The notes beneath the pieces are model-generated. The model searched no databases, was not told the origin of the DNA, and saw only the letters and a program-made list of their open reading frames with translations. From assembly GCA_015063385.1 (NCBI GenBank), contig SVUG01000009.1, positions 1 to 63,862 on the forward strand: DNA of 63,862 nt, written 5' to 3'. Source of the DNA: Oscillospiraceae bacterium. GTDB lineage: Bacteria; Bacillota; Clostridia; Oscillospirales; CAG-272. The position numbers and the translations under genes are program-made. How positions within the stretch are numbered: the first letter of the stretch is position 1; every line of letters begins with the position of its first letter. Below, piece by piece: positions 1-63,862 of this stretch.

Positions 1-21
1 GATGGCGGAGTTTGCATTTAT

Positions 22-67
22 AAAAGAAAAAACACCCTAAAAACCATCAAAACCAGTGGTTTTAGGG
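22..67 (-). terminator. Rho-independent terminator, distal
   Basis: Inverted repeat with arms at 35-46 and 57-67. On the minus strand it is followed by a T-rich tract (22-33). It is a second terminator downstream of the tRNA-fMet/Leu operon. Confidence 0.6.
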
Positions 68-68
68 C

Positions 69-111
69 TAAAAAGTAAAATTCCATAGCCGAAATTGTAT
101 CGACTATGGAA
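69..111 (-). terminator. Terminator of the tRNA-fMet/Leu operon
   Basis: Arms TTCCATAG (81-88) and CTATGGAA (104-111), followed on the minus strand by a T-rich tract. It lies directly 3' of the tRNA-fMet CCA end. Confidence 0.65.
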
Positions 112-118
112 CTGTTTT

Positions 119-196
<78 letters not shown>

Positions 197-203
197 ATAT
201 AAA

Positions 204-293
204 TGGTGCCGGAAGCCGGGGTCGAACCGGTACGAGAAATTAATCTCACGGGATTTTAAGTCCCGGGCGTCTGCCAATTCCGCCATTCCGGCA
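204..293 (-). tRNA. tRNA-Leu (TAA), CCA encoded
   Basis: A 90-nt type II tRNA with acceptor TGCCGGA/TCCGGCA, anticodon loop CTTAAAA (anticodon TAA), a long variable arm and encoded CCA. It is the first gene of the operon, 7 nt upstream of tRNA-fMet. Confidence 0.95.
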
Positions 294-325
294 TACAACG
301 ACCTAGATTTCCTAATCGCCATTAT

Positions 326-354
326 ATTATATCATTCATTATTACAAAAGTCAA
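326..354 (-). promoter_or_regulatory. Sigma-A promoter of tRNA-Leu/fMet
   Basis: On the minus strand, TTGACT (349-354), a 17-nt spacer and TATAAT (326-331), about 33 nt upstream of tRNA-Leu. Confidence 0.85.
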
Positions 355-481
355 TACCTTTTTATTCTTTTTTCAAAAAAACTCAAATTCCATATTGACT
401 TTCACTTTAAAATATGGTATTATATATGAGCAAATTGCGATTCAACTCTGTAATATGCTATGCGATTTTAATATCTTTTAT

Positions 482-799
482 GCAGAGAAATATGAAGCAA
501 ATCTTGAAAATTTGTCGGTCAAGCGGAAGCAAAAGTGCCGAAACCTCTTGATTTCACTGACTATTTCGGGACTCCGAAAAATGCAAAAACTTGCATATCT
601 AACGTAATATCTAACACTTTCTAAAATCACAATTTAATACGCAGGAATATCGAAGCGGTCACAACGAGGCGGTCTTGAAAATTTATCGGTCTATCGGACG
701 ATAAAAACCCGAAATCCCTTGAAAACACTGACTTTTTCGCCCTTGCAAAAAACACTAAGCAGTGCACATCTAACGCAATATCTAACAAAAACTTAATAC
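482..799 (+). repeat. Tandem remnants of tRNA-Ser 5' half (stacked att sites)
   Basis: Two tandem units of about 159 bp precede the intact tRNA-Ser. The second unit begins with 41 bp (641-681) identical to the first 41 bp of the tRNA gene (800-840), up to and including the anticodon loop CTTGAAA. It then diverges into non-tRNA sequence. The first unit (from 482) is a degraded copy of the same arrangement. Both units carry the motif ATCTAACG-AATATCTAAC (595-614 and 768-786). This is what repeated integration by a recombinase cutting in the anticodon loop would leave behind. I see no gene in 296-799. Confidence 0.8.
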
Positions 800-887
800 G
801 CAGGAATATCGAAGCGGTCACAACGAGGCGGTCTTGAAAACCGTTTGCCCAAAAGGCACGGGGGTTCGAATCCCTCTTCCTGCGCCA
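800..887 (+). tRNA. tRNA-Ser (TGA), CCA encoded; integration target
   Basis: An 88-nt type II tRNA: acceptor GCAGGAA/TTCCTGC, anticodon loop CTTGAAA (TGA), variable arm TGCC/GGCA, encoded CCA at 885-887. Its 5' half is the newest of a tandem series and its 3' half has a variant copy at 7763-7816, so the gene was rebuilt by site-specific integration. Confidence 0.95.
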
Positions 888-891
888 CTTT

Positions 892-927
892 AACCCTTGA
901 AAAACCTAGTGTTTTCAAGGGTTTTTT
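892..927 (+). terminator. Terminator after tRNA-Ser
   Basis: AACCCTTGAAA and TTTCAAGGGTT arms followed by a T run, directly downstream of the tRNA CCA end. Confidence 0.75.
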
Positions 928-1019
928 ATATCTTATGTGTTATGTCTTTTTGCTAAAAATGCTCCAAAACTGCACGAGTAATTTTTTTGGCACATCGAAA
1001 ACGGCTGTTTTTTAAGAGA

Positions 1020-1125
1020 AGATGTTAGATGTAAAAAGTTCTATAAACCCTTGCTACATAAGGCTTTTTAGCACTTACTCTAAAAAATTTGTTAGATGTA
1101 AATTGGTTTTTCCATCTAACACAAT
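1020..1125. promoter_or_regulatory. Candidate arm-type recombinase sites, left end
   Basis: GTTAGATGTAAA occurs at 1023 and again near 1090, and the inverse CATCTAAC near 1113. The same ATCTAAC word occurs in pairs in the left att remnants and near the right end (7576-7592). The spacing and clustering near the element ends resemble arm sites of tyrosine integrases. Apart from this and the following promoter, 928-1209 holds nothing I recognise. Confidence 0.4.
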
Positions 1126-1157
1126 GCTTATTTCGCTATTAGAAATAGGGTTGCATA

Positions 1158-1186
1158 TTGAAATATTTAATGGTTTATGGTATAAT
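1158..1186 (+). promoter_or_regulatory. Promoter of the 1210 gene
   Basis: TTGAAA (1158-1163), 17-nt spacer, TATAAT (1181-1186), 24 nt before the start codon. Confidence 0.75.
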
Positions 1187-1209
1187 GGAAGAAAAAATAA
1201 GGAGCTGCT

Positions 1210-2403
1210 ATGTTTGGACTATTCAAGAAAAAGCGAAAACAAAACAACAATGTTGTTTCTACTCAAACAACAGATTTAACCCTATCCTTTGCCGCAGTTC
1301 CTGCAACTGTTGATATAGATGAAAAGCGATTAGTTCAGTTGAAAGATGAGCGAGTATTAAGCTTAGTTTCAAATGTTGCACCTAATATGCTGCAAGTTAT
1401 AAATTCAACAAAAATCGCAAAAGAAGCAAAAGATGCAGTGGACGCCATTTCCGAAACTGGCAAATTGTATCGCGTTGTGATCCCAAAAGGAGCTAAACTT
1501 TTTGATTCAAAAGCTATGATGGGCGCCAAGAGAGCAGGTTTTATTGATGCTGCTGGAAATTTAGGACAAGCAAATCTGGTTTTAGCCGATGGTGCTGACA
1601 ACGCTTTGCAAAATGTCGCAACAAACCAAGTTGTCTCTTCAGCATTTAACGTTGCTTCTATGGTAGTAGGTCAATACTATATGACTCAAATCAACGGTGA
1701 GCTTGATAAGATATCTCAAAGTGTCGATAGAATTTCGAGTTTTCAAAACAATGAGTATTTAAGTAAGATTACCGCCACTATTAAGCAGATTAAGGAAATT
1801 GCCGATTTTCAATCCATTTCTTTGGAAAACGAAGAATTGAGGTTGGAAGAAAAGAGAAAGCTTAACTCTTTGAAGGAAAAAGTCACCGAGTTATTGGATC
1901 AATCAAACCACAGCATTAACAGCCTTATAAGCACTACAGTTTCTGATTGCAAAGAATATCTCGAACAAACGAGAGAAATTGAGATGTGGTATAAATACCA
2001 ACTCGTTTTGCTTGAGTTATTACATCAAATTTGCTCTCTGATACAAGTGTTTAGTTGTGGATTAGAGCCCGAAGAAAAAGTATTCTCAACATTGATTCAA
2101 TGTAAAGATGAGTCCCAAGCAATTTGCGACTTGTTGAGCCATTATCACAAAGAAAAGCAAGAAGCTTTTGAAATCAACATCGAAGACAAAACCATAGGTA
2201 ATCCAAAATGGATTCAAACTCTTGTTGGAGTAATCGGAAAAGAAGATTGGAAGCAACGTAGGCTTCCTGAGACAGATTTTAAAAAGATTAGTTTACAAAT
2301 GAAACCGTTTTCTTTTGATTTTACACCTTCTTTGCCGGGGTACAAAGACGATGTGGTGCTGATTGCGAAAGATGGAGAACTGTATTATCTACCTAATTCA
2401 TAA
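1210..2403 (+). CDS. Hypothetical coiled-coil protein, element cargo
   Basis: 397 aa; I do not recognise the family. The start ATG at 1210 follows AAGGAG at a suitable distance and a good promoter. The N-terminus is basic (MFGLFKKKRKQ). Residues ~95-160 are rich in Gly/Ala and end in a moderately hydrophobic stretch (SAFNVASMVVGQYYM) that might contact membrane. Residues ~165-240 are a charged heptad-like region predicted to form a coiled coil. There is no enzyme motif I can name. It is the first gene inside the element and is transcribed away from attL, a usual position for cargo. A defence or maintenance role is possible but unsupported. Confidence 0.75.
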   Translation: MFGLFKKKRKQNNNVVSTQTTDLTLSFAAVPATVDIDEKRLVQLKDERVLSLVSNVAPNMLQVINSTKIAKEAKDAVDAISETGKLYRVVIPKGAKLFDSKAMMGAKRAGFIDAAGNLGQANLVLADGADNALQNVATNQVVSSAFNVASMVVGQYYMTQINGELDKISQSVDRISSFQNNEYLSKITATIKQIKEIADFQSISLENEELRLEEKRKLNSLKEKVTELLDQSNHSINSLISTTVSDCKEYLEQTREIEMWYKYQLVLLELLHQICSLIQVFSCGLEPEEKVFSTLIQCKDESQAICDLLSHYHKEKQEAFEINIEDKTIGNPKWIQTLVGVIGKEDWKQRRLPETDFKKISLQMKPFSFDFTPSLPGYKDDVVLIAKDGELYYLPNS

Positions 2404-2409
2404 AGAAAC

Positions 2410-2440
2410 AAGGAGCTCTTTTGGAGCTCCTTTCCTCATT
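2410..2440 (+). terminator. Terminator, convergent genes 1210 and xis
   Basis: AAGGAGCTC (2410-2418) pairs with GAGCTCCTT (2424-2432); the short T tract that follows is weak. It lies between convergent genes and overlaps the end of the excisionase-like gene. Confidence 0.5.
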
Positions 2441-3014
2441 TATACACCTCTTTCAGAAACCACTTTATCGCTTTCTCATGCCATTCTGATTTTGGCTGCA
2501 TTGCAAATCCCTTATCACTGGCGAGGAACTTTATTAGAGAGCATTTTGAGACTAGGTATTTACGGTCTTGAATTATGGCGAATATTCGCCCTTTGCCTAT
2601 GTGCCACCTTATTGTGCGGTCGGTGTAGCCAATGATGCTTACAATGCGTTTTATTTCCATTACGTCGGGGTATATTGCCAGTCTCTTTTCAAGCATACGC
2701 TCGAACTTGTTTCTGTCCTTTAGGTTTAGATATGCGAACACGCTTATTTCTGCACCGCAGGCTTCTTCAGTCTGCGGTGCATCTTTGTTACGGGAGGAGA
2801 ATTGTCCTCGGATAAACTCCTTCTTGCTTTCGGTTATGCTTTGCTTCATGTAGGCCTGCAAATCCTCTTCGCTCACGTAATACCTCAGATGCGTAGGTGT
2901 ATTCACTATTCTGCAGGGAATAACACCGTTCTGTAGCATCCAAGCTGCTTTGCGTTTGCTGATATGTAGCCTTTGCCTTAACTGTTCAAGTGAGAGTTCA
3001 CCGTTTTTCTTCAT
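2436..3014 (-). CDS. Excisionase-like protein with two HTH domains
   Basis: 192 aa. Residues ~8-55 (SLEQLRQRLHISKRKAAWML followed by a YYVSEEDL-type strand) and residues ~120-165 (MEIKRIVSIIGYTDRTIRWH, then KYLVSKCSL) each resemble the HTH_17/excisionase winged-helix fold. Such proteins bind att DNA and direct a tyrosine recombinase toward excision (known for the family). The gene lies 50 nt downstream of the integrase on the same strand, the typical int-xis pairing. Two DNA-binding domains in one chain could bridge adjacent sites (inference). A second, broken copy of its C-terminus lies at 8048-8145, outside the element. Confidence 0.75.
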   Translation of the reverse strand: MKKNGELSLEQLRQRLHISKRKAAWMLQNGVIPCRIVNTPTHLRYYVSEEDLQAYMKQSITESKKEFIRGQFSSRNKDAPQTEEACGAEISVFAYLNLKDRNKFERMLEKRLAIYPDVMEIKRIVSIIGYTDRTIRWHIGKGRIFAIIQDRKYLVSKCSLIKFLASDKGFAMQPKSEWHEKAIKWFLKEVYK

Positions 3015-3064
3015 TCTTCCGTACCCCTTATTCTTTGATTTCAGTGGTCAAGTTTTTTTACCGC

Positions 3065-4060
3065 TCACTCGTCTTTGTTGCCTATGAACGAGCCGAGCTT
3101 CATACTTGCCGTGCTTGTTGCGCTCACATCAAGATGAGAGTAGATATCTGCCGTTATGCTCATGGTGCTGTGACCCATATACGCTTGAATTACCTTCATA
3201 TTTTCACCCAGTGCTACGAGGAGGGAGGCACAGGTGTGTCTTAGGTCGTGGAAGCGGATTTTCCGCATTCCGTGCTTTTTGAGGAAGATATCGAAGTGCT
3301 CGGTCACGAAGTTCGGGCGGATTAGATCTCCGAGCTGGTCAACGCATACCATGTCGAGATATTTCTTTGAGTAGGAGCGCCCAAACTGCTTTCGGTACAT
3401 CTCTTGCCGTTCCTTGTGCTCGAGGAGTATTTTCTTCACGTCGGGGTGCAGGGCGAAGACTCTGCGTGAGCTTTCGGTTTTCAAGTCCTCGCTTATCTTT
3501 AGGTGCTTTTTTCCGTTTCTTGATATCTCCACAACCTTTTGCTTTACGAACATTTTGTCCTTCTCGAAGTCTATGTTGCTCCACGCCATGCCCAGGGCTT
3601 CGCTTCGTCGCAGACCGCAGTACACCGCGAGAACTATCGGTATGTAGAGTGGATCGTCCTTTGCGAAGGCGAGGAGCGTTTGCACCTCTTCCACCGAGTA
3701 GAAGCTGGCAGCATATCTCTTCACCGTAGGTCGCTCCACTCTCTGCATCGGGTTGTATTCGAAGATCTCTTGCCTGATTGCGTACTCGAACATCGAGTGC
3801 AGCAGATTGTGGTAGTGAAGCACCGTTTGCTCGTTGTCTCCGATGCTCCGTAGGTAATCGTAGAACGCGTGTATGCTTCTCGGTTTGAGGTCGGCGAGTG
3901 TCACCTTCTCACCGAAGAACTTCGCCATGTTTCCGTTGACTCTGCCTTTATAACCGAGGTAGGTTGTTTCTTGGATTTTGTGGCGGTGCACCTCGTCAAG
4001 CCACTCGTTCATAAATGCTATGAACGGATAGTTCGAGGGATCGTCATAGCCGTCGAGCAT
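3065..4060 (-). CDS. Tyrosine recombinase (integrase), probably N-terminally truncated
   Basis: 331 aa site-specific recombinase of the phage/ICE integrase family. The SAM-like core-binding domain is at ~10-100. The catalytic domain keeps every expected residue: Arg151 (GLRRSEALG), Lys194 (LKTESSRR), His271 and Arg274 (HDLRHT), His297 (GHSTMSIT) and the nucleophile Tyr307 (IYSHLD). The N-terminal arm-binding domain found in ~380-400 aa relatives is missing. Upstream of the first ATG the frame stays open for ten codons that look like coding sequence (EEKYAR) before a stop, and the ATG has no good ribosome site. I infer a deletion that removed the 5' end. It probably acted on the tRNA-Ser att sites. 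Confidence 0.85.
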   Translation of the reverse strand: MLDGYDDPSNYPFIAFMNEWLDEVHRHKIQETTYLGYKGRVNGNMAKFFGEKVTLADLKPRSIHAFYDYLRSIGDNEQTVLHYHNLLHSMFEYAIRQEIFEYNPMQRVERPTVKRYAASFYSVEEVQTLLAFAKDDPLYIPIVLAVYCGLRRSEALGMAWSNIDFEKDKMFVKQKVVEISRNGKKHLKISEDLKTESSRRVFALHPDVKKILLEHKERQEMYRKQFGRSYSKKYLDMVCVDQLGDLIRPNFVTEHFDIFLKKHGMRKIRFHDLRHTCASLLVALGENMKVIQAYMGHSTMSITADIYSHLDVSATSTASMKLGSFIGNKDE

Positions 4061-4086
4061 TCTTGCATACTTTTCTTCAAACTCGG

Positions 4087-4215
4087 CTAGTCATGAACTA
4101 CTGATTTTTTATAAAAACCAGGTTCATCGCACCCCGTAATATAAAGTTGGTCAATCTCTACGAGATTAGAAGAATAGTGACATCCGGGTTTCATTTTAAT
4201 TTTAGTTACTTTCAT
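4087..4215 (-). CDS. Small ORF, 42 aa, possibly the stub of a deleted gene
   Basis: Starts at an ATG 8 nt after CAGGAGC, a convincing ribosome site, and encodes a 42-aa basic peptide containing LYITGCDEPGFYKKSVVHD. It stops immediately before the truncated integrase frame. The peptide reads like the N-terminal part of a longer protein, so I suspect it is the remainder of a gene fused to the integrase by deletion. No family assignment is certain. Confidence 0.45.
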   Translation of the reverse strand: MKVTKIKMKPGCHYSSNLVEIDQLYITGCDEPGFYKKSVVHD

Positions 4216-4296
4216 TATTTTGCTCCTGTCGATTTTTTATTTGAAAACAAACAAGAAGAAAAATACCGAAACATCACATTTTGTGAAAAATACATA

Positions 4297-4325
4297 TTGC
4301 AAAATGTGTATAAATATGATATAAT
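4297..4325 (+). promoter_or_regulatory. Promoter of candidate small RNA
   Basis: TTGCAA (4297-4302), 17-nt spacer, TATAAT (4320-4325). An inverted repeat CACATTTTG/CAAAATGTG surrounds the -35 box (about 4275-4308) and may be an operator for the XRE repressor encoded just to the right. Confidence 0.65.
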
Positions 4326-4331
4326 ATGTAT

Positions 4332-4427
4332 GTCTGTGCAAAACATAGTATTATATTTTTTCTAAGATGCTATGTAGACGGTATATGCAGTGCGAAGGAT
4401 ACCAGCCTTTGCACTGTTTCTTTTTTT
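4332..4427 (+). ncRNA. Candidate ~95-nt small RNA
   Basis: A consensus-like promoter ends at 4325. About 95 nt further on is a strong intrinsic terminator with an 11-bp stem (CAGTGCGAAGG at 4388-4398, CCTTTGCACTG at 4406-4416) and a T tract to 4427. There is no ORF with a ribosome site in between. A second, weaker stem (ACATAG/CTATGT, ~4343-4374) encloses a U-rich loop. It lies antiparallel to, and just beyond the 3' end of, the XRE gene, so its terminator could also affect that transcript. Function unknown. Confidence 0.55.
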
Positions 4428-4441
4428 GTCCGTAATCAGCG

Positions 4442-4978
4442 TTATGTATTTTCGTCCGACTCGATTTTTTCAATCAAGTCATACAAGGACGGTTGATCTG
4501 ACGAAAGTTCTTTTTGTCTCAATTCAATTATCGCCTTCAATCTCTCTCCCATTTTCTCATTGATTTGGGATGCTGTTATGAGCTTATCAAGTTCGCCACT
4601 ATCAGCTGTTGCCAACAACAATTTCATTGAGAACATATAACGTTGCAGCGCTTGTGAGAATGTTAAAGACTCAAACATATTATGGAAATCCGCTTCTTTA
4701 TTGCGTTCCCCGTTTGATTTACTTACTATTTCTGATGCTCTGTTAGCGGAATTGATAATCAACTCTTTTGCATCTTCTGTTAATTCTTTATCGTAGAAGA
4801 ATTCAGGACCAATACCATAATAAATTGATAGCTTTTCGCGGTTTGAACCGGATGCAACCGAATTACCAGCTTCCCAATTCGCAACCGTAACTCTATTAAC
4901 CGAAATAGCCTCAGCTATTTGTTCTTGTGTTGCTCCGTATATTTCACGAATTTGTTTAAGATTATTGTATTTTTTCAT
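4442..4978 (-). CDS. XRE-family transcriptional regulator
   Basis: 178 aa. The N-terminal HTH_3 domain (residues ~5-60; TQEQIAEAISVNRVTVANWE is the helix-turn-helix) is followed by a helical, charged C-terminal region with no peptidase motif. The start is set by GGAGGT 8 nt upstream. It is probably the element's repressor, controlling itself and the divergent promoters of 4297 and 5553 (inference). Its promoter is a perfect TTGACA-17-TATAAT. Confidence 0.85.
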   Translation of the reverse strand: MKKYNNLKQIREIYGATQEQIAEAISVNRVTVANWEAGNSVASGSNREKLSIYYGIGPEFFYDKELTEDAKELIINSANRASEIVSKSNGERNKEADFHNMFESLTFSQALQRYMFSMKLLLATADSGELDKLITASQINEKMGERLKAIIELRQKELSSDQPSLYDLIEKIESDENT

Positions 4979-4998
4979 AATCCCTACCTCCGAAATGT

Positions 4999-5027
4999 AT
5001 TATATCACATTTTTGTCGTTTTGTCAA
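4999..5027 (-). promoter_or_regulatory. Promoter of the XRE regulator
   Basis: Minus strand TTGACA (5022-5027), 17 nt, TATAAT (4999-5004). A/T-rich words CACATTTTTG and TACAAAATTTTGTA next to it may be repressor sites. Confidence 0.85.
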
Positions 5028-5107
5028 GAGAAATAATACAAAATTTTGTAGCATGTAGCCGTTTTTGTAAATTATTTGTAGTTTAATTGTGGTTTTTATA
5101 AACTTAC

Positions 5108-5146
5108 AAATGCCCCCTTTTGCATAAGTGCAAGAGGGGGCATTTC
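5108..5146 (-). terminator. Strong terminator hairpin
   Basis: AAATGCCCCC and GGGGGCATTT arms with extra internal pairing; a short T-rich sequence on each side makes it potentially bidirectional. It lies directly after the restriction-enzyme relic. Confidence 0.7.
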
Positions 5147-5147
5147 T

Positions 5148-5348
5148 TTATTCCATGGGTTTTATTGTTGCTTCAATGAAAGCGATTTCTTCTTCGCTCA
5201 AATTATATTTTGCGTAAAGTTCGGTATCCGTCCAAGGTTTAGTGAAATCTTGAACTGGAACCAACTCATAGACGCCTTTGGCTGCGTTTTGAGAAATCTT
5301 CAACAATGATACAAGTGCGTGGAAGAATTTTGTTTGAATATGACAGTT
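5148..5348 (-). pseudogene. C-terminal relic of a restriction-modification enzyme
   Basis: Reading the minus strand from about 5348 to the stop at 5148 gives a ~66-residue open segment with KFFHALVSLLKISQNAAKGV and, further on, VPVQDFTKPWTD and EEEIAFIEATIKP. This matches my memory of the C-terminus of Eco57I/type II-like restriction-methylase proteins in Firmicutes (QDF..PWTDE.LY..Y.L...EI.FIE). There is no start codon and the catalytic part is absent. It overlaps out of frame the 3' half of the small coil gene at 5266-5466. Confidence 0.55.
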
Positions 5349-5466
5349 CTTCTGTATCGGTTACTTTGTTGTTTATGAGCTTGTCTACTGAACACATTAG
5401 TTCGTAATATAGAGCTAGATATAGTGAGTCAATTTTTCTTTCAAGTTCTTTTATTTTTTCTTCCAT
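5266..5466 (-). CDS. Small coiled-coil ORF (66 aa), uncertain
   Basis: The ATG at 5466 follows AAAGGA by about 10 nt; GTG at 5475 is an alternative. The first ~45 residues (MEEKIKELERKIDSLYLALY onwards) form a plausible coiled coil. The last ~20 codons overlap the restriction-enzyme relic in another frame and look accidental. The ORF probably arose when a deletion joined a small gene to the relic. A regulated promoter lies upstream (5553-5580). Confidence 0.4.
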   Translation of the reverse strand: MEEKIKELERKIDSLYLALYYELMCSVDKLINNKVTDTEELSYSNKILPRTCIIVEDFSKRSQRRL

Positions 5467-5552
5467 TATTGACACATCCTTTTATTGGTTTGAATAAAAT
5501 TCTTTCATATCATCGAGTCGAAGACATGCGAGTCTGCCATATCCCTTTGCTT

Positions 5553-5595
5553 ACAATACCACTTTTGCACTTTTTGTCAAGAGCAAAGTGCAAAA
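5553..5595 (-). promoter_or_regulatory. Promoter with palindromic operator
   Basis: Minus strand TTGACA (5575-5580), 16 nt, TATTGT (5553-5558). A perfect 11-bp inverted repeat, TTTTGCACTTT (5563-5573) and AAAGTGCAAAA (5585-5595), is centred on the -35 box, the usual place for a repressor operator. Confidence 0.7.
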
Positions 5596-5740
5596 TTTGC
5601 AAATAGAATACTTGTAATTTTTTGCCTAAGAAATTGTTCAACAAAAAGAATGGAAACCGACGGAGGATTTAAATATGCCACCATCGGTTTTCTTTGTTTG
5701 GAAGCGGTATAATTTTTTACCGGTATTGGCGGTCTATTTA

Positions 5741-5866
5741 GGTGCAAAAATCATTAAAAGGTGCAAGTAATTATCGACAAAAAGTGCTAAAAGGTGCAAG
5801 TAACTATCAAAAAAACATCCCAAAAGGTGCAACAAACTTATAAAAATCCTTGACTTTTGGTGCAAG
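5741..5866 (+). repeat. GGTGCAA iterons with 33-bp period
   Basis: GGTGCAA starts at 5741, 5760, 5793, 5826 and 5859; the last four are exactly 33 bp apart, about three helical turns. The extended word is AAAAGGTGCAAGTAA. The last copy falls in the spacer of the ATPase promoter. This points to a multimeric regulator or a replication/partition-type site. The rest of 5467-5910 holds the operator above and nothing else recognisable. Confidence 0.7.
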
Positions 5867-5878
5867 TTATGCTAAACT
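5850..5878 (+). promoter_or_regulatory. Promoter of the AAA/DUF4143 gene
   Basis: TTGACT (5850-5855), 17 nt, TAAACT (5873-5878), with one GGTGCAA iteron inside the spacer. Confidence 0.65.
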
Positions 5879-5910
5879 GTATATGTAAATAAAGTACAGG
5901 AGGTATTTAT

Positions 5911-7266
5911 ATGGAGCGTATTGCGATTGAAAAACTTGTTAAGTGGAACGAAAGCAAGAGAAGAAAACCGCTAATCGTTTGGGGTGCTCGTCAGGTAGGC
6001 AAAACTTACTTAATCAAAAACATTTTTGCTAAAAAATACTATAAAAACAACTATGTATACGTCGATTTTAAAATTGAAGATGAAATCAACGAATTTTGTT
6101 CCAAAACAGCAAACGCAGAAAAGATAATCGAATATATTTCGCTTTTGAAGGGCCAACAAATTACCGAAAAAACCCTGCTTATATTTGACGAAGTACAAGA
6201 GTGCCCAAATATTATTTCTGCACTTAAATATTTCTGCCAAGATTTCAGAGAGATTCCGGTTATCGCTACCGGCTCTATGGTGCGTATCAAGCTTCAGCGA
6301 GTAATAAACAAACGCGGCGGTGGAGAAAAATTTCTTTTCCCTGTGGGTAAAATTGATCAAATCACCATATACCCCATGACTTTCGATGAATTCTTACTTA
6401 ACAACAACCGTGTTCTTTACAATAAAATCAAGGCGGCTTACGAAGCAAGAATTCCGCTTGATTCAAGTATACATTCGTTGGCGATGGATCAAGTGTATAA
6501 ATACCTTCTTGTTGGCGGTATGCCTGAAGCGGTTGATGCTTTTATCGAAAACGGGGATCTTTTCGAAGCTCGCGAAATACTAAAATCACTCTATGATAAC
6601 TATCTTTCGGATATGGAGCTTTATCAAGCCAGTCGTGAGGCAATTTTACGTTCTCGTACGTTATTCTCTAACATTTATAGAGAACTCAATAAAGAATCCA
6701 AAAACTTTTCACCCGGATTGCTCGAGGAAAATAGTAAAACTAGAGATTTTGCCACCTCTATTGAATGGCTTACGATGGCTCATATAGTGAATCAGTCTTA
6801 TCAGCTTAAAGAACATGTAACGATGCCGCTTATGAAAGATAACGACGGTTCGTTCCGTTTGTTCCTGGTAGACGTAGGTATGTTCTCATATCAGAGTGGC
6901 ATCAACGCTGCTTCATTTGTATCAACCGATAGAGAAAATACACTTTCTGGAATATTCTTTGAGAACTTTGTAGCTGCTGAGCTTGTCGCAAAAGGCAATC
7001 CGTTATTTTATTGGAGAGGCAAGTCTTCTTCCGAACTTGAATTTATTATTGAGTCGGATAATAAGATATACCCCATAGACGTGAAGAAGGGACGCGGAGT
7101 TCTCAACTCTCTTGAAAAATTTTCGAATCACAATAAGTATGAGTGCGCTATAAAGATCTCATCTGGTAATTATGGTTACGACGAGAGCAAAAAGCTTTTA
7201 ACTGTTCCGCTTTATTTTGCTTCTTTCATTGCGGATGATATGGCAAACGGCACTTTTGTTATATGA
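5911..7266 (+). CDS. AAA ATPase with C-terminal DUF4143
   Basis: 451 aa. Walker A is GARQVGKT (residues 25-32) and Walker B is LLIFDE (89-94), followed by the sensor-like ATGS. The C-terminal third is DUF4143, with a PD-(D/E)XK-like pattern (ELEFII then IDVKKG). The start ATG has AGGAGG 9 nt upstream. Proteins of this AAA_14/DUF4143 type are widespread and mostly uncharacterised; many sit on mobile islands. No partner gene is adjacent. The iteron array in front suggests tight control, possibly by the protein itself (inference). Confidence 0.85.
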   Translation: MERIAIEKLVKWNESKRRKPLIVWGARQVGKTYLIKNIFAKKYYKNNYVYVDFKIEDEINEFCSKTANAEKIIEYISLLKGQQITEKTLLIFDEVQECPNIISALKYFCQDFREIPVIATGSMVRIKLQRVINKRGGGEKFLFPVGKIDQITIYPMTFDEFLLNNNRVLYNKIKAAYEARIPLDSSIHSLAMDQVYKYLLVGGMPEAVDAFIENGDLFEAREILKSLYDNYLSDMELYQASREAILRSRTLFSNIYRELNKESKNFSPGLLEENSKTRDFATSIEWLTMAHIVNQSYQLKEHVTMPLMKDNDGSFRLFLVDVGMFSYQSGINAASFVSTDRENTLSGIFFENFVAAELVAKGNPLFYWRGKSSSELEFIIESDNKIYPIDVKKGRGVLNSLEKFSNHNKYECAIKISSGNYGYDESKKLLTVPLYFASFIADDMANGTFVI

Positions 7267-7275
7267 TAACCAACG

Positions 7276-7310
7276 AGCGATGTTCTTAAATTAGAGAGCA
7301 TCGCTTTTCT
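7276..7310 (+). terminator. Terminator of the AAA/DUF4143 gene
   Basis: AGCGATG.TCT and AGA..CATCGCT arms followed by TTTTCTTT, a few bases after the stop codon. Confidence 0.7.
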
Positions 7311-7762
7311 TTAATGCAGTATAAATTTTTGCCATGTGGTGAGGCTTTTTCATTGCTTAAGGCGTGGTGATTTTTCATTAAGGTTTGAGTTTCAAAGTGC
7401 AACTTTTTTGGTATTGCACTTTGGAATTGCACTTTGGAAATTGATGGGTGAAAGCTCTTGATTAATTTGGGAAGGTATGCTACAATGAACACCCGAGAGG
7501 GAGGGGTTAATGCTCCCTTGGGGTGCTGATTTGGGGAGGAATGTGGCTATCCAAACTCTCAAGACGGGCTGCAAAATCTAACACAATATCTAACATTTTT
7601 ATTAGATTTTGCGTTAGATGCTGATACCTTTATGTGGCTTGAAGTTTTGGCGTTTTTGGAAAGTGAAAAGGCTGAAACCCCTTGATTTTACTGGTTTTTC
7701 AGCCTCTTTTATCTTCCGTTAAAGTCTGTTATTTTCTTCTAAAATCCGATATATTAAAACGC
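7311..7762. other. Non-coding right end of the element with arm-type repeats
   Basis: No convincing gene. Contents: a direct repeat of TTGCACTTTGGAA (about 7412 and 7426), an ATCTAACACAATATCTAAC pair (7575-7593) with an inverted GTTAGATG at about 7613, and a small stem (GCTGAAA...TTTCAGC, ~7669-7705). The ATCTAAC words match those of the left end and are candidate integrase arm sites. Confidence 0.45.
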
Positions 7763-7816
7763 CTTGAAAACCGTTAGGCCAAAAGCCACGGGGGTTCGAA
7801 TCCCTCTTCCTGCGTC
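7763..7816 (+). repeat. Displaced tRNA-Ser 3' half (attR)
   Basis: Matches 833-887 from the anticodon loop to the acceptor end but lacks a 5' half, so it cannot be a tRNA gene. It differs from the intact copy mainly in the variable arm, where GGC/GCC replaces TGCC/GGCA, so pairing is kept. The terminal CCA has become TCA. Confidence 0.9.
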
Positions 7817-7823
7817 AAAAAAT

Positions 7824-7855
7824 AAGGACACCCTTGTGAGTGTCCTTTGTTTTTT
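7824..7855 (+). terminator. Former tRNA-Ser terminator
   Basis: AAGGACAC (7824-7831) pairs with GTGTCCTT (7840-7847), followed by TGTTTTTT. It was probably the terminator of the original tRNA-Ser gene before integration. Confidence 0.65.
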
Positions 7856-8001
7856 GCCACAGTCAGAAGCTCTCGAACGCCCCTCTGTGACTCTCCGAGT
7901 CGCAGAATGGGGTTCGCATTTGAGCCGTAGAGCGCGTCAAGCTCGCTTGTAAGCATCAAGGCGAAAAATCTTCGCCAAAGGCGAATATGAAATAAAGATT
8001 C

Positions 8002-8047
8002 AAGGGGCTGCCGCAAACAATTTTACTCATTTGCGATAGCCCCTTTC
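8002..8047 (-). terminator. Terminator-like hairpin by the xis relic
   Basis: AGGGGCT(G)CCGCAAA pairs with TTTGCGATAGCCCCT across a short loop. It lies 3' of the excisionase relic on the minus strand; the tail is only weakly T-rich. Confidence 0.45.
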
Positions 8048-8145
8048 CTAATTTATACACCTCCTTCAGGAACCACTTTATCGCTTTCTCGTGCCACTCT
8101 GACTTCGGCTGCGTATCACACCCGCTTTCGAGATTACATATTCGT
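8048..8145 (-). pseudogene. Relic of a second excisionase-like gene
   Basis: The minus strand encodes PKSEWHEKAIKWFLKEVYK, identical to the C-terminus of the protein at 2436-3014. A short preceding piece (EYVISKAGV) in a shifted frame corresponds to its KYLVSKCSL segment. The stop codon is lost and the rest of the gene is missing. It marks an older related element next to the present one. The remainder of 7817-8233 shows no gene. Confidence 0.75.
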
Positions 8146-8233
8146 CATTCATCATTACGGAAAACATATCACCGTTTTGTACGACACAAAATAAAAATGC
8201 CCACGATTTTTTCGCGAGCATTTGAATTTGTTA

Positions 8234-8262
8234 TTGAAGAAGAATATATTATATGATATAAT
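8234..8262 (+). promoter_or_regulatory. Promoter of the GNAT gene
   Basis: TTGAAG (8234-8239), 17 nt, TATAAT (8257-8262). The block 8214-8241 is repeated with one mismatch at 12099-12126 in front of another promoter. Confidence 0.75.
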
Positions 8263-8413
8263 ATTTACACGGGGTAACCCGGAATAAAAATTAGGAGTTT
8301 GCTTTTTGAAGAACAAACGTACACCGGAGATTGTATTGTAAACGAGAGGTTTGCAAATACATTCTCGCACATCTCTCGTAGTTTTGGTCAGGTAATTACG
8401 AAAGGATTTAACA
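8263..8413 (+). other. 150-nt leader of the GNAT gene, possibly structured
   Basis: The leader contains several short complementary stretches: CGGGGT.ACCCGG (~8270), GTTTG/CAAAC (~8299-8325) and TGTATT/AATACA (~8333-8365). It does not match a riboswitch class I know. Confidence 0.25.
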
Positions 8414-9067
8414 ATGAACAACTTGACGATACGTTTAGAAACAGAGAAAGATTATAGGGCAGTAGAAGAACTTACACGTGAGGCGTTTTGGAACGTTTAT
8501 AAGCCCGGTGCGGACGAGCATTATTTCGTTCATACGATGCGAAATCACCCGGATTTTATTCCCGAGCTTGCATTTGTGCTTGAGCTTGACGGCAGAATTG
8601 TCGGCAATATTATGTACACTAAAGCTTGGCTTGAAGATGAAAACGGTGAGCGTAAGGAGATACTCTCCTTCGGACCGCTTTGCGTTGATCCCGAATATCA
8701 AAGGCAGAAGCTCGGCAAAATTCTGATTGAGCATTCCTTTGATGTTGCACGCAAGATGGGTTATGACGTGAACGTCAATTTCGGCAATCCGGGCAACTAC
8801 GTCAGCCGTGGATTTGTGAGCTGTAAAAAGAAGAACGTCAGCTTTATTGTGGACGGCAATTTCCCGACGGCTTTGCTCGTAGCAGAGCTTACGCCTGGTG
8901 CTCTTGACGGCAGGAAGTGGATGTATATTCCTTCCACCGCGGCAGATTGCTGCGAGGACACCGCCGCAGTCGAAGCCTTCGACAGGGCATTCCCACCCAA
9001 AGAAAAGAAGTGGATGCCGAGCCAAGAGGAATTCTATATCTATAGTCATTCTTCGGTAGTCAGATAA
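8414..9067 (+). CDS. GNAT-family N-acetyltransferase
   Basis: 217 aa; transfers an acetyl group from acetyl-CoA to an unidentified substrate. The acetyl-CoA signature is LCVDPEYQRQKLGKILIEHS (residues ~92-111). The region after it (NFGNPGNYVSRGF) corresponds to the GHPEYY..FGF loop of YhbS-like members. AAAGGA precedes the ATG. It is transcribed alone, with a terminator after it, in a patchwork region beside the tRNA-Ser island. Confidence 0.85.
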   Translation: MNNLTIRLETEKDYRAVEELTREAFWNVYKPGADEHYFVHTMRNHPDFIPELAFVLELDGRIVGNIMYTKAWLEDENGERKEILSFGPLCVDPEYQRQKLGKILIEHSFDVARKMGYDVNVNFGNPGNYVSRGFVSCKKKNVSFIVDGNFPTALLVAELTPGALDGRKWMYIPSTAADCCEDTAAVEAFDRAFPPKEKKWMPSQEEFYIYSHSSVVR

Positions 9068-9075
9068 ACGTAAAA

Positions 9076-9115
9076 AGAGCCGATGAGAAATCAAGTGATT
9101 TCTCATCGGCTTATT
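9076..9115 (+). terminator. Terminator of the GNAT gene
   Basis: A 16-bp perfect stem beginning AGCCGATGAGAAATCA, with a 2-nt loop and a T-rich tail. Confidence 0.85.
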
Positions 9116-9272
9116 TTTTATTTAATATGGCGTATTTTTAGCGCAAAATTCTCGCTCCAAGGAGCTGAAAAGCGAATAGGGGGACATATATGTCTACCAC
9201 CTCGAATTCGAGACTAAAACTCTTGATTTTCCTAGTTTTTTTCGTTCTAAAAGTTTAACAAGTTGGTGTAGA

Positions 9273-9599
9273 TTAATTGATTTGTTCTGTCACGTCAATG
9301 AGGAAGATCTTCTTCTCAAATCCGCCGCGCTTTTTGGCTTTTTCAGCTCTTACGGACTCCAACTCCTCTAGAGTATAACCACGTGCAATCGTTGCCGATT
9401 GTATAAGCTCCAAGAGGTCTGCCAGCTCCTCGATGCTTTGGTCTTGGTGATACTCCAAGAGTTCCTCATCGAGCTTGGCATCAAGCATCTTTAGATACTC
9501 CTCGTCCGAGAGAATACGAGTTCTGCATTCGTTTCCTGACTTTTCTATGATGTCGGGAATCAAATCTCTCACGAGCTTGTTATATATTTTCGTTGCCAT
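9273..9599 (-). CDS. MazG-like/phosphoribosyl-ATP pyrophosphohydrolase-type protein
   Basis: 108 aa small all-alpha pyrophosphohydrolase. It begins YNKLVRDLIPDIIEKSG, typical of the short house-cleaning family. The Mg-binding acidic motifs are EELLEY (residues ~44-49) and EELADLLEL (~57-65). It should hydrolyse a nucleoside triphosphate to the monophosphate; the substrate is unknown. GAGG precedes the ATG. It is the last gene of a four-gene minus-strand operon, 2 nt after the TfoX-like gene. Confidence 0.8.
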   Translation of the reverse strand: MATKIYNKLVRDLIPDIIEKSGNECRTRILSDEEYLKMLDAKLDEELLEYHQDQSIEELADLLELIQSATIARGYTLEELESVRAEKAKKRGGFEKKIFLIDVTEQIN

Positions 9600-9601
9600 A
9601 A

Positions 9602-9922
9602 TTACCTCGCAATAATTTGCTTCTTTTTCTTCGGCTCGGGCAGTTCTTCATACATAGCATCAAACAGCTTGACGAGCAAATCTCTGTCCTCGACATCTTC
9701 CACAAGAAGCATAGGCTTTGCACCCTCGTAGGGAAGCTCCCTCGGCGCGTCAGGTAATAGTGCGGTTGCTGACGGTGTAGGCTTTAAGAGCAAACGGTTA
9801 TCATAAACCCCGCCTACAACCTTGCCACCATAGTAGAGCACGTACTCACCCATCATAGCGCGAGCAGAAAGACCGCTGCACCCGTCCAAAATAAACTCTA
9901 AATATTCCTTACTGCTTGCCAT
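9602..9922 (-). CDS. TfoX N-terminal domain protein
   Basis: 106 aa, consisting only of the TfoX_N fold: ARAMMGEYVLYYGGKVVGGV, then the DNRLLLKPTPSA strand. In gammaproteobacteria full-length TfoX regulates competence; stand-alone TfoX_N proteins in Firmicutes have no settled function. GGAG lies 7 nt before the ATG. Co-transcribed with the flanking genes. Confidence 0.8.
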   Translation of the reverse strand: MASSKEYLEFILDGCSGLSARAMMGEYVLYYGGKVVGGVYDNRLLLKPTPSATALLPDAPRELPYEGAKPMLLVEDVEDRDLLVKLFDAMYEELPEPKKKKQIIAR

Positions 9923-9939
9923 TGTTTTCTCCGCCTATC

Positions 9940-10332
9940 TTATTTTTCAATCTCGCCTTTCCAGTCAAGGATACCGCCGAACTCAACAACGTTTGTGTAG
10001 CCGAGCTTGACGAGCTTTTCAGAGGCTTCCTTGCTTCGTCTGCCGCTTCTGCAGTATACGAGTATCAGCTGTGACTTGTCGGGAAGCTCTGCTATCTCGG
10101 CAGTGCCTATTTCCTCGTTCGGAATGTTTATCGCTCCGGGGATATGCCCTTCGGCATATTCGTCGGGTCTTCTTGCATCGAGAATTATATAGCCCGACTC
10201 CTTCTTCATCATCTCCACAGCCTCGTTCATGCTTATCTGACGGTAGCTGTTCGCAGAACCGCTGGGAGCAGAGCATGACGACAGAAGCATTATTGAAAAA
10301 ATAAAGGGCAAAAGCCTTCTTATTGTTCTCAT
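9940..10332 (-). CDS. Rhodanese-domain lipoprotein
   Basis: 130 aa from the ATG at 10332, which has GGAG 8 nt upstream; an in-frame ATG at 10362 has no ribosome site. The signal peptide ends in the lipobox LLSSC (Cys20), so the protein should be anchored outside the cytoplasmic membrane. The single rhodanese domain (residues ~33-128) has active-site Cys94 in CRSGRRS and the DARRPDEYAEGHIPGAINIP signature. It may handle sulfane sulfur or act as a redox partner of the peroxiredoxin encoded 30 nt upstream. Confidence 0.85.
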   Translation of the reverse strand: MRTIRRLLPFIFSIMLLSSCSAPSGSANSYRQISMNEAVEMMKKESGYIILDARRPDEYAEGHIPGAINIPNEEIGTAEIAELPDKSQLILVYCRSGRRSKEASEKLVKLGYTNVVEFGGILDWKGEIEK

Positions 10333-10362
10333 AATAAATCTCCGTGATTTTGGATTTTTCAT

Positions 10363-10815
10363 TTATAGAAATTCTAATATTTCCGCAGCGTTTGTGTCAG
10401 GCTTAACCTTTGGCATTACCTTTTCGATAATTCCGTTCTCATTGATAATGAATGTGGTACGAACAACACCGAAGCTAACCTTACCGTAGAGCTTCTTCTC
10501 CTGCCACACACCGTAGCTTTGAATCGCCTTGAGCTCGGGGTCGGAAAGAAGTACGAAGGGAAGATTATATTTTTCTGCAAATTTAACGTGAGATGCTATA
10601 CCGTCACGACTGATTCCGATAACCTCGACTCCTCTTTTTTTGAACTCGTCGTATGCTCCTGCGAAAGCGCATGCCTGTCTTGTACATCCCGGAGTGTTAT
10701 CCTTGGGGTAGAAATAAAGCACGACCTTTTTGCCAATAAAGTCTGACAAGCTTACGTCATTTCCGTTTTTATCTTTAAGAGTAAAGTTTGGTGCGCGATC
10801 ACCTATATTTAGCAT
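10363..10815 (-). CDS. bcp: Thioredoxin-dependent thiol peroxidase (Bcp/PrxQ)
   Basis: 150 aa cytosolic peroxiredoxin reducing H2O2 and organic hydroperoxides. Peroxidatic Cys44 and resolving Cys49 lie in TPGCTRQAC, the alpha-helix PrxQ arrangement. Length and domain content match the family. AAAGGAG precedes the ATG and a good promoter lies 50 nt upstream. It is the first gene of the operon with the rhodanese lipoprotein, TfoX-like and MazG-like genes. Confidence 0.92.
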   Translation of the reverse strand: MLNIGDRAPNFTLKDKNGNDVSLSDFIGKKVVLYFYPKDNTPGCTRQACAFAGAYDEFKKRGVEVIGISRDGIASHVKFAEKYNLPFVLLSDPELKAIQSYGVWQEKKLYGKVSFGVVRTTFIINENGIIEKVMPKVKPDTNAAEILEFL

Positions 10816-10863
10816 TTTTCATTCTCCTTTTTTGTGGTACTATAACGTTATCCATCTAAAAAT

Positions 10864-10892
10864 ATTATACCACAAATCCGCTAGAAATTCAA
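10864..10892 (-). promoter_or_regulatory. Promoter of the bcp operon
   Basis: Minus strand TTGAAT (10887-10892), 17 nt, TATAAT (10864-10869). Confidence 0.8.
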
Positions 10893-11219
10893 GGAGCTAT
10901 TCTTTGTTTAAGGCAGTATAAATTTTAGCCATTGCCTTTCTCATTTTAGGGCGCAAAAAGGTGGGTTTTCGGGGGTAAAAACTCGCCACAATCGCAAGGA
11001 AAGGTCTCCACGGCATTCTCGCCTTACCACACTCTAAGTCGCCACACAAGGCGAATTTAAGGCTTTTTTCGATGCCCCTACTATATAAACGGTTTCGCTT
11101 TGCAAACTCCTAGAGCACAAAAACCTAGACGTAGCAAGGGATTTTCGGTCATTGAAAAAAACAATAGAAACTCAAAATAGTAAAATTGCAATGATTTTTT
11201 TGCAATTTATGCAAGTCAA
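10893..11219. other. Non-coding stretch
   Basis: No gene seen. It begins with GCAGTATAAATTTTAGCCAT (10912-10931), a one-mismatch copy of a sequence at 7316-7335. The rest has several GGCGAA/TTCGCC-type words but no clear structure. Confidence 0.4.
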
Positions 11220-11252
11220 AAGGGATAGGCTCGTTTCCGAACCTATTCCTCT
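11220..11252 (-). terminator. Terminator of the DUF6809-like gene
   Basis: GGATAGGCTCG and CGAACCTATTCC arms around TTTC; on the minus strand TTTTGACT follows. Confidence 0.6.
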
Positions 11253-11325
11253 CGCTATCTTATTTAGTTAACGTTTCGATTGCTATTCTCATGCCGAGCT
11301 TGAATGCATAGCAGAATATCGCACA

Positions 11326-11526
11326 TTAACCAAGACTTGCGTACTCGCTCCAGCAGTCGTCGAACTTCTCGAGGATTACCTTCTGCTCGTCCGTCATGCT
11401 TTTCAGCAAGTCGCTGTGATGCCGAGCCATGTACTCCATCAGCTGCTTCATCTCGGGCGACCACATTCTGCAGTCGTCCTCGGGTACTATGTTTCCGTGC
11501 CACGGTTCTTTAATTATGCTTTCCAT
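11326..11526 (-). CDS. Small DUF6809-like protein
   Basis: 66 aa from the ATG at 11526 (AGGAGG 10 nt upstream). The pattern WHGNIVP near the N-terminus followed by a helical segment ending QKVILEKFDDCWSEY matches short Firmicutes proteins I associate with DUF6809. Function unknown. Single gene with its own terminator. Confidence 0.65.
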   Translation of the reverse strand: MESIIKEPWHGNIVPEDDCRMWSPEMKQLMEYMARHHSDLLKSMTDEQKVILEKFDDCWSEYASLG

Positions 11527-11622
11527 TGGTTGCACCTCCTGTTAGCACAACACAATACCACAGAAGAGCGAGAAAGTCCAGCATAAATCGAAAGTTAATT
11601 TGATAACTTTTTGTTACGTTAT

Positions 11623-12093
11623 TTATGCCAACATAGTCATTGTAGCAGTACCTAAGAGTTGCACAATAGCACCATAGAACCAACCATGTTTAGCTACATG
11701 GTCGCTTATCCGTTGAAACAGTTTTTTCTGCTTTGGGATAGAACGACTTGTTTGTATATTTTCAAGAAGTTCTTTAACTTCTTCTAACAATTCGAGAAGT
11801 TCTTCTTTATCTTCACCCCCTTTTTCGTCAATCATTCTATCAATTTGATGAATAGAATTATCGACTGTCAAGGTGGAACCAGAAACATCTCCAAAAATAA
11901 TGTTGCCATAATTCGTGATACTTCCAAAAGTCTGCTGCTTTTGTTCTTCATCGTGGCGTTTCAGCGCTTCGGTTTTGGCTTCAAAATATGTAATTTCTCG
12001 CAGTGTAAGAGTAGCTATCCTTTTCCCTCTCAACAAAAAGAACATTCTTGCGGTTACCCAATATATCGAGCAAAAGTTCTTCGGGAAGGTCAC
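11623..12093 (-). CDS. C-terminal fragment of a helical/membrane protein, probably broken
   Basis: The open frame is 156 codons and starts at a GTG without a ribosome site. About its first 35 codons read out of frame through a DUF4435 relic. Only the part from about ITYFEAKTEALKRH onwards looks natural. That part holds NIIFGDVSGSTLTVDNSIHQ, an acidic coiled coil (~85-112) and a C-terminal hydrophobic helix (GWFYGAIVQLLGT). I read it as the 3' end of a larger gene joined to unrelated coding debris. Confidence 0.45.
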   Translation of the reverse strand: MTFPKNFCSIYWVTARMFFLLRGKRIATLTLREITYFEAKTEALKRHDEEQKQQTFGSITNYGNIIFGDVSGSTLTVDNSIHQIDRMIDEKGGEDKEELLELLEEVKELLENIQTSRSIPKQKKLFQRISDHVAKHGWFYGAIVQLLGTATMTMLA

Positions 12094-12118
12094 TATCTGC
12101 GAGCTTTTGAATTTGTTA
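11981..12118 (-). pseudogene. Fragment of an AAA/DUF4435-type protein
   Basis: The minus strand, in a frame different from the gene above, encodes KLADSDLPEELLLDILGNRK then NVLFVERE and ends at a stop at 11981. This resembles the linker between the AAA ATPase and DUF4435 domains (ILGNR..VLFVEG). There is no start codon and neither domain survives. Confidence 0.5.
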
Positions 12119-12147
12119 TTGAAGAATAAAGCGTTTTGTGCTATAAT
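12119..12147 (+). promoter_or_regulatory. Promoter of the YjbR/DUF4275-like pair
   Basis: TTGAAG (12119-12124), 17 nt, TATAAT (12142-12147). It overlaps the block shared with 8214-8241. Confidence 0.75.
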
Positions 12148-12176
12148 ATTCTTACTACAATCTACGAGGGCATATT

Positions 12177-12548
12177 ATGACGCGAGAAGAGTTCGAAGCA
12201 TTGGTGCTTGACACATACGGAATAAGGGCGGATTATCCTTTTGAGGAGGACTTTGAGACGGGAGTGTTCCGTCATGAGAATGGAAAATGGTTTGCTATAG
12301 CAATGAAAATTTCGGAGCGCAAGCTCGGAAAATGTAGTGATATGACAACTAATATTGTCAATTTTAAGTGCGCGCCCGATGTAATAGAGTCGATCGCGGG
12401 GGTGGAGCAGGGTGTTTATCGAGCATATCATATGAATAAAACTCACTGGTTAACAGTTTCTTTAGAAGAGTGCGACGATGATACTATTTCCTGGCTTATG
12501 GGCATCAGCTACGACCTGACGAGAAGCAAAACAAAGAGAAAAGGGTGA
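12177..12548 (+). CDS. MmcQ/YjbR family protein
   Basis: 123 aa. The CyaY-like double-wing fold of MmcQ/YjbR (DUF419) proteins is recognisable from ADYPFEEDFETGVFRHENGK, then WFAIAMKISERKLG, and the closing GVYRAYHMNKTHWLTVSLEE. The family is predicted to bind DNA; no function is established. GAGG lies upstream of the ATG. The next gene follows after 4 nt, so they form an operon. Confidence 0.85.
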   Translation: MTREEFEALVLDTYGIRADYPFEEDFETGVFRHENGKWFAIAMKISERKLGKCSDMTTNIVNFKCAPDVIESIAGVEQGVYRAYHMNKTHWLTVSLEECDDDTISWLMGISYDLTRSKTKRKG

Positions 12549-12552
12549 TTTT

Positions 12553-12942
12553 ATGGCTAAATTTTCAATGACAAAAGAAAGATTCAAGAATCAATGGTTG
12601 CGCCATTTCGCAAAAGAAGTTGATAAAAAGGATATAGAGGACCACGTAAAAGGTCAGTTCATTTGGCATGTTTTCTCGTTCGAGCATATTAAAAATGAAA
12701 ATCTTTTAGTGGGAAATGATGCAAGACTAGCCTTCGACAAGGCAGATAAAAGTGAAGTCATTTGCTGTGACGAATACGGCGGAGACGGTGTTAAGGATAG
12801 ACTTCCTGCCAGGTATAATACTGCTGAGAAAATTGACAAGTGGACGGTTGAATTTTACGTTGTTGCAAAGGATTATTCCTGGACCTATATAAAAACGCAC
12901 GAATGCGATTGGTGCGGACCGTATTTTTACAGAATTACGTAA
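12553..12942 (+). CDS. DUF4275-like hypothetical protein
   Basis: 129 aa. The motif FIWHVFSFEHI, the region LLVGNDARLAFDKAD and the ending WTYIKTHECDWCGPYF match proteins I recall as DUF4275; the assignment is tentative. No signal peptide or membrane segment. It is translationally coupled to the YjbR-like gene. Confidence 0.65.
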   Translation: MAKFSMTKERFKNQWLRHFAKEVDKKDIEDHVKGQFIWHVFSFEHIKNENLLVGNDARLAFDKADKSEVICCDEYGGDGVKDRLPARYNTAEKIDKWTVEFYVVAKDYSWTYIKTHECDWCGPYFYRIT

Positions 12943-13049
12943 AAGATCAGACGGAATTATCCGTTTAGTTGTGAAGATTCCTCATTTGGAAATATACTAT
13001 CTCGTAAGTTGAGTAATATCAACAACAAGGACCGAGCCGTCTAAGCGCA

Positions 13050-13078
13050 TTGACAAAAAATGAATTGGGTGATATAAT
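13050..13078 (+). promoter_or_regulatory. Promoter of the 13109 lipoprotein
   Basis: TTGACA (13050-13055), 17 nt, TATAAT (13073-13078), 31 nt before the start codon. Confidence 0.85.
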
Positions 13079-13108
13079 TAAAATAAAACATCAAAAGGGG
13101 ATGCGGAA

Positions 13109-14914
13109 ATGAAAAATACGTTTAAGCTTGTTATGATTCTATTGCTTATTTTGATGTGCTCTACTTTGTCGGGATGCTTTTGGATATTTGATTCACCAAA
13201 CGGAGAGGGTGGCGGAGGTGGCAAAGACAATCTGCTTACCGAAGAATATGAATATAAATTCAATGTTGCGGGCGACGAGTTTGCTTTTACGGCGACTGTC
13301 ACTATTGATAAAGGCAGTGAGAGCGCCGAGTTCTTCTTTAAAAGAAACGGTGCTATTGTCAAACGTGGGATGACCTACAGTGTTGAAAACAATGAGATAG
13401 ATATATTTGATATAAAATTCGCCCTATCTGACGGCGGCAGACTTGTTTCTGCCGATCTGATAACAGATGAGCAGTCGGAAATAATTTATAGCTATGAATT
13501 ACTTGCCGGGAACTACGCTCCTTCTCACGAAATATATGGAGCGACGGGGAATAGCGAGCTGATTCTTAAGGATGATGGCACGGCGAGATTCTTTGATAGC
13601 GATTTTACCTATTATCCGCTATACAGCGACACTGTTGTACTCCTCAATTCTGATAATGACGGAATTGTGATTATTCTCGATTATTCCAAGCAGAGCTTTG
13701 AGATTGAAACAAAAACCGCCGCAACAACATTTGAAGGCGGTGAATATATAGAGAGCTACTATGATTTTCTTTACGGCTGTGAGAAAGCATATCAGGGAGA
13801 GGGAAGCTTTAAGAATAAAACGTTATTCGTTTTAGGCGAGCTGTATTATATGACTGATTTTAAGCGCTCATATACCATTGGAAGAGCAACGCTTAACGAC
13901 GGGGTGCTGAGCGTTTTCACCTCGGAAAGTGATTCTTACAAGCTGGAGCTCGATGAGGAAAACGCGAGCTTTGACTATGCCCTCGAAAGAGAATTTACAA
14001 ACGGTAATTATTATGTAAATATATACTATAACGGTGAAATTTACATTCAGACTCTGTACACCGGCGGAGAGTGCAGAATCGTCTGCGAGCTGGGTGAGGG
14101 AAGAGTCCCTGTGCTCTACCATCCGATGACTGATACCACATACGTTTTTGATAACGAGCTGAATGCGGTTGCAAGCTTCGACGGTGAATATTACGTGGAT
14201 TCCTCGGACGCGCGGATTTACACCTCGGTTGTTGCCGATTCCGCGGGAAATAAGAAAAAAATTCTTATTGACAACGACACAAAGACAGCATACCAGATAA
14301 ATTACAGCACGTACGGGTATCCGCAGTACGTTCGCGACGAGAACGCAGAGGTGCTTTCGGATAATCTGCTGCTTATTAACAGCGCATATCACTTCCTTAC
14401 GGGTGACGAATATTTCTCCCTTTACGGCTATGAAATGGGAACTGTTTCATCTGCCGTGGTTTCCTGTGCAGTTCATGCTGTCCCGGGGGCAACAATACAT
14501 ACAGAGAGCGACAACGCCTATAAGGACGACACCGTTTTAGAAATTGAAAACGCTTATTGTGCCCTGATTTCTATGGAAGACGGTACGGCAATAGCAATAC
14601 TGACGAGAGTTGTTCCAAGTGAGTATTACGGTCAGGCTCTTGAAACGCAGAAATGCAGCGGCAAGCTCGTGTTCAGCGATGGCAACGTTGCTGTTATTAA
14701 TGAAGCGCTCAGAACAACGTTTGTTCAAATATCAGAGAATAATGCTTACGTTAGGCGTACCTATCCCGTCTTACAAAATCCCGATTTGGTTGCGCAAAAT
14801 GAAAAATATTATTCTGTTAAATCCGGCAGCATCTATTATGTGTTTGACAAGGATTTCGTCCTTAAATATGAAATAGACGAGAACAATTATACAGGACTTG
14901 GCGGTCTTGAATAA
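13109..14914 (+). CDS. Large lipoprotein of unknown function
   Basis: 601 aa. The N-terminal signal peptide has lipobox LSGC (Cys at ~23), followed by a Gly-rich linker (GEGGGGGKD). The rest is beta-rich with many Tyr and acidic residues and no domain I can name; repeated motifs such as Y(E/D)...NGEI suggest tandem beta repeats. It is expected on the outer face of the membrane. It is transcribed alone from a consensus promoter and shares a bidirectional terminator with the proline operon. Confidence 0.8.
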   Translation: MKNTFKLVMILLLILMCSTLSGCFWIFDSPNGEGGGGGKDNLLTEEYEYKFNVAGDEFAFTATVTIDKGSESAEFFFKRNGAIVKRGMTYSVENNEIDIFDIKFALSDGGRLVSADLITDEQSEIIYSYELLAGNYAPSHEIYGATGNSELILKDDGTARFFDSDFTYYPLYSDTVVLLNSDNDGIVIILDYSKQSFEIETKTAATTFEGGEYIESYYDFLYGCEKAYQGEGSFKNKTLFVLGELYYMTDFKRSYTIGRATLNDGVLSVFTSESDSYKLELDEENASFDYALEREFTNGNYYVNIYYNGEIYIQTLYTGGECRIVCELGEGRVPVLYHPMTDTTYVFDNELNAVASFDGEYYVDSSDARIYTSVVADSAGNKKKILIDNDTKTAYQINYSTYGYPQYVRDENAEVLSDNLLLINSAYHFLTGDEYFSLYGYEMGTVSSAVVSCAVHAVPGATIHTESDNAYKDDTVLEIENAYCALISMEDGTAIAILTRVVPSEYYGQALETQKCSGKLVFSDGNVAVINEALRTTFVQISENNAYVRRTYPVLQNPDLVAQNEKYYSVKSGSIYYVFDKDFVLKYEIDENNYTGLGGLE

Positions 14915-14931
14915 TCGGTTTTCACAAGTAA

Positions 14932-14968
14932 AAAGCAGGAAGCCAAGCGCTTCCTGCTTTCTCTTTTA
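14932..14968. terminator. Bidirectional terminator
   Basis: AGCAGGAAG pairs with CTTCCTGCT, with T runs on the plus side and A runs on the minus side. It serves the lipoprotein gene and proC, which converge here. Confidence 0.85.
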
Positions 14969-14978
14969 AATTTTAAAT

Positions 14979-15773
14979 TCATTTACCAAGCTTTTTTGTT
15001 TTTTCGCACGCTGCGATTACAGCGGATGCGGTTGCTGCACGGAATTTGGCATCCTCGAGCGCCTTAACGCCTTCGATTGTGCTGCCGCCGGGCGAGCATA
15101 CCTCATCTTTTAGCAAACCGGGATGCTTTCCCGTTTTTAGAACCATTTCAGCAGCACCGATGAGCGTTTCGGCAGCGTAAGCCATGGCCTTGTCGCGCGG
15201 AAGTCCGCATTCGACCGCGCCGTCCGCGAGAGCCTCAATGAACATATATACAAACGCAGGACCGCAACCCGCAACAGCGCTCGCCGCATCAATCAGCTTC
15301 TCGTCAATCTCATCGAGCCTGCCTGCAAATTGCAAAATCTTTAAAAATTCCTCTCTTTGCTCGTCGGTGACCGAAGAATTTTTGCACCAGGTAATCATAC
15401 CCTTGCCGAGAAGAACAGGTGTGTTGGGCATTATTCTGATTATAGAGTGAGCGCTACCAATCATAGCACCGACCTTTTCAAGAGAAAGACCTGCGGCTAT
15501 AGTGACTATTACCGAGCCGGGATTCTTGGTAAACGACTCCTTCAGCGGTTCGAGCGTAGCAGGGAAATTTGCGGGTTTTACTGCTAGAAAAATAAAGTCG
15601 CAGTTTTCTGCAATATCAAAATTGTCGGTTGCCACAGCGCCCGTTTCTTTTGCAAAAGACTCGGCTTTTTCAGTAAAAAAGTCAGAAATGTAAACCTTGG
15701 TTTGCTTATTTTTCAAAACCGCGCGTGCGAGCGCACCGCCCATATTTCCGCAACCTATAAAACCTATTTTCAT
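14979..15773 (-). CDS. proC: Pyrroline-5-carboxylate reductase
   Basis: 264 aa. It reduces 1-pyrroline-5-carboxylate to L-proline with NAD(P)H, the last step of proline synthesis. The Rossmann motif GFIGCGNMGGAL is at residues 4-15. The signature AGCGPAFVYMFIEALADGA (~165-183) and LIGAAEM are present. Length is standard. AAGGAG precedes the ATG. It is the last gene of proB-proA-proC, 11 nt after proA. Confidence 0.96.
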   Translation of the reverse strand: MKIGFIGCGNMGGALARAVLKNKQTKVYISDFFTEKAESFAKETGAVATDNFDIAENCDFIFLAVKPANFPATLEPLKESFTKNPGSVIVTIAAGLSLEKVGAMIGSAHSIIRIMPNTPVLLGKGMITWCKNSSVTDEQREEFLKILQFAGRLDEIDEKLIDAASAVAGCGPAFVYMFIEALADGAVECGLPRDKAMAYAAETLIGAAEMVLKTGKHPGLLKDEVCSPGGSTIEGVKALEDAKFRAATASAVIAACEKTKKLGK

Positions 15774-15784
15774 TTTCTTCTCCT

Positions 15785-17053
15785 TTAGCGAATCTGTCCT
15801 TCGCCGGTGATGATATATTTATACGTGTTAAGCTCTTTGATGCCAAGCGGTCCTCTGGCGTGCATTTTTTGGGTTGAAATTCCCATTTCGCATCCGAGTC
15901 CAAACTCGCCGCCGTCGGTAAATCTGGTCGACGCATTGACGTAAACCGCAGCACTGTCAATCCTTGTTGTGAACTCTGCTGCCGCCTTGGCATTGTCTGT
16001 GATAATAGCCTCACTGTGATGCGTTGAGTGCTCGGTGATGTGAAGAATGGCATCATTAAGCGAATCAACAACCTTTACCGCGAGAATATAATCTAAGAAT
16101 TCTGTGTCAAAATCCTTGTCGGTTGCCGCAACACCGCCGATAATTGCGTGCGCCTTATTGTCTGTGCGAAGCTCAACAGCCTCTTTGCCGCTTGATGCCC
16201 GGCTATCAACGAGCAAGGACTTCATTCTGGGTAAAAAGCTTTCAGCCACGTCCTTATGCACAAGGCAGACCTCTGCAGCGTTGCAAACGGAGGGACGGCT
16301 CGTTTTAGCATTTTCAAGTATGGAAAGCGCCATGTCAAGATTTGCATCTCGGTCAACGTATATATGACAAATTCCCGTGCCGGTTTCAAGACAGGGGACC
16401 GTAGCGTTTTCAACGCACGCTCGAATGAGACCAGCGCCGCCCCTGGGTATGAGTAAATCAACGTATCCCGAGGCTTTCATAAGAGTGTTTGCGCCCTCGC
16501 GAGTGACGTCATCTACTAGGAGAACTGCATCTTCCGGAAGTCCTGCCTTGGCAAGACCAATTCTAAGCGCATCAACTACGGCGCGAGCAGAGCGATACGC
16601 CTCCTTGCCGCTTTTAAGAATGCATACGTTGCCACTCTTGAGCGCAAGTGCCGCCGCATCGGAGGTGACGTTGGGACGGCTTTCGTAGATTATCGCAATT
16701 ACGCCCATCGGTACGCTGACCTTTTCTATTTTAAGCCCGTTTGGACGAATAGTTGTTTCAAGAACTCTGCCGAGAGGCGAGGGCAGGGCGATTATCTCGC
16801 GTATGCCGTTTGCCATACCAACGATTCGCTCTTTGGTTAGGCGAAGACGGTCTATCATAACAGGTGATATAATCCCCTCTGAAGCCGCAACGTCAGCGGC
16901 GTTTGCCTCAAGAATTTTGTCGGCATCTGCCACCAATGAGTCTGCCATAAGCGCGAGCGCCTCGTTAATTTGCTCGTCGCCGATTTTAGTCATAAGCCTC
17001 GAAGTTTCCTTGGCTTTTATGCATAACTGTAATGTTTTATTTACAATTTCCAT
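15785..17053 (-). CDS. proA: Glutamate-5-semialdehyde dehydrogenase (gamma-glutamyl phosphate reductase)
   Basis: 422 aa. It reduces gamma-glutamyl phosphate to glutamate-5-semialdehyde with NADPH, the second step of proline synthesis. Catalytic Cys257 lies in RPSVCNAAEV; IIYESRPNVTSDAAALALKS (~121-140) is the family signature. Full length. It begins 9 nt after proB; the ribosome site is weak (AAGAG), so coupling to proB is likely. Confidence 0.96.
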   Translation of the reverse strand: MEIVNKTLQLCIKAKETSRLMTKIGDEQINEALALMADSLVADADKILEANAADVAASEGIISPVMIDRLRLTKERIVGMANGIREIIALPSPLGRVLETTIRPNGLKIEKVSVPMGVIAIIYESRPNVTSDAAALALKSGNVCILKSGKEAYRSARAVVDALRIGLAKAGLPEDAVLLVDDVTREGANTLMKASGYVDLLIPRGGAGLIRACVENATVPCLETGTGICHIYVDRDANLDMALSILENAKTSRPSVCNAAEVCLVHKDVAESFLPRMKSLLVDSRASSGKEAVELRTDNKAHAIIGGVAATDKDFDTEFLDYILAVKVVDSLNDAILHITEHSTHHSEAIITDNAKAAAEFTTRIDSAAVYVNASTRFTDGGEFGLGCEMGISTQKMHARGPLGIKELNTYKYIITGEGQIR

Positions 17054-17062
17054 ATTTTTCTC

Positions 17063-17827
17063 TTACTTTGCATAGAATTTTGTTCCGACACCGTTTCCGT
17101 CAATGGCATCGTAAAGGCGCTCGGGGTATTCGCCGTTCGTAATTATCATATCACAGCCCGCAGCCGTCGCGATTTGCGCCGCACGCAGCTTGGTTTGCAT
17201 TCCACCCGTTCCAAGCGCTGTGCCTGCCGCACCGGCAAGGGCAAGAATGTCGTTGGTGATTTCCTTAACCTCGGGTATGAGACGCGCGTTTTTATCCTTG
17301 TGGGGATCTGTCGAGTAAAGTCCGTCAATGTCAGAGAGAAGCACCAGAAGGTCTGCCTTTACTGAAACGGCAATCTTTGCCGCAAGGGTATCGTTGTCGC
17401 CAAATTCGATTTCCTCGGTAGCAACCGTGTCGTTTTCGTTAATTATGGGAAGAACGCCAAGCTCCAGAAGTCGCATCATAGTGTTCTCGAACTTTCCGCG
17501 CCTGTCGTCACAAGCAAGGTCGGGCGCTGTAAGAAGGAGCTGCGCGACCGTATGATTATATTCTGCGAAAAGCTTGTCGTAGGTATACATAAGCTCGCAT
17601 TGTCCGACTGCGGCACAAGCCTGCTTGCCTGCGATATCCTTGGGTCTTGCCCCAAGGCGAAGCTTTCCAACACCCATTCCAATAGCACCCGACGATACGA
17701 GTATCATTTCGTGTCCTGCGTTCATAAGATCGCTGACAATCTTGCACAGCGATTCAATTCGTCTTATATTAACGCATCCGTTTGCATACGTAAGCGTTGA
17801 AGTTCCAATTTTAACAACGGCTCTCAT
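17063..17827 (-). CDS. proB: Glutamate 5-kinase, short form without PUA domain
   Basis: 254 aa from the ATG at 17827, chosen because GGAGG lies 8 nt upstream. It phosphorylates glutamate to gamma-glutamyl phosphate, the committed step of proline synthesis. The amino-acid kinase fold is complete: VVKIGTSTL at the start, VSSGAIGMGVG, NENDTVATEE and LGTGGMQTKL. The C-terminal PUA domain present in the ~367-aa E. coli enzyme is absent; short forms are known in other bacteria. Confidence 0.95.
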   Translation of the reverse strand: MRAVVKIGTSTLTYANGCVNIRRIESLCKIVSDLMNAGHEMILVSSGAIGMGVGKLRLGARPKDIAGKQACAAVGQCELMYTYDKLFAEYNHTVAQLLLTAPDLACDDRRGKFENTMMRLLELGVLPIINENDTVATEEIEFGDNDTLAAKIAVSVKADLLVLLSDIDGLYSTDPHKDKNARLIPEVKEITNDILALAGAAGTALGTGGMQTKLRAAQIATAAGCDMIITNGEYPERLYDAIDGNGVGTKFYAK

Positions 17828-17868
17828 ATTGATAACCTCCGAGCGCAAATAAAGTTAAATATTGAAAT

Positions 17869-17897
17869 ATTATACCATAAATATTAACCAAAATCAA
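17869..17897 (-). promoter_or_regulatory. Promoter of proBAC
   Basis: Minus strand TTGATT (17892-17897), 17 nt, TATAAT (17869-17874). The leader is about 35 nt, too short for an attenuator. Confidence 0.8.
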
Positions 17898-17992
17898 TAT
17901 TATTATGAAAAATTGCTTGGATATTACGAATAGTAATACTGTAAAACGAGCCGCGGCGGTTGCACGCGCCTATTATGTCCGCCCACCCACGC

Positions 17993-18035
17993 ACAAAAAA
18001 ACAAGCCCAGGCTAATGCCTGAGCTTGCTTTTTGG
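17993..18035 (-). terminator. Second copy of the tRNA-Trp terminator
   Basis: CAAGCTCAGGC/GCCTGGGCTTG stem and T run on the minus strand, the same as the copy at 18253-18296. Confidence 0.7.
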
Positions 18036-18252
18036 CAGTGAGCAAGGCAAAACGATTGATAATCGTTTTGCTGCAGCGATACTCTCTAAAGCAAGGAGAT
18101 AAAGGAGCGAGCATTAAGAGCGACGCATAACGACTATGCGTCGGGAGGCGGAAGGACTCGGTCTCCTCGCACGATGCTCGTCGGTCAGTCGCGGCTCTGA
18201 CAGTCCACTGGACTGTCATTCACTACCGCTCCCCTTCGAGCCCGCCCACCCA

Positions 18253-18296
18253 CGCACAAAAAAACAAGCCCAGGCTAATGCCTGAGCTTGTTTTTT
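18253..18296 (-). terminator. tRNA-Trp terminator
   Basis: Minus strand CAAGCTCAGGC, loop ATTA, GCCTGGGCTTG, then a run of T. It starts immediately after the tRNA CCA. Confidence 0.85.
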
Positions 18297-18372
18297 TGGC
18301 AGGGGCGGAAGGACTCGAACCCACGACCCATGGTTTTGGAGACCAGTACTCTACCAACTGAGCTACACCCCT
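18297..18372 (-). tRNA. tRNA-Trp (CCA), CCA encoded
   Basis: 76 nt. Acceptor AGGGGTG/CGCCCCT, anticodon loop CTCCAAA (anticodon CCA), T loop TTCGAGT, encoded 3' CCA. Confidence 0.97.
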
Positions 18373-18384
18373 AAATGCCATTAC

Positions 18385-18413
18385 ATTATACTAGACTTTT
18401 CTCTGTTTGTCAA
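18385..18413 (-). promoter_or_regulatory. Promoter of tRNA-Trp
   Basis: Minus strand TTGACA (18408-18413), 17 nt, TATAAT (18385-18390). Confidence 0.85.
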
Positions 18414-18799
18414 GGACTTTTTAAGAATTTTTCAAACTATTTTTTAATCGTCTGTCTTAAAAGAATGCAATTTAATTTATCAAAAGAATCTCAATGTAAT
18501 TTTTCACAAAAACGACAACGTTATACTTGCAAAAAAACTTGGCTGTCAAAATGAATAATACGGATTTGTGTTTATGTTAAAAAGCGCTTATTTGCTTTGA
18601 TTTTTCTTGGGTAATGGCGGGAAATGACGACTTTTGTTGTCAAAAATGGACTATTACTTGCCGAAAATCGAAATTACAAAAGGAACGGAAAATAATATTA
18701 AGGGTTCAAAAAATACGTACCACTTTACTTTTTAATCGAAATAGCGAGCAAATGCTGCAATTTTCGTTCCGGTTTCTTGCAAAATTAAAAATATTTTCC
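18414..18799. other. AT-rich non-coding stretch
   Basis: No gene, tRNA or strong hairpin seen. It separates the divergent tRNA-Trp and MoxR-operon promoters. The open frame at 18614-18862 has no ribosome site. Confidence 0.4.
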
Positions 18800-18828
18800 T
18801 TGACATATATATGTTGCTATGATATAAT
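18800..18828 (+). promoter_or_regulatory. Promoter of the MoxR/vWA operon
   Basis: TTGACA (18800-18805), 17 nt, TATAAT (18823-18828), 31 nt before the first start codon. Confidence 0.88.
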
Positions 18829-18858
18829 AAAAAATATTATTTATAAAAAGGGAAACAA

Positions 18859-20388
18859 ATGAATTCGAATTTTCTTAAATTTAAAAAGCGAGCTAGCAAG
18901 ATCCGAATACTCAAGTCGGCCCTTATAGGACTTTCGTCGGGACTTCTGTTCGGTGGAGCATATCTTTTGCTTTCGCGTCTGGCTATAATAGCTCCTCGAC
19001 CAATATTGGCGTTGCCTATCGGTATCGGCGTTTCGCTGTTTGCGGCGCTAGTGTCCTTTTTTGCTCTTGGGGTGTCGGACAAGTCCTTAGCTCAAAAGCT
19101 TGATAAAGAATTTTATCTCAATGAGCGTATACAAACCATGATAGAACGCTCGGGCGAGGATAGCGGAATATTGCAGATGCAAAGAGAGGACGCCGAGGCT
19201 TCGCTTTCTAAAATAGACGTGCGTCGACTTAAAATACGTCGCCTTTGGATTTACATAACGGCTCTGGCGCTTGGAGCTTGTATTACGGCTCTGGCGCTTA
19301 TAGTTCCCAATATGAGAGAGGGGGAAGTTAACGACGACCCGCCGTTTGCGCTCTCGGATATGCAACGTGCAGGACTTAATGAGCTCGTAGTCAAGGTAGA
19401 GAACTCGCAGATGCAGGAGCGGTACAAAACGCTTATTGCGGCAGAGCTTCGCACACTTCTTTCCGACCTTGAGAAGACGACGAAAATGTCTGTGATGAGA
19501 GCCGAGCTTGCGGAATCCATGGCATATATTCTTGAGGTCACATGTGATTCATCAAGCTCAGCCGAAATACTTGACGCACTTTGGAAAAACGGTAATTTCT
19601 ATCTGAAGCATCTTGCGTTTGCGCTGAATACGAGTGATTGGGAAGACGATAACCCATGGGGCGTTTATAACGAGAAAATAGATGCGTACGAGAAGATATT
19701 TCACGGAGAACCTACCGTGGCAGGCGAGCCTTTACCAGATGAGGAGGATATGAAAGCCAAGCTCAAGGGGGCTATTGACAACTCCGCCTTGAATATATCC
19801 ATGGCTCTCGGCTCATCGGGAATCAGCGAGGATGATGCGTTGAGGATTGCACTGAAACGGCTTGCAACCTCGGACGAGTCGGATGCTAAAGGATACTCCG
19901 TGCTTAAGGATGCAGTTTCGACGCTGTCTTACGAGCAGGCAAAGGCTGAATTAAAGAAAACCATTGACGCCTTTAGCAATGAAATATTTGTTGCGCTTAA
20001 CACTAATAAAATAAATGCGGACACGGGCGAATATACAATTACCAGGCTTTCAACTCTGTTTTTGGTTCCCGCTCCGGAGTTCGAGCGCCCTGATTTCGTA
20101 AAATACGGACAAACCATCGATGACTCTTTAGATGACGATGATCAAAATAAAGAGCAAGGCGGTTCCGAGGGCGGTGGCGTTGGTGAAGGCTCAATTTTTG
20201 GAAGCAACGACCTGGTACTCGACCCGATAAGCGGTGAGTACGTTGAATACGGTACGCTTCTTGATAAATACTACGCGGTGGTGTTTGAAAAGCTTCAGAA
20301 CGGCTCGTACAGTGACGAGCAGAAAAAAATGATTGAAAATTATTTCGCGCTGCTTTACGGTGGCTTGAAGAAAGAGGAAGGAAAATAA
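18859..20388 (+). CDS. Membrane protein, first gene of the MoxR/vWA operon
   Basis: 509 aa. Two membrane segments (~18-40 and ~45-70), a charged helical stretch with DKEFYLNERIQTMIERS, and a third membrane segment (~128-150). A long helical, acidic extracytoplasmic or cytoplasmic tail follows, ending in a Gly/Ser-rich patch (~430-445) and a helical C-terminus. The arrangement recalls DUF4175-like proteins that accompany MoxR and vWA genes, but I cannot confirm a family. The MoxR gene starts 5 nt after its stop, so it is surely part of that complex or pathway. Confidence 0.75.
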   Translation: MNSNFLKFKKRASKIRILKSALIGLSSGLLFGGAYLLLSRLAIIAPRPILALPIGIGVSLFAALVSFFALGVSDKSLAQKLDKEFYLNERIQTMIERSGEDSGILQMQREDAEASLSKIDVRRLKIRRLWIYITALALGACITALALIVPNMREGEVNDDPPFALSDMQRAGLNELVVKVENSQMQERYKTLIAAELRTLLSDLEKTTKMSVMRAELAESMAYILEVTCDSSSSAEILDALWKNGNFYLKHLAFALNTSDWEDDNPWGVYNEKIDAYEKIFHGEPTVAGEPLPDEEDMKAKLKGAIDNSALNISMALGSSGISEDDALRIALKRLATSDESDAKGYSVLKDAVSTLSYEQAKAELKKTIDAFSNEIFVALNTNKINADTGEYTITRLSTLFLVPAPEFERPDFVKYGQTIDDSLDDDDQNKEQGGSEGGGVGEGSIFGSNDLVLDPISGEYVEYGTLLDKYYAVVFEKLQNGSYSDEQKKMIENYFALLYGGLKKEEGK

Positions 20389-20392
20389 TAAA

Positions 20393-21391
20393 ATGGCAGA
20401 AATGATGGAATTTAACACTGAAAAGGTACAGGTGTTCAGTGAAAAGATAACTAAAATCAAGGAAGAGCTGGCAAAGGACGTCGTTGGTCAGAAGGATATA
20501 ATCGACGGCGTTATCACGGCAATTATCGCGGGCGGCAACGTGCTTCTTGAGGGCGTTCCCGGAGTTGGTAAGACCCGTCTTGTGCGCTCGCTCGGCAAGG
20601 TTCTTTCCTTGCCCTTCTCCCGTATTCAGTTCACTCCCGACCTTATGCCCTCTGACGTGACCGGCGCGAATATTGTTGAAAAGGACGAGAACGGCAGACT
20701 TGAAACTAAGTTCCGCCGCGGTCCTATATTTGCAAACCTCGTTCTTGCCGATGAGATTAACCGTGCGACTCCCAAGACTCAGTCTGCGATGCTTGAGGTA
20801 ATGCAGGAGCATAAGGTGACCGTGGGCAACGATACATATAAGCTTGACGAGCCTTTCTTTGTGCTCGCTACAGAGAACCCGATTGAGCAGGATGGTACGT
20901 ATCCTCTCCCCGAGGCACAGATGGACCGTTTCGTGTTCAAGCTTATCGTGGATTATCCCACGAGCGAGGAGCTTGTCGGCATCGTTAAGATGACTCAGGT
21001 CACTATGGAAGAGACCGCAGAGTCGGTTGTTGGCGGTGACGATATTCTTGAGATGAGAGCGCTCGCATCCGAGGTTCCGATTTGCGACGAGGTGCTTTAC
21101 TATGCGGTAAATCTCGTTTCGGGCACTCACCCCGAGTCCGAGAATGGCGCTCCCTCTGCGAAAAAGTATCTCAAATACGGTGCATCTCCCCGTGCGGCAC
21201 AGGGACTTGTCACCTGCGCTAAGGTACGCGCGTTAATGCAAGGACGATATAACGTATCCTACGAGGATATTGATGCTCTTGCATATCCTATTTTAAGACA
21301 TAGAATTAAGGTTAACTACACCGCTGTTAACGACAGACTGACCTCCGACGACGTTATCGGTCTTATTATCAAAGAAACTAAAAAGGGTTAA
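20393..21391 (+). CDS. MoxR-family AAA+ ATPase
   Basis: 332 aa. Walker A GVPGVGKT (54-61), Walker B LVLADEIN (116-123), sensor motif TENPIEQDGTYPLPEAQMDR and the C-terminal AAA lid. MoxR ATPases act as chaperones that mature or load metal cofactors on vWA-domain partners (family knowledge). Here the partners are encoded directly downstream: DUF58 and two vWA proteins. Cytosolic. Confidence 0.93.
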   Translation: MAEMMEFNTEKVQVFSEKITKIKEELAKDVVGQKDIIDGVITAIIAGGNVLLEGVPGVGKTRLVRSLGKVLSLPFSRIQFTPDLMPSDVTGANIVEKDENGRLETKFRRGPIFANLVLADEINRATPKTQSAMLEVMQEHKVTVGNDTYKLDEPFFVLATENPIEQDGTYPLPEAQMDRFVFKLIVDYPTSEELVGIVKMTQVTMEETAESVVGGDDILEMRALASEVPICDEVLYYAVNLVSGTHPESENGAPSAKKYLKYGASPRAAQGLVTCAKVRALMQGRYNVSYEDIDALAYPILRHRIKVNYTAVNDRLTSDDVIGLIIKETKKG

Positions 21392-21394
21392 TAA

Positions 21395-22279
21395 ATGAAA
21401 AGAGTGGTAATCGACGAGTCCTTCCTCGGCGAGCTTGAGCTGCTTGGGGCTGTACTCAAAAACAACGTGGCGGGAATGTTCGGCGGCAACTGCCGTACGA
21501 AGAATCTCGGCTCATCATGTGAATTTGCGGATTACCGAGATTATATGCCTGGTGACGACGTCACGAAAATAGACTGGAATGCTTACGCCAGATTCGATAA
21601 GCTCTATGAGAAGCTTTATTTTGACGAGCGACAGATGCATACGCGCATTTATATAGATACGAGTCGCTCTATGGACTACGGCACGGACGAGAAGGCTGTT
21701 GCTGCTGTTAAGATTGCGGCGGCGTTTGCTTACCTTTCCGTCAGTGCTATGGATAAGGTTTCTATTTACGCAATTCGCGGCGGCTCGCTTGAGGAAATCG
21801 TAGTTGGTATGGTAGGAAAGGATTCGTACCTTGGCTGCATTGGCAAGCTCAACGAGCTCGAGTTCGATTCGGACTCCCGAATAAGCGAGGCTATAATTCC
21901 GTCAAGCGTTGGCAGAGGCGACGGATATTCCATTATAATCTCGGACTTTTTGACCGACGATAATTATGAAGGTGCTATTGACCGACTTGCAGAGCAGAGA
22001 AGGGATATTCTTTGCGTGCAGGTGCTCGCCAGAGAAGAGCTTAATCCTCAGATTCGCGGTAAAATGCATCTGTTTGACTCGGAATCTCCGAGCAAATTCT
22101 TCCGCAAAAAAATAGATAAGGATATTATCGACGCATACAAGGCAGCACTGAAATACGTCACCGACCGCATAAGAAATTATTGCGAATCACGTGGGGGACA
22201 TTACGTTCTCATGCCGGCTTATATGGAAATGTCGGAGCTATTCTTCGATAAATTCGTAAATATGGGGGTATTGAAATGA
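21395..22279 (+). CDS. DUF58 domain protein
   Basis: 294 aa. The DUF58 hallmark FADYRDYMPGDDVTKIDWNA (residues ~49-68) is followed by a vWA-like core with IYIDTSRSMDYG, a DxSxS MIDAS. It starts 3 nt after moxR and its stop overlaps the start of the next gene (ATGA). DUF58 proteins are the usual direct partners of MoxR. Confidence 0.92.
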   Translation: MKRVVIDESFLGELELLGAVLKNNVAGMFGGNCRTKNLGSSCEFADYRDYMPGDDVTKIDWNAYARFDKLYEKLYFDERQMHTRIYIDTSRSMDYGTDEKAVAAVKIAAAFAYLSVSAMDKVSIYAIRGGSLEEIVVGMVGKDSYLGCIGKLNELEFDSDSRISEAIIPSSVGRGDGYSIIISDFLTDDNYEGAIDRLAEQRRDILCVQVLAREELNPQIRGKMHLFDSESPSKFFRKKIDKDIIDAYKAALKYVTDRIRNYCESRGGHYVLMPAYMEMSELFFDKFVNMGVLK

Positions 22280-24123
22280 CGTTCTTATACCCTCTTGGTC
22301 TGCTTGGCCTAATCGGTGTTCCGATAGTAATTATAATTTATATTTTAAGAAGCAAGTTTAACGAGCTTACCGTCACCTCGACTTATATTTGGACGTTGAG
22401 TGAAAAATTCTTCAAGAGAAGAAATCCGCTCAGTGGAATTACAGGCCTTATCAGCCTTATTTTGCAGATTTTAACTATAATACTCGTTTCTCTTGCAATC
22501 GCACGTCCTATTTTTACAATACCGAATTCAGCTAGTGAATATTGCTTCGTGCTTGATGCTTCAGGCAGTATGAACTATAAGGACGGTGGTAAAACCCGTT
22601 TTGACGAAGCAAAGGCTTACGTTAAGAAGACTATAAACGATGCAAGGCTTGGCAGCAGCTTCACACTCGTGACGGTTGATGGTGAGGCGAACGTTGTTTA
22701 CGAGCGATTGACCGAAAAGAAGCTCGCTACCGATATGCTCGCAGAGCTTGAGTGCAGCGACGGAACTGCAAATATGTCTGCTGCTCTTTCCAGTGCTCAG
22801 AAGTATTTTGACGCGAACCCATCGACTCTCGTGTATTTTGTGACCGACAAGGACTATGAGGATCACAAGAATGTTAGAATTGTAAATCTTGGTTTACAAA
22901 GTGCCGAGAATTATGCTATTAATGATGTTTTCGGCGCGCTTACGGGAGGCAAGATAGAGGTTGAAGCAAACGTGATTTCCTATACCTCTGACGCAGAGCT
23001 TACCGTGGAGCTTTATCTGAATGGAGCTAAAAAGCCCGACACCACAAAGGTGGTTTCCGTAAAGGCGGGAGAAAAGACTGCTGTGACACTCTCCGCGCCT
23101 GCCGGTAGCTACGACGAGTTTCGCGTTGTAATAAAGAACAAGGATGCTCTTATGGCTGATAACGAGTTTATAAGCTATAACAAGAAAAGCGGTGATGCGT
23201 TCAGTATTCTTGTAGTTAGCGAAACTCCGTTCTTCTTTGAAGCGGCGCTTGACGTTCTTACGGATTCCGTGGTGGACACGGTGACCCCTGACGAATATAC
23301 GGCACAGACGGGATACGGCCTTTATATATTCCATTCCTACACGCCCGACGTGCTTCCTGATGCTGCGGTATGGCTTGTTAACTCTCACAAGAGTGTTGAC
23401 GATTCAGGATTTGGCATAAGAGGCTCTATCGAGCTTGACGAGCCGGCGGCTATTGAAAAATCTGCTTCCACATCAACGCAGGCTAGAAAACTGCTTGAGG
23501 GCGTTGACGGAAGAAATATTTTTATTTCCGAGTACACTAAGTACAGCGGACTTTATACGAAGTTTACCACACTGTTTTCATACGCGTCGAATCCGCTTAT
23601 TATGGCAGGTGTAAATGCGCACGGAAACCGTGAGGTAGTGTTTGCTTTTGATTTGCATACATCAGACCTTGCTCTGTCCTCGGACTTCGCTCCTCTGATG
23701 TCCAATCTTTTGGCGTACTCCTGTCCCGACGTTGTTGACCGCACGGATTACTATTGCGGTGAGGAGGTTAACGTAAACGTCACCGCTAACATGAGCAGCG
23801 TCAAGGCTATAGCTCCCGACGGTGAGGAGACCTATCTTGATACCTCTACCGACATTGCATCCTTCCGTCTTGACAAGGTTGGAACTTATACTATAGAAAT
23901 TCTTTCCGGAACGGAAAAGAAGGCTTATTTGATTTATTCTGGCGCACCTGAGGAGGAGAGTAGTCCCTCGTCTACCGAGGCATCCTTCTCTCTTACGGGC
24001 GAGCAGAAGTTTGAGAGGACCGACGGAGAATATGATCCTCTCGTGCTGCTGTTTATACTTTTAGCGGTAGTTTTTGCTGCGGATTGGATGGTATTCTGTT
24101 ATGAAAAGTATCAGCTTCGATAA
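22276..24123 (+). CDS. BatA-like vWA membrane protein
   Basis: 615 aa. BatA N-terminal region with two membrane helices (~4-24 and ~55-80), then a vWA domain with MIDAS DASGS at 94-98. A beta-rich extracellular part follows and a single C-terminal membrane helix (~590-610). The start overlaps the DUF58 stop by 4 nt. By analogy with Bat proteins it should bind divalent metal through the MIDAS and act in envelope integrity or protein assembly; this is inference. Confidence 0.88.
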   Translation: MTFLYPLGLLGLIGVPIVIIIYILRSKFNELTVTSTYIWTLSEKFFKRRNPLSGITGLISLILQILTIILVSLAIARPIFTIPNSASEYCFVLDASGSMNYKDGGKTRFDEAKAYVKKTINDARLGSSFTLVTVDGEANVVYERLTEKKLATDMLAELECSDGTANMSAALSSAQKYFDANPSTLVYFVTDKDYEDHKNVRIVNLGLQSAENYAINDVFGALTGGKIEVEANVISYTSDAELTVELYLNGAKKPDTTKVVSVKAGEKTAVTLSAPAGSYDEFRVVIKNKDALMADNEFISYNKKSGDAFSILVVSETPFFFEAALDVLTDSVVDTVTPDEYTAQTGYGLYIFHSYTPDVLPDAAVWLVNSHKSVDDSGFGIRGSIELDEPAAIEKSASTSTQARKLLEGVDGRNIFISEYTKYSGLYTKFTTLFSYASNPLIMAGVNAHGNREVVFAFDLHTSDLALSSDFAPLMSNLLAYSCPDVVDRTDYYCGEEVNVNVTANMSSVKAIAPDGEETYLDTSTDIASFRLDKVGTYTIEILSGTEKKAYLIYSGAPEEESSPSSTEASFSLTGEQKFERTDGEYDPLVLLFILLAVVFAADWMVFCYEKYQLR

Positions 24124-26788
24124 TCCGTACTGGCTACTGCTGGCCATTCCGCTGCTTGCAGCGGTTCTCGTGCCTTATTTTATCTCCGTAAGTAAGGACA
24201 ATAAGAACAAGAGCTGGACGTTATCTCTTGCTATTCATATTGCAATAGTTTTGTCCTTGACTCTTGCGGCGGCAGGACTCATTCATACTACGGTTATGAC
24301 GAGGACAAAGGTTTACGTAGTAGCAGACGTTTCCTATTCGGCAAGCCGTGATTTTGACGCCATTGACGAGTACATTCAGCAGATTGACAAGGCCATGCCG
24401 CAGAACTCCCGCCTTGGCATCGTTTGCTTTGGTAAGGATGCGAAGATTCTTACCTCGTCAGGCACTTTAATAAAGAGCGTGCGCGAGGCAAAGGTTGACG
24501 ATTCCGGCACGGATATTGCATCAGCGCTGGACTATACTGCTACTCTGTTTGCCAAGAATGAAATAAAGCGTATCGTGCTCATCACCGACGGCTCTGACAC
24601 CACATACGACGGTAGCGTTGTTGCGGCTATTGAGCGTCTTGCGGCAAAAAACATTAAGATTGACGCGGTTTACGTTGATTCAAATCTTGATGAGGACGAC
24701 CGCGAGGTTCAGATTTCAGGTGTAAACTTCACCCCCTCGACCTATCTTGACCACGAGAGCAATCTTTCGGTGCTCGTTGAAGCAAATCAGGATAGCGATA
24801 CTATTCTCGACCTTTATGCCAAGGCACAGGGTGAGGATGAATACGTTAAAATCAACACTACCGTACTCAGAGCAGAGAAGGGCATAAACCTTGCCTCCTT
24901 CCCTCTCCCAACCTCCGAGGAGGGCGTGTTTGATTACAAGGTTGAGGTATCTGCAACGTCCGATACATCCTCGTATAACAACACGTATATTTTCACTCAG
25001 CAGGTTGCTGGCAAGAGAAGTGTTCTGCTTATTTGTGGAAACGACAACGAGCTATTTAATATAAGACAGCTTTACCAGCTGACTGCTGACGTTGACAGCT
25101 ATCACATAACAGGCACTCACCGTGACGTTCCTTATTCTGTTGAGGAGCTTTCGAAGTACGATGAGATTATCCTCGCCAGCGTGGATATCCGCGAGATTAA
25201 CAACATAAATGCATTTATAGATTCGCTTGATATCGTTGTTTCGCAGTATGGTAAGAGCTTAATTACAATGGGCGACCTTAAAATGCAAAACAAGGACGAC
25301 CACGTATTTGAGCGACTTGAGGAGCTTTTGCCCGTCAGCTTTGGAAACGCCAACAAGGATGCAAAGCTTTATACCATAGTTCTTGACATTTCAAGAAGTA
25401 TGTTTGAAAACTATAAGTTTGATACTGCCAAGGATGCGGCTGTAAAGCTGCTTTCTATACTTGGTGACGACGACCACGTTGCACTTATCACTCTTGCGGG
25501 TGAGGTTGTCGTAGAGCAGACGCCCGACAAGCCTCTTGGAGAGTGCAGAGAGGATTTGTACCGTATAATCAACGAGCTCAAGCCTTGCCAGGGTACTTTT
25601 ATCGGTGCGGCTGTTGACAGAGCTTACAAAACTATAAAGGATCTTCCGTTTGAAGAAAAGCAGGTAATGCTTATTACTGACGGTGAAACTTATATTGCCG
25701 AGCCGCTTGATTCTGTTGAAATAGCTGCGCAGATGCAGGCAGAGGGCATTGCGGTTTCGACCGTTCAGGTTATCAGCAAGGGAGCAAAGGCTACCGAGCT
25801 TCTTCAGAATATTGCCACCGCGGGTGGAGGAAATTATTATATGCTGGATCGTCCCGAGGACGTTTCCGAGCTTGTTTTTGCAACGATAGCAGACGACCTT
25901 ACCGAATCTGTCGTTGAGGTGGAATCTGCCGTAAACGTTGAAATTTACCGCGATGACGTTCTTGAGGGAATCCGTTCTTTGCCGAACGTTCTGGGATACG
26001 TGAACAGCAAGCCAAAGCTTGATGCTACTATGGTTCTCTCGGTAGATTACAAAAAGAACGAAAAGACCACCGTCTCCGTTCCGCTTTATTCTTACCGCGA
26101 GCACGGCAACGGCAGAGTCGCAACCTTCACCTCAAGTCTTTCGGGATATTGGCTGAATTTGTGGCGTGATTCGCTGAAGCAGCAATTCTTTGGCAACATT
26201 CTTTCCACAAACACGCCCCGTGAGCGCATAGACTATCCTTACGTAATTAACTTTGAGTATGGCGGAAGCTATTCCACCATTGAGATGCTGCCGTCATATC
26301 TGAATCCAAAGGCCAAAGCGAAGATAAAGCTTACCTCTCCCTCAGGCTTGATATATGAGGATGATATGACCTTTAGCTTCAACAGATATTTCGCAACGCT
26401 TGAAACTGCAGAGATTGGTAAATATCACGTTGAAATTACGTATACCTACGGTACTCACGAATTCAAATCAAGCACTTATTATAACGTTTCTTATTACCCC
26501 GAGTACAACGCATTTGCGGCGCACGACCTCGGCTCGATTCACGATTTTATGCGTGGCAAGGGCGGAATACACACCGACGGTAATATCGACCTCTCCGTTG
26601 ACAGAACGGAGGTTGACACCTACGAGCTTGACTTCCGTTTGCCTCTGCTTATCGCGGCAGTGGTGCTGTTTGTCCTCGACGTATTTATCCGCAAGCTTAA
26701 GTGGACGCGTAAGCAGGATAGGGTAAAGAAGATTGTATCTAAAAAAATAACTACGGGAAAGGAGTCGGAAAATGAAAGCGTATCGTAA
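24101..26788 (+). CDS. Membrane protein with two vWA domains
   Basis: 895 aa from the ATG at 24101; an upstream TTG at 24074 is less likely. Membrane helices at ~10-30 and ~42-62, first vWA with MIDAS DVSYS (76-80), a beta domain, and a second vWA with DISRS (429-433) and LITDGETYIAEPL. A further beta region and a C-terminal helix (~865-885) with a basic tail follow. It overlaps the preceding gene by 23 nt and the next by 17 nt, so the operon is tightly coupled. Two intact MIDAS sites in one chain suggest it binds two ligands or subunits. Confidence 0.87.
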   Translation: MKSISFDNPYWLLLAIPLLAAVLVPYFISVSKDNKNKSWTLSLAIHIAIVLSLTLAAAGLIHTTVMTRTKVYVVADVSYSASRDFDAIDEYIQQIDKAMPQNSRLGIVCFGKDAKILTSSGTLIKSVREAKVDDSGTDIASALDYTATLFAKNEIKRIVLITDGSDTTYDGSVVAAIERLAAKNIKIDAVYVDSNLDEDDREVQISGVNFTPSTYLDHESNLSVLVEANQDSDTILDLYAKAQGEDEYVKINTTVLRAEKGINLASFPLPTSEEGVFDYKVEVSATSDTSSYNNTYIFTQQVAGKRSVLLICGNDNELFNIRQLYQLTADVDSYHITGTHRDVPYSVEELSKYDEIILASVDIREINNINAFIDSLDIVVSQYGKSLITMGDLKMQNKDDHVFERLEELLPVSFGNANKDAKLYTIVLDISRSMFENYKFDTAKDAAVKLLSILGDDDHVALITLAGEVVVEQTPDKPLGECREDLYRIINELKPCQGTFIGAAVDRAYKTIKDLPFEEKQVMLITDGETYIAEPLDSVEIAAQMQAEGIAVSTVQVISKGAKATELLQNIATAGGGNYYMLDRPEDVSELVFATIADDLTESVVEVESAVNVEIYRDDVLEGIRSLPNVLGYVNSKPKLDATMVLSVDYKKNEKTTVSVPLYSYREHGNGRVATFTSSLSGYWLNLWRDSLKQQFFGNILSTNTPRERIDYPYVINFEYGGSYSTIEMLPSYLNPKAKAKIKLTSPSGLIYEDDMTFSFNRYFATLETAEIGKYHVEITYTYGTHEFKSSTYYNVSYYPEYNAFAAHDLGSIHDFMRGKGGIHTDGNIDLSVDRTEVDTYELDFRLPLLIAAVVLFVLDVFIRKLKWTRKQDRVKKIVSKKITTGKESENESVS

Positions 26789-28319
26789 AATAATATCTCT
26801 CCTGCTCCTTATTGCCGTTTTGATTTCCGCGGTGGGTTGCGGTGAATATCACGGTGCTATCGGCGGCGGAAAGCTTCCCGAGGGAGCTGCTCCCCAGCCT
26901 GATCTTGATAATGATCCTACGAACGATTTTACCGTAAGACTCAGGCTTAACGGTGAGGCGTATATTCCCATGACCGCTATTAACGTCTATTGGAGCGACG
27001 GTTATAGCATTCATGTAGCCCCAATAGATTCAAGCGGCACGGCAACTATAGACGGTCTTGACGGCGATTATAAGGTCACTCTTTCAAGCGCTCCGTCGGG
27101 CTATGCATACGATCCCAACGCTTACGTTGCTACTAATGACTCCCGTCACGTAGTTATAGATATGTACGACCTCAATCTCGTATCGGGCGCAGGAACGGGA
27201 CTCTACAGCTGCTACATGGTAGAGAACACGGGCATATACTCGGTGACGATTAAAGAGGATTTATCAGATGCCGACGATGACGGCTCGCTTATACAAAAGG
27301 TGTATTTCGAATTTGCACCACAGGAGAGCGGAACCTACACGATAGAGAGCTGGGCGGACACCTCGCTTGACGAGGTTAACCCTATATGCACGGCGTATCT
27401 CGGTTCATTTGCTCACAAGTACGGTGAATATACCGTCACAGACGTAGGCGCATGTGGAAGCTTCACCCGTAATTTCGTTCATACTATAGAAATTGCCAGT
27501 GAGATGATCAGCTCTGGCGGATCGCAGACATTTACCTTTGCGGTTTCGGCTGAGACGAAAAGCGGCGTTTACCCGGTCACTTATTCCTTTGCTATCAAGC
27601 GAAACGGTGGCTTTGATATGGATAAGCTTGATAAAAGCACCATAGTCCCCTCGCACGATTGGAGTGATTTCGACTTTTCCGCATTCAACGCTCTGGCAGG
27701 CGGTGAAATCAAGAGCTCGGCATTCCTTTATTCCGAGGGCGCTGGCGAGTATTACGTATTCGACGAGGATAATTATAAAATAGGTAGCGATGGCGTTTAT
27801 CACCTCTACGACCCCGTGAAATACGCCTCTACCGGTGGATATGGACCGATTCTCGTGGCTTATATCTCCGAGCCGTGTTATTTTCTGAACACCTCGTTTA
27901 CCCAGATTGACACCGTTGGCTTTGGCGCTTTGACCAAGGTTGAGGGAAAGTATAATTACAAGGTCTTTATTGAAGGCTTTAAGGCTGCGGCAGACGGAGG
28001 ATATTATTGTGTAAATAACTGTCCCTGTCACGTCACGGGTGATATCTATGCCTGTCTTGAGGGCTGTACCGGCTGCACACCCCAATGCACGAATTGCACT
28101 GAGGAGATTATGTCAGCCGTGGGCTACGTCACCTATTGTAATGCTGACGGCGTAGCTCCCGTCACTCCCGAGCTTGCGCTATTCTTGCAGAGAATTGCAA
28201 GAGGACAGCGTTATTTTGCCGACGGTCACGGTACTATCGACAGTCAGAAAATGGACGGCAAAAAATTTGATGCATACGAGGACTCACAGTGGCTCTTCGC
28301 TTGCGGATACTATGAATAA
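26772..28319 (+). CDS. Lipoprotein with C-terminal cysteine cluster
   Basis: 515 aa. Signal peptide with lipobox AVGC (Cys ~23). N-terminal beta domain (~50-120) resembling a prealbumin/SpaA-like fold (YKVTLSSAPSGYAYDPN), a middle beta-sandwich, and a C-terminal segment with nine Cys within about 32 residues (around 415-447; CVNNCPCH ... CLEGCTGC ... QCTNC). The Cys cluster fits no ferredoxin motif I know. AAAGGAG precedes the ATG, which lies inside the preceding gene, so it is the last member of the MoxR/vWA operon and may be its exported substrate or partner (inference). Confidence 0.82.
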   Translation: MKAYRKIISLLLLIAVLISAVGCGEYHGAIGGGKLPEGAAPQPDLDNDPTNDFTVRLRLNGEAYIPMTAINVYWSDGYSIHVAPIDSSGTATIDGLDGDYKVTLSSAPSGYAYDPNAYVATNDSRHVVIDMYDLNLVSGAGTGLYSCYMVENTGIYSVTIKEDLSDADDDGSLIQKVYFEFAPQESGTYTIESWADTSLDEVNPICTAYLGSFAHKYGEYTVTDVGACGSFTRNFVHTIEIASEMISSGGSQTFTFAVSAETKSGVYPVTYSFAIKRNGGFDMDKLDKSTIVPSHDWSDFDFSAFNALAGGEIKSSAFLYSEGAGEYYVFDEDNYKIGSDGVYHLYDPVKYASTGGYGPILVAYISEPCYFLNTSFTQIDTVGFGALTKVEGKYNYKVFIEGFKAAADGGYYCVNNCPCHVTGDIYACLEGCTGCTPQCTNCTEEIMSAVGYVTYCNADGVAPVTPELALFLQRIARGQRYFADGHGTIDSQKMDGKKFDAYEDSQWLFACGYYE

Positions 28320-28423
28320 TTCGATTTATGCGAAATATTCCGTATATTCTGCATAATTATTCGCATTAAAGCCGAAAAATACACAAAATATTCAAAAAAA
28401 CTAGCAAAAAAAATAAAAAAGTA

Positions 28424-28451
28424 TTGAAAAAATAAAAATATATGTTATAAT
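28424..28451 (+). promoter_or_regulatory. Promoter of the 28523 lipoprotein
   Basis: TTGAAA (28424-28429), 16 nt, TATAAT (28446-28451). Confidence 0.65.
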
Positions 28452-28522
28452 GTTATATATAACAGGCAAAAAACAGTTATTTTTTTGTTTTTTTATACAC
28501 TTTAACTTTTTTGGAGGTACTT

Positions 28523-30445
28523 ATGAAAAATAAACTATTAGCCGTTCTTTTGGCTATGGTTGTTGTTCTTCTCGCATTTGCTTCCTGTCAGAAGTGCGAA
28601 CATCCTCTCTCTGAGGAATGGGAAAGTGACGTCAACGGTCACTGGCACCCCACGGAGTGCGAGCACGGCGAGTTCCGCGGTGAAACCGAGAGCCACGTTG
28701 ATGCTGACGAGGACGGCAACTGTGATATATGCGCATTTAAGGGCGCGCACATTCACACCTTTGCATCCGAGTGGACTATCACCGAGGATAAGCATTGGAA
28801 GGCGGCTACCTGTTCTCACACCGACGTTAAGGGTGAGGAGTCACTTCACGTTGACGAGGATTTGAACGCGGTTTGTGACGTTTGCAAAGGTCACGTACAC
28901 GTCCTTGACGGTGCGGGCTTCTGCAACGCGTGCAACAGGGAAATCATTCCCGTTGACGAGTTTAATATAGGCAGTGTTATTTCCGCTACTACCGCACGTA
29001 CTCATAATGTCAAGGGTGCTGATATTTATCGCTACGTCATTGCCAGAAACAAAAATGCCGAGCTGAACGTTGAGGCTTCACATAACGCTTCGTTTATTCG
29101 CGGCACTAACGGTACTTACGTTAAATGGGAGTATCCCGAGGTTGCATATCCCGAGGACGATCCTAACTCTCCCGCGCTTCCCACAGGAAAGACAGAGGTT
29201 CTCGAGAAATGGATTGAAATCGTTTCTCCCGATACAGTAAAGGGTATTTCTGCTATTTCGGTTGACGGTGCTTATAAGAGCGCTGAGCCCAGTGCCTTCG
29301 GTGTTGACGACCTTAGCGGTTATTACTTTGCAGTATCTAACCTTGCTGACGGTCACGGTGCAGAGGCAGTTCTTCTTGCTCTTTATGAGGTATACGAGGA
29401 GTACGGAGTAGAGGAAGCTGTTATAGCTCACGATGCCGAGAATAACAAGTACGACTTCAGCTTCAAGGCTCTGGTAGTCAGAAAGGTTCTCTCGGGCGGT
29501 GTTGATCTTCACGAGTATCCCGCGGAATACTTCGAGGTTGACATCTCCTTCACCTATGCAGATGATTACACTCTTACCTATTTCAGCGTGGAGTGCGATT
29601 GCTACACCAACGATGATTCACTGAAAGATGATGCTGGTAATACGGTAGAGCCCGATATTGAATACAACTACGATACCGGCGAATTCACTATACTTGGCAC
29701 TGCTATTGCGGACACATATAAGTTTGAAGTCACTCAAGAGGTAGGCGAGCGCGAGGAAATCGAGCTTAACGATGGCAGCGAGTTTACTCCCACCGGCTAC
29801 GAGATTTATACCGATAAAGAGTATACTACGAAGATGCCCGCATCCTTGACTCTTGAAATTGCTGATATGAACACTGAGTTCTATCTCAAGGCAACTCCCG
29901 AGGACAGCTTTATGTCCTTCCTCGCGTTTGATTTTGACATTACCGTCACCGATAAGGACGGCAATCCCATTCAGGGACTCGTTGTCGCTCTTTACAGCTA
30001 TGACGTAATTCAGTTCTTCCCCCAGCAGGGCGGTAAGTATAAGGTGACCTTTGAGGGACTCGGTCAGACCGAGACTATTGACGTCACTGTAAATGCTCCC
30101 GAGGTTAAGGGCGATAAGTTCTTCACCGTCGAGGTGCTTGAGTCTAATTCATGGTCTCAGTATTGGGGCGAAGACGGAGTGTACTATACATTCACTCCCG
30201 AAGCTCCCGGTAAGTACACCTTCTATTTCCCTGCTAATTTCGGTGTTATAGAAAAGAGCAAGGTTGATATGGGAGGATATAACATTTACCCCGACATCGA
30301 TCCCTTCAATATTGATATGAGCGGTGGATATGATCCCTCAGCTGAGCACAGCATTACCGTCACGCTCAGGCAGGGAGCTAGCTACAGCTTCTACTTCGGT
30401 GCTGTGACTGCCGGAGTCTATACCATCGGCTACGAGGTTAATTAA
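28523..30445 (+). CDS. Lipoprotein with His/Cys-rich modules
   Basis: 640 aa from the ATG at 28523 (GGAGG 8 nt upstream). Lipobox FASC. Residues ~25-130 hold three related modules, each with an EW...HW....C.H core and closing in HxDxD..CDxC, for example CEHPLSEEW ... CDIC and HTFASEWTI ... CDVC. The conserved His and Cys suggest metal binding. The following ~500 residues are beta-rich; DIYRYVIARN and related strands are shared with the protein at 34027. Probably a surface protein of the same functional set as the MoxR/vWA operon just upstream. Confidence 0.82.
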   Translation: MKNKLLAVLLAMVVVLLAFASCQKCEHPLSEEWESDVNGHWHPTECEHGEFRGETESHVDADEDGNCDICAFKGAHIHTFASEWTITEDKHWKAATCSHTDVKGEESLHVDEDLNAVCDVCKGHVHVLDGAGFCNACNREIIPVDEFNIGSVISATTARTHNVKGADIYRYVIARNKNAELNVEASHNASFIRGTNGTYVKWEYPEVAYPEDDPNSPALPTGKTEVLEKWIEIVSPDTVKGISAISVDGAYKSAEPSAFGVDDLSGYYFAVSNLADGHGAEAVLLALYEVYEEYGVEEAVIAHDAENNKYDFSFKALVVRKVLSGGVDLHEYPAEYFEVDISFTYADDYTLTYFSVECDCYTNDDSLKDDAGNTVEPDIEYNYDTGEFTILGTAIADTYKFEVTQEVGEREEIELNDGSEFTPTGYEIYTDKEYTTKMPASLTLEIADMNTEFYLKATPEDSFMSFLAFDFDITVTDKDGNPIQGLVVALYSYDVIQFFPQQGGKYKVTFEGLGQTETIDVTVNAPEVKGDKFFTVEVLESNSWSQYWGEDGVYYTFTPEAPGKYTFYFPANFGVIEKSKVDMGGYNIYPDIDPFNIDMSGGYDPSAEHSITVTLRQGASYSFYFGAVTAGVYTIGYEVN

Positions 30446-30461
30446 TAATAATAGGTAAAAA

Positions 30462-30488
30462 ACGCGCCGTCTTAATCGGCGGCGCGCC
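30462..30488 (+). terminator. GC-rich hairpin between lipoprotein genes
   Basis: CGCGCCG and CGGCGCG arms without a clear T run. It could attenuate or stabilise a message shared by the 28523 and 30543 genes; no promoter is evident before the latter. Confidence 0.4.
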
Positions 30489-30542
30489 TGACACGAATTT
30501 CAATCACTTGAAATAAAACTTTTTTAAAGGAGGCTCTTTATT

Positions 30543-33887
<3,345 letters not shown>

Positions 33888-33909
33888 TATTAAATTTTAA
33901 AAAAACTTA

Positions 33910-33942
33910 CACCACACCGAGAAATCGGTGTGGTGCTTTTTT
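33910..33942 (+). terminator. Terminator of the giant lipoprotein gene
   Basis: CACCACACCGA, loop GAAA, TCGGTGTGGTG, then C and six T. Confidence 0.9.
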
Positions 33943-33953
33943 ACAAATTGTAC

Positions 33954-33982
33954 TTGAAAATCACTTGTCTGTATGCTATAAT
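33954..33982 (+). promoter_or_regulatory. Promoter of the 34027 lipoprotein
   Basis: TTGAAA (33954-33959), 17 nt, TATAAT (33977-33982) with an extended TG motif. Confidence 0.82.
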
Positions 33983-34026
33983 ATAAATGTAGAAATTTAT
34001 AGAAAACACTGTATACAAGAGGTGCT

Positions 34027-35652
34027 ATGAAAAATAGATTGATTTTTCTTCTTTGCCTTGCGTTGCTTGCGCTTACAGCGCTTGCCGCCTGTACTCCCGG
34101 CGGAGAGCAGGGCGGAGGAAATAGCGGAATATCGGGCGGTGATTGCGAACACCCTATTAGCGCCGAGTGGACAACCAACGCAACGCACCATTGGCACGAG
34201 GCATTATGTGAGCACGGTGAGGAGAGAGGCAATTACGCGGAGCATTCGGACACCGATGATGACGGTATATGTGACACCTGCGCTTTTGAGATTATACATA
34301 AGCATACCTTTTCTTCCGAATGGATGTCAAACGAGAGTCATCATTGGCGCACGGCAACCTGTTCTCATACCGATGAGATAGAGAATTACGGTCTGCATTC
34401 GGACGAGGATGGAAATGGGGAGTGCGATGACTGCCATACACACGTTCACGTGCTTGATGCATCGGGCAGATGCACCGTCTGCGGTACGCAGATTTTAGAG
34501 ATTGATACGAGCGATATTGGTAAGGTCATATCCAGTATTTACACAGGTCAGCGGAACGTAAGCGGCGGCAGAATTACTTCTAGCTTCATAGGCGGCTACT
34601 ATGGCTCGGAATATTATACGAAGAGTGATAAGGTTGTTGATTATCTTTTCGGCAACGGCTCGGCTTATTATAAAATTCAGAGCAACTCTGATGTAAGGAG
34701 TACTGACAAGGACGGCAATCCCTATGAGGCAAAAACCTCCGACCTGCTTGAGAGGTGGATTAGTCTTGAATCCGATAATAGCGTATTCGGTGTAAACAGG
34801 ACTACTCTTGGTGATGTAGTAGGTGATTTTGTAATTGATGGCGCAGTGAGCGCAGACGCCCTTTTCGGTTATTATTATTCGTTATCCACGCTTGCGTCAG
34901 GCTACGGTGCTGAGGGAGTTCTTTCAGCAATCTATGAAAAGGCACGCTCCGAGAATGCCTCCGATTTCGTGGTAAACGAGGGTGAGCGTAGCTTTGATTT
35001 CAGCTTCAATTATACCGCTGCTAACACCACCAGGCTTTTTGGCCCTACGGGCAATTTCTTAGGCACTCATACTAACGTTAATTATTTTGTGGTAAGTGTA
35101 GAGTTTAACTATAACGAGGATTACACTCTGACCTCGCTTTCCATAAATTGCGACTGCTATACTAATGATTCCGGTCAAACAGGCGCTAGCAGCTCGACTG
35201 ATGCGAACGTTGATTTAATTTACGACGACTCAACCGGCGAGGTCACACTTCTTGATAATGCTCTTGCCGATACCTATTCCTTCAGTGTAGAGCAGCAGGT
35301 CAGCGAGCGCAGCTTTGTAAACGAGTACACACAGAGCTATTTTTCTCCGTCATCGTTTGACGTTTATCTTGATTTGGAGCATGAAATGCCCGCAACGGAT
35401 ACCATATCAGTTTCGCTTAACGCTGATGATAAATTTGTTCGGTTCTTCTTAAAGCCCACCGAGGAGGGAAAGATTTTTACCGAAAATGACAGCATTACAT
35501 TCACCACCTCGAATAATGCCGGGCTTTACTTTGTTGGTTATGATGCCGTTAAGGTCAGAGGAGCATTTCTTGCCAAGACTGTCGGCACATACACCGTCAC
35601 CGTCTCCTATCAGGACATCACTAAGACCTTCATCGTGGAAGTAAAAGCATAA
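34027..35652 (+). CDS. Paralogous lipoprotein with His/Cys-rich modules
   Basis: 541 aa. Lipobox LAAC. It has the same three N-terminal modules as the protein at 28523 (CEHPISAEW ... CDTC; HTFSSEWMS ... CDDC; HVHVLDASGRCTVC). The following domain (SDIGKVISSIYTGQRNVSGG) is also homologous, so the two genes are diverged paralogues. It ends in an Ig-like strand pattern (GTYTVTVSYQDITKTFIVEV). It has its own promoter and terminator. Confidence 0.82.
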   Translation: MKNRLIFLLCLALLALTALAACTPGGEQGGGNSGISGGDCEHPISAEWTTNATHHWHEALCEHGEERGNYAEHSDTDDDGICDTCAFEIIHKHTFSSEWMSNESHHWRTATCSHTDEIENYGLHSDEDGNGECDDCHTHVHVLDASGRCTVCGTQILEIDTSDIGKVISSIYTGQRNVSGGRITSSFIGGYYGSEYYTKSDKVVDYLFGNGSAYYKIQSNSDVRSTDKDGNPYEAKTSDLLERWISLESDNSVFGVNRTTLGDVVGDFVIDGAVSADALFGYYYSLSTLASGYGAEGVLSAIYEKARSENASDFVVNEGERSFDFSFNYTAANTTRLFGPTGNFLGTHTNVNYFVVSVEFNYNEDYTLTSLSINCDCYTNDSGQTGASSSTDANVDLIYDDSTGEVTLLDNALADTYSFSVEQQVSERSFVNEYTQSYFSPSSFDVYLDLEHEMPATDTISVSLNADDKFVRFFLKPTEEGKIFTENDSITFTTSNNAGLYFVGYDAVKVRGAFLAKTVGTYTVTVSYQDITKTFIVEVKA

Positions 35653-35659
35653 GCAAAGC

Positions 35660-35696
35660 TTAGAGGCTATCTCATTTTGAGATAGCCTCTTTTCAT
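35660..35696 (+). terminator. Terminator of the 34027 gene
   Basis: AGAGGCTATCTCA and TGAGATAGCCTCT arms followed by TTTTC; also usable from the minus side for the converging thioredoxin gene. Confidence 0.85.
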
Positions 35697-35706
35697 ATTT
35701 AGAGAG

Positions 35707-36429
35707 TCACTCCTCCGCTCCTGCATTTTCAACCAAATACTTCAGCGCCTCGTATGACAGAGCACCGTCACCGCCGTAGGTGATTATACCGTTTTTGTCA
35801 AGCACTACCGTTCTTGGATAGTATCGCGTGCCGCCAAGGGCTGACCAGTAATCGTTGTTTGCTGTATCGTATGCGAAGATTATCTTCGAGCCGGGGAAAT
35901 TCGTGTTTACGTATGCTTCAGCGTTTTCTCTGCCGCTGTTGCTATGAGCAGCGATAATTATCACGTCGTCATACTCGCTCGCAATTCTGTCGAAATCAGG
36001 CAGTTCATTCCTGCATGGCGGACACCAAGTTCCCCATAAGTTTATAACAACAACCCTTCCTATATAATCTTCGATATTAACAGTGCCGCTGCCCACTACT
36101 TCAAGGTCAAGCGTGGGGCATATATCACCTACCGCAGAGCCAACGGTGAGCGTCGGTTGGGTATCATTTTCACTACCGCCCGTGTTGTCAACGCTATCGG
36201 CAGAGTCTTTGTTATCTTCTGTGTTGCCGCCACTGCTTTCAGTGTTGCCGCTTTCGGTGTTGTCCCCTTCAGTACCACCGCCCTCGGCATCATTGCTTGA
36301 CGGAAGCTTAGCTTCATTGCCTGAGGAAATATCACCATTACCGTGCTCCACCGTTCCTTTGTCACAACCAATTAGCACCACGGAAAGAACAAAAACTAAA
36401 ATTATAAAAGAAATCAATTTATTTAACAT
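35707..36429 (-). CDS. TlpA/ResA-like thioredoxin lipoprotein
   Basis: 240 aa. Lipobox LIGC (Cys22), then a ~70-residue linker of Gly, Ser, Asn, Asp, Glu and Thr (low complexity), then an AhpC/TSA-Redoxin domain with the active site WCPPC (Cys136, Cys139) and the cis-Pro loop (RYYPRTVVLD). Extracytoplasmic thiol-disulfide reductase; candidate substrates include Cys-rich exported proteins such as the one at 26772 (inference). AAAGGAG precedes the ATG. Confidence 0.9.
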   Translation of the reverse strand: MLNKLISFIILVFVLSVVLIGCDKGTVEHGNGDISSGNEAKLPSSNDAEGGGTEGDNTESGNTESSGGNTEDNKDSADSVDNTGGSENDTQPTLTVGSAVGDICPTLDLEVVGSGTVNIEDYIGRVVVINLWGTWCPPCRNELPDFDRIASEYDDVIIIAAHSNSGRENAEAYVNTNFPGSKIIFAYDTANNDYWSALGGTRYYPRTVVLDKNGIITYGGDGALSYEALKYLVENAGAEE

Positions 36430-36492
36430 AGTTATATCTCCTTTCTCTGTGAGTCTATTATATAATAAATAGGAAAAGATTTCCGTGACAAA

Positions 36493-36526
36493 GTCACAAA
36501 GCCTTCCTGAAAAGGAAGGCTTTGTA
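36493..36526 (-). terminator. Terminator of the valS operon
   Basis: ACAAAGCCTTCC and GGAAGGCTTTGT arms around a 6-nt loop, 3' of the HAD gene. The T tract is short. Confidence 0.6.
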
Positions 36527-36528
36527 TG

Positions 36529-37191
36529 TTAAAACACTATTTTTCGCAGCTCATCAACCGATTTGCAGAAGTAATCACAGTTTTTCTTCATAAACTCTGC
36601 AATCTCGGGGACGTTATGAGCCCAGCCTGCCGCTGCAATATCAACTCCTGCCGACCTTGCCATATCGTATCCTGGCTTTAGGTCGTCAACTACCAAAATG
36701 TCCTCGGCTTCGAGACTATATCTTTTCATAAGGTCAAAAATCGTACCCGGTGCGGGCTTTCTCATCTCGGCAGGAATATCCCAACCGTAAATGTAGTCGG
36801 GTGAGGGAAGATTATTCGCCTGGTAGTCACGCACAATATTTTCTGTCACAGAGTGCGAGTCCACCACTACAATTCCGCCCTGCGCTTTGAAATCAGCAAT
36901 AATTTCGCGCATGCCGGGGTAGGCGTTTGGGATATGATTTTTTACATACTCTCGCCAGAACAGCTCCTCTTCCTTAAGCTCCTTTTCGGAAAGTCCTATC
37001 TCGTCGGTGAAAAGCTCAAGTATTCCGGGGTGAAAATTTTTCTCAAAATACTCTTCAAGTGTGTATTTATCGGCAAGAATTGGTCTTGCAATCTTCAAAT
37101 ACTCTACGAAGGAAGGGTAGTGTATAGACGCACTGCTGTCTACAACCGTGTCGTCGTGGTCAAGCACAAGGCATTTGTATTTTTTCTTCAT
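36529..37191 (-). CDS. HAD-family hydrolase
   Basis: 220 aa from the ATG at 37191, chosen because GGAG lies 8 nt upstream and the HAD motif I follows (VLDHDDTVVDS, residues ~7-17). Motif II region VVVDSHS, Lys region RKPAPG and motif III/IV VVDDLKPGYDMA are present. Phosphoglycolate phosphatase-like; substrate unknown. It starts 2 nt after the LRR gene, so expression depends on the valS T-box. Confidence 0.85.
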   Translation of the reverse strand: MKKKYKCLVLDHDDTVVDSSASIHYPSFVEYLKIARPILADKYTLEEYFEKNFHPGILELFTDEIGLSEKELKEEELFWREYVKNHIPNAYPGMREIIADFKAQGGIVVVDSHSVTENIVRDYQANNLPSPDYIYGWDIPAEMRKPAPGTIFDLMKRYSLEAEDILVVDDLKPGYDMARSAGVDIAAAGWAHNVPEIAEFMKKNCDYFCKSVDELRKIVF

Positions 37192-37193
37192 AT

Positions 37194-38084
37194 TTACTCC
37201 AGATTCATAAAGCTGACCTTTGGTATTGATACCGTACAGTCGCTCTTTTGTACGGAAAGAATATTGCGCCCGAGAATTGCTTCCCAGCGCTCCTTCGTAC
37301 CGCCAAAGGAGATGTCCGTCAGTGCGTCGCAACCACCAAAAATATCGAAATCCTCAATCTCGCGAATATCCTTTGGTATAGCAATACGGGCAAGCGACGA
37401 GCAGTCCGAAAAGGCATCAAACCCTATTACCTGCACCCCGACTGGCAATATAAGACTTGCAAGAGAAGTGCAACCCTTAAAGGCTCTTCGACCGATTTTG
37501 ACAAGTTTAGTTGGCATATCCACCACTTTAAGCGACCTGCAGCCCTCAAAAGTGGACTCGTCGATAAGTCCCATATTATCAGAAAGCTTTATAGCTTCAA
37601 GCGAAAAGCAGTTTGCAAACGCGTTGAATTCAATCAGTATGCAGGAGTCGGGAATTGTCACGTCGGTAAGGTTAAAGCAGTAGGCGAAAGCCCCTGAGCC
37701 TATCATAGTTATGGACTCGGAGAGCTTGATGCTCGAAAGCGAGGCACAAGCCTCAAAGCACCCCTCGCCAAGTCGCTTGCAGGAGTCGGGAATTGTCACC
37801 GAGGTGAGTGAGGAGCAGGACGAGAATGCCTCGTCAAGTATCTCCTCAACACCAAAGTGCATATTAACCCTTTTGAGATTGGCACAGCCTGCAAATGCAC
37901 AGGCAGAAATCTTTTTGAGGCTTCTCGGCAGATTTATCTCCACAAGATGCTCGAAATCTCTGAATGCATTTTCGGCTATCTCCAGGATTCCTTCGGGAAT
38001 AGTGACAACGCTGTTTTCGGGCGTGTCCTCATAGACTCCCGAAAAAACTACCAGCTCCTCTATATTTTTATTCTTGTTTTCCAT
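37194..38084 (-). CDS. BspA-type leucine-rich repeat protein
   Basis: 296 aa made almost wholly of ~23-residue LRR_5 repeats of the form I...AF..C..L..(I/V).(I/L)P, about ten units. There is no signal peptide or anchor, so it appears cytosolic, unlike many BspA-like adhesins. It lies 2 nt after valS and 2 nt before the HAD gene. A protein-protein interaction role is likely; no partner is evident. Confidence 0.85.
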   Translation of the reverse strand: MENKNKNIEELVVFSGVYEDTPENSVVTIPEGILEIAENAFRDFEHLVEINLPRSLKKISACAFAGCANLKRVNMHFGVEEILDEAFSSCSSLTSVTIPDSCKRLGEGCFEACASLSSIKLSESITMIGSGAFAYCFNLTDVTIPDSCILIEFNAFANCFSLEAIKLSDNMGLIDESTFEGCRSLKVVDMPTKLVKIGRRAFKGCTSLASLILPVGVQVIGFDAFSDCSSLARIAIPKDIREIEDFDIFGGCDALTDISFGGTKERWEAILGRNILSVQKSDCTVSIPKVSFMNLE

Positions 38085-38086
38085 AA

Positions 38087-40714
38087 TTATCCGAGCTTTG
38101 CGAGCGCTATTTTGAGAGACTCTCTTACCTCAAGATACTTTTTAAGCTTTGCACGCTCGCCGTCAATGACAGCAGCAGGAGCTTTCGCAACGAAGCCCTC
38201 GTTTGCAAGCTTCTTTTCAATTCTCTCAATCTCTGCGTCGTTTTTCTTCATCTCGGCAGTAAGGCGCGCCTTTTCCTTCTCAAAGTCGATAACCTCTGCA
38301 AGCGGAATATAGAGTCTGCCTGCATCGGTTGCAATCATAACTGCGTCGTCAGAATCGTAGTTGTCTGTAAGAATTACCTCGGAGGCGCTTGCAAGCTTTT
38401 CAAGTATCTTTGCGGCTCTCTTGAAGGTCTCCTCATACTTTGTCACAACGAAGAGCTTTGCCTTCTTTGAGGGGGGAACGTTCATTTCCGCCCTGCGTGT
38501 TCTGATAGCCGTGATGCAGGAAATAATTCTCTCAACGTCCTCCTCGGCATCGTTGTAAATGAGCGACTCATCAAACTGAGGATAGCTTGAAATCATAATA
38601 GACTCGCACTCGTGAGGAATTGCCTGATATATCTCTTCCGTAATGAAGGGCATATAGGGGTGAAGCAGACCGAGAATGCCGGAAAGAACCTTTACGAGTG
38701 TTCTCTTTGCCGTAAGAGCAGGAGCACCGCCCTCGAAGATACGGCTCTTTGCCATCTCGATATACCAGTCGCAGAAGGTGTCCCAGGTGAACGAGTATAT
38801 CTCGGCAAGTGCAACGCCAAGCTCGTAGTTTGCTACGTTGTCGTTAACAGTCTTTGCAAGGCGATTGAATTTAGAGAGAATCCACTTGTCCTCAATGGTG
38901 AGGTCGCTCTCATTTGCAGGTGCAAGAAGCTCCTCATCGGACTCGGTAAGGTTCATAAGCACGAAACGAGATGCATTCCAGAGCTTGTTGGCAAAGTTTC
39001 TTGCCGCCTCAATCTTCTCGTCGGAGAATCTCATATCGTTGCCGGGTGCGTTTCCTGTTGCAAGTGCAAAGCGAAGTGCGTCAGCACCGTACTCCTCAAT
39101 AATCTTGAGAGGGTCAATGCCGTTGCCGAGCGACTTTGACATCTTGCGTCCCTGTGCATCTCTTACAAGACCGTGAATGAACACGGTGGAGAAGGGCTTC
39201 TCACCCATATGCTCAAGGCCGGAGAATATCATACGTGATACCCAGAATGTGATAATATCATAGCCCGTCACGAGTGTGTCGGTGGGGTAGTATCTCGCAA
39301 GGTCAGCGGTCTTTTCGGGCCAACCGAGAGTAGAGAAGGGCCAGAGTGCAGATGAGAACCAGGTGTCAAGCACGTCCTCCTCCTGACGAACCTTGCCGCC
39401 GCACTTCGGGCAGGTGTCAATATCGGTCTTGGATACCTCCATATGACCGCACTCGTCACAGTAGAAGGCAGGAATTCTGTGTCCCCACCAGAGCTGACGG
39501 GAAATACACCAGTCAAGTATGTTGTTCATCCAGTTGAAGTAGTTCTTCGAAAATCTCTCGGGAACGAAGTTGATAGTGCCGTTCTCAACAGCCTCGATTG
39601 CAGGAGCTGCAAGAGGCTTCATCTTAACGAACCACTGGTCGCTTGTAAGAGGCTCAACGGTAGTTCCGCAGCGGTAGCATGTACCAACGTTGTGGTCGTG
39701 GGGCTCGGTCTTAACAAGGAATCCGTCTGCCTCAAGGTCGGCAACGAGCGCCTTACGGCAGGCATATCTGTCCATACCCTCGTACTTGCCTGCATAAGCG
39801 TTCATGGTAGCATCGTCGTTCATTACCTTAATCTGCTCAAGGTTATGACGCTGACCAACGAGGAAGTCGTTGGGGTCGTGTGCGGGTGTAATCTTAACGC
39901 AACCCGTACCGAAGCCGATTTCAACGTAATCGTCTGCAATTACGGGAATTTCACGGTTAACTATAGGCAGAATAAGAGTCTTGCCGATGAGATGCTTGGT
40001 AGCCTCGTCCTCGGGGTTAACCGCAACGGCGGTATCACCGAACATAGTTTCAGGACGTGTGGTAGCAATCTCAACGTAGCCGTCTTCATTCTTAATAGGA
40101 TACTTGATGTGCCAGAAGAAGCCGGGCTGGTCCTTATACTCAACCTCAGCGTCCGAGAGGGCGGTAAGGCATCTTGGGCACCAGTTGATAATTCTGTGGC
40201 CCCTGTAAATAAGTCCCTTGTCATAGAGATTTACGAATACCTCACGAACGGCCTTCGAGCAACCCTCGTCCATAGTGAATCTCTGACGTGACCAGTCGCA
40301 AGAAGCACCGAGCTTCTTGAGCTGACCGGTGATTCTTTCTTCATAAGAATCCTTCCACGCCCACACTCTCTCAAGGAATTTGTCACGACCGAGGTCGTAG
40401 CGGGAAAGTCCCTCGTCAACACGGAGTCGTTCCTCAACCTTAATCTGTGTAGCAATACCTGCGTGGTCGGTGCCGGGCACCCAAAGGGTAGAGTAGCCCT
40501 GCATACGCTTGGTACGAACGAGTATATCCTGAAGCGTCTCGTCAAGGGCATGTCCCATATGAAGCTGGCCGGTGACGTTTGGCGGAGGAATAACGATAGA
40601 GAAGTTAGGCTTCTTTTCGTCACTGTCGGGCTTAAAATAGCCCTTTTCACACCAATCGGTGTATATCCTGTCCTCAAACTCGGCAGGATTATAGTTTTTT
40701 GCAAGTTCTTTCAT
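38087..40714 (-). CDS. valS: Valyl-tRNA synthetase
   Basis: 875 aa class I synthetase charging tRNA-Val. HIGH motif as HMGH in [15 protein letters not shown] (~42-56), KMSKS in [11 protein letters not shown], editing domain ([17 protein letters not shown]), zinc-type cysteines (CDECGHMEV...CPKCGG) and a C-terminal coiled coil ([20 protein letters not shown]). Full length. Controlled by the T-box leader at 40741-40985. Confidence 0.98.
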
Positions 40715-40740
40715 TTTATCTTTTCCTTTCGGTTATTAAC

Positions 40741-40985
40741 AAAAAATCCCAAGCAACGCACAAACGCTGCTTGGGACGAAAATCCGTGTTACCACCCAAA
40801 TTCAGAGCAAAAAGCTCCCTCGTTTACGCATATAACGGTGCTACCGTCGGGGTCTAATAAGCAAAACGCTGTTCTTCCCGAAAACTGCGAGGGCTACCTT
40901 CAGACGTTTCCTTTACGTGCTCACACCAACCGCACGCTCTCTTTAAAAGTCGGACGCCGTACTCCTCCCTCGGAAATACAGTAAA
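40741..40985 (-). promoter_or_regulatory. T-box riboswitch (valine)
   Basis: Minus-strand leader of valS. Stem I base GAGGG/CCCTC and distal-loop sequence AGAGAGC..GCGGTTGGTGTGAGC are present. The likely specifier codon GTA (Val) is at 40895-40897 following GAAG. The conserved T-box GGGTGGTAACACGG is at 40784-40797. The terminator stem CCCAAGCA...TGCTTGGG (40748-40775) with a T run ends at 40741. Uncharged tRNA-Val should favour antitermination. Confidence 0.93.
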
Positions 40986-40986
40986 T

Positions 40987-41015
40987 ATTCTACCATATTT
41001 AAAATCTTTTGTCAA
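40987..41015 (-). promoter_or_regulatory. Promoter of the valS operon
   Basis: Minus strand TTGACA (41010-41015), 17 nt, TAGAAT (40987-40992). Confidence 0.82.
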
Positions 41016-41050
41016 TGTTTTTTTAAAAATATACTAATACTTAAAATCGG

Positions 41051-41079
41051 TTGACTTTTGAATGTCTGCGTGATAAAAT
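41051..41079 (+). promoter_or_regulatory. Promoter of the Cof-HAD/CapA-like genes
   Basis: TTGACT (41051-41056), 17 nt, TAAAAT (41074-41079). Confidence 0.75.
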
Positions 41080-41105
41080 GTAAATATCAAAATTGGAGGA
41101 TAAAA

Positions 41106-41930
41106 ATGAAGTATAAGCTAATAGGCTGCGACCTTGACGGAACGCTTTTTAATTCCGATGGGGAAATAAGCGTTGAGAACGGTAAAGCGATAGACGAGCT
41201 TGCTAGACTTGGCGTGCATTTCGTTCCCTCATCCGGCAGAACCTTTTCAGATATCCCCGAGGCTGTAAGAAATCATCCGTCGGTGCGGTATATAATTCAT
41301 TCAAACGGAGCTGTTGTTTTTGATAAGCAGACGGGCGAGCGTATATCCTTCTGTATGCCAAAGGAGCTTTCAAGGGCGGTGCTTTCGCTTCTCTTTTCTT
41401 TTGAAACGCATCTCTCCGTAAGATATCACGGCAGCACGCATATCGACTCGCTTGAGGCGAGTAGGGAAAGCTTTGAATATTACAACGTCTGGCCTGTACA
41501 CGCAGAGCTGCTCAACTGCTACGCTGCTTTGACCGACAATTTCAAAAGCACCGTTATGGAGTTCGACGGTGTGGAAATGATTTCTGCCTTTTTCAGAGAT
41601 GATGGCGATCTTCTGCGTGTCAGGGAAATTCTTGAACGTGATACACGCCTAAACGTAGTGAGTGCCTGTCCTTACAACCTTGAAATCACCTTCAGCAAGG
41701 CGGATAAGGGAGATGCCCTGCGTGCTCTTGCGGAGAAATTATCTATTCCGATAAATGCAACCATTGCCGTAGGCGACAGCGAGAACGATATTTCTATGAT
41801 AAAGGCGGCAGGCCTTGGACTCGCTATGAAAAATGCTGTGGATAAGGTGAAGGACTGCGCCGATGAAACCATTTGTCACTGCGACAACCACGCGGTAAAA
41901 TTTATTAAAGAAAAATATATTGAAAGATAG
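41106..41930 (+). CDS. Cof-type HAD-IIB phosphatase
   Basis: 274 aa from the ATG at 41106 (GGAGG 9 nt upstream). Motif I GCDLDGTLFNSDGE (8-21), motif II SSGRTF, C2B cap, motif III/IV Lys and AVGDSENDISMIKAAGLGLA. Hydrolyses small phosphate esters, often sugar phosphates; specificity unknown. The CapA-like gene follows after 11 nt. Confidence 0.9.
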   Translation: MKYKLIGCDLDGTLFNSDGEISVENGKAIDELARLGVHFVPSSGRTFSDIPEAVRNHPSVRYIIHSNGAVVFDKQTGERISFCMPKELSRAVLSLLFSFETHLSVRYHGSTHIDSLEASRESFEYYNVWPVHAELLNCYAALTDNFKSTVMEFDGVEMISAFFRDDGDLLRVREILERDTRLNVVSACPYNLEITFSKADKGDALRALAEKLSIPINATIAVGDSENDISMIKAAGLGLAMKNAVDKVKDCADETICHCDNHAVKFIKEKYIER

Positions 41931-41941
41931 AGGAATAAAAA

Positions 41942-43030
41942 ATGAAGCTTTTACTTGCAGCAGACCTCGTTCCTACGTCTGTGACGGAAAAATATTTTGA
42001 AGAGGGCGACATAAGAACTCTCTTTGGAGACGTGTGCGACGTGGCGAAGGAGGCTGACAGATTCATAGTTAACCTTGAGTGTGCCCTTACACATTCTGAC
42101 GGAGCTATAAAGAAATTCGGCCCAAACATAAAATGCACGCCCGAGTGCATAAACGGCATAAAAAAATTAGGCATCACCGACGTGTGTCTTTCCAATAACC
42201 ACGTCTTTGACTTTGGTGTAAAGGGACTAAGAGATACTATGGCGGCGCTTGACGGAGCGGGTATTCCTTACACTGGAATAGGTGAGAACGACACTGACTC
42301 CCGCAAGCCCTATTATATAAATAAAGATGGCAAAATCGTGGGTATAGTAAACGTATCTGAGCACGAATACACCTATGCGCTTCCCAATAGAATAGGCGTT
42401 AATCCCTACGACCCCTATCTTACGATGCAGGACATCAGAGAGGCTAGAAAAAACTGCGATTATCTGATTGTTATATATCACGGTGGCAAGGAGTATTGCC
42501 GTTATCCATCGCCGAGACTCTATAACCTCGCGCACGAAATGGTGCATCAGGGCGCTGATGCGGTAATTTGCCAGCATAGCCATTGCATTGGCTGCTATGA
42601 GAAATACGAGGGCGCGCACATCGTTTACGGACAGGGCAACTTCAACTTCGTTTTTGCAGGCTATGATTGTCCTGAGTGCTGGTACACTGCGCTTCTTATA
42701 GACCTTGATACCGAAACTAATAATATTAAATTCATTCCACTCATAGCCACCGAAACAGGCTGCGACGTTGCTCACGGTGACATAGGAGGTACTATTCTCG
42801 CGGAGTTTGAGTCGCGTAATGCACAGCTCCTAGACGGCAGCTGGCGTGATGGCTGGCACAGCTTCTGCACCTCGCCGGAGATGTCATACTATCACGACAG
42901 AGTAAAGGCGGCAGGTACAACGGAGGAGAATACTCATTGGTTTGCCCACTATCTCGATTGCGAAGCGCATACGGACGTTTGGCGTGAGCTTTATAAGACC
43001 TGGAATCATACGAACGAGCTGGATAAATAA
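41942..43030 (+). CDS. CapA/PgsA-like metallophosphatase-fold protein
   Basis: 362 aa, PGA_cap family. Signature segments: LLLAADLVPT at the start, FIVNLECALT, VCLSNNHVFDFG, VIYHGGKEYCRYPSPRLYNL and ADAVICQHSHCIG. The usual first motif (GD) is altered. There is no signal peptide, so it is probably cytosolic and not the capsule-anchored form. No poly-gamma-glutamate genes are nearby; the substrate is unknown. Confidence 0.85.
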   Translation: MKLLLAADLVPTSVTEKYFEEGDIRTLFGDVCDVAKEADRFIVNLECALTHSDGAIKKFGPNIKCTPECINGIKKLGITDVCLSNNHVFDFGVKGLRDTMAALDGAGIPYTGIGENDTDSRKPYYINKDGKIVGIVNVSEHEYTYALPNRIGVNPYDPYLTMQDIREARKNCDYLIVIYHGGKEYCRYPSPRLYNLAHEMVHQGADAVICQHSHCIGCYEKYEGAHIVYGQGNFNFVFAGYDCPECWYTALLIDLDTETNNIKFIPLIATETGCDVAHGDIGGTILAEFESRNAQLLDGSWRDGWHSFCTSPEMSYYHDRVKAAGTTEENTHWFAHYLDCEAHTDVWRELYKTWNHTNELDK

Positions 43031-43043
43031 AATAATTTATCTA

Positions 43044-43072
43044 TTGATTTTATTTATTATTTGTGCTATTAT
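43044..43072 (+). promoter_or_regulatory. Promoter of the kduI-kduD genes
   Basis: TTGATT (43044-43049), 17 nt, TATTAT (43067-43072) with an extended TG. Confidence 0.7.
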
Positions 43073-43128
43073 TATAATGGTATATTTTTGAGGAAATTGT
43101 TTCCTTTGAAAAGGAGGAATGTAAAATA

Positions 43129-44763
43129 ATTAACTTAAAGCTTTTGAGAGAAAACGGCGACGTTAAGTTCAAGGCGTACGGTGAGGAAATCGACGAGCAT
43201 TTCCACGGTGAGTACGAGGAGGGCGACCGCTTTAAGATTGAAGTGCCCTATGGCAACTTCCTTACGGTGCAGCTTGACCAAAGCCTGAAGCCTGCTTTGA
43301 TTTATCTTCCCGACGGTGTCTTCGAGTTCTCCATTCCCTTTGGCAGAGAGCGCAGCATGTGCTACGCCAAGGGCGCTTTTGCAGGCGATGACCACAGAAT
43401 AGTTGTCAGCGAGCCAACCGATGCAGAGATATACGCTGAGCGTATGATTTCGTCCAACTCGCACGACCGTCATAAAGTACCAAAATATTTCCCACACGCA
43501 GCCGCGAACTTCGTCACGCGTGAGGAGCCCTCGTTCTTCGAGCGCAACGCTATTGACGGTGTCTGCGACAACTCCTCTCACGGCGCTTACCCCTATCATT
43601 CTTGGGGAGGCGGACTTCGTGAGGACCTCGAGTTCTGGGTGGATTTCGGTATGCCTGTTGAGGTTTCCAAGGTTGTAATCTTCCTTCGTGCAGATTTTCC
43701 GCACGACACCTATTGGAAGGAAATGGATATTGAATTTTCCGACGGCACTAAAATACATAAGGACCTTATCGGCACCGCCGACGGTCAGGAGGTCACTTTT
43801 GAGCCCAAGGTGACAGAGCGCGTGAAGCTTACCGGCTTCAAGCAGCAGCGACTTGAGGACGGCTCACTGTCCTTCGCGGCACTTTCACAGATTGAAATTT
43901 ACGGTAAATACATTAAACAGGAGAACAAAGGCATGGAAGTAAGAGACGCAGCTAACGCAAAAGACGTCAGATATTACACAACGGATAGACTCAGAGAGGA
44001 GTTCCACATCGGCAACCTCTTTACTAAGGACAACATTCGAATGGTATATAGCCATATCGACAGAATTATCGTTATCGGTATGATGCCCATTAACGAAACT
44101 CTTAAGCTCGAGGCAGGCAAGGAGCTTGCGGCAGATTACTTCCTTGAGCGCCGTGAGCTTGGCTGTATCAATATCGGTGGCCCCGGTGTTATCACCATTG
44201 ACGGCGAGGAGTATCAGATGAATCCCCGCGACGGCATCTACGTAGGACGAGGACACCGCGACCTTAAGTTTAAGAGTCTTGATAAGGCAAATCCTGCCAA
44301 GTTCTATATGACCTCTTGCCCTGCACACACCGAGTATCCCACAGTCAAAATTGACATCACCAAGGCGAGAAAGGTTCCCTGCGGTAGCGTTGAGGACTGC
44401 AACAAGAGAGTAATCAATCAGTACATACATCCCGAGGTTATGAAGTCCTGCCAGCTTGCTATGGGACTTACCGAGCTTGAGGTTGGCTCTAACTGGAACA
44501 CTATGCCCAGCCACACCCACGACAGACGTATGGAGGTTTATCTCTATCTTGATATGGGCGAGAACGATGCGGTATTCCATATGATGGGCGAGCCCAAGGA
44601 AACAAGACATATCGTTATGCATAACGAGGAGGCGGTAATTTCTCCCTCTTGGTCTATCCATTCGGGCGTTGGTACTAAAAACTATTCATTCATCTGGGCT
44701 ATGTGCGGTGAGAATCAGGAATTCACCGATATGGACCACATTGAAACAAGAGAGCTTAGATAA
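43129..44763 (+). CDS. kduI: Discoidin-like domain fused to 5-keto-4-deoxyuronate isomerase
   Basis: The C-terminal 275 residues are KduI: they isomerise 5-keto-4-deoxyuronate to 2,5-diketo-3-deoxygluconate and keep the metal motif PSHTHDRRMEVYLYLDM. About 265 residues precede them, with a beta-sandwich resembling F5/8 type C (HSWGGGLREDLEFWVDFGMP ... VEVSKVVIFLRADFP). The strong site AAAGGAGG (43110-43117) is not followed by ATG, GTG or TTG at normal distance. The frame offers ATA at 43126, ATT at 43129 and TTG only at 43144; I list ATT. AGGAG also precedes an internal ATG at 43933, exactly where KduI proper begins. Confidence 0.87.
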   Translation: MNLKLLRENGDVKFKAYGEEIDEHFHGEYEEGDRFKIEVPYGNFLTVQLDQSLKPALIYLPDGVFEFSIPFGRERSMCYAKGAFAGDDHRIVVSEPTDAEIYAERMISSNSHDRHKVPKYFPHAAANFVTREEPSFFERNAIDGVCDNSSHGAYPYHSWGGGLREDLEFWVDFGMPVEVSKVVIFLRADFPHDTYWKEMDIEFSDGTKIHKDLIGTADGQEVTFEPKVTERVKLTGFKQQRLEDGSLSFAALSQIEIYGKYIKQENKGMEVRDAANAKDVRYYTTDRLREEFHIGNLFTKDNIRMVYSHIDRIIVIGMMPINETLKLEAGKELAADYFLERRELGCINIGGPGVITIDGEEYQMNPRDGIYVGRGHRDLKFKSLDKANPAKFYMTSCPAHTEYPTVKIDITKARKVPCGSVEDCNKRVINQYIHPEVMKSCQLAMGLTELEVGSNWNTMPSHTHDRRMEVYLYLDMGENDAVFHMMGEPKETRHIVMHNEEAVISPSWSIHSGVGTKNYSFIWAMCGENQEFTDMDHIETRELR

Positions 44764-44784
44764 TTTATAAAGGAGAATATAAAA

Positions 44785-45591
44785 ATGGCTAACACACAGA
44801 TTTTCAATCTTGAAGGTAAGGTTGCACTTATTACCGGTGCTTCCTACGGCATTGGCTACGCTATCGCAAAAGGTCTTGCAGCAGCGGGCGCAAAGATAGT
44901 TTTTAACGACATCAAGCAGGAGTTTGTTGACAAGGGACTTGCCTCCTACAAGGCTGACGGCATTGACGCTACCGGCTACGTTTGCGACGTCACCGATGAG
45001 GACGCTGTTAACGAACTTGTTGCAAAGATTGAAAAGGAAGTCGGCGTAATCGACATTCTCGTAAACAATGCGGGTATTATCAAGAGAATTCCTATGATTG
45101 AAATGAAGGCAGAGGAGTTCCGTCAGGTTATCGACGTTGACCTCAACGCTCCTTTCATCGTTTCCAAGGCAGTTCTTCCTTCTATGATTAAGCAGAGAAG
45201 CGGTAAGATTATAAACATCTGCTCTATGATGAGTGAGTTCGGTCGTGAGACCGTTTCAGCATATGCGTCTGCAAAGGGTGGTCTTAAGATGCTTACCAGA
45301 AATATTGCATCCGAGTACGGTCAGTACAACATCCAGTGCAACGGCATCGGCCCCGGCTACATAGCTACCCCCCAGACCGCACCCCTCCGTGAGCCTCAGG
45401 CAGACGGCTCGAAGCATCCCTTCGATAGCTTCATCACCGATACCAAGACTCCCGCAGGCCGTTGGGGCAATCCCGAGGACCTCGCAGGCCCTGCAGTATT
45501 CCTTGCATCCGAGGCATCCGACTTTGTAAATGGTCAGATACTCTACGTTGACGGTGGAATACAGGCTTACTTCGGCAAGCAGCCCTCCTAA
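44785..45591 (+). CDS. kduD: 2-dehydro-3-deoxy-D-gluconate 5-dehydrogenase (KduD-like SDR)
   Basis: 268 aa short-chain dehydrogenase. Cofactor motif TGASYGIG (~18-25), NNAG, catalytic Ser in CSMMSEFG and YASAKGG (Tyr/Lys). It reduces 2,5-diketo-3-deoxygluconate to KDG with NAD(P)H, the step after KduI. Its position 21 nt after kduI supports the specific assignment. AAGGAG precedes the ATG. Confidence 0.92.
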   Translation: MANTQIFNLEGKVALITGASYGIGYAIAKGLAAAGAKIVFNDIKQEFVDKGLASYKADGIDATGYVCDVTDEDAVNELVAKIEKEVGVIDILVNNAGIIKRIPMIEMKAEEFRQVIDVDLNAPFIVSKAVLPSMIKQRSGKIINICSMMSEFGRETVSAYASAKGGLKMLTRNIASEYGQYNIQCNGIGPGYIATPQTAPLREPQADGSKHPFDSFITDTKTPAGRWGNPEDLAGPAVFLASEASDFVNGQILYVDGGIQAYFGKQPS

Positions 45592-45718
45592 GAGGTATAA
45601 ATTGCGCAATACTGCGTTATCACTTCGACTCAGGAAGCTCGACATAGGCAACTATGCCATCGCTTCCGTCGCTCGTGATGCCTTGTTTTGCACAATTTCT
45701 ACTCTCTTAGATTCCTAA
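45586..45718 (+). repeat. Palindromic repeat, copy A
   Basis: Imperfect hairpin of ~125 bp. Outer arms at 45591-45625 (starts TAAGAGGTATAAATTGCGCA) and 45676-45711 (ends in TCTACTCTCTTA) are complementary over ~30 bp. Inner arms GAAGC/GCTTC and a central CATAGGCAACTATG stem complete it. It begins at the kduD stop codon. Confidence 0.8.
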
Positions 45719-45836
45719 ACGGTAAAAATCGTCGTATACGTCGTTAAAGGCATCGACTCGGGAGAGTTGTCGTAGGCAACTACGCCTTCCTCCCCCTCGC
45801 TCGCCTTGCCTTGTCTACGGCAATTTTTCCTCGTTT
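45719..45836 (+). repeat. Palindromic repeat, copy B
   Basis: Same architecture: GGTAAAAATCGTCGTATACG on the left pairs with CTACGGCAATTTTTCC on the right. Centre CGTAGGCAACTACG. Confidence 0.78.
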
Positions 45837-45959
45837 ATAAGAGGTATAAAACGCCCAATACGTCGTTGCTCCTGTGATACTCGGCTCGGAGTAGGTAATT
45901 ACACCATCGCCTGCGTTTCTCGGTGCGCCTCGTCTTAGGCGTTTTCTCCTCTCTTAGAC
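45837..45959 (+). repeat. Palindromic repeat, copy C
   Basis: TAAGAGGTATAAAACGCCCA on the left pairs with TTAGGCGTTTTCTCCTCTCT on the right. Centre GTAGGTAATTAC. Confidence 0.78.
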
Positions 45960-46004
45960 TTTTGGAGGTAAAAATTACGCAAAACTGCGTTATCACTTGT
46001 AGTT
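45960..46004 (+). repeat. Palindromic repeat, left-arm fragment D
   Basis: GGAGGTAAAAATTACGCAAA then ACTGCGTTATCAC, matching the left arm of copy A. The remainder is missing. The GH88 gene starts at 46025. Confidence 0.7.
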
Positions 46005-46024
46005 TAACAAAATGGGAGTAAACA

Positions 46025-47179
46025 ATGAAAAACTATAAAGAGATTCTCTGTGAAAACAGAGCATGGGCAGAGGAAATCTTTGCAAAAATTGATAAAAAAA
46101 TGTCGGCTATAACCCTGCGCTCGCGCGATAAAATCGTTGACGGTGTCAATGAGAACGGCTTCCACAGAGAGCGCAATATTGATTGGTGGTGCAACGGCTT
46201 CTTTGGCGGACTTAACTGGCTTCTCTACGATTATACTAAGAATGAGGAGTACAAAAAGACTGCAAAGCGTCAGGAGATTATTATGGATGAGGCTCTTGCA
46301 CATTTTGAACTTCTTCATCACGACGTCGGATTTATGTGGCACATTCTTTCCGGTGCTTCGTACAGGCTTACAGGTGACGAGAGGTCAAAAACGAGAAATC
46401 TCTTTGCAGCAGCAAGCCTTTCATCTCGCTTTGTCTTGGACGGAGGATTTATCCGTGCGTGGAATGACGACGAGGCTCTTAACTGGACGATAGTTGATTG
46501 CCTTATGAATCTTCCACTTTTGTATTGGGCATCCGACGTGATAGGTGACGACAGATTCAAGAGAATCGCTATGGCACACGCCAATATGGCAATGCGCGAC
46601 CATCTGCGCCGGGACGGCTCTGTTGCACATATAGTCGAGCACGATAGAGAGACAGGCGAGCTTGTCAGAACATACGCAGGTCAAGGATATGCTGATGATT
46701 CCTCCTGGTCTAGAGGTCAGGCGTGGGCGGTTTATGGATTTACGCTTTCGTATATGCACACGGGTGAGGAAAAATATCTCAACGCGGCAAAGCAGGTGGC
46801 AAATTATTTCATCGCTAATTGCTCTGATGATTGGCTCCCGCGAGTTGATTTTCGTGCTCCAAAAGAGCCTGTGTATTACGATTCTACAGCGGGTGCTTGT
46901 GCTGCCTGTGGTATGATTGAGCTCGCGAAGCTGCTCCCTGAAAATGAGGGCGGAGTGTATATGAATGCGGCTATCAATATACTAAAAGCAATGACAGAGA
47001 GATTTTGTAATTTTGATCCGACGAATGATCATATGCTTGATTTCGGCACTGTGAGATACCCTATTCCCGGAAAGTTCACCGAAAAGGAGTCGGGCGTTCA
47101 TATTTCAATAATCTATGGGGATTTCTTCTACACAGAGGCAATTTTGAAGCTTCTTGGTTCAGAGTTTAATCCCTGGTAA
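46025..47179 (+). CDS. Unsaturated glucuronyl hydrolase, GH88
   Basis: 384 aa (alpha/alpha)6 barrel. It removes the 4,5-unsaturated uronic acid that polysaccharide lyases leave on oligosaccharides. The two catalytic Asp correspond to Asp100 (HHDVGFMW) and Asp158 (TIVDCLMNLPLL); also GYADDSSWSRGQAW and the closing HISIIYGDFFYTEA. No signal peptide: cytosolic. Its product, unsaturated glucuronate, is the KduI substrate, so the gene belongs to the kduI-kduD pathway although a repeat array separates them. Confidence 0.93.
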   Translation: MKNYKEILCENRAWAEEIFAKIDKKMSAITLRSRDKIVDGVNENGFHRERNIDWWCNGFFGGLNWLLYDYTKNEEYKKTAKRQEIIMDEALAHFELLHHDVGFMWHILSGASYRLTGDERSKTRNLFAAASLSSRFVLDGGFIRAWNDDEALNWTIVDCLMNLPLLYWASDVIGDDRFKRIAMAHANMAMRDHLRRDGSVAHIVEHDRETGELVRTYAGQGYADDSSWSRGQAWAVYGFTLSYMHTGEEKYLNAAKQVANYFIANCSDDWLPRVDFRAPKEPVYYDSTAGACAACGMIELAKLLPENEGGVYMNAAINILKAMTERFCNFDPTNDHMLDFGTVRYPIPGKFTEKESGVHISIIYGDFFYTEAILKLLGSEFNPW

Positions 47180-47192
47180 TATACTTTCAAAA

Positions 47193-47245
47193 ATAAAAAA
47201 ATCGGTGTATTTGCAAATAAATGTTTGCAAATACATCGATTTTTT
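47193..47245. terminator. Bidirectional terminator
   Basis: AAAAAATCGGTGTATTTGCA and its near complement around TAAATG, with A and T runs on either side. Shared by the GH88 and S24-repressor genes. Confidence 0.88.
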
Positions 47246-47875
47246 TTATATTATACGGCTTTGGAATGATATTGCTTTGCCTATGATTTTTATCTGACTT
47301 AACTCCTCACCTACGTAGACAAGCGGGGCATATTTTGGGTTCTCGGCAGAAAGAATAAGCTTTTCATCGTCGGGATAATAATACACCCTTTTGAGCGTTG
47401 CCTCGTCACCGATGATTACAGCAGCAATTTCTCCATTGTCTACTGCGTTTTGCGAGCGAATAAAGACAATATCTCCGTCAAGTATTCTCGCACCCGTCAT
47501 ACTGTCGCCCTTTGCCCTGAGGCAGAAGTCAGCATCAAGGCTTGCATCGGTAAGGGCGTAGCTTTCGTATTCCTCGTTTGCGTATATCGGCTCACCGCAT
47601 GCAATCTCACCGAGTATCGGAATTCTTTTCGTAATAATCGGTATTATATTATCAAAGGTAGGAAATTCCTCGGTATGCTCCTCCCAACCCATCAGGCTAG
47701 AGGGGGTGGTGTCCAGCGCCTCTGCAAGTAGCACAACCTTTTCAGGAGGAATATTACTTATAATACCGTTTTCATATCTGTGAATAGTCTGTCGGCTTGT
47801 TCCAACCATTTCCGCTAGGCTCTCAAGAGTCAGCCCCTTCGCTTTTCTCATTTCCTTCAACTTATTTGGTATCAT
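47246..47875 (-). CDS. XRE-S24 repressor (LexA/CI-like, autocleavable)
   Basis: 209 aa from the ATG at 47875 (AAGGAG 8 nt upstream). HTH at ~15-40 (TLESLAEMVGTSRQTIHRYE). The C-terminal S24 peptidase has the predicted cleavage pair Cys93-Gly94 in EIACGEP (a Cys-Gly bond as in UmuD), Ser125 in KGDSMTGA and Lys162 in ATLKRVYY. Such repressors inactivate themselves with RecA filaments after DNA damage (family knowledge). It is divergent from the small-gene/spoIIA operon. Confidence 0.9.
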   Translation of the reverse strand: MIPNKLKEMRKAKGLTLESLAEMVGTSRQTIHRYENGIISNIPPEKVVLLAEALDTTPSSLMGWEEHTEEFPTFDNIIPIITKRIPILGEIACGEPIYANEEYESYALTDASLDADFCLRAKGDSMTGARILDGDIVFIRSQNAVDNGEIAAVIIGDEATLKRVYYYPDDEKLILSAENPKYAPLVYVGEELSQIKIIGKAISFQSRII

Positions 47876-47927
47876 ATTTTCTCCTTGACGCCCTTTTTCA
47901 CGCTTTTTGGCAGGAAGAGGGCGTTTT

Positions 47928-47973
47928 TGTCGCACTGTGGCGACATGGGTTAATTTGTTGCGTAATACGCAAC
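47928..47973. promoter_or_regulatory. Palindromic operators at the S24 repressor gene
   Basis: TGTCGC-6-GCGACA (47928-47945) and GTTGCGTAATACGCAAC (47957-47973), both between the repressor start and its promoter; likely autoregulatory. GTCGCGGTGCGAC recurs at 48765-48777 just before spoIIAA. Confidence 0.65.
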
Positions 47974-47977
47974 TATA

Positions 47978-48006
47978 TCATAGCATATTGTCGGCAAAAA
48001 ATCAAT
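47978..48006 (-). promoter_or_regulatory. Promoter of the S24 repressor
   Basis: Minus strand TTGATT (about 48001-48006), 17 nt, TATGAT (about 47978-47983). Confidence 0.65.
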
Positions 48007-48031
48007 AGTTTTTTGCAAAAAAACGAAAAAA

Positions 48032-48070
48032 TCACTTGACAAGTGACAAAAGCTCTGCTATAATTGTCAC
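48032..48070 (+). promoter_or_regulatory. Promoter and operators of the spoIIA-linked operon
   Basis: TTGACA (48036-48041), 17 nt, TATAAT (48059-48064). A perfect palindrome TCACTTG-A-CAAGTGA (48032-48046) covers the -35. GTGACAA (48043-48049) and TTGTCAC (48064-48070) form a second inverted repeat bracketing the spacer and -10. This looks like a strongly repressed sigma-A promoter, unlike the sigma-H promoter of spoIIA in Bacillus. Confidence 0.8.
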
Positions 48071-48141
48071 GCAGTAAGTTACAAAGGCCCCGCAAACCAC
48101 TCTGTAATGCTCTGCGAAGTTGAAAAAAGGAGGACGTTTAA

Positions 48142-48450
48142 ATGTATTCATGTATGAATGTAAACGAGGGAGCACCTGCGCGATTATACCGTGCGCCGTC
48201 GGAGATAAGGCGTGATATGACTAGGATTTCGCGCGCTATCCGTGAAAACGAGGAAATGCTCTCCGTACATAATTTACTTATTGAAATGATACCCGAATGG
48301 ATGGACAAGTCACCTGAGGCGTGGATTCCCGAGCTGGAGGAGATACTAGCCGATGCAAACGACGCTATGGACAATCTACGCAGGCTGAAAACGGCGCTGG
48401 AAATTCTTGCAGAGGAGCTGGAGGATGTGAAATGCTTAATGAAATTCTGA
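48142..48450 (+). CDS. Small helical protein, unknown (spoIIA-linked 1)
   Basis: 102 aa; no family recognised. AAAGGAGG lies 8 nt before the ATG. Mostly charged helices: IRRDMTRISRAIRENEEML, then a Trp-containing middle (PEWMDKSPEAWIPELEEI) and a heptad-like C-terminus (LRRLKTALEILAEELEDV). First gene of the operon that ends in sigF. It overlaps the next gene by 19 nt. Confidence 0.75.
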   Translation: MYSCMNVNEGAPARLYRAPSEIRRDMTRISRAIRENEEMLSVHNLLIEMIPEWMDKSPEAWIPELEEILADANDAMDNLRRLKTALEILAEELEDVKCLMKF

Positions 48451-48749
48451 TTCCGCGTACTCTTGATGCCGTTATAATAGCGCTTTGTGCGGATTATGCG
48501 CGTCGTGCGGCGGCGATTGAGGACGGACGCATACCGTTCAACGTGATAATGGAGTATCGTTTTCTTAACTACCGTATTTTGAATGCTGCTATGGAGGCAG
48601 CAGGCGAGCGCGATGCCATGAGCTTCGTAAACGAAATAGGTAAGCGTCGCGGCTACGTTGATTCCGAGACCTATCTTTCGGAATCGGTGTATAAAAACAG
48701 AAAAAAGGAGGTTAAGGAGAATATAGCTAAAAAGCTTTCGTTTATCTAA
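48432..48749 (+). CDS. Small helical protein, unknown (spoIIA-linked 2)
   Basis: 105 aa from the ATG at 48432, with GGAGG upstream inside the preceding gene. No family recognised. Predominantly alpha-helical, with two Cys-poor amphipathic helices (TLDAVIIALCADYARRAAAI; FNVIMEYRFLNYRILNAAME) and a basic C-terminus. Translational coupling to the previous gene implies the two proteins work together. Confidence 0.72.
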   Translation: MLNEILIPRTLDAVIIALCADYARRAAAIEDGRIPFNVIMEYRFLNYRILNAAMEAAGERDAMSFVNEIGKRRGYVDSETYLSESVYKNRKKEVKENIAKKLSFI

Positions 48750-48836
48750 TTATTTTTTATACTCGTCGCGGTGCGACAATATTTGCGCACGTCGCGTGAT
48801 AAAATTCTGGTGTTAATAAAACCAAGGAGAATGAAA

Positions 48837-49157
48837 ATGCAAAAGGACGTCACATTTTCGGAGAACGAAAAAACGCTTATCGCATATATTAAGTGCGATA
48901 TAGACCATCACACTGCAAGACGGATGCGGGAAAAAATTGATTCAGAGCTTTTTTTAAAAAAGCCACAGCTTCTCATTATAGATTTTTCCGACGTGGGATT
49001 TATGGACAGCTCAGGTCTTGGGCTTATACTTGGCAGAGTAGAGCGTGCAACAGCGCTCCGCGCCTCGGTAAGAGTCGTCGGACTTTCGCCGACACTTATG
49101 AAGCTCGTTCGCCTCGCAGGCATCGAGCGCGTGCCCAACCTATCGGTCAGTAAATAA
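48837..49157 (+). CDS. spoIIAA: Anti-sigma factor antagonist, SpoIIAA-like
   Basis: 106 aa from the ATG at 48837 (AAGGAG 7 nt upstream; the ATG at 48831 is too close). STAS domain with IIDFSDVGFMDSSGLGLILG; Ser58 of DSSG aligns with the serine phosphorylated by SpoIIAB in Bacillus. When dephosphorylated it binds SpoIIAB and frees sigma F. 15 nt before spoIIAB. Confidence 0.92.
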   Translation: MQKDVTFSENEKTLIAYIKCDIDHHTARRMREKIDSELFLKKPQLLIIDFSDVGFMDSSGLGLILGRVERATALRASVRVVGLSPTLMKLVRLAGIERVPNLSVSK

Positions 49158-49172
49158 AGAAAGGAACCCACG

Positions 49173-49616
49173 ATGAAAAGAAAAATAAACGATATGAAGC
49201 TTCGCCTGCCTGCCGTCAGCATTAATGAAGCGGTGGCACGTTCGGTAATTTCGGCATTTATAGCCGAGCTTAATCCTACAGTTGAGGAGCTTGGCGATTT
49301 ACGCTGTGCCGTCAGCGAGGCTGTCACGAACTGTATAGTACACGCATATCCCAACCGCCAAAGCGACGAGCCTGCTTACATATACATATCCGCCAGACTC
49401 TACGACACCAGAGAGGTATCGGTTGAAATATCCGACAACGGCTGCGGCATTGAGAACGTAGCGCTTGCCAGAACTCCTGCGTTTACTACGGGCGAGTCTG
49501 ATGAGAGATGTGGTATGGGCTTCCTCGTGATGGAGAGCTTTACGGATTCACTCACCGTAAAGTCGCGTCCGGGAAAGGGAACTACCGTTCTTATGAGGAA
49601 AATACTTAAGCCCTGA
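49173..49616 (+). CDS. spoIIAB: Anti-sigma F factor / serine kinase SpoIIAB
   Basis: 147 aa GHKL-type ATPase. N box (LRCAVSEAVTNCIVHAYPN, ~49-67), G1 (ISDNGCGIE) and G2 (RCGMGFLVMESFTD). It binds and inhibits sigma F and phosphorylates SpoIIAA. Length and order match the spoIIA operon. Confidence 0.94.
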   Translation: MKRKINDMKLRLPAVSINEAVARSVISAFIAELNPTVEELGDLRCAVSEAVTNCIVHAYPNRQSDEPAYIYISARLYDTREVSVEISDNGCGIENVALARTPAFTTGESDERCGMGFLVMESFTDSLTVKSRPGKGTTVLMRKILKP

Positions 49617-49629
49617 CCAAAGGAATCTG

Positions 49630-50367
49630 ATGAGTATAAAAAGTGAAAAAAAGAGTCCCTACGACGAAAATCTTGTTTTGCTTAAGGCATACCGTGAGGG
49701 TGACTCCGAGGCTGGCGAGCGACTCGCTGAGATAAACGCTCCGCTGGTGTATAGCATAGCAGGTAGATTTACTGGCAGAGGGGCGGATATAAGTGACCTC
49801 GTGGAAACGGGTAATATCGGTCTTGTGAAGGCTATGAAAACCTTTGATTTTTCCCACGGTTGTGCCTTTTCCACCTATGCCGTGCCGCTTATATTCGGAG
49901 AAATCAGGCGCTTTCTTCGGGATGACGGAATAATCAAGGTATCAAGAGAAGAAAAACGCCTTTCGGCTCTGCTTCTTGCCGAGCGCGAGAGAAGAATTGC
50001 TCTTGGAGAGGATGCTGACATAGCTACTATAGCTGCTGCGGTAGGCATATCTCCACAGGACGCTTCGTCTGCACTATTTGCTTCTTCTCCCGTTCGCTCG
50101 CTTGACGAGCGAGCCTTTGATGATGACGATACCGCTACGCTCGGCAGCGTTATATGTGATGAGGAGGCAGAGGGAAAGAGCTTTGACCGCTTTGCTTTGC
50201 ACGTAGCTATAGAAAAGCTTTCAGAGCCACACCGACGTCTTATAATTCTGCGCTATTTCCGCGACCTCTCACAGACAGAAACCGCAAGACTTCTCGGACT
50301 CACTCAGGTAAAGGTATCAAGAGAAGAGAAGAAAATTATGGAGATTCTTCGCAAAGAGCTTACCTAA
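49630..50367 (+). CDS. sigF: Sporulation sigma factor SigF
   Basis: 245 aa sigma-70 of the SigF/SigB/SigG group. Region 2 (GNIGLVKAMKTFDFSHGCAF then STYAVPLIFGEIRRFLRD), region 3 and region 4 (RRLIILRYFRDLSQTETARLLG). It directs forespore-specific transcription in endospore formers. The presence of spoIIAA and spoIIAB directly upstream makes SigF the best assignment. No terminator is obvious before groES. Confidence 0.93.
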   Translation: MSIKSEKKSPYDENLVLLKAYREGDSEAGERLAEINAPLVYSIAGRFTGRGADISDLVETGNIGLVKAMKTFDFSHGCAFSTYAVPLIFGEIRRFLRDDGIIKVSREEKRLSALLLAERERRIALGEDADIATIAAAVGISPQDASSALFASSPVRSLDERAFDDDDTATLGSVICDEEAEGKSFDRFALHVAIEKLSEPHRRLIILRYFRDLSQTETARLLGLTQVKVSREEKKIMEILRKELT

Positions 50368-50400
50368 ATGTTAACAATTTGTGAAAAAACAGGAAATCTA

Positions 50401-50429
50401 TTGATTTTTAATATGTGTTAGTATAGAAT
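50401..50429 (+). promoter_or_regulatory. Promoter of groES-groEL
   Basis: TTGATT (50401-50406), 17 nt, TAGAAT (50424-50429). Confidence 0.78.
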
Positions 50430-50443
50430 ATATCCTGTAAACG

Positions 50444-50470
50444 TTAGCACTCGCGACACATGAGTGCTAA
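50444..50470 (+). promoter_or_regulatory. CIRCE operator (HrcA)
   Basis: TTAGCACTC-N9-GAGTGCTAA, a perfect match to the consensus, located 15 nt after the -10 box. Heat-shock control of groESL by HrcA. Confidence 0.97.
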
Positions 50471-50493
50471 AAAATGATACGGAGGACAAAAAC

Positions 50494-50778
50494 ATGAAAA
50501 TAAATCCCTTATTTGATAAGGTTGTATTAAAGCAGGTTGAGGCTGTTGAAACGACCAAGGCGGGTATTATTCTTCCCGGCTCGGCGCAGGAGAAGCCTCA
50601 GGTATCCGAGGTCGTTGCAGTAGGACCCGGCGGACTCGTTGACGGAGTAGAGGTCAAGATGACTCTCAAGGTTGGCGACAAGGTTATTATCGGCAAGTAC
50701 ACCGGCACGGAAATCAAGCTTGACGGTGTTGAGTATACGATAGTCAGCCAGTCTGATATACTTGCAACTATTGAATAA
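50494..50778 (+). CDS. groES: Co-chaperonin GroES
   Basis: 94 aa from the ATG at 50494 (GGAGG 9 nt upstream). Cpn10 domain: INPLFDKVVLKQVEAVETTK, the mobile loop GIILPGSAQEKPQ and GDKVIIGKYTGTEIKLDG. Caps the GroEL ring. 20 nt before groEL. Confidence 0.97.
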   Translation: MKINPLFDKVVLKQVEAVETTKAGIILPGSAQEKPQVSEVVAVGPGGLVDGVEVKMTLKVGDKVIIGKYTGTEIKLDGVEYTIVSQSDILATIE

Positions 50779-50783
50779 TTTAA

Positions 50784-52424
<1,641 letters not shown>

Positions 52425-52448
52425 TTCAAATAGCGAAAATATAAATAA

Positions 52449-52486
52449 AGGCGGATTGCAGACCAATTCCTGCAACCCGTCTTTTT
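52449..52486 (+). terminator. Terminator of groESL
   Basis: CGGATTGCAG and CTGCAACCCG arms (imperfect) followed by TCTTTTTG. Confidence 0.65.
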
Positions 52487-52488
52487 GC

Positions 52489-52517
52489 TTGACATACGGA
52501 AGAATGTGGTGTATAAT
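52489..52517 (+). promoter_or_regulatory. Promoter of the aldo/keto reductase gene
   Basis: TTGACA (52489-52494), 17 nt, TATAAT (52512-52517). Confidence 0.85.
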
Positions 52518-52546
52518 AAAGAAAAGTTGAAACAGGAGAGGAAAAT

Positions 52547-53731
52547 ATGAAATACATAGATTTTCAGGGTAAAAAGATTTCTATGCTCGGCTACGGTGCG
52601 ATGCGACTGCCGACTGTGGGCAAGGACTCGCAGATTGATTATGCCGAGACCGAGCGCCTTTTTGACCGCGCGATAGATGCAGGAATCAACTATTTTGATA
52701 CTGCCTACCCCTATCACGGTGGCAATTCAGAGATTGTCGTAGGTAAAATTCTCTCAAAATATCCCCGCGAGAGCTATTATATCGCGACCAAATATCCGGG
52801 ACATCAGATTTTGCCAGATTACAACCCAGCTGCCATTTTTGAGGACCAGCTTAAAAAATGCGGTGTTGAGTATTTTGACTTTTATCTTCTTCACAACGTT
52901 TGCGAGACCTCATTACCGGTATATCTTGATAAATCGCTTGGTATAATTGACTATTTCCTTGAGCAAAAGAGGCTTGGAAGAATAAAGCACCTCGGCTTCT
53001 CGACTCATGGCTCTCCTGAAAACATGAGCGAATTCCTTGATGCCGCAGGCGAGCATATGGAATTTTGCCAGATTCAGCTCAATTACCTTGACTGGACACT
53101 TCAGCGTGCAGAAGAAAAATGCCGCTTGCTTGAAAAATGGGAAATTCCCGTCTGGGTAATGGAGCCTGTGCGAGGCGGCAAGCTTGTAAATAAGCTGCCT
53201 GACGGTGCAAAAGAGAAGCTTCGCTCCTTACGTCCCGATGAAAGCCTTGCTTCCTGGTGCTTCCGCTGGCTTACCGGACTCTCTAATATGGGCGTTATTC
53301 TCAGCGGTATGTCAAACATGGAGCAGCTTGAAGATAATATAAAAACCTTTTCCACCGAAAAGCCGCTTACCGATGCCGAGACTGCAGTGCTTTACGAGAT
53401 TGCCGACGGACTCAAGAGCAGCGTCCCCTGTACGAGCTGTGGCTATTGCCTCAAGAGCTGCCCGATGGAGTTAAATATCCCGATGCTGCTTGAGGTTTAC
53501 AACGACCTCTCGTATGCTCCGGGTGTAAACTCTGCATCAAAAATCGAATTTTTGCCTGAGAACAAGCAACCCACCGCCTGCATTGCATGCTCAAGATGTG
53601 TCAAGGCTTGCCCCCAAAATATAGATATTCCGCTTACGCTTATAAAGCTTTCAAAAATGCTTAAGGACATTCCCTCCTGGCGCAAAATTTGCGAGGAGCG
53701 TGCCGCTGCGGCAGAGAAGACGAAAAAGTAA
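52547..53731 (+). CDS. Aldo/keto reductase with ferredoxin-type Fe-S domain
   Basis: 394 aa. AKR (TIM barrel) domain at ~1-280 with catalytic tetrad residues in INYFDTAYPYHGG (Asp, Tyr), IATKYPGH (Lys) and FYLLHNV (His). The C-terminal domain carries two 4Fe-4S motifs, CTSCGYCLKSCP and CIACSRCVKACP. This architecture is common in anaerobes; the Fe-S clusters may deliver electrons instead of free NADPH. Physiological substrate unknown. Confidence 0.92.
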   Translation: MKYIDFQGKKISMLGYGAMRLPTVGKDSQIDYAETERLFDRAIDAGINYFDTAYPYHGGNSEIVVGKILSKYPRESYYIATKYPGHQILPDYNPAAIFEDQLKKCGVEYFDFYLLHNVCETSLPVYLDKSLGIIDYFLEQKRLGRIKHLGFSTHGSPENMSEFLDAAGEHMEFCQIQLNYLDWTLQRAEEKCRLLEKWEIPVWVMEPVRGGKLVNKLPDGAKEKLRSLRPDESLASWCFRWLTGLSNMGVILSGMSNMEQLEDNIKTFSTEKPLTDAETAVLYEIADGLKSSVPCTSCGYCLKSCPMELNIPMLLEVYNDLSYAPGVNSASKIEFLPENKQPTACIACSRCVKACPQNIDIPLTLIKLSKMLKDIPSWRKICEERAAAAEKTKK

Positions 53732-53732
53732 T

Positions 53733-53761
53733 AAAAAAACGCCCAATCGGGCGTTTTTTTA
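53733..53761. terminator. Bidirectional terminator
   Basis: AAAAACGCCC and GGGCGTTTTT arms; serves the AKR and antiporter genes, which converge. Confidence 0.88.
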
Positions 53762-55123
53762 TTACTTTGTTTCGCGTCCTGCGCGGATAAGCTTTTTGAT
53801 TTCCTCCTTGATGGCAGTACGGCGGAAATGTCTTTCCTTCTTATGCTCGGGCATATTTTTAACGTGCGCGTGTCTTGCGCTTACACTTTCACCGAGTTTA
53901 ATATCTCCGGCCTTTACAAGTGCCATTTTAGTAAGAGCAGGGCCAACGAGCTCGTAAATGAGCACGGCAAAGAGGGTGATGGTAGCAATCATTTCACCAA
54001 TGTCACCGAACTCCTTTGCCTTCATAGCCATACCGAGCGCAACGCCTGCCTGCGGAAGCAGGGTGATACCGAGATACTTGACGATGTTGTCGTCACATTT
54101 TGCAATCTTTGCACTTACGAATGCACCGGTGCATTTACCGATTGAGCGAGATATGATGTAAATGATGCCGACCAGTACCATAAGAAGATTCGAAAATACA
54201 GAGAGCTCCAGCTCCGCGCCTGACAGCACGAAGAAGAGGATAAAGAGCGGTGCTGTCCAGCGGTCAACTCTCTCCATAAGCTCCTCTGAGAAGTCGCAAA
54301 TATTGCAGAATATAGTTCCGAGCATCATAAGAGTCAAAAGAGAGGAGAATGCGATATGTACTTCACCGACCGTGAACGTCAGCTTTGAAAGAGCAATAGT
54401 CATCAGCACGAATGCGATGGAAACCGAAAGTCTCTTCGAGCGCGAGTGGAAGAATCTCTCGCAAATATGGAAGAGAACACCCATAATCGCACCGAGCAGG
54501 AGAGAGAGCGCTACCTCGAGCACAGGTTCGAGAATAACCGATTTGATGTTAACCGAGCCAGAGTTCATAGCTCTTGCAACACCGAACGAGATAGCAAAGA
54601 GAATAAGTCCCACTGCATCGTCGAGTGCAACTACGGGAAGGAGAATGTCGGTGACAGGGCCCTTCGCCTTATACTGCTTAACGACCATAAGCGTTGCCGC
54701 AGGTGCAGTTGCTGCTGCAATAGCACCAAGCACGATTGCTGCCTCCATTGTCAGTACGTTAGGCATGGCGAAATACAGTCCAATCAGCACGGCATCAACA
54801 ATCAGTGTAGTAATTACAGCCTGCAAAATTCCTATAATAGTTGCTTGCTTGCCGATTTTTTTAAGCTGGGAGAGTCTGAACTCGTTTCCAATAGAGAATG
54901 CGATAAATCCAAGAGCAACGTCACAAATAATTGAGTATGACTCTACGTCAGCTCGGCTAATGAAACCGACTCCTTTAATGCCGAGCGAGCCGAGCAGATA
55001 CGGACCCACTAGGATTCCTGCAACTAGATATGCAGTCACGGCGGGAAGCTTCAAAAGCTTAGCAAGCCTTGAAAGCAGGAGTCCTGCAATAAGAGAAATA
55101 GATAAACAAAGCAGTGATTCCAT
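53762..55123 (-). CDS. CPA2-type cation:proton antiporter
   Basis: 453 aa from the ATG at 55123. Twelve to thirteen hydrophobic segments; the N-terminal LPAVTAYLVAGILVGPYLLG and the transport motif DDAVGLILFAIS (Asp pair at ~185) mark the Na+/H+ exchanger (KefB/NapA) family. There is no C-terminal TrkA-N or TrkA-C domain; the cytosolic tail is short and basic. Monovalent cation/H+ exchange at the cytoplasmic membrane. Confidence 0.9.
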   Translation of the reverse strand: MESLLCLSISLIAGLLLSRLAKLLKLPAVTAYLVAGILVGPYLLGSLGIKGVGFISRADVESYSIICDVALGFIAFSIGNEFRLSQLKKIGKQATIIGILQAVITTLIVDAVLIGLYFAMPNVLTMEAAIVLGAIAAATAPAATLMVVKQYKAKGPVTDILLPVVALDDAVGLILFAISFGVARAMNSGSVNIKSVILEPVLEVALSLLLGAIMGVLFHICERFFHSRSKRLSVSIAFVLMTIALSKLTFTVGEVHIAFSSLLTLMMLGTIFCNICDFSEELMERVDRWTAPLFILFFVLSGAELELSVFSNLLMVLVGIIYIISRSIGKCTGAFVSAKIAKCDDNIVKYLGITLLPQAGVALGMAMKAKEFGDIGEMIATITLFAVLIYELVGPALTKMALVKAGDIKLGESVSARHAHVKNMPEHKKERHFRRTAIKEEIKKLIRAGRETK

Positions 55124-55152
55124 AGTTGTTTCTTCTTTCAAAAAATATTTAT

Positions 55153-55195
55153 TAACAGTAAAGTATTGTAGCACTACACCGGTAAAAAGTCAAGT
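55153..55195 (-). promoter_or_regulatory. Promoter of the antiporter gene
   Basis: Minus strand TTGACT, 17 nt, TACAAT. Confidence 0.65.
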
Positions 55196-55260
55196 CTAAA
55201 ACTCAACAAAAAACAAGTATTTTTTTCCATTCTTTTAGTTATAATTTTTCCCGTTGTCAG

Positions 55261-55289
55261 TTGACATATAATATTATGTGTGTTAAAAT
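55261..55289 (+). promoter_or_regulatory. Promoter of the MATE gene
   Basis: TTGACA (55261-55266), 17 nt, TAAAAT (55284-55289). Confidence 0.78.
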
Positions 55290-55319
55290 GTTTAAGTAAA
55301 AAATGAAGGGGGAGAAAAT

Positions 55320-56663
55320 ATGGCAAAAGAGAAGATACAGCTGTCCGACCATTTTACTTATTCAAGGCTTGTGCGCTTCGTTATTCCATCGGTCGTAATG
55401 ATGATATTTACCTCTATTTACGGTGTGGTTGACGGTCTTTTCGTTTCCAATTTCGTTGGAAAAACGCCTTTTGCAGCGATAAATCTCGTCTTTCCCCTTA
55501 TAATGATTCTAGGTGGCTTCGGATTTATGCTAGGCACGGGCGGCACGGCTATCGTTGCCAAAACGCTCGGAATGGGAGAGAAGAAGCTCGCCACCGAGTA
55601 TTTCACATTTATAATTATTTCAACTGCGGTTGTGGGTACGGTGCTTGCACTGCTTGGTATTGCCTTTGCCCGTCCGGTTGCGATGCTTCTCGGAGCAGAG
55701 GGAGAAATACTTGAATGCGCTGTCGTCTATTCGCGCGTCGTACTTATGGCACTACCGTTCTTTATGCTGCAAAACAGCTTCCAGAACTTCTTTATTACTG
55801 CTGAAAAGCCCAAACTCGGACTCGCCGTCACGGTTGCCGCAGGTGTCACCAATATGGTACTCGACGCGATATTTATAGCCGTTTTTGGTTGGGGACTCGT
55901 AGGTGCTGCTGCCGCTACCGCCATCAGTCAGTTTGTAGGCGGCATAGTTCCGGTAATTTATTTTGCTTCGAAAAACAAATCAGTTCTTCGGTTTTGCAAA
56001 ACCCGAGCATACTTCAGAGTATTGCTTAACGCCTGCACAAACGGCTCGTCCGAGCTTCTGAGCAATATTTCGGCATCGGTAGTCACTATTCTTTATAATT
56101 TCCAGCTCCTGCGATTTGCGGGCGAGGACGGAATTGCAGCATACGGTGTGATAATGTACGTTGCTTTCGTATTCGTGGCAATATTTATCGGCTTCGTCAT
56201 TGGTGCCGGACCAATAGTCAGCTTCCATTACGGTGCAAATAATACCGACGAGCTAAAGAGCATTAGGAAAAAGAGCACAGTCTTGGTTTTGGTGTCAGGT
56301 GCAGCGATGCTTTTAGTTGCAATCTTGCTATCAAAATCGCTTTGTACTCTCTTCGTTGGATATGATGTGCAGCTTTATGAAATTACGCATCGAGGCTTTG
56401 TTATATATGCCGTTTCATATTTGTTTGCGGGATACAATATTTTTGGCTCGTCATTCTTTACAGCACTCAACAACGGTCTGATTTCTGCGATAATTTCATT
56501 CCTTAGAACACTCGTTTTCCAGACCTCGACCGTTCTGCTGCTTCCTATGATGTTTGCCGTCCCACTTGACGGCGTATGGTTCTCAGTTATCGTTGCCGAG
56601 GCGCTTTCATTTGCGGTGACAGCGTTCTTCATTTGTATTAAGAAAAAGCAGTATGATTATTAA
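55320..56663 (+). CDS. MATE family multidrug/cation exporter
   Basis: 447 aa, twelve hydrophobic segments in two homologous halves. YGVVDGLFVSNFVGKTPFAA and LGTGGTAIVAKTLGMGE mark the first half; GFVIGAGPIVSFHYGANNTD the second. Na+- or H+-coupled efflux; substrate unknown. GGGGGAG precedes the ATG. Confidence 0.92.
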   Translation: MAKEKIQLSDHFTYSRLVRFVIPSVVMMIFTSIYGVVDGLFVSNFVGKTPFAAINLVFPLIMILGGFGFMLGTGGTAIVAKTLGMGEKKLATEYFTFIIISTAVVGTVLALLGIAFARPVAMLLGAEGEILECAVVYSRVVLMALPFFMLQNSFQNFFITAEKPKLGLAVTVAAGVTNMVLDAIFIAVFGWGLVGAAAATAISQFVGGIVPVIYFASKNKSVLRFCKTRAYFRVLLNACTNGSSELLSNISASVVTILYNFQLLRFAGEDGIAAYGVIMYVAFVFVAIFIGFVIGAGPIVSFHYGANNTDELKSIRKKSTVLVLVSGAAMLLVAILLSKSLCTLFVGYDVQLYEITHRGFVIYAVSYLFAGYNIFGSSFFTALNNGLISAIISFLRTLVFQTSTVLLLPMMFAVPLDGVWFSVIVAEALSFAVTAFFICIKKKQYDY

Positions 56664-56667
56664 TAAA

Positions 56668-56703
56668 TAAAAAGCAGAGAAGTAAAATTCTCTGCTTTTT
56701 ATA
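56668..56703. terminator. Bidirectional terminator
   Basis: AAAAAGCAGAGA and TCTCTGCTTTTT arms between the convergent MATE and dapA genes. Confidence 0.88.
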
Positions 56704-57586
56704 TTAGATGCTTGATTTTTTCAAGCTCCAGACCAATAAGCTGCTTGGTTGACTCTCTTATTTCATACAGCGGCAGTCTCAGCTCAGCGCTACACATGCC
56801 TACGAGTGACATTGCGTGCTTTATCGGAGCCGGGTTTGTTTCTGCAAACAGTGATTTTATGAGAGGGAGTATCTTCAGTTGCATTTTCAGTGATTCATTT
56901 CTTTCGCCTGACCAAAAGCTTTCGCATATTTTGTGAGCATATCTCGGCATCAGGTTTGAAACTACTGAAATAACGCCCTTGCCGCCCAGGGAGAGCACGG
57001 TATAAATCTGTGAATCGTTGCCTGCATAAAGGTCGATTAGGTCCGAGTATGCCGAGAGATTTACCAGTCTGTCTGCCGAATCGGAAGCCTCCTTTATTGC
57101 CACAATATTCTCGTGCTCTGCAAGCCTGGAAATAAGGTTAATTCCGAGGTTTACACCCGTTCTGGACGGCACATTGTAAAGTATAATTGGCAAATCTGCC
57201 GATTCTGCTATCGAAAGGTAGTGCTTTTCTACTCCAAGCTCCGTACCTTTGTTGTAATATGGAGTGACGAGCAACACACCGTCACAGCCTACGCGCTCTG
57301 CATATTTTGTATGTCTTACGGCTGCGCGAGTGTCATTCGTTCCCGTACCTAGCACAAGACGCGTACGCCCTGCGATTTTCTCTGCCGCAAATTCAAACAG
57401 GCGGTATCTCTCCTCATCAGAGAGGGTTGCCGCCTCGCCCGTCGTACCGCCAATGACAATGGCATCGGCATTGCCTGTTAGCTGGTTCTCTATCAGCGAA
57501 GATAGGCAATCGTAGTCTATCTCTCCGTCTTTAAACGGGGTGATAAGAGCCGTGCCTACTCCGCAAAAAACAGTTTTCTTCTTCAT
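56699..57586 (-). CDS. dapA: 4-hydroxy-tetrahydrodipicolinate synthase
   Basis: 295 aa TIM-barrel lyase. It condenses pyruvate with aspartate semialdehyde at the start of the diaminopimelate/lysine branch; the product also leads to the spore dipicolinate. Signatures: GGTTGEAATLSDEER, LYNVPSRTGVN (catalytic Tyr) and IVAIKEASDSADR (Schiff-base Lys). Full length, monocistronic. Confidence 0.95.
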   Translation of the reverse strand: MKKKTVFCGVGTALITPFKDGEIDYDCLSSLIENQLTGNADAIVIGGTTGEAATLSDEERYRLFEFAAEKIAGRTRLVLGTGTNDTRAAVRHTKYAERVGCDGVLLVTPYYNKGTELGVEKHYLSIAESADLPIILYNVPSRTGVNLGINLISRLAEHENIVAIKEASDSADRLVNLSAYSDLIDLYAGNDSQIYTVLSLGGKGVISVVSNLMPRYAHKICESFWSGERNESLKMQLKILPLIKSLFAETNPAPIKHAMSLVGMCSAELRLPLYEIRESTKQLIGLELEKIKHLI

Positions 57587-57619
57587 AGTAAAAGTCCTGA
57601 TTAAAATATTCTTTAAGCC

Positions 57620-57648
57620 TTGATTTATAGGGGGGATTTGTGTATAAT
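57620..57648 (+). promoter_or_regulatory. Promoter of queA
   Basis: TTGATT (57620-57625), 17 nt, TATAAT (57643-57648). Confidence 0.8.
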
Positions 57649-57701
57649 ATTATATGATTATTATATGTTAATATTAAAAAATGGCTAACCAAGAGGGATA
57701 T

Positions 57702-58784
57702 ATGGAGCAAAAGGACATTAAAATATTAAACGAGCGCGTAAGCACGACTCTTACGACCTCTGACTTTTATTACGAGCTTCCCGAGGAGCTTATCGCACAG
57801 TCCCCGAGCGAGGAGCGTGACGGCTGTCGCCTTATGGTGCTGGAGCGCGAGAGCGGTGAGGTATCACACAAAATCTTCAGAGATATAATTGACTATTTAA
57901 AACCCGAGGATATGCTCGTAGTTAATTCTTCAAAGGTAATACCTGCAAGACTTCTCGGAAAAACCGATAAAACCGGCGGCGATATGGAGCTTCTGCTTCT
58001 TCGCATGCTTGATTCAGGAGAGTGGGAAACCCTAGTGCGTCCGGGAAAGCGCGCCAAGGTGGGCGCTAGCTTTAATTTTTCGGATATTCTTCACGCCACC
58101 GTCACGGGAATTGTTGAAGGTGGAAACCGTACGGTTAAATTCGAGTACGACACCGAAAAATATAAGAATATTTACGAGGTTCTTGATGCTATAGGCAATA
58201 TGCCGCTTCCGCCGTACATAACTAAAAAGCTCGAGAAAAAAGAGGACTATCAGACCGTTTACGCAAAGGAGGAGGGCTCGTCGGCAGCACCTACGGCAGG
58301 ACTCCATTTCACCCCCGAGCTACTCGAGAAAATCAAGGCAAAGGGCGTAGGATACGGCGAGGTCACGCTTCACGTAGGTCTTGGCACGTTTCGTCCTGTA
58401 AAGGTTGATAAAATTGAGGAGCACGAGATGCATGGCGAATTTTTCCACATTGACGAGACCGTTGCAGAGGAAATCAACCGCCGCAGAGCAAACGGCGGCA
58501 GAATAATTGCCGTCGGCACTACCTCCGCCAGAGTTCTTGAGAGCGTTTCAACCGATGACGGCAAGGTGCACGCAATAAAGGGCGAAACGGGCATATTCAT
58601 TTATCCCGGCTACAAATTCAAGGCAGTTGATGCCCTTATAACCAATTTTCACCTTCCCGAATCCACCCTCATAATGCTCGTCAGCGCCCTCGCAGGTAAA
58701 GAAACCGTAATGAAGGCCTATGAAACCGCAGTAGAGGAGAAGTATAGATTCTTTTCCTTTGGCGACGCCATGCTGATTGTATAA
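57702..58784 (+). CDS. queA: S-adenosylmethionine:tRNA ribosyltransferase-isomerase
   Basis: 360 aa from the ATG at 57702, preceded by AGAGGGA; the in-frame ATG at 57681 lacks a ribosome site. It transfers and isomerises the ribose of SAM onto preQ1-tRNA to make epoxyqueuosine. Signatures: [39 protein letters not shown] and [20 protein letters not shown]. The last 13 bases of the gene are duplicated about 125 bp downstream together with a palindromic repeat. Confidence 0.95.
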
Positions 58785-58895
58785 ATTCCGCAATACTTCG
58801 TTAAAGCTTCGACTTGTCGCCCTAGACATAGTCAACTATGCCGTCGGGCTTCGCGCTTGATTTGCCTTGTCTTGCAAAATTTCTCCTAACCGGCA
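58771..58895 (+). repeat. Palindromic repeat, copy E (overlaps the queA end)
   Basis: Same design as the copies at 45.6-46.0 kb: GTATAAATTCCGCAATACTT on the left pairs with the reverse of CTTGTCTTGCAAAATTTCTC. Centre CATAGTCAACTATG. The left arm includes the queA stop codon. Confidence 0.78.
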
Positions 58896-58945
58896 GCTGA
58901 TTGTATAAGTTCCGCAATACTTCGTTAAAGCCTCGACACGGTCAA
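58896..58945 (+). repeat. Palindromic repeat, left-arm fragment F
   Basis: GCTGATTGTATAAGTTCCGC and the following 22 bp repeat 58771-58811 with two mismatches, so the queA 3' end itself was duplicated. It stops in front of the beta-helix lipoprotein gene. Confidence 0.78.
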
Positions 58946-58970
58946 ATCACAGATTGGATGTTTTGAGTAA

Positions 58971-60224
58971 ATGAAAAAAAGAATTACAGTTTTGTGTATT
59001 TTCGCTCTTTTGATTTTGATGCTTATATCCTGCAATAAAGAGCAGGGCATACACAAGCCCGAAAATTCCATAGATGCAACGGAGCATGGTGTTTTAACAG
59101 AGAACTCGGGTAAAGAAAACAGTAAAAATTTACAAAGCCTCATAGACAGTCTTTCGGAAAAGGGAGGAACGATATATATTCCTTCGGGTGAATACGAATT
59201 TGCCGAAAACGGTACGCAGACAATAGGCTCTCACTGTATAAAAATGAAGTCCGGAGTCAGTATTGTCGGCGACGGAGAAAATACCGTTCTCAAGCCCAAG
59301 GGGAATTCAAAATACGGTCTTGATATGTTCTACTTTAACGACTATCTTGACACGGGAGAGGGAAAATACCTTGAAAATTGCCGCTTTGAGCGCTTTTCTA
59401 TTGATGCATCTGCTACCTCTTGCGAGGTTTATACCTCTGCAGGCAAGGGATTTATGTTTAATCTGTTCCGCAACTGTCAATGGGACGAAGTGACGGTCAA
59501 GAATACCGATGCTACCGGATTTGGAGTCGATTGCCCGATAAATAGCAGTATTAAAAATTGTTTGGCAATAGGCTGCGGTAAGGCGGCAAGTGAGGAGAAT
59601 GGCGGTGCTTCGGGATTCGGCATCGGCTTCGGATACTCCGACGGTGAGAGCATTACTATTTCAGAATGCATCTCTAAGAATAATAAGAAATTTGGCTTCT
59701 TTTTTGAGCACCAAGGCAGATTTAACTCTCAAAAATACACGGCAACAAGCTCGCATGATTTTCTAGTAAGTAATTGTAATGCTTCGGGAAATTTATATAA
59801 TTTCGGCGGAATTTATGCTATGAATACCGAGTATTCGCACTGCACGTCCGAGGGGGCAAGAAAGCACGGTTTTTATTTTGAAAGCTCGCTTGCTTCGGGC
59901 GCTACTCTATGCGAGAGTAAGAGTGAGACGGATGCAGCATTTGCTATTTCACAGGTTGGTGAGTATAGTGTATGCGGAATTTATTTTGAAAAATGCTCGG
60001 CGCTTGGTTCTCCTATTGGAGTCAAAGTCGTGAGTGAAGGCACAGCAACGATGTCTGACAATTCGGTAAAAAACTGCAGCTTTGAAGGCATCAGCGATTA
60101 TGCGGTATATACCTCGGGCAGAATTTCGAGTCTTACCTTATTTAATAACAGCTCGGATATGAATGTCAATTATTTTGAGGCAGAAATATCGGCTTTTGAA
60201 AATGCCGAAAATAGCTGGAACTAA
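58971..60224 (+). CDS. Right-handed beta-helix lipoprotein
   Basis: 417 aa. Signal peptide with lipobox LISC (Cys21). The region KNLQSLIDSLSEKGGTIYIP then SGEYEF (~50-75) is the typical start of pectate-lyase-3/GH28-like beta-helices, followed by repeated N-C/S turns (SSIKNCLAIGCG, SITISECISKNN, SVKNCSFEGIS). Probably a surface polysaccharide-binding or -cleaving protein; I cannot point to catalytic residues. The ribosome site is weak (GAG). Confidence 0.83.
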   Translation: MKKRITVLCIFALLILMLISCNKEQGIHKPENSIDATEHGVLTENSGKENSKNLQSLIDSLSEKGGTIYIPSGEYEFAENGTQTIGSHCIKMKSGVSIVGDGENTVLKPKGNSKYGLDMFYFNDYLDTGEGKYLENCRFERFSIDASATSCEVYTSAGKGFMFNLFRNCQWDEVTVKNTDATGFGVDCPINSSIKNCLAIGCGKAASEENGGASGFGIGFGYSDGESITISECISKNNKKFGFFFEHQGRFNSQKYTATSSHDFLVSNCNASGNLYNFGGIYAMNTEYSHCTSEGARKHGFYFESSLASGATLCESKSETDAAFAISQVGEYSVCGIYFEKCSALGSPIGVKVVSEGTATMSDNSVKNCSFEGISDYAVYTSGRISSLTLFNNSSDMNVNYFEAEISAFENAENSWN

Positions 60225-60225
60225 A

Positions 60226-60284
60226 AAACGGTTGGATTAGTGCGTTATCCATCAGGATTGCACTGTAATCCAACCGTGCTTTTT
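60226..60284. terminator. Bidirectional terminator
   Basis: CGGTTGGATTA and TAATCCAACCG arms with an inner GTGC/GCAC pairing, between the convergent beta-helix and GH79-like genes. Confidence 0.85.
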
Positions 60285-60285
60285 G

Positions 60286-61740
60286 TTATATAACGATAAA
60301 CGTACAGGTCGCAGGGGCAATAGTGAGCGTGCCTGCACCTATCTCCTCGCCGACAAGCTCTGGCATAGAATCGCCCTCACCGAGCGCGAGAGCCTTGCCG
60401 CAAAGAGCCATCGTTCTCGAACGGAGCTTGCCGTAACCCGAAAGGGTGTAAACGGTAGCATTTTTAGGAATCTCGACCGTCGTTTCATCGGTCTTTGAGT
60501 TGTTGATGACAAGGTAAGCCACGCCGTCCTTGCCGTCGGCTCTTGAGTGAGCATAAACGTGTGCGCCATCGCGGATAGGCTCGTGGGTATCGTAAACGAC
60601 CTCGCCCATAATCCTCTTCCAGAGAAGAACTGCGAAGTAGTTGGGGCGCGGGGTGAAGCCTTGCCTGTTCAAATATCCGTAATCCGATGACGCAAGGGTG
60701 TTGTGGAAAATAATACCGCGTGCATTTTTTGAAAATGTGCCAAGCTCGTTAAGCGTTCTCGGCACGTCAAGGTAGGTTGAGCCCCATGTGTTGCCGCCGC
60801 AGCACGCATCGCCCGACTCGGTCACCCAAAGCTCACCGCCGGGCACGTATCGGTCGCGCTTTTTCATTATCTTGTTTAACGTATTGCCTGCCACGGCAAG
60901 ATATTCCTCGGAAAGACACTTGTCGACAGGCCAATGTCCGTCTCTTGCAGCGCCTCTCTCGGAAATTCCGTTGTAGCAATGATAGCTGTATACGTCAAAT
61001 TTTTCTTCGTAATCGCCCAGCATTTCTTCGATAGTAATTGCCTGAAGCTCCTCGTCGTCGCTTGTGCAAGGACCAACGAACAGACATTCGGGATAGTTTT
61101 CTCTGATCCATTTGCCGAACAGTGCGTTGTCGCGTGCGTGGTCCTCTGCGGTGTATCCCTCTGGCAGACCTGACGCGCTCAGCATATCGGCCTCGTTGGT
61201 GAATTCTGCCGCTGAAATCGGTACTCCATATTCTTTGCTGAACCTGAAGAGCTGCTCTGCCTGCCAGGGCGTCCACGGCTCGTTTGCTGCGTGAATGCCG
61301 GGGCAGTTTGCAACTGAAACGAGAAGCTTGCCACCGATAGCCTTAACGAAATCAAGAACGCTTATCCACTGCTCACGGGTGAGAAGATTTTGGAAGCCCT
61401 CCGGTAGCTTGCCACCCATCTTGCCGTCAAGGTCGTAGTAGGTTTTGTTTGCCCAAGTGCCCGAAACGCGCACCCAAGCTGAGCCCAGCTCCTTAGCTAA
61501 CTTGAGAAGGCGAGGATTATATAAATCGGTGGGGGAATAATACTGTTGAAGATTTGCTATATTTCTCCAATCCTTAATAATTGGAAATTCCTCTTCACCG
61601 TCAATCTGTGCGTTGGTATAAGCCTTCCAGAACGTACCGCCCGTCACCTCGGTCATTTCTATGTTGTATGAAATCAACAGCGGATTCTGAACTCTGATTT
61701 TTGTAAGAGATTCAGGAGATATGATAATGTGTTGTGCCAT
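60286..61740 (-). CDS. GH79-like beta-glucuronidase/heparanase-type glycosidase
   Basis: 484 aa from the ATG at 61740 (GAAGGAG upstream). TIM barrel with retaining acid/base Glu183 in FTNEADM and likely nucleophile Glu308 in ELWVTESGD, then a C-terminal beta-sandwich (VAYLVINNSKTDETTVEIP). This matches GH79 (GH-A clan) heparanase/glucuronidase proteins. No signal peptide, so it would act on imported oligosaccharides. With GH88, KduI and KduD it suggests glucuronate-containing glycans as substrate. A GH30/GH39-like enzyme is the alternative. Confidence 0.78.
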   Translation of the reverse strand: MAQHIIISPESLTKIRVQNPLLISYNIEMTEVTGGTFWKAYTNAQIDGEEEFPIIKDWRNIANLQQYYSPTDLYNPRLLKLAKELGSAWVRVSGTWANKTYYDLDGKMGGKLPEGFQNLLTREQWISVLDFVKAIGGKLLVSVANCPGIHAANEPWTPWQAEQLFRFSKEYGVPISAAEFTNEADMLSASGLPEGYTAEDHARDNALFGKWIRENYPECLFVGPCTSDDEELQAITIEEMLGDYEEKFDVYSYHCYNGISERGAARDGHWPVDKCLSEEYLAVAGNTLNKIMKKRDRYVPGGELWVTESGDACCGGNTWGSTYLDVPRTLNELGTFSKNARGIIFHNTLASSDYGYLNRQGFTPRPNYFAVLLWKRIMGEVVYDTHEPIRDGAHVYAHSRADGKDGVAYLVINNSKTDETTVEIPKNATVYTLSGYGKLRSRTMALCGKALALGEGDSMPELVGEEIGAGTLTIAPATCTFIVI

Positions 61741-61765
61741 AGCTAAAGCTCCTTCATTTAATACT

Positions 61766-61805
61766 AAACATATATTAGCATATTTAATATATAAAGTCAA
61801 GGCTG
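61766..61805 (-). promoter_or_regulatory. Promoter of the GH79-like gene
   Basis: Minus strand TTGACT, 17 nt, TAATAT within this interval. Confidence 0.6.
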
Positions 61806-61833
61806 GCTATAAATAAATTCTCAACCAATCCTA

Positions 61834-61862
61834 TTGACAAATAAAGTCAATAGTGTTATAAT
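61834..61862 (+). promoter_or_regulatory. Promoter of the Mn-riboswitch operon
   Basis: TTGACA (61834-61839), 17 nt, TATAAT (61857-61862). Confidence 0.88.
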
Positions 61863-61872
61863 AATTTTGTAT

Positions 61873-61980
61873 GAGGGAGTAGCAAGCGCCGGGCGTTTCA
61901 AGTCAACATCCTGACCGTCTCGGTCTGGCTTGAATTAAATTGCGAGACTCATGTATTGCGCAAGCCTTACATGTACCCTC
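61873..61980 (+). promoter_or_regulatory. yybP-ykoY (manganese) riboswitch
   Basis: Conserved elements: GGGAGTAGC at the first metal loop (61875 onwards), GTCAACATCCTGACC in the middle and GCGAGACTCATGTA near the end, closed by GAGGG/CCCTC. It precedes mntP, the classic target. A terminator stem follows (61993-62021), so Mn2+ binding should prevent termination. Confidence 0.9.
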
Positions 61981-61992
61981 TGTATATTTTGG

Positions 61993-62021
61993 GTATGGCT
62001 TTGCAGTCATACTATTTTTTT
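61993..62021 (+). terminator. Riboswitch expression-platform terminator
   Basis: GTATGGCT and AGTCATAC arms around TTGC, followed by TATTTTTTT, between the aptamer and mntP. Confidence 0.8.
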
Positions 62022-62045
62022 GTCCTTTTTTAGAAGGGAATAGAA

Positions 62046-62651
62046 ATGTTTGATTTTTTATTTTTCTTTAATAGTATACTTATTGGCGTAGGTCTTGCAA
62101 TGGATGCCTTTTCCGTTTCTCTTGCCAACGGTCTTAACGAGCCGTCTATGCCAAGGCGCAAGATTTTTGGCGTTGCAGGAATATTCGGTGTATTCCAGGG
62201 CGTTATGCCGCTTATCGGTTGGTTTTGCGTTCATTCTATAGCAGCCCTGTTTTCCGTGTTTGAAAAATTCATACCATGGATAGCGCTTGCTCTTCTTGGA
62301 TACATTGGTGGCAAGATGCTCGCCGAGGGTATAGAAGAGTATAAATGCCGCAAGGATGGCGTCGGTGACGAATGTCCCGTGCCTCAAAGGCTTACACTCT
62401 CTGCTCTTTTGTTGCAAGGAATTGCGACCTCTATTGATGCACTTTCCGTAGGATTTACTATTTCCGATTACAACTGGCTTCAGGCAACGGTTTGTGCTCT
62501 GCTTATCGCAGCCGTCACGTTTGGCATCTGCTTTGCAGGTATTCTGCTTGGCAAGAAATTCGGCACAGCCCTTGCAGGCAAGTCGTCAATTTTCGGTGGA
62601 GCAATCCTCATTTTCATAGGACTTGAAATTTTTATTACTTCGTTTATTTAA
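62046..62651 (+). CDS. mntP: Manganese efflux pump MntP
   Basis: 201 aa, six membrane segments. The two Asp-bearing repeat motifs LIGVGLAMDAFSVSLANGL (~11-29) and IATSIDALSVGFT (~135-147) are diagnostic. It exports excess Mn2+. Under control of the riboswitch directly upstream; the CaCA gene follows after 25 nt. Confidence 0.95.
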   Translation: MFDFLFFFNSILIGVGLAMDAFSVSLANGLNEPSMPRRKIFGVAGIFGVFQGVMPLIGWFCVHSIAALFSVFEKFIPWIALALLGYIGGKMLAEGIEEYKCRKDGVGDECPVPQRLTLSALLLQGIATSIDALSVGFTISDYNWLQATVCALLIAAVTFGICFAGILLGKKFGTALAGKSSIFGGAILIFIGLEIFITSFI

Positions 62652-62676
62652 TAATTAATATAAAAGGAGAAAAACA

Positions 62677-63699
62677 ATGTTTTCATTTATTCCTAACGAG
62701 TATTTCCTTTTAGCATTCGGCTTTATTCTGCTCATAAAGGGCGGTGATTGGTTCGTCGATGCGGCATCGGGTATAGCAAAGCGTTTCCATCTGCCCGAGC
62801 TTCTTATAGGTGCAACCGTAGTTGCCATCGGTACGACTCTTCCCGAGGTTATGACTTCCGCTATGGGTGCAGCCGCAGGAAGCGGAGCGGTTGCATACGG
62901 CAACGCAATAGGCTCTATCATATGCAACACCTCTCTTATCGCCGCGCTTACTATTGCTATAAAGCCTGCCAAGGCGGACAGAAAATCGCTTATTTTCCCC
63001 GTTTGCTTCTTCTTTGGCACGGCAATATTCTATTCGCTTAACGCATATCTCTTTGGTAGATTTGATCTCTGGATGGGTATAGTTCTTCTTCTCGGATTCG
63101 TGGTTTATATGATAATTAACGTTATCAATATGAAGAAGAATCCTGCACCCGCAGAAACTATTGAGGTTGACGAGCATGACGTCGAGTCTAAGACTGAAAC
63201 TACCTCAACCCTCGGGCTTCTTAAGGATATAGGTGTCCTTATAGTTTCGGCTCTCGTTATTGCGGTCGGCGCATATCTGCTTGTAGAAAGTGCAACCACG
63301 ATTGCACACGACCTTGGCGTTCCCGAAACCATTATCTCGCTTACTATCGTAGCACTCGGTACAAGTCTTCCTGAGCTTGTGACTGCAATTACTGCACTTA
63401 TGAAGGGTCACGGTGCGCTTTCTCTTGGTAATATCATTGGTGCAAATATCTTCAATCTCGTGCTTGTTTCAGGCGCGGCTATTACCATAAATCCATTTGA
63501 TGTTCCCTCGGAGGCAACCTTCCTTGGAAACAACGCATCGCTCATCTTCGACATTCCTCTTGTGTTTGCAGTAATGGCCATTATGACCGTTCCTACTATC
63601 ATTAAGGGTAAGCTTCAGAGATGGCAGGGAATTACGCTTCTTTCGCTTTACGCTGCATACTGCGTGCTTCAGTTTGTAATTCTTCCCAATTTTGCATAA
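62677..63699 (+). CDS. CaCA-family calcium/sodium-type exchanger
   Basis: 340 aa, ten membrane segments in two inverted repeats. Alpha-1 motif ATVVAIGTTLPEVMTSAMGA ... GNAIGSII and alpha-2 motif TIVALGTSLPELVTAI ... GNIIGANIFN carry the ion-binding Glu residues. An acidic cytosolic loop (~150-175) lies between the halves. Annotated relatives exchange Ca2+ for Na+ or H+; the position under a Mn riboswitch suggests Mn2+ transport here (inference). AAGGAG precedes the ATG. Confidence 0.93.
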   Translation: MFSFIPNEYFLLAFGFILLIKGGDWFVDAASGIAKRFHLPELLIGATVVAIGTTLPEVMTSAMGAAAGSGAVAYGNAIGSIICNTSLIAALTIAIKPAKADRKSLIFPVCFFFGTAIFYSLNAYLFGRFDLWMGIVLLLGFVVYMIINVINMKKNPAPAETIEVDEHDVESKTETTSTLGLLKDIGVLIVSALVIAVGAYLLVESATTIAHDLGVPETIISLTIVALGTSLPELVTAITALMKGHGALSLGNIIGANIFNLVLVSGAAITINPFDVPSEATFLGNNASLIFDIPLVFAVMAIMTVPTIIKGKLQRWQGITLLSLYAAYCVLQFVILPNFA

Positions 63700-63702
63700 A
63701 AC

Positions 63703-63740
63703 AAAAAAACGGTTGGAGTAAAATCCAACCGTTTTTTAAT
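63703..63740 (+). terminator. Terminator of the mntP operon
   Basis: AAAAAACGGTTGGA and TCCAACCGTTTTTT arms around GTAAAA. Confidence 0.9.
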
Positions 63741-63747
63741 GTAAAAG

Positions 63748-63862
63748 AAATCCACGCGATAGTCGCGTGGTTCAGTGTAGGTTAACCGATGAAAAGAATC
63801 CTCCGTTTGTGATATAATTAGAATTGACCTGCCAGTCGAAACTAAAAAACACAAACGGAGGA
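63748..63862 (+). mobile_element. Possible left end of an IS200/IS605-like element (cut by the window)
   Basis: A perfect hairpin CCACGCG-ATAGT-CGCGTGG (about 63751-63769) precedes an inverted repeat TCCTCCGTTTGTG (63800-63812) and CACAAACGGAGGA (63850-63862), the latter ending in a ribosome site (GGAGGA) at the last base. A short subterminal hairpin followed by a leader and a small gene is typical of IS200-like elements; the transposase itself would lie outside. Low certainty. Confidence 0.35.

Follow-up and report, generated by a model that had tools for sequence, protein, structure and literature searches.

The outer arms of a family of palindromic repeats at gene 3′ ends in uncultured gut bacteria are locus-specific inverted copies of the host gene end, a feature that an earlier sequence-only reading of one stretch of this DNA had missed. 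Most of the best-scoring copies lie at stop codons, the arms of most pair over about eight positions and then sharply cease to do so, and the right arm is absent from most of the diverged orthologous sites that read as empty. The explanation that we tentatively prefer is that the copies form a large family of non-autonomous, YPAL/ERIC-like mobile hairpins that enter gene ends and copy about 8 nt of the target back.

Copies in the window and spread of the family

The window, a stretch of 63,862 nt that is contig C3 of its own 1.69-Mb assembly (28 contigs, 88% complete), contains four full copies (A, B, C and E) and two fragments (D and F) of a hairpin-forming imperfect palindrome of about 110 nt, all on the sense strand (Table 1). 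The first array (A, B, C and fragment D) lies between an SDR gene and a downstream GH88-like gene, and the second (E and fragment F) follows queA. With a covariance model (R1) built from 24 copies, including the four from the window, the full copies score 91.9–117.2 bits; the palindromic repeat family at gene 3′ ends described by the sequence-only reading is real, and all window copies do have the same orientation relative to the upstream gene. Other parts of that description stood only in part. A start at the stop codon holds for A (TAA in the left arm) and E (TAA in the core) and fails for B, C, D and F, which are tandem followers; B departs from the left arm and C from the centre supposed to be common to all; and of the two upstream genes named, queA is confirmed, while ‘kduD’ passes the NCBIfam cut-off for gluconate 5-dehydrogenase (NF005488) and falls below that for kduD (TIGR01832).

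Table 1 Repeat copies, their arms and the upstream genes in the window
Feature	Position	Strand	Remarks
SDR oxidoreductase, gluconate 5-dehydrogenase family (upstream gene of array 1)	44785..45591	+	stop TAA 45589-45591
Copy A left arm CTAAGAG	45588..45594	+	host sequence including stop codon; pairs with 45704-45710
Copy A core	45594..45703	+	R1 115.8 bits
Copy A right arm CTCTTAG	45704..45710	+	inverted copy of A left arm
Copy B core	45721..45831	+	R1 99.2 bits
Copy B arms TAAACG / CGTTTA	45716-45721 / 45832-45837	+	paired; unlike arms of A
Copy C core	45843..45950	+	R1 91.9 bits
Copy C arms TAAGAG / CTCTTA	45838-45843 / 45951-45956	+	sequence
Fragment D, left end of fourth copy	45965..45998	+	91% identity to A over 34 nt
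queA	57681..58784	+	last two codons GTA TAA inside copy E; identity as queA confirmed
Copy E left arm TGCTGATT	58771..58778	+	queA coding end and first core base; 6/8 Watson-Crick pairs
Copy E core	58778..58887	+	R1 117.2 bits; stop TAA 58782-58784 inside core
Copy E right arm AACCGGCA	58888..58895	+	partner of E left arm
Fragment F, repeated queA tail (GCTGATT) and left end of second copy	58896..58940	+	R1 20.3 bits, E 0.076

Copies E and A share 75.7% identity over 111 nt, a resemblance beyond chance inside the window (blastn E 2e-15). The left-arm pattern recurs, with one mismatch, in fragment F (about 58903-58940). Folded singly as RNA, the copies gave z-scores of −5.85 (A), −4.09 (B), −2.56 (C), −0.02 (E as cut) and 0.37 (D), so copy E alone is without the family hairpin by folding energy. 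A scan of the first array for intrinsic terminators (a stem with a T-run) returned only two plus-strand stems of 5–6 pairs, inside B and C, by which the copies of this array do not qualify as such terminators. The window also holds a T-box leader (40769-40985, minus strand; 97.7 bits, above the Rfam gathering score), an 876-codon open frame (30555-33185, minus strand) antisense within a 1114-codon ORF (30543-33887, plus strand), and a perfect 20-nt inverted repeat (AAAGTAATAAAAAAACGCCC) that spans both stop codons (53731-53762) of the convergent ORFs 52547-53731 and 53762-55174. Several of its native terminators start at a stop codon, and the stems of some include it.

Strong R1 matches in the own assembly are the four window copies only, the next score being 31.5 bits. 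Because a single-copy DNA search of that genome reached only copies of the first array, a covariance model was needed; left-arm pattern matches on contigs C4, C8, C12 and C22 had no second half downstream and were dropped. The R1 search of the genus (60 genomes, E of 0.01 or better) found matches in 43 genomes, with up to 27 per genome. At the level of the order, 6 of 197 genomes match at 1e-5, the own genome among them, and an exact pattern scan of named GTDB genomes returned four records, three from ‘Clostridia bacterium’ (goat, sheep and water deer gut) and one from ‘Oscillospiraceae bacterium’. Two exact patterns had 0 matches each in viral contigs. The covariance-model scan that the sequence-only reading had proposed as a check thus retrieves many copies in relatives, though full copies at only two loci in the own assembly. 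Rfam searches of the window (at the gathering score) and of nine loci (at E 0.5) returned nothing on the element, which matches no curated RNA family model there.

The copies analysed are the best 150 places in the genus (4 in the window and 146 elsewhere); 96 regions around the 146 were fetched, and together with the window they hold 179 model matches, so that all copy statistics rest on high-scoring copies. One comparison used 161 of the 179 matches, or 154 after removal of duplicates. Among the best 150 places, every cluster with more than one R1 copy has all of its copies on a single strand. Matches in genome G240 were left out of the counts, being located in a dispersed repeat of about 510 bp at intrinsic terminators (L199:1372-1884, with copies in L203, L207 and L209). 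This longer repeat lies between two terminator hairpins that look like the products of a duplication, and it contains a relative of the hairpin described here.

A wider superfamily is indicated by a centre, CTCGNCGTAGNNNNCTACGNC.TCGG, common to the hairpins at the dehydrogenase stop elsewhere and to the weak R1 matches in the own genome. A second model (R2), built from 20 sequences of which two come from the window, places 34 matches in the own genome at E 1; 27 of these, including A and E, reach 0.01 or less, though such E-values are rough. After inspection of 29 places, 24 were taken by hand as array-first. The stop codon falls between −9 and +9 in 15 of these 24 (13 of 22 without the two window copies), elsewhere in 7, and 2 have no such ORF; on C14, the two R2 matches of one pair are in opposite orientation. 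Outside the window, the longest arm match of own-genome R2 copies averages 4.77 against 3.97 for crossed arms (p 0.0006, n=22), and 4.82 against 4.06 (p 0.007) for the 17 copies not used for building R2, a modest effect in that 7 of 22 reach 6 nt.

Stop codons and locus-specific arms

Placement was counted on 98 array-first copies (the 96 regions and the two window arrays), 85 of which have, no more than 150 nt away, the stop codon of a co-directional ORF that is 100 codons or longer. The stop codon ends between core positions −10 and +7 in 75 of these 85 arrays; queA contributes 21 of the 75, and without it 54 of 63 arrays are in range. Outside the range are 10 arrays, one of which (L144, at queA) was counted there as a longer ORF was chosen. 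For 34 of the 75, again with 21 at queA, the stop is a TAA within the element's own GNATAAATT. The 82 upstream proteins, 21 of them QueA, fall into 40 groups. In 35 of these groups at least one member is in range, in 34 every member is, and 14 have a member at +7. Read by eye, and with queA and the dehydrogenase set apart, these groups look like ordinary housekeeping genes. An apparent single family of upstream genes of about 530 aa was discarded, these being ORFs cut by the 1600-nt flank.

The flanks next to the core differ by locus, yet in most array-first copies they pair with each other, the left arm being the gene's own end and hence host sequence; by eye, the arms share no fixed bases across loci. 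Arms were counted in 94 array-first and 69 inner copies of the 179 matches, the other 16 having no long enough core or flank. Position by position, the Watson-Crick fraction in the 94 array-first copies is.68,.70,.71,.89,.81,.88,.76 and.70, then.33,.20,.13 and.23; in the 70 non-queA copies it is.60,.61,.79,.87,.77,.86,.69 and.61, then.24,.23,.14 and.21. When each of the 31 single-linkage arm clusters (the largest of 35 and 13) is represented by one copy, the values are.57,.61,.72,.81,.75,.88,.69 and.60, then.28, compared with.22–.34 for shuffled arm partners, and each of the eight positions exceeds the highest of 300 shuffles. At least six of the eight pairs are formed in 69 of the 94 first copies (23 of 24 at queA and 46 of 70 elsewhere) and fewer than six in 25; pairing is less frequent in inner tandem copies, of which 24 of 69 reach six of eight. 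Arm pairing rises with core similarity to the nearest copy elsewhere (rho 0.33, p 0.005, n=70 non-queA copies), the trend expected of arms that start out complete and decay with time.

The two halves of the 110-nt core covary as an imperfect palindrome in which T.C mismatches and one T.G pair are conserved, as is a bulge at the last core base; at one foot the bottom strand reads GNAG, N being free but mostly paired. In alignment A4 (88 copies, 84 of the rows distinct), paired cells make up 93.1%, compared with 78.3% after shuffling and no more than 47% when the halves are slid, a figure favoured by the fitting of A4 to the model structure. That the two halves drift together, as the sequence-only reading had it, is borne out by 314 cells changed on both sides, compared with 76 (sd 10) in shuffles.

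Such strong covariation, with its conserved U.G pair, together with the co-directional placement at stop codons, would also suit a functional 3′ RNA hairpin under selection, acting as an mRNA stabiliser or in ribosome stalling or processing, in which arm pairing is favoured because it sets the base of the stem at the stop codon. This is the main rival explanation, close to the 3′-end RNA stabiliser of the earlier reading, and we consider it rather unlikely. At queA, where four copies have changed left arms, a matching right arm is present in L070, L131 and L144 and absent in L124, and such matched changes (three of four) also fit selection for pairing; several native terminators in the window have their start at a stop codon, which points the same way, and ribosome stalling is described for REPs of E. 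coli that lie no more than 15 nt from a stop codon (PMC12306157). A selected RNA, however, should tolerate G.U far more readily than A.C, and the excess of G.U expected of it is missing from the mismatches of core and arms alike. The core has 114 G.T and 115 A.C among 4819 cells (A4 and A5, the fixed T.G pair left out), counts in which copies are related, events are not independent and single pairs lean either way. The eight arm positions have 33 and 35 among 752 cells, 13 of the 35 A.C being in queA copies and mostly one shared variant, and the seven flank positions left after removal of queA and the core base have 17 and 19. This near equality weakens the RNA reading and argues for a DNA hairpin. 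Further against RNA selection, many pairs in A4 are G-C in some copies and A-U in others but seldom G.U (which two pairs do show), the arms stop sharply after eight positions, inner tandem copies are often unpaired, and arm pairing declines as cores diverge.

Origin of the arms and probable movement of the element

Under the preferred model of mobile hairpins, the element would enter as, or via, a single-stranded DNA hairpin at a break or nick in the gene end. Its 5′ end would be joined to the gene end, with the stem holding the 3′ end beside that same gene end, and snap-back extension of the 3′ end by copying about 8 nt of the gene end would then lengthen the stem into coding sequence. The element's ATAA often supplies the stop codon, so that the gene survives. 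The preference for stop codons could reflect how accessible gene ends are when translation finishes, or the loss by selection of copies placed elsewhere, and the hairpin, once transcribed, probably has a secondary effect on the 3′ ends of mRNAs.

If the right arm is written at insertion, orthologous sites that never received the element should lack it; as the closest queA match between species is 79%, leaving no filled/empty pair of close relatives, this origin of the right arm (X′) is inferred from diverged orthologues. Empty status was read by eye, across diverged species rather than strain pairs. Five of 30 queA loci read as empty (G021, G066, G053, G065 and G041), with gene ends encoding Met-Leu/Phe-Ile followed, in the same genome order, by AAA TGA, AAG TAA, AAA TAA, AAA TAA and GAA TAA. 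An inverted copy of the coding end was not found close by in any of these five; G065 has a 9-nt inverted match of A/T only, 170 nt away, and the 9-nt match in G053 is a terminator stem. An automatic inverted-match test at queA does not separate filled from empty loci, many filled arms being mismatched and scoring 5–7 nt. At the dehydrogenase, 11 orthologues read as empty, and the longest inverted match is 4–6 nt in nine of them (G043, G056, G050, G014, G071, G009, G048, G064 and G070), 7 nt in G016 and 9 nt in G054. Among the other 18 scored orthologues, 12 have an inverted match of 7–10 nt placed 82–112 nt downstream, and six (G021, G007, G052, G073, G013 and G012) have one of 5–6 nt. The dehydrogenase stop codon of other genomes carries different hairpins with arms of their own, for example TTTTTTCG/CGAAAAAA, TTAATCG/CGATTAA and ATTTTTAGCG/CGCTAAAAAT.

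These orthologues bear on a second alternative, that the element was inserted inside a pre-existing dyad symmetry such as a terminator stem, the arms being the two halves of the old stem. Precedents exist, in that targets of the 168-bp palindromic repeat YPAL span or adjoin dyad symmetry (PMC2229807), some REPs are described as located inside palindromes (PMC3733652), and some native terminator stems of the window include the stop codon. We nevertheless find this account improbable: the inverted copy is missing at the five empty-read queA ends, nine of 11 empty-read dehydrogenase ends have only the short matches given above, the right-arm flanks show by eye no regular T-run after the arm, and the displaced native end at locus L107 has no right arm.

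Could the right arm instead be a guide that the element carries and that finds its target by base complementarity, in the manner of RNA-guided recombinases or of EBS/IBS pairing in introns? A length near eight and the recurrence of the same queA-matching arm with several core subfamilies would fit, although the 31 arm clusters would require a new guide per site even where some cores are 88–93% alike. In 16 pairs of copies at different sites, several of which share a copy, the cores are at least 88% alike and the arms unlike, and in 11 of the 16 both copies form at least six of eight arm pairs. A guide also leaves the stop codons unexplained and comes with no candidate enzyme, and we give it only a small chance of being right. 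Concerted change at the DNA level and inverted flank copies could also be produced by template switching during replication, which would correct the palindrome and extend its arms into the flank with neither mobility nor selection; foldback copies of about 5–34 bp are reported at yeast breaks (PMC11724301). We judge it very unlikely, because the conserved T.C and T.G mismatches persist uncorrected in nearly every copy, and because pairing beyond the eighth position shows no gradual tail-off. The same mismatches show that the core is not re-copied from one arm, a point that counts against the preferred mobile-hairpin model.

Movement itself is suggested by core similarity. Cores at other loci and in other species are 74–89% identical to window copy E, against 67–79% for queA matches between species, a comparison that leans towards the element as BLAST shows the best-conserved pieces. 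Together with the 43 of 60 genus genomes and the 40 upstream protein groups, these values support the MITE-like spread supposed by the sequence-only reading: the family is short, non-coding, multicopy and dispersed. Tandem units, commonly 120–130 nt, arise locally. In a test of 89 arrays, the gene tail recurs in direct orientation beyond the array in 7 at 12 or more of 16 positions, against 0 of 89 for shuffled queries. Several of the 7 are weak, the clearest being L124, where the repeated queA tail has a native-looking GAA TAA end, and L107, where the repeated tail is CTTTTCGAGGAATAA. At L067 (genome G043), an older queA tail and another repeat lie beyond the element, just as that repeat adjoins queA in G072 and G056. 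A direct tail repeat beyond a few arrays would fit a staggered cut (L-X-E-X′-spacer-X-R).

L067, L175 and L185 have a different repeat after queA, made of small hairpins joined by ATGAATTG. In G072 and G056 it abuts the queA stop, and in G043 it lies on the far side of the element; there, the gene tail runs straight into an inverted copy of itself of about 12 nt. In L189 (G041), an AT-rich repeat (ATGAAGAATGAAAAATGAAG) after queA lies between direct repeats of the queA tail, stop codon included. Near the element copy of L107, inside another gene-end repeat, are two matches to Gut-1 RNA (RF01706; L107:1858-1935, plus strand, and 1999-2080, minus strand).

The search for an enzyme covered Y1_Tnp, which is over the cut-off in 15 of the 60 genomes, and RVT_1, which is in 9 of 60. 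Neither tracks copy number across the 60 genomes, so that no mobilising enzyme was found among these two, and an RVT_1 reverse transcriptase as mobiliser is not supported. RVT_1 was not found in G004, G070 and G073, and neither domain was found in G013, G018, G052 and G054 (15–16 copies each), which is weak evidence as these assemblies are incomplete. Y1_Tnp is present in the own genome (one gene), G004 (24 copies) and G073 (14 copies, two genes). Mobilisation by a RAYT/IS200-like transposase, which the earlier reading had entertained, therefore does not hold up well, and REP/BIME elements moved by RAYT are barely credible as an explanation. In their favour are the palindromes at gene ends and the three Y1_Tnp-bearing genomes just named; against them stand the scarcity of Y1_Tnp, which was not found in the four copy-rich but incomplete assemblies, the length of 110 nt and the lack of a fixed GTAG tag, the corresponding base being free and mostly paired.

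In a more specific form of the mobile-hairpin model, which we regard as rather unlikely, the end of the element would gain about 8 nt of inverted target sequence whenever it inserts at a stop codon, so that the hairpin of every new copy reaches into the host gene. Stops would be chosen via a step linked to translation or to mRNA ends, and the enzyme would be neither a RAYT nor an RVT_1 reverse transcriptase.

Known gene-end repeats and significance

Imperfect palindromes of about 120 nt at gene 3′ ends, in one orientation and with paired outer boxes (GTTRRRY / RYYYAAC), are familiar from integron attC sites and VCRs. By contrast, the genes here look unlinked and housekeeping, the arms have no fixed GTT, and the left arm is the host gene end. 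A closer parallel is YPAL, which De Gregorio reportedly described in 2006 as inserting close to stop codons, as 75 of 85 arrays do here. As described, YPAL (RU-2) of Yersinia resembles the element in being a palindromic mobile repeat linked to upstream genes, and it has direct target duplications of 3–26 bp (PMC2229807). The present element differs in being shorter and in that its target dyad is a locus-specific inverted host copy with a sharp limit of eight positions, absent in most empty-read orthologues. ERIC (also IRU or RU-1) is described as a repeat of 127 bp that forms long stem-loops, has TA at its ends, duplicates its target and is co-transcribed with genes, its orientation mattering for mRNA stability (PMC2229807); here, fixed TA ends are lacking and the core flanks vary by locus, which by description sets the two apart. 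REP and BIME families (GTAG, CGTC) are likewise palindromes next to gene ends, and GTAG REPs are described as often providing the stop codon TAG (PMC3733652), as ATAA often does here; those elements, however, are 20–40 bp long with a fixed tag and a RAYT, whereas the present one has 110 nt, no tag and a RAYT distribution unrelated to copy number. On these descriptions, the element would work like YPAL and ERIC and is best filed as a member of neither. No description of locus-specific inverted arms at stop codons was found among the open-licence papers searched, a weak guide to what is in print.

Gene-end palindromic repeats have been known for decades, and in most cases both the choice of gene ends and the mode of movement remain open. 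In the present family, the boundary between element and host is readable at many unrelated genes, and the inverted host copy, with its nearly fixed length, is a trace of the mechanism of a kind that ordinary direct target duplications do not leave. Confirmation would point to snap-back copying by a hairpin at the gene end, and to a novel enzyme. Should selection instead explain the arms, the family would offer a large natural collection of hairpins with the stop codon enclosed in their base.
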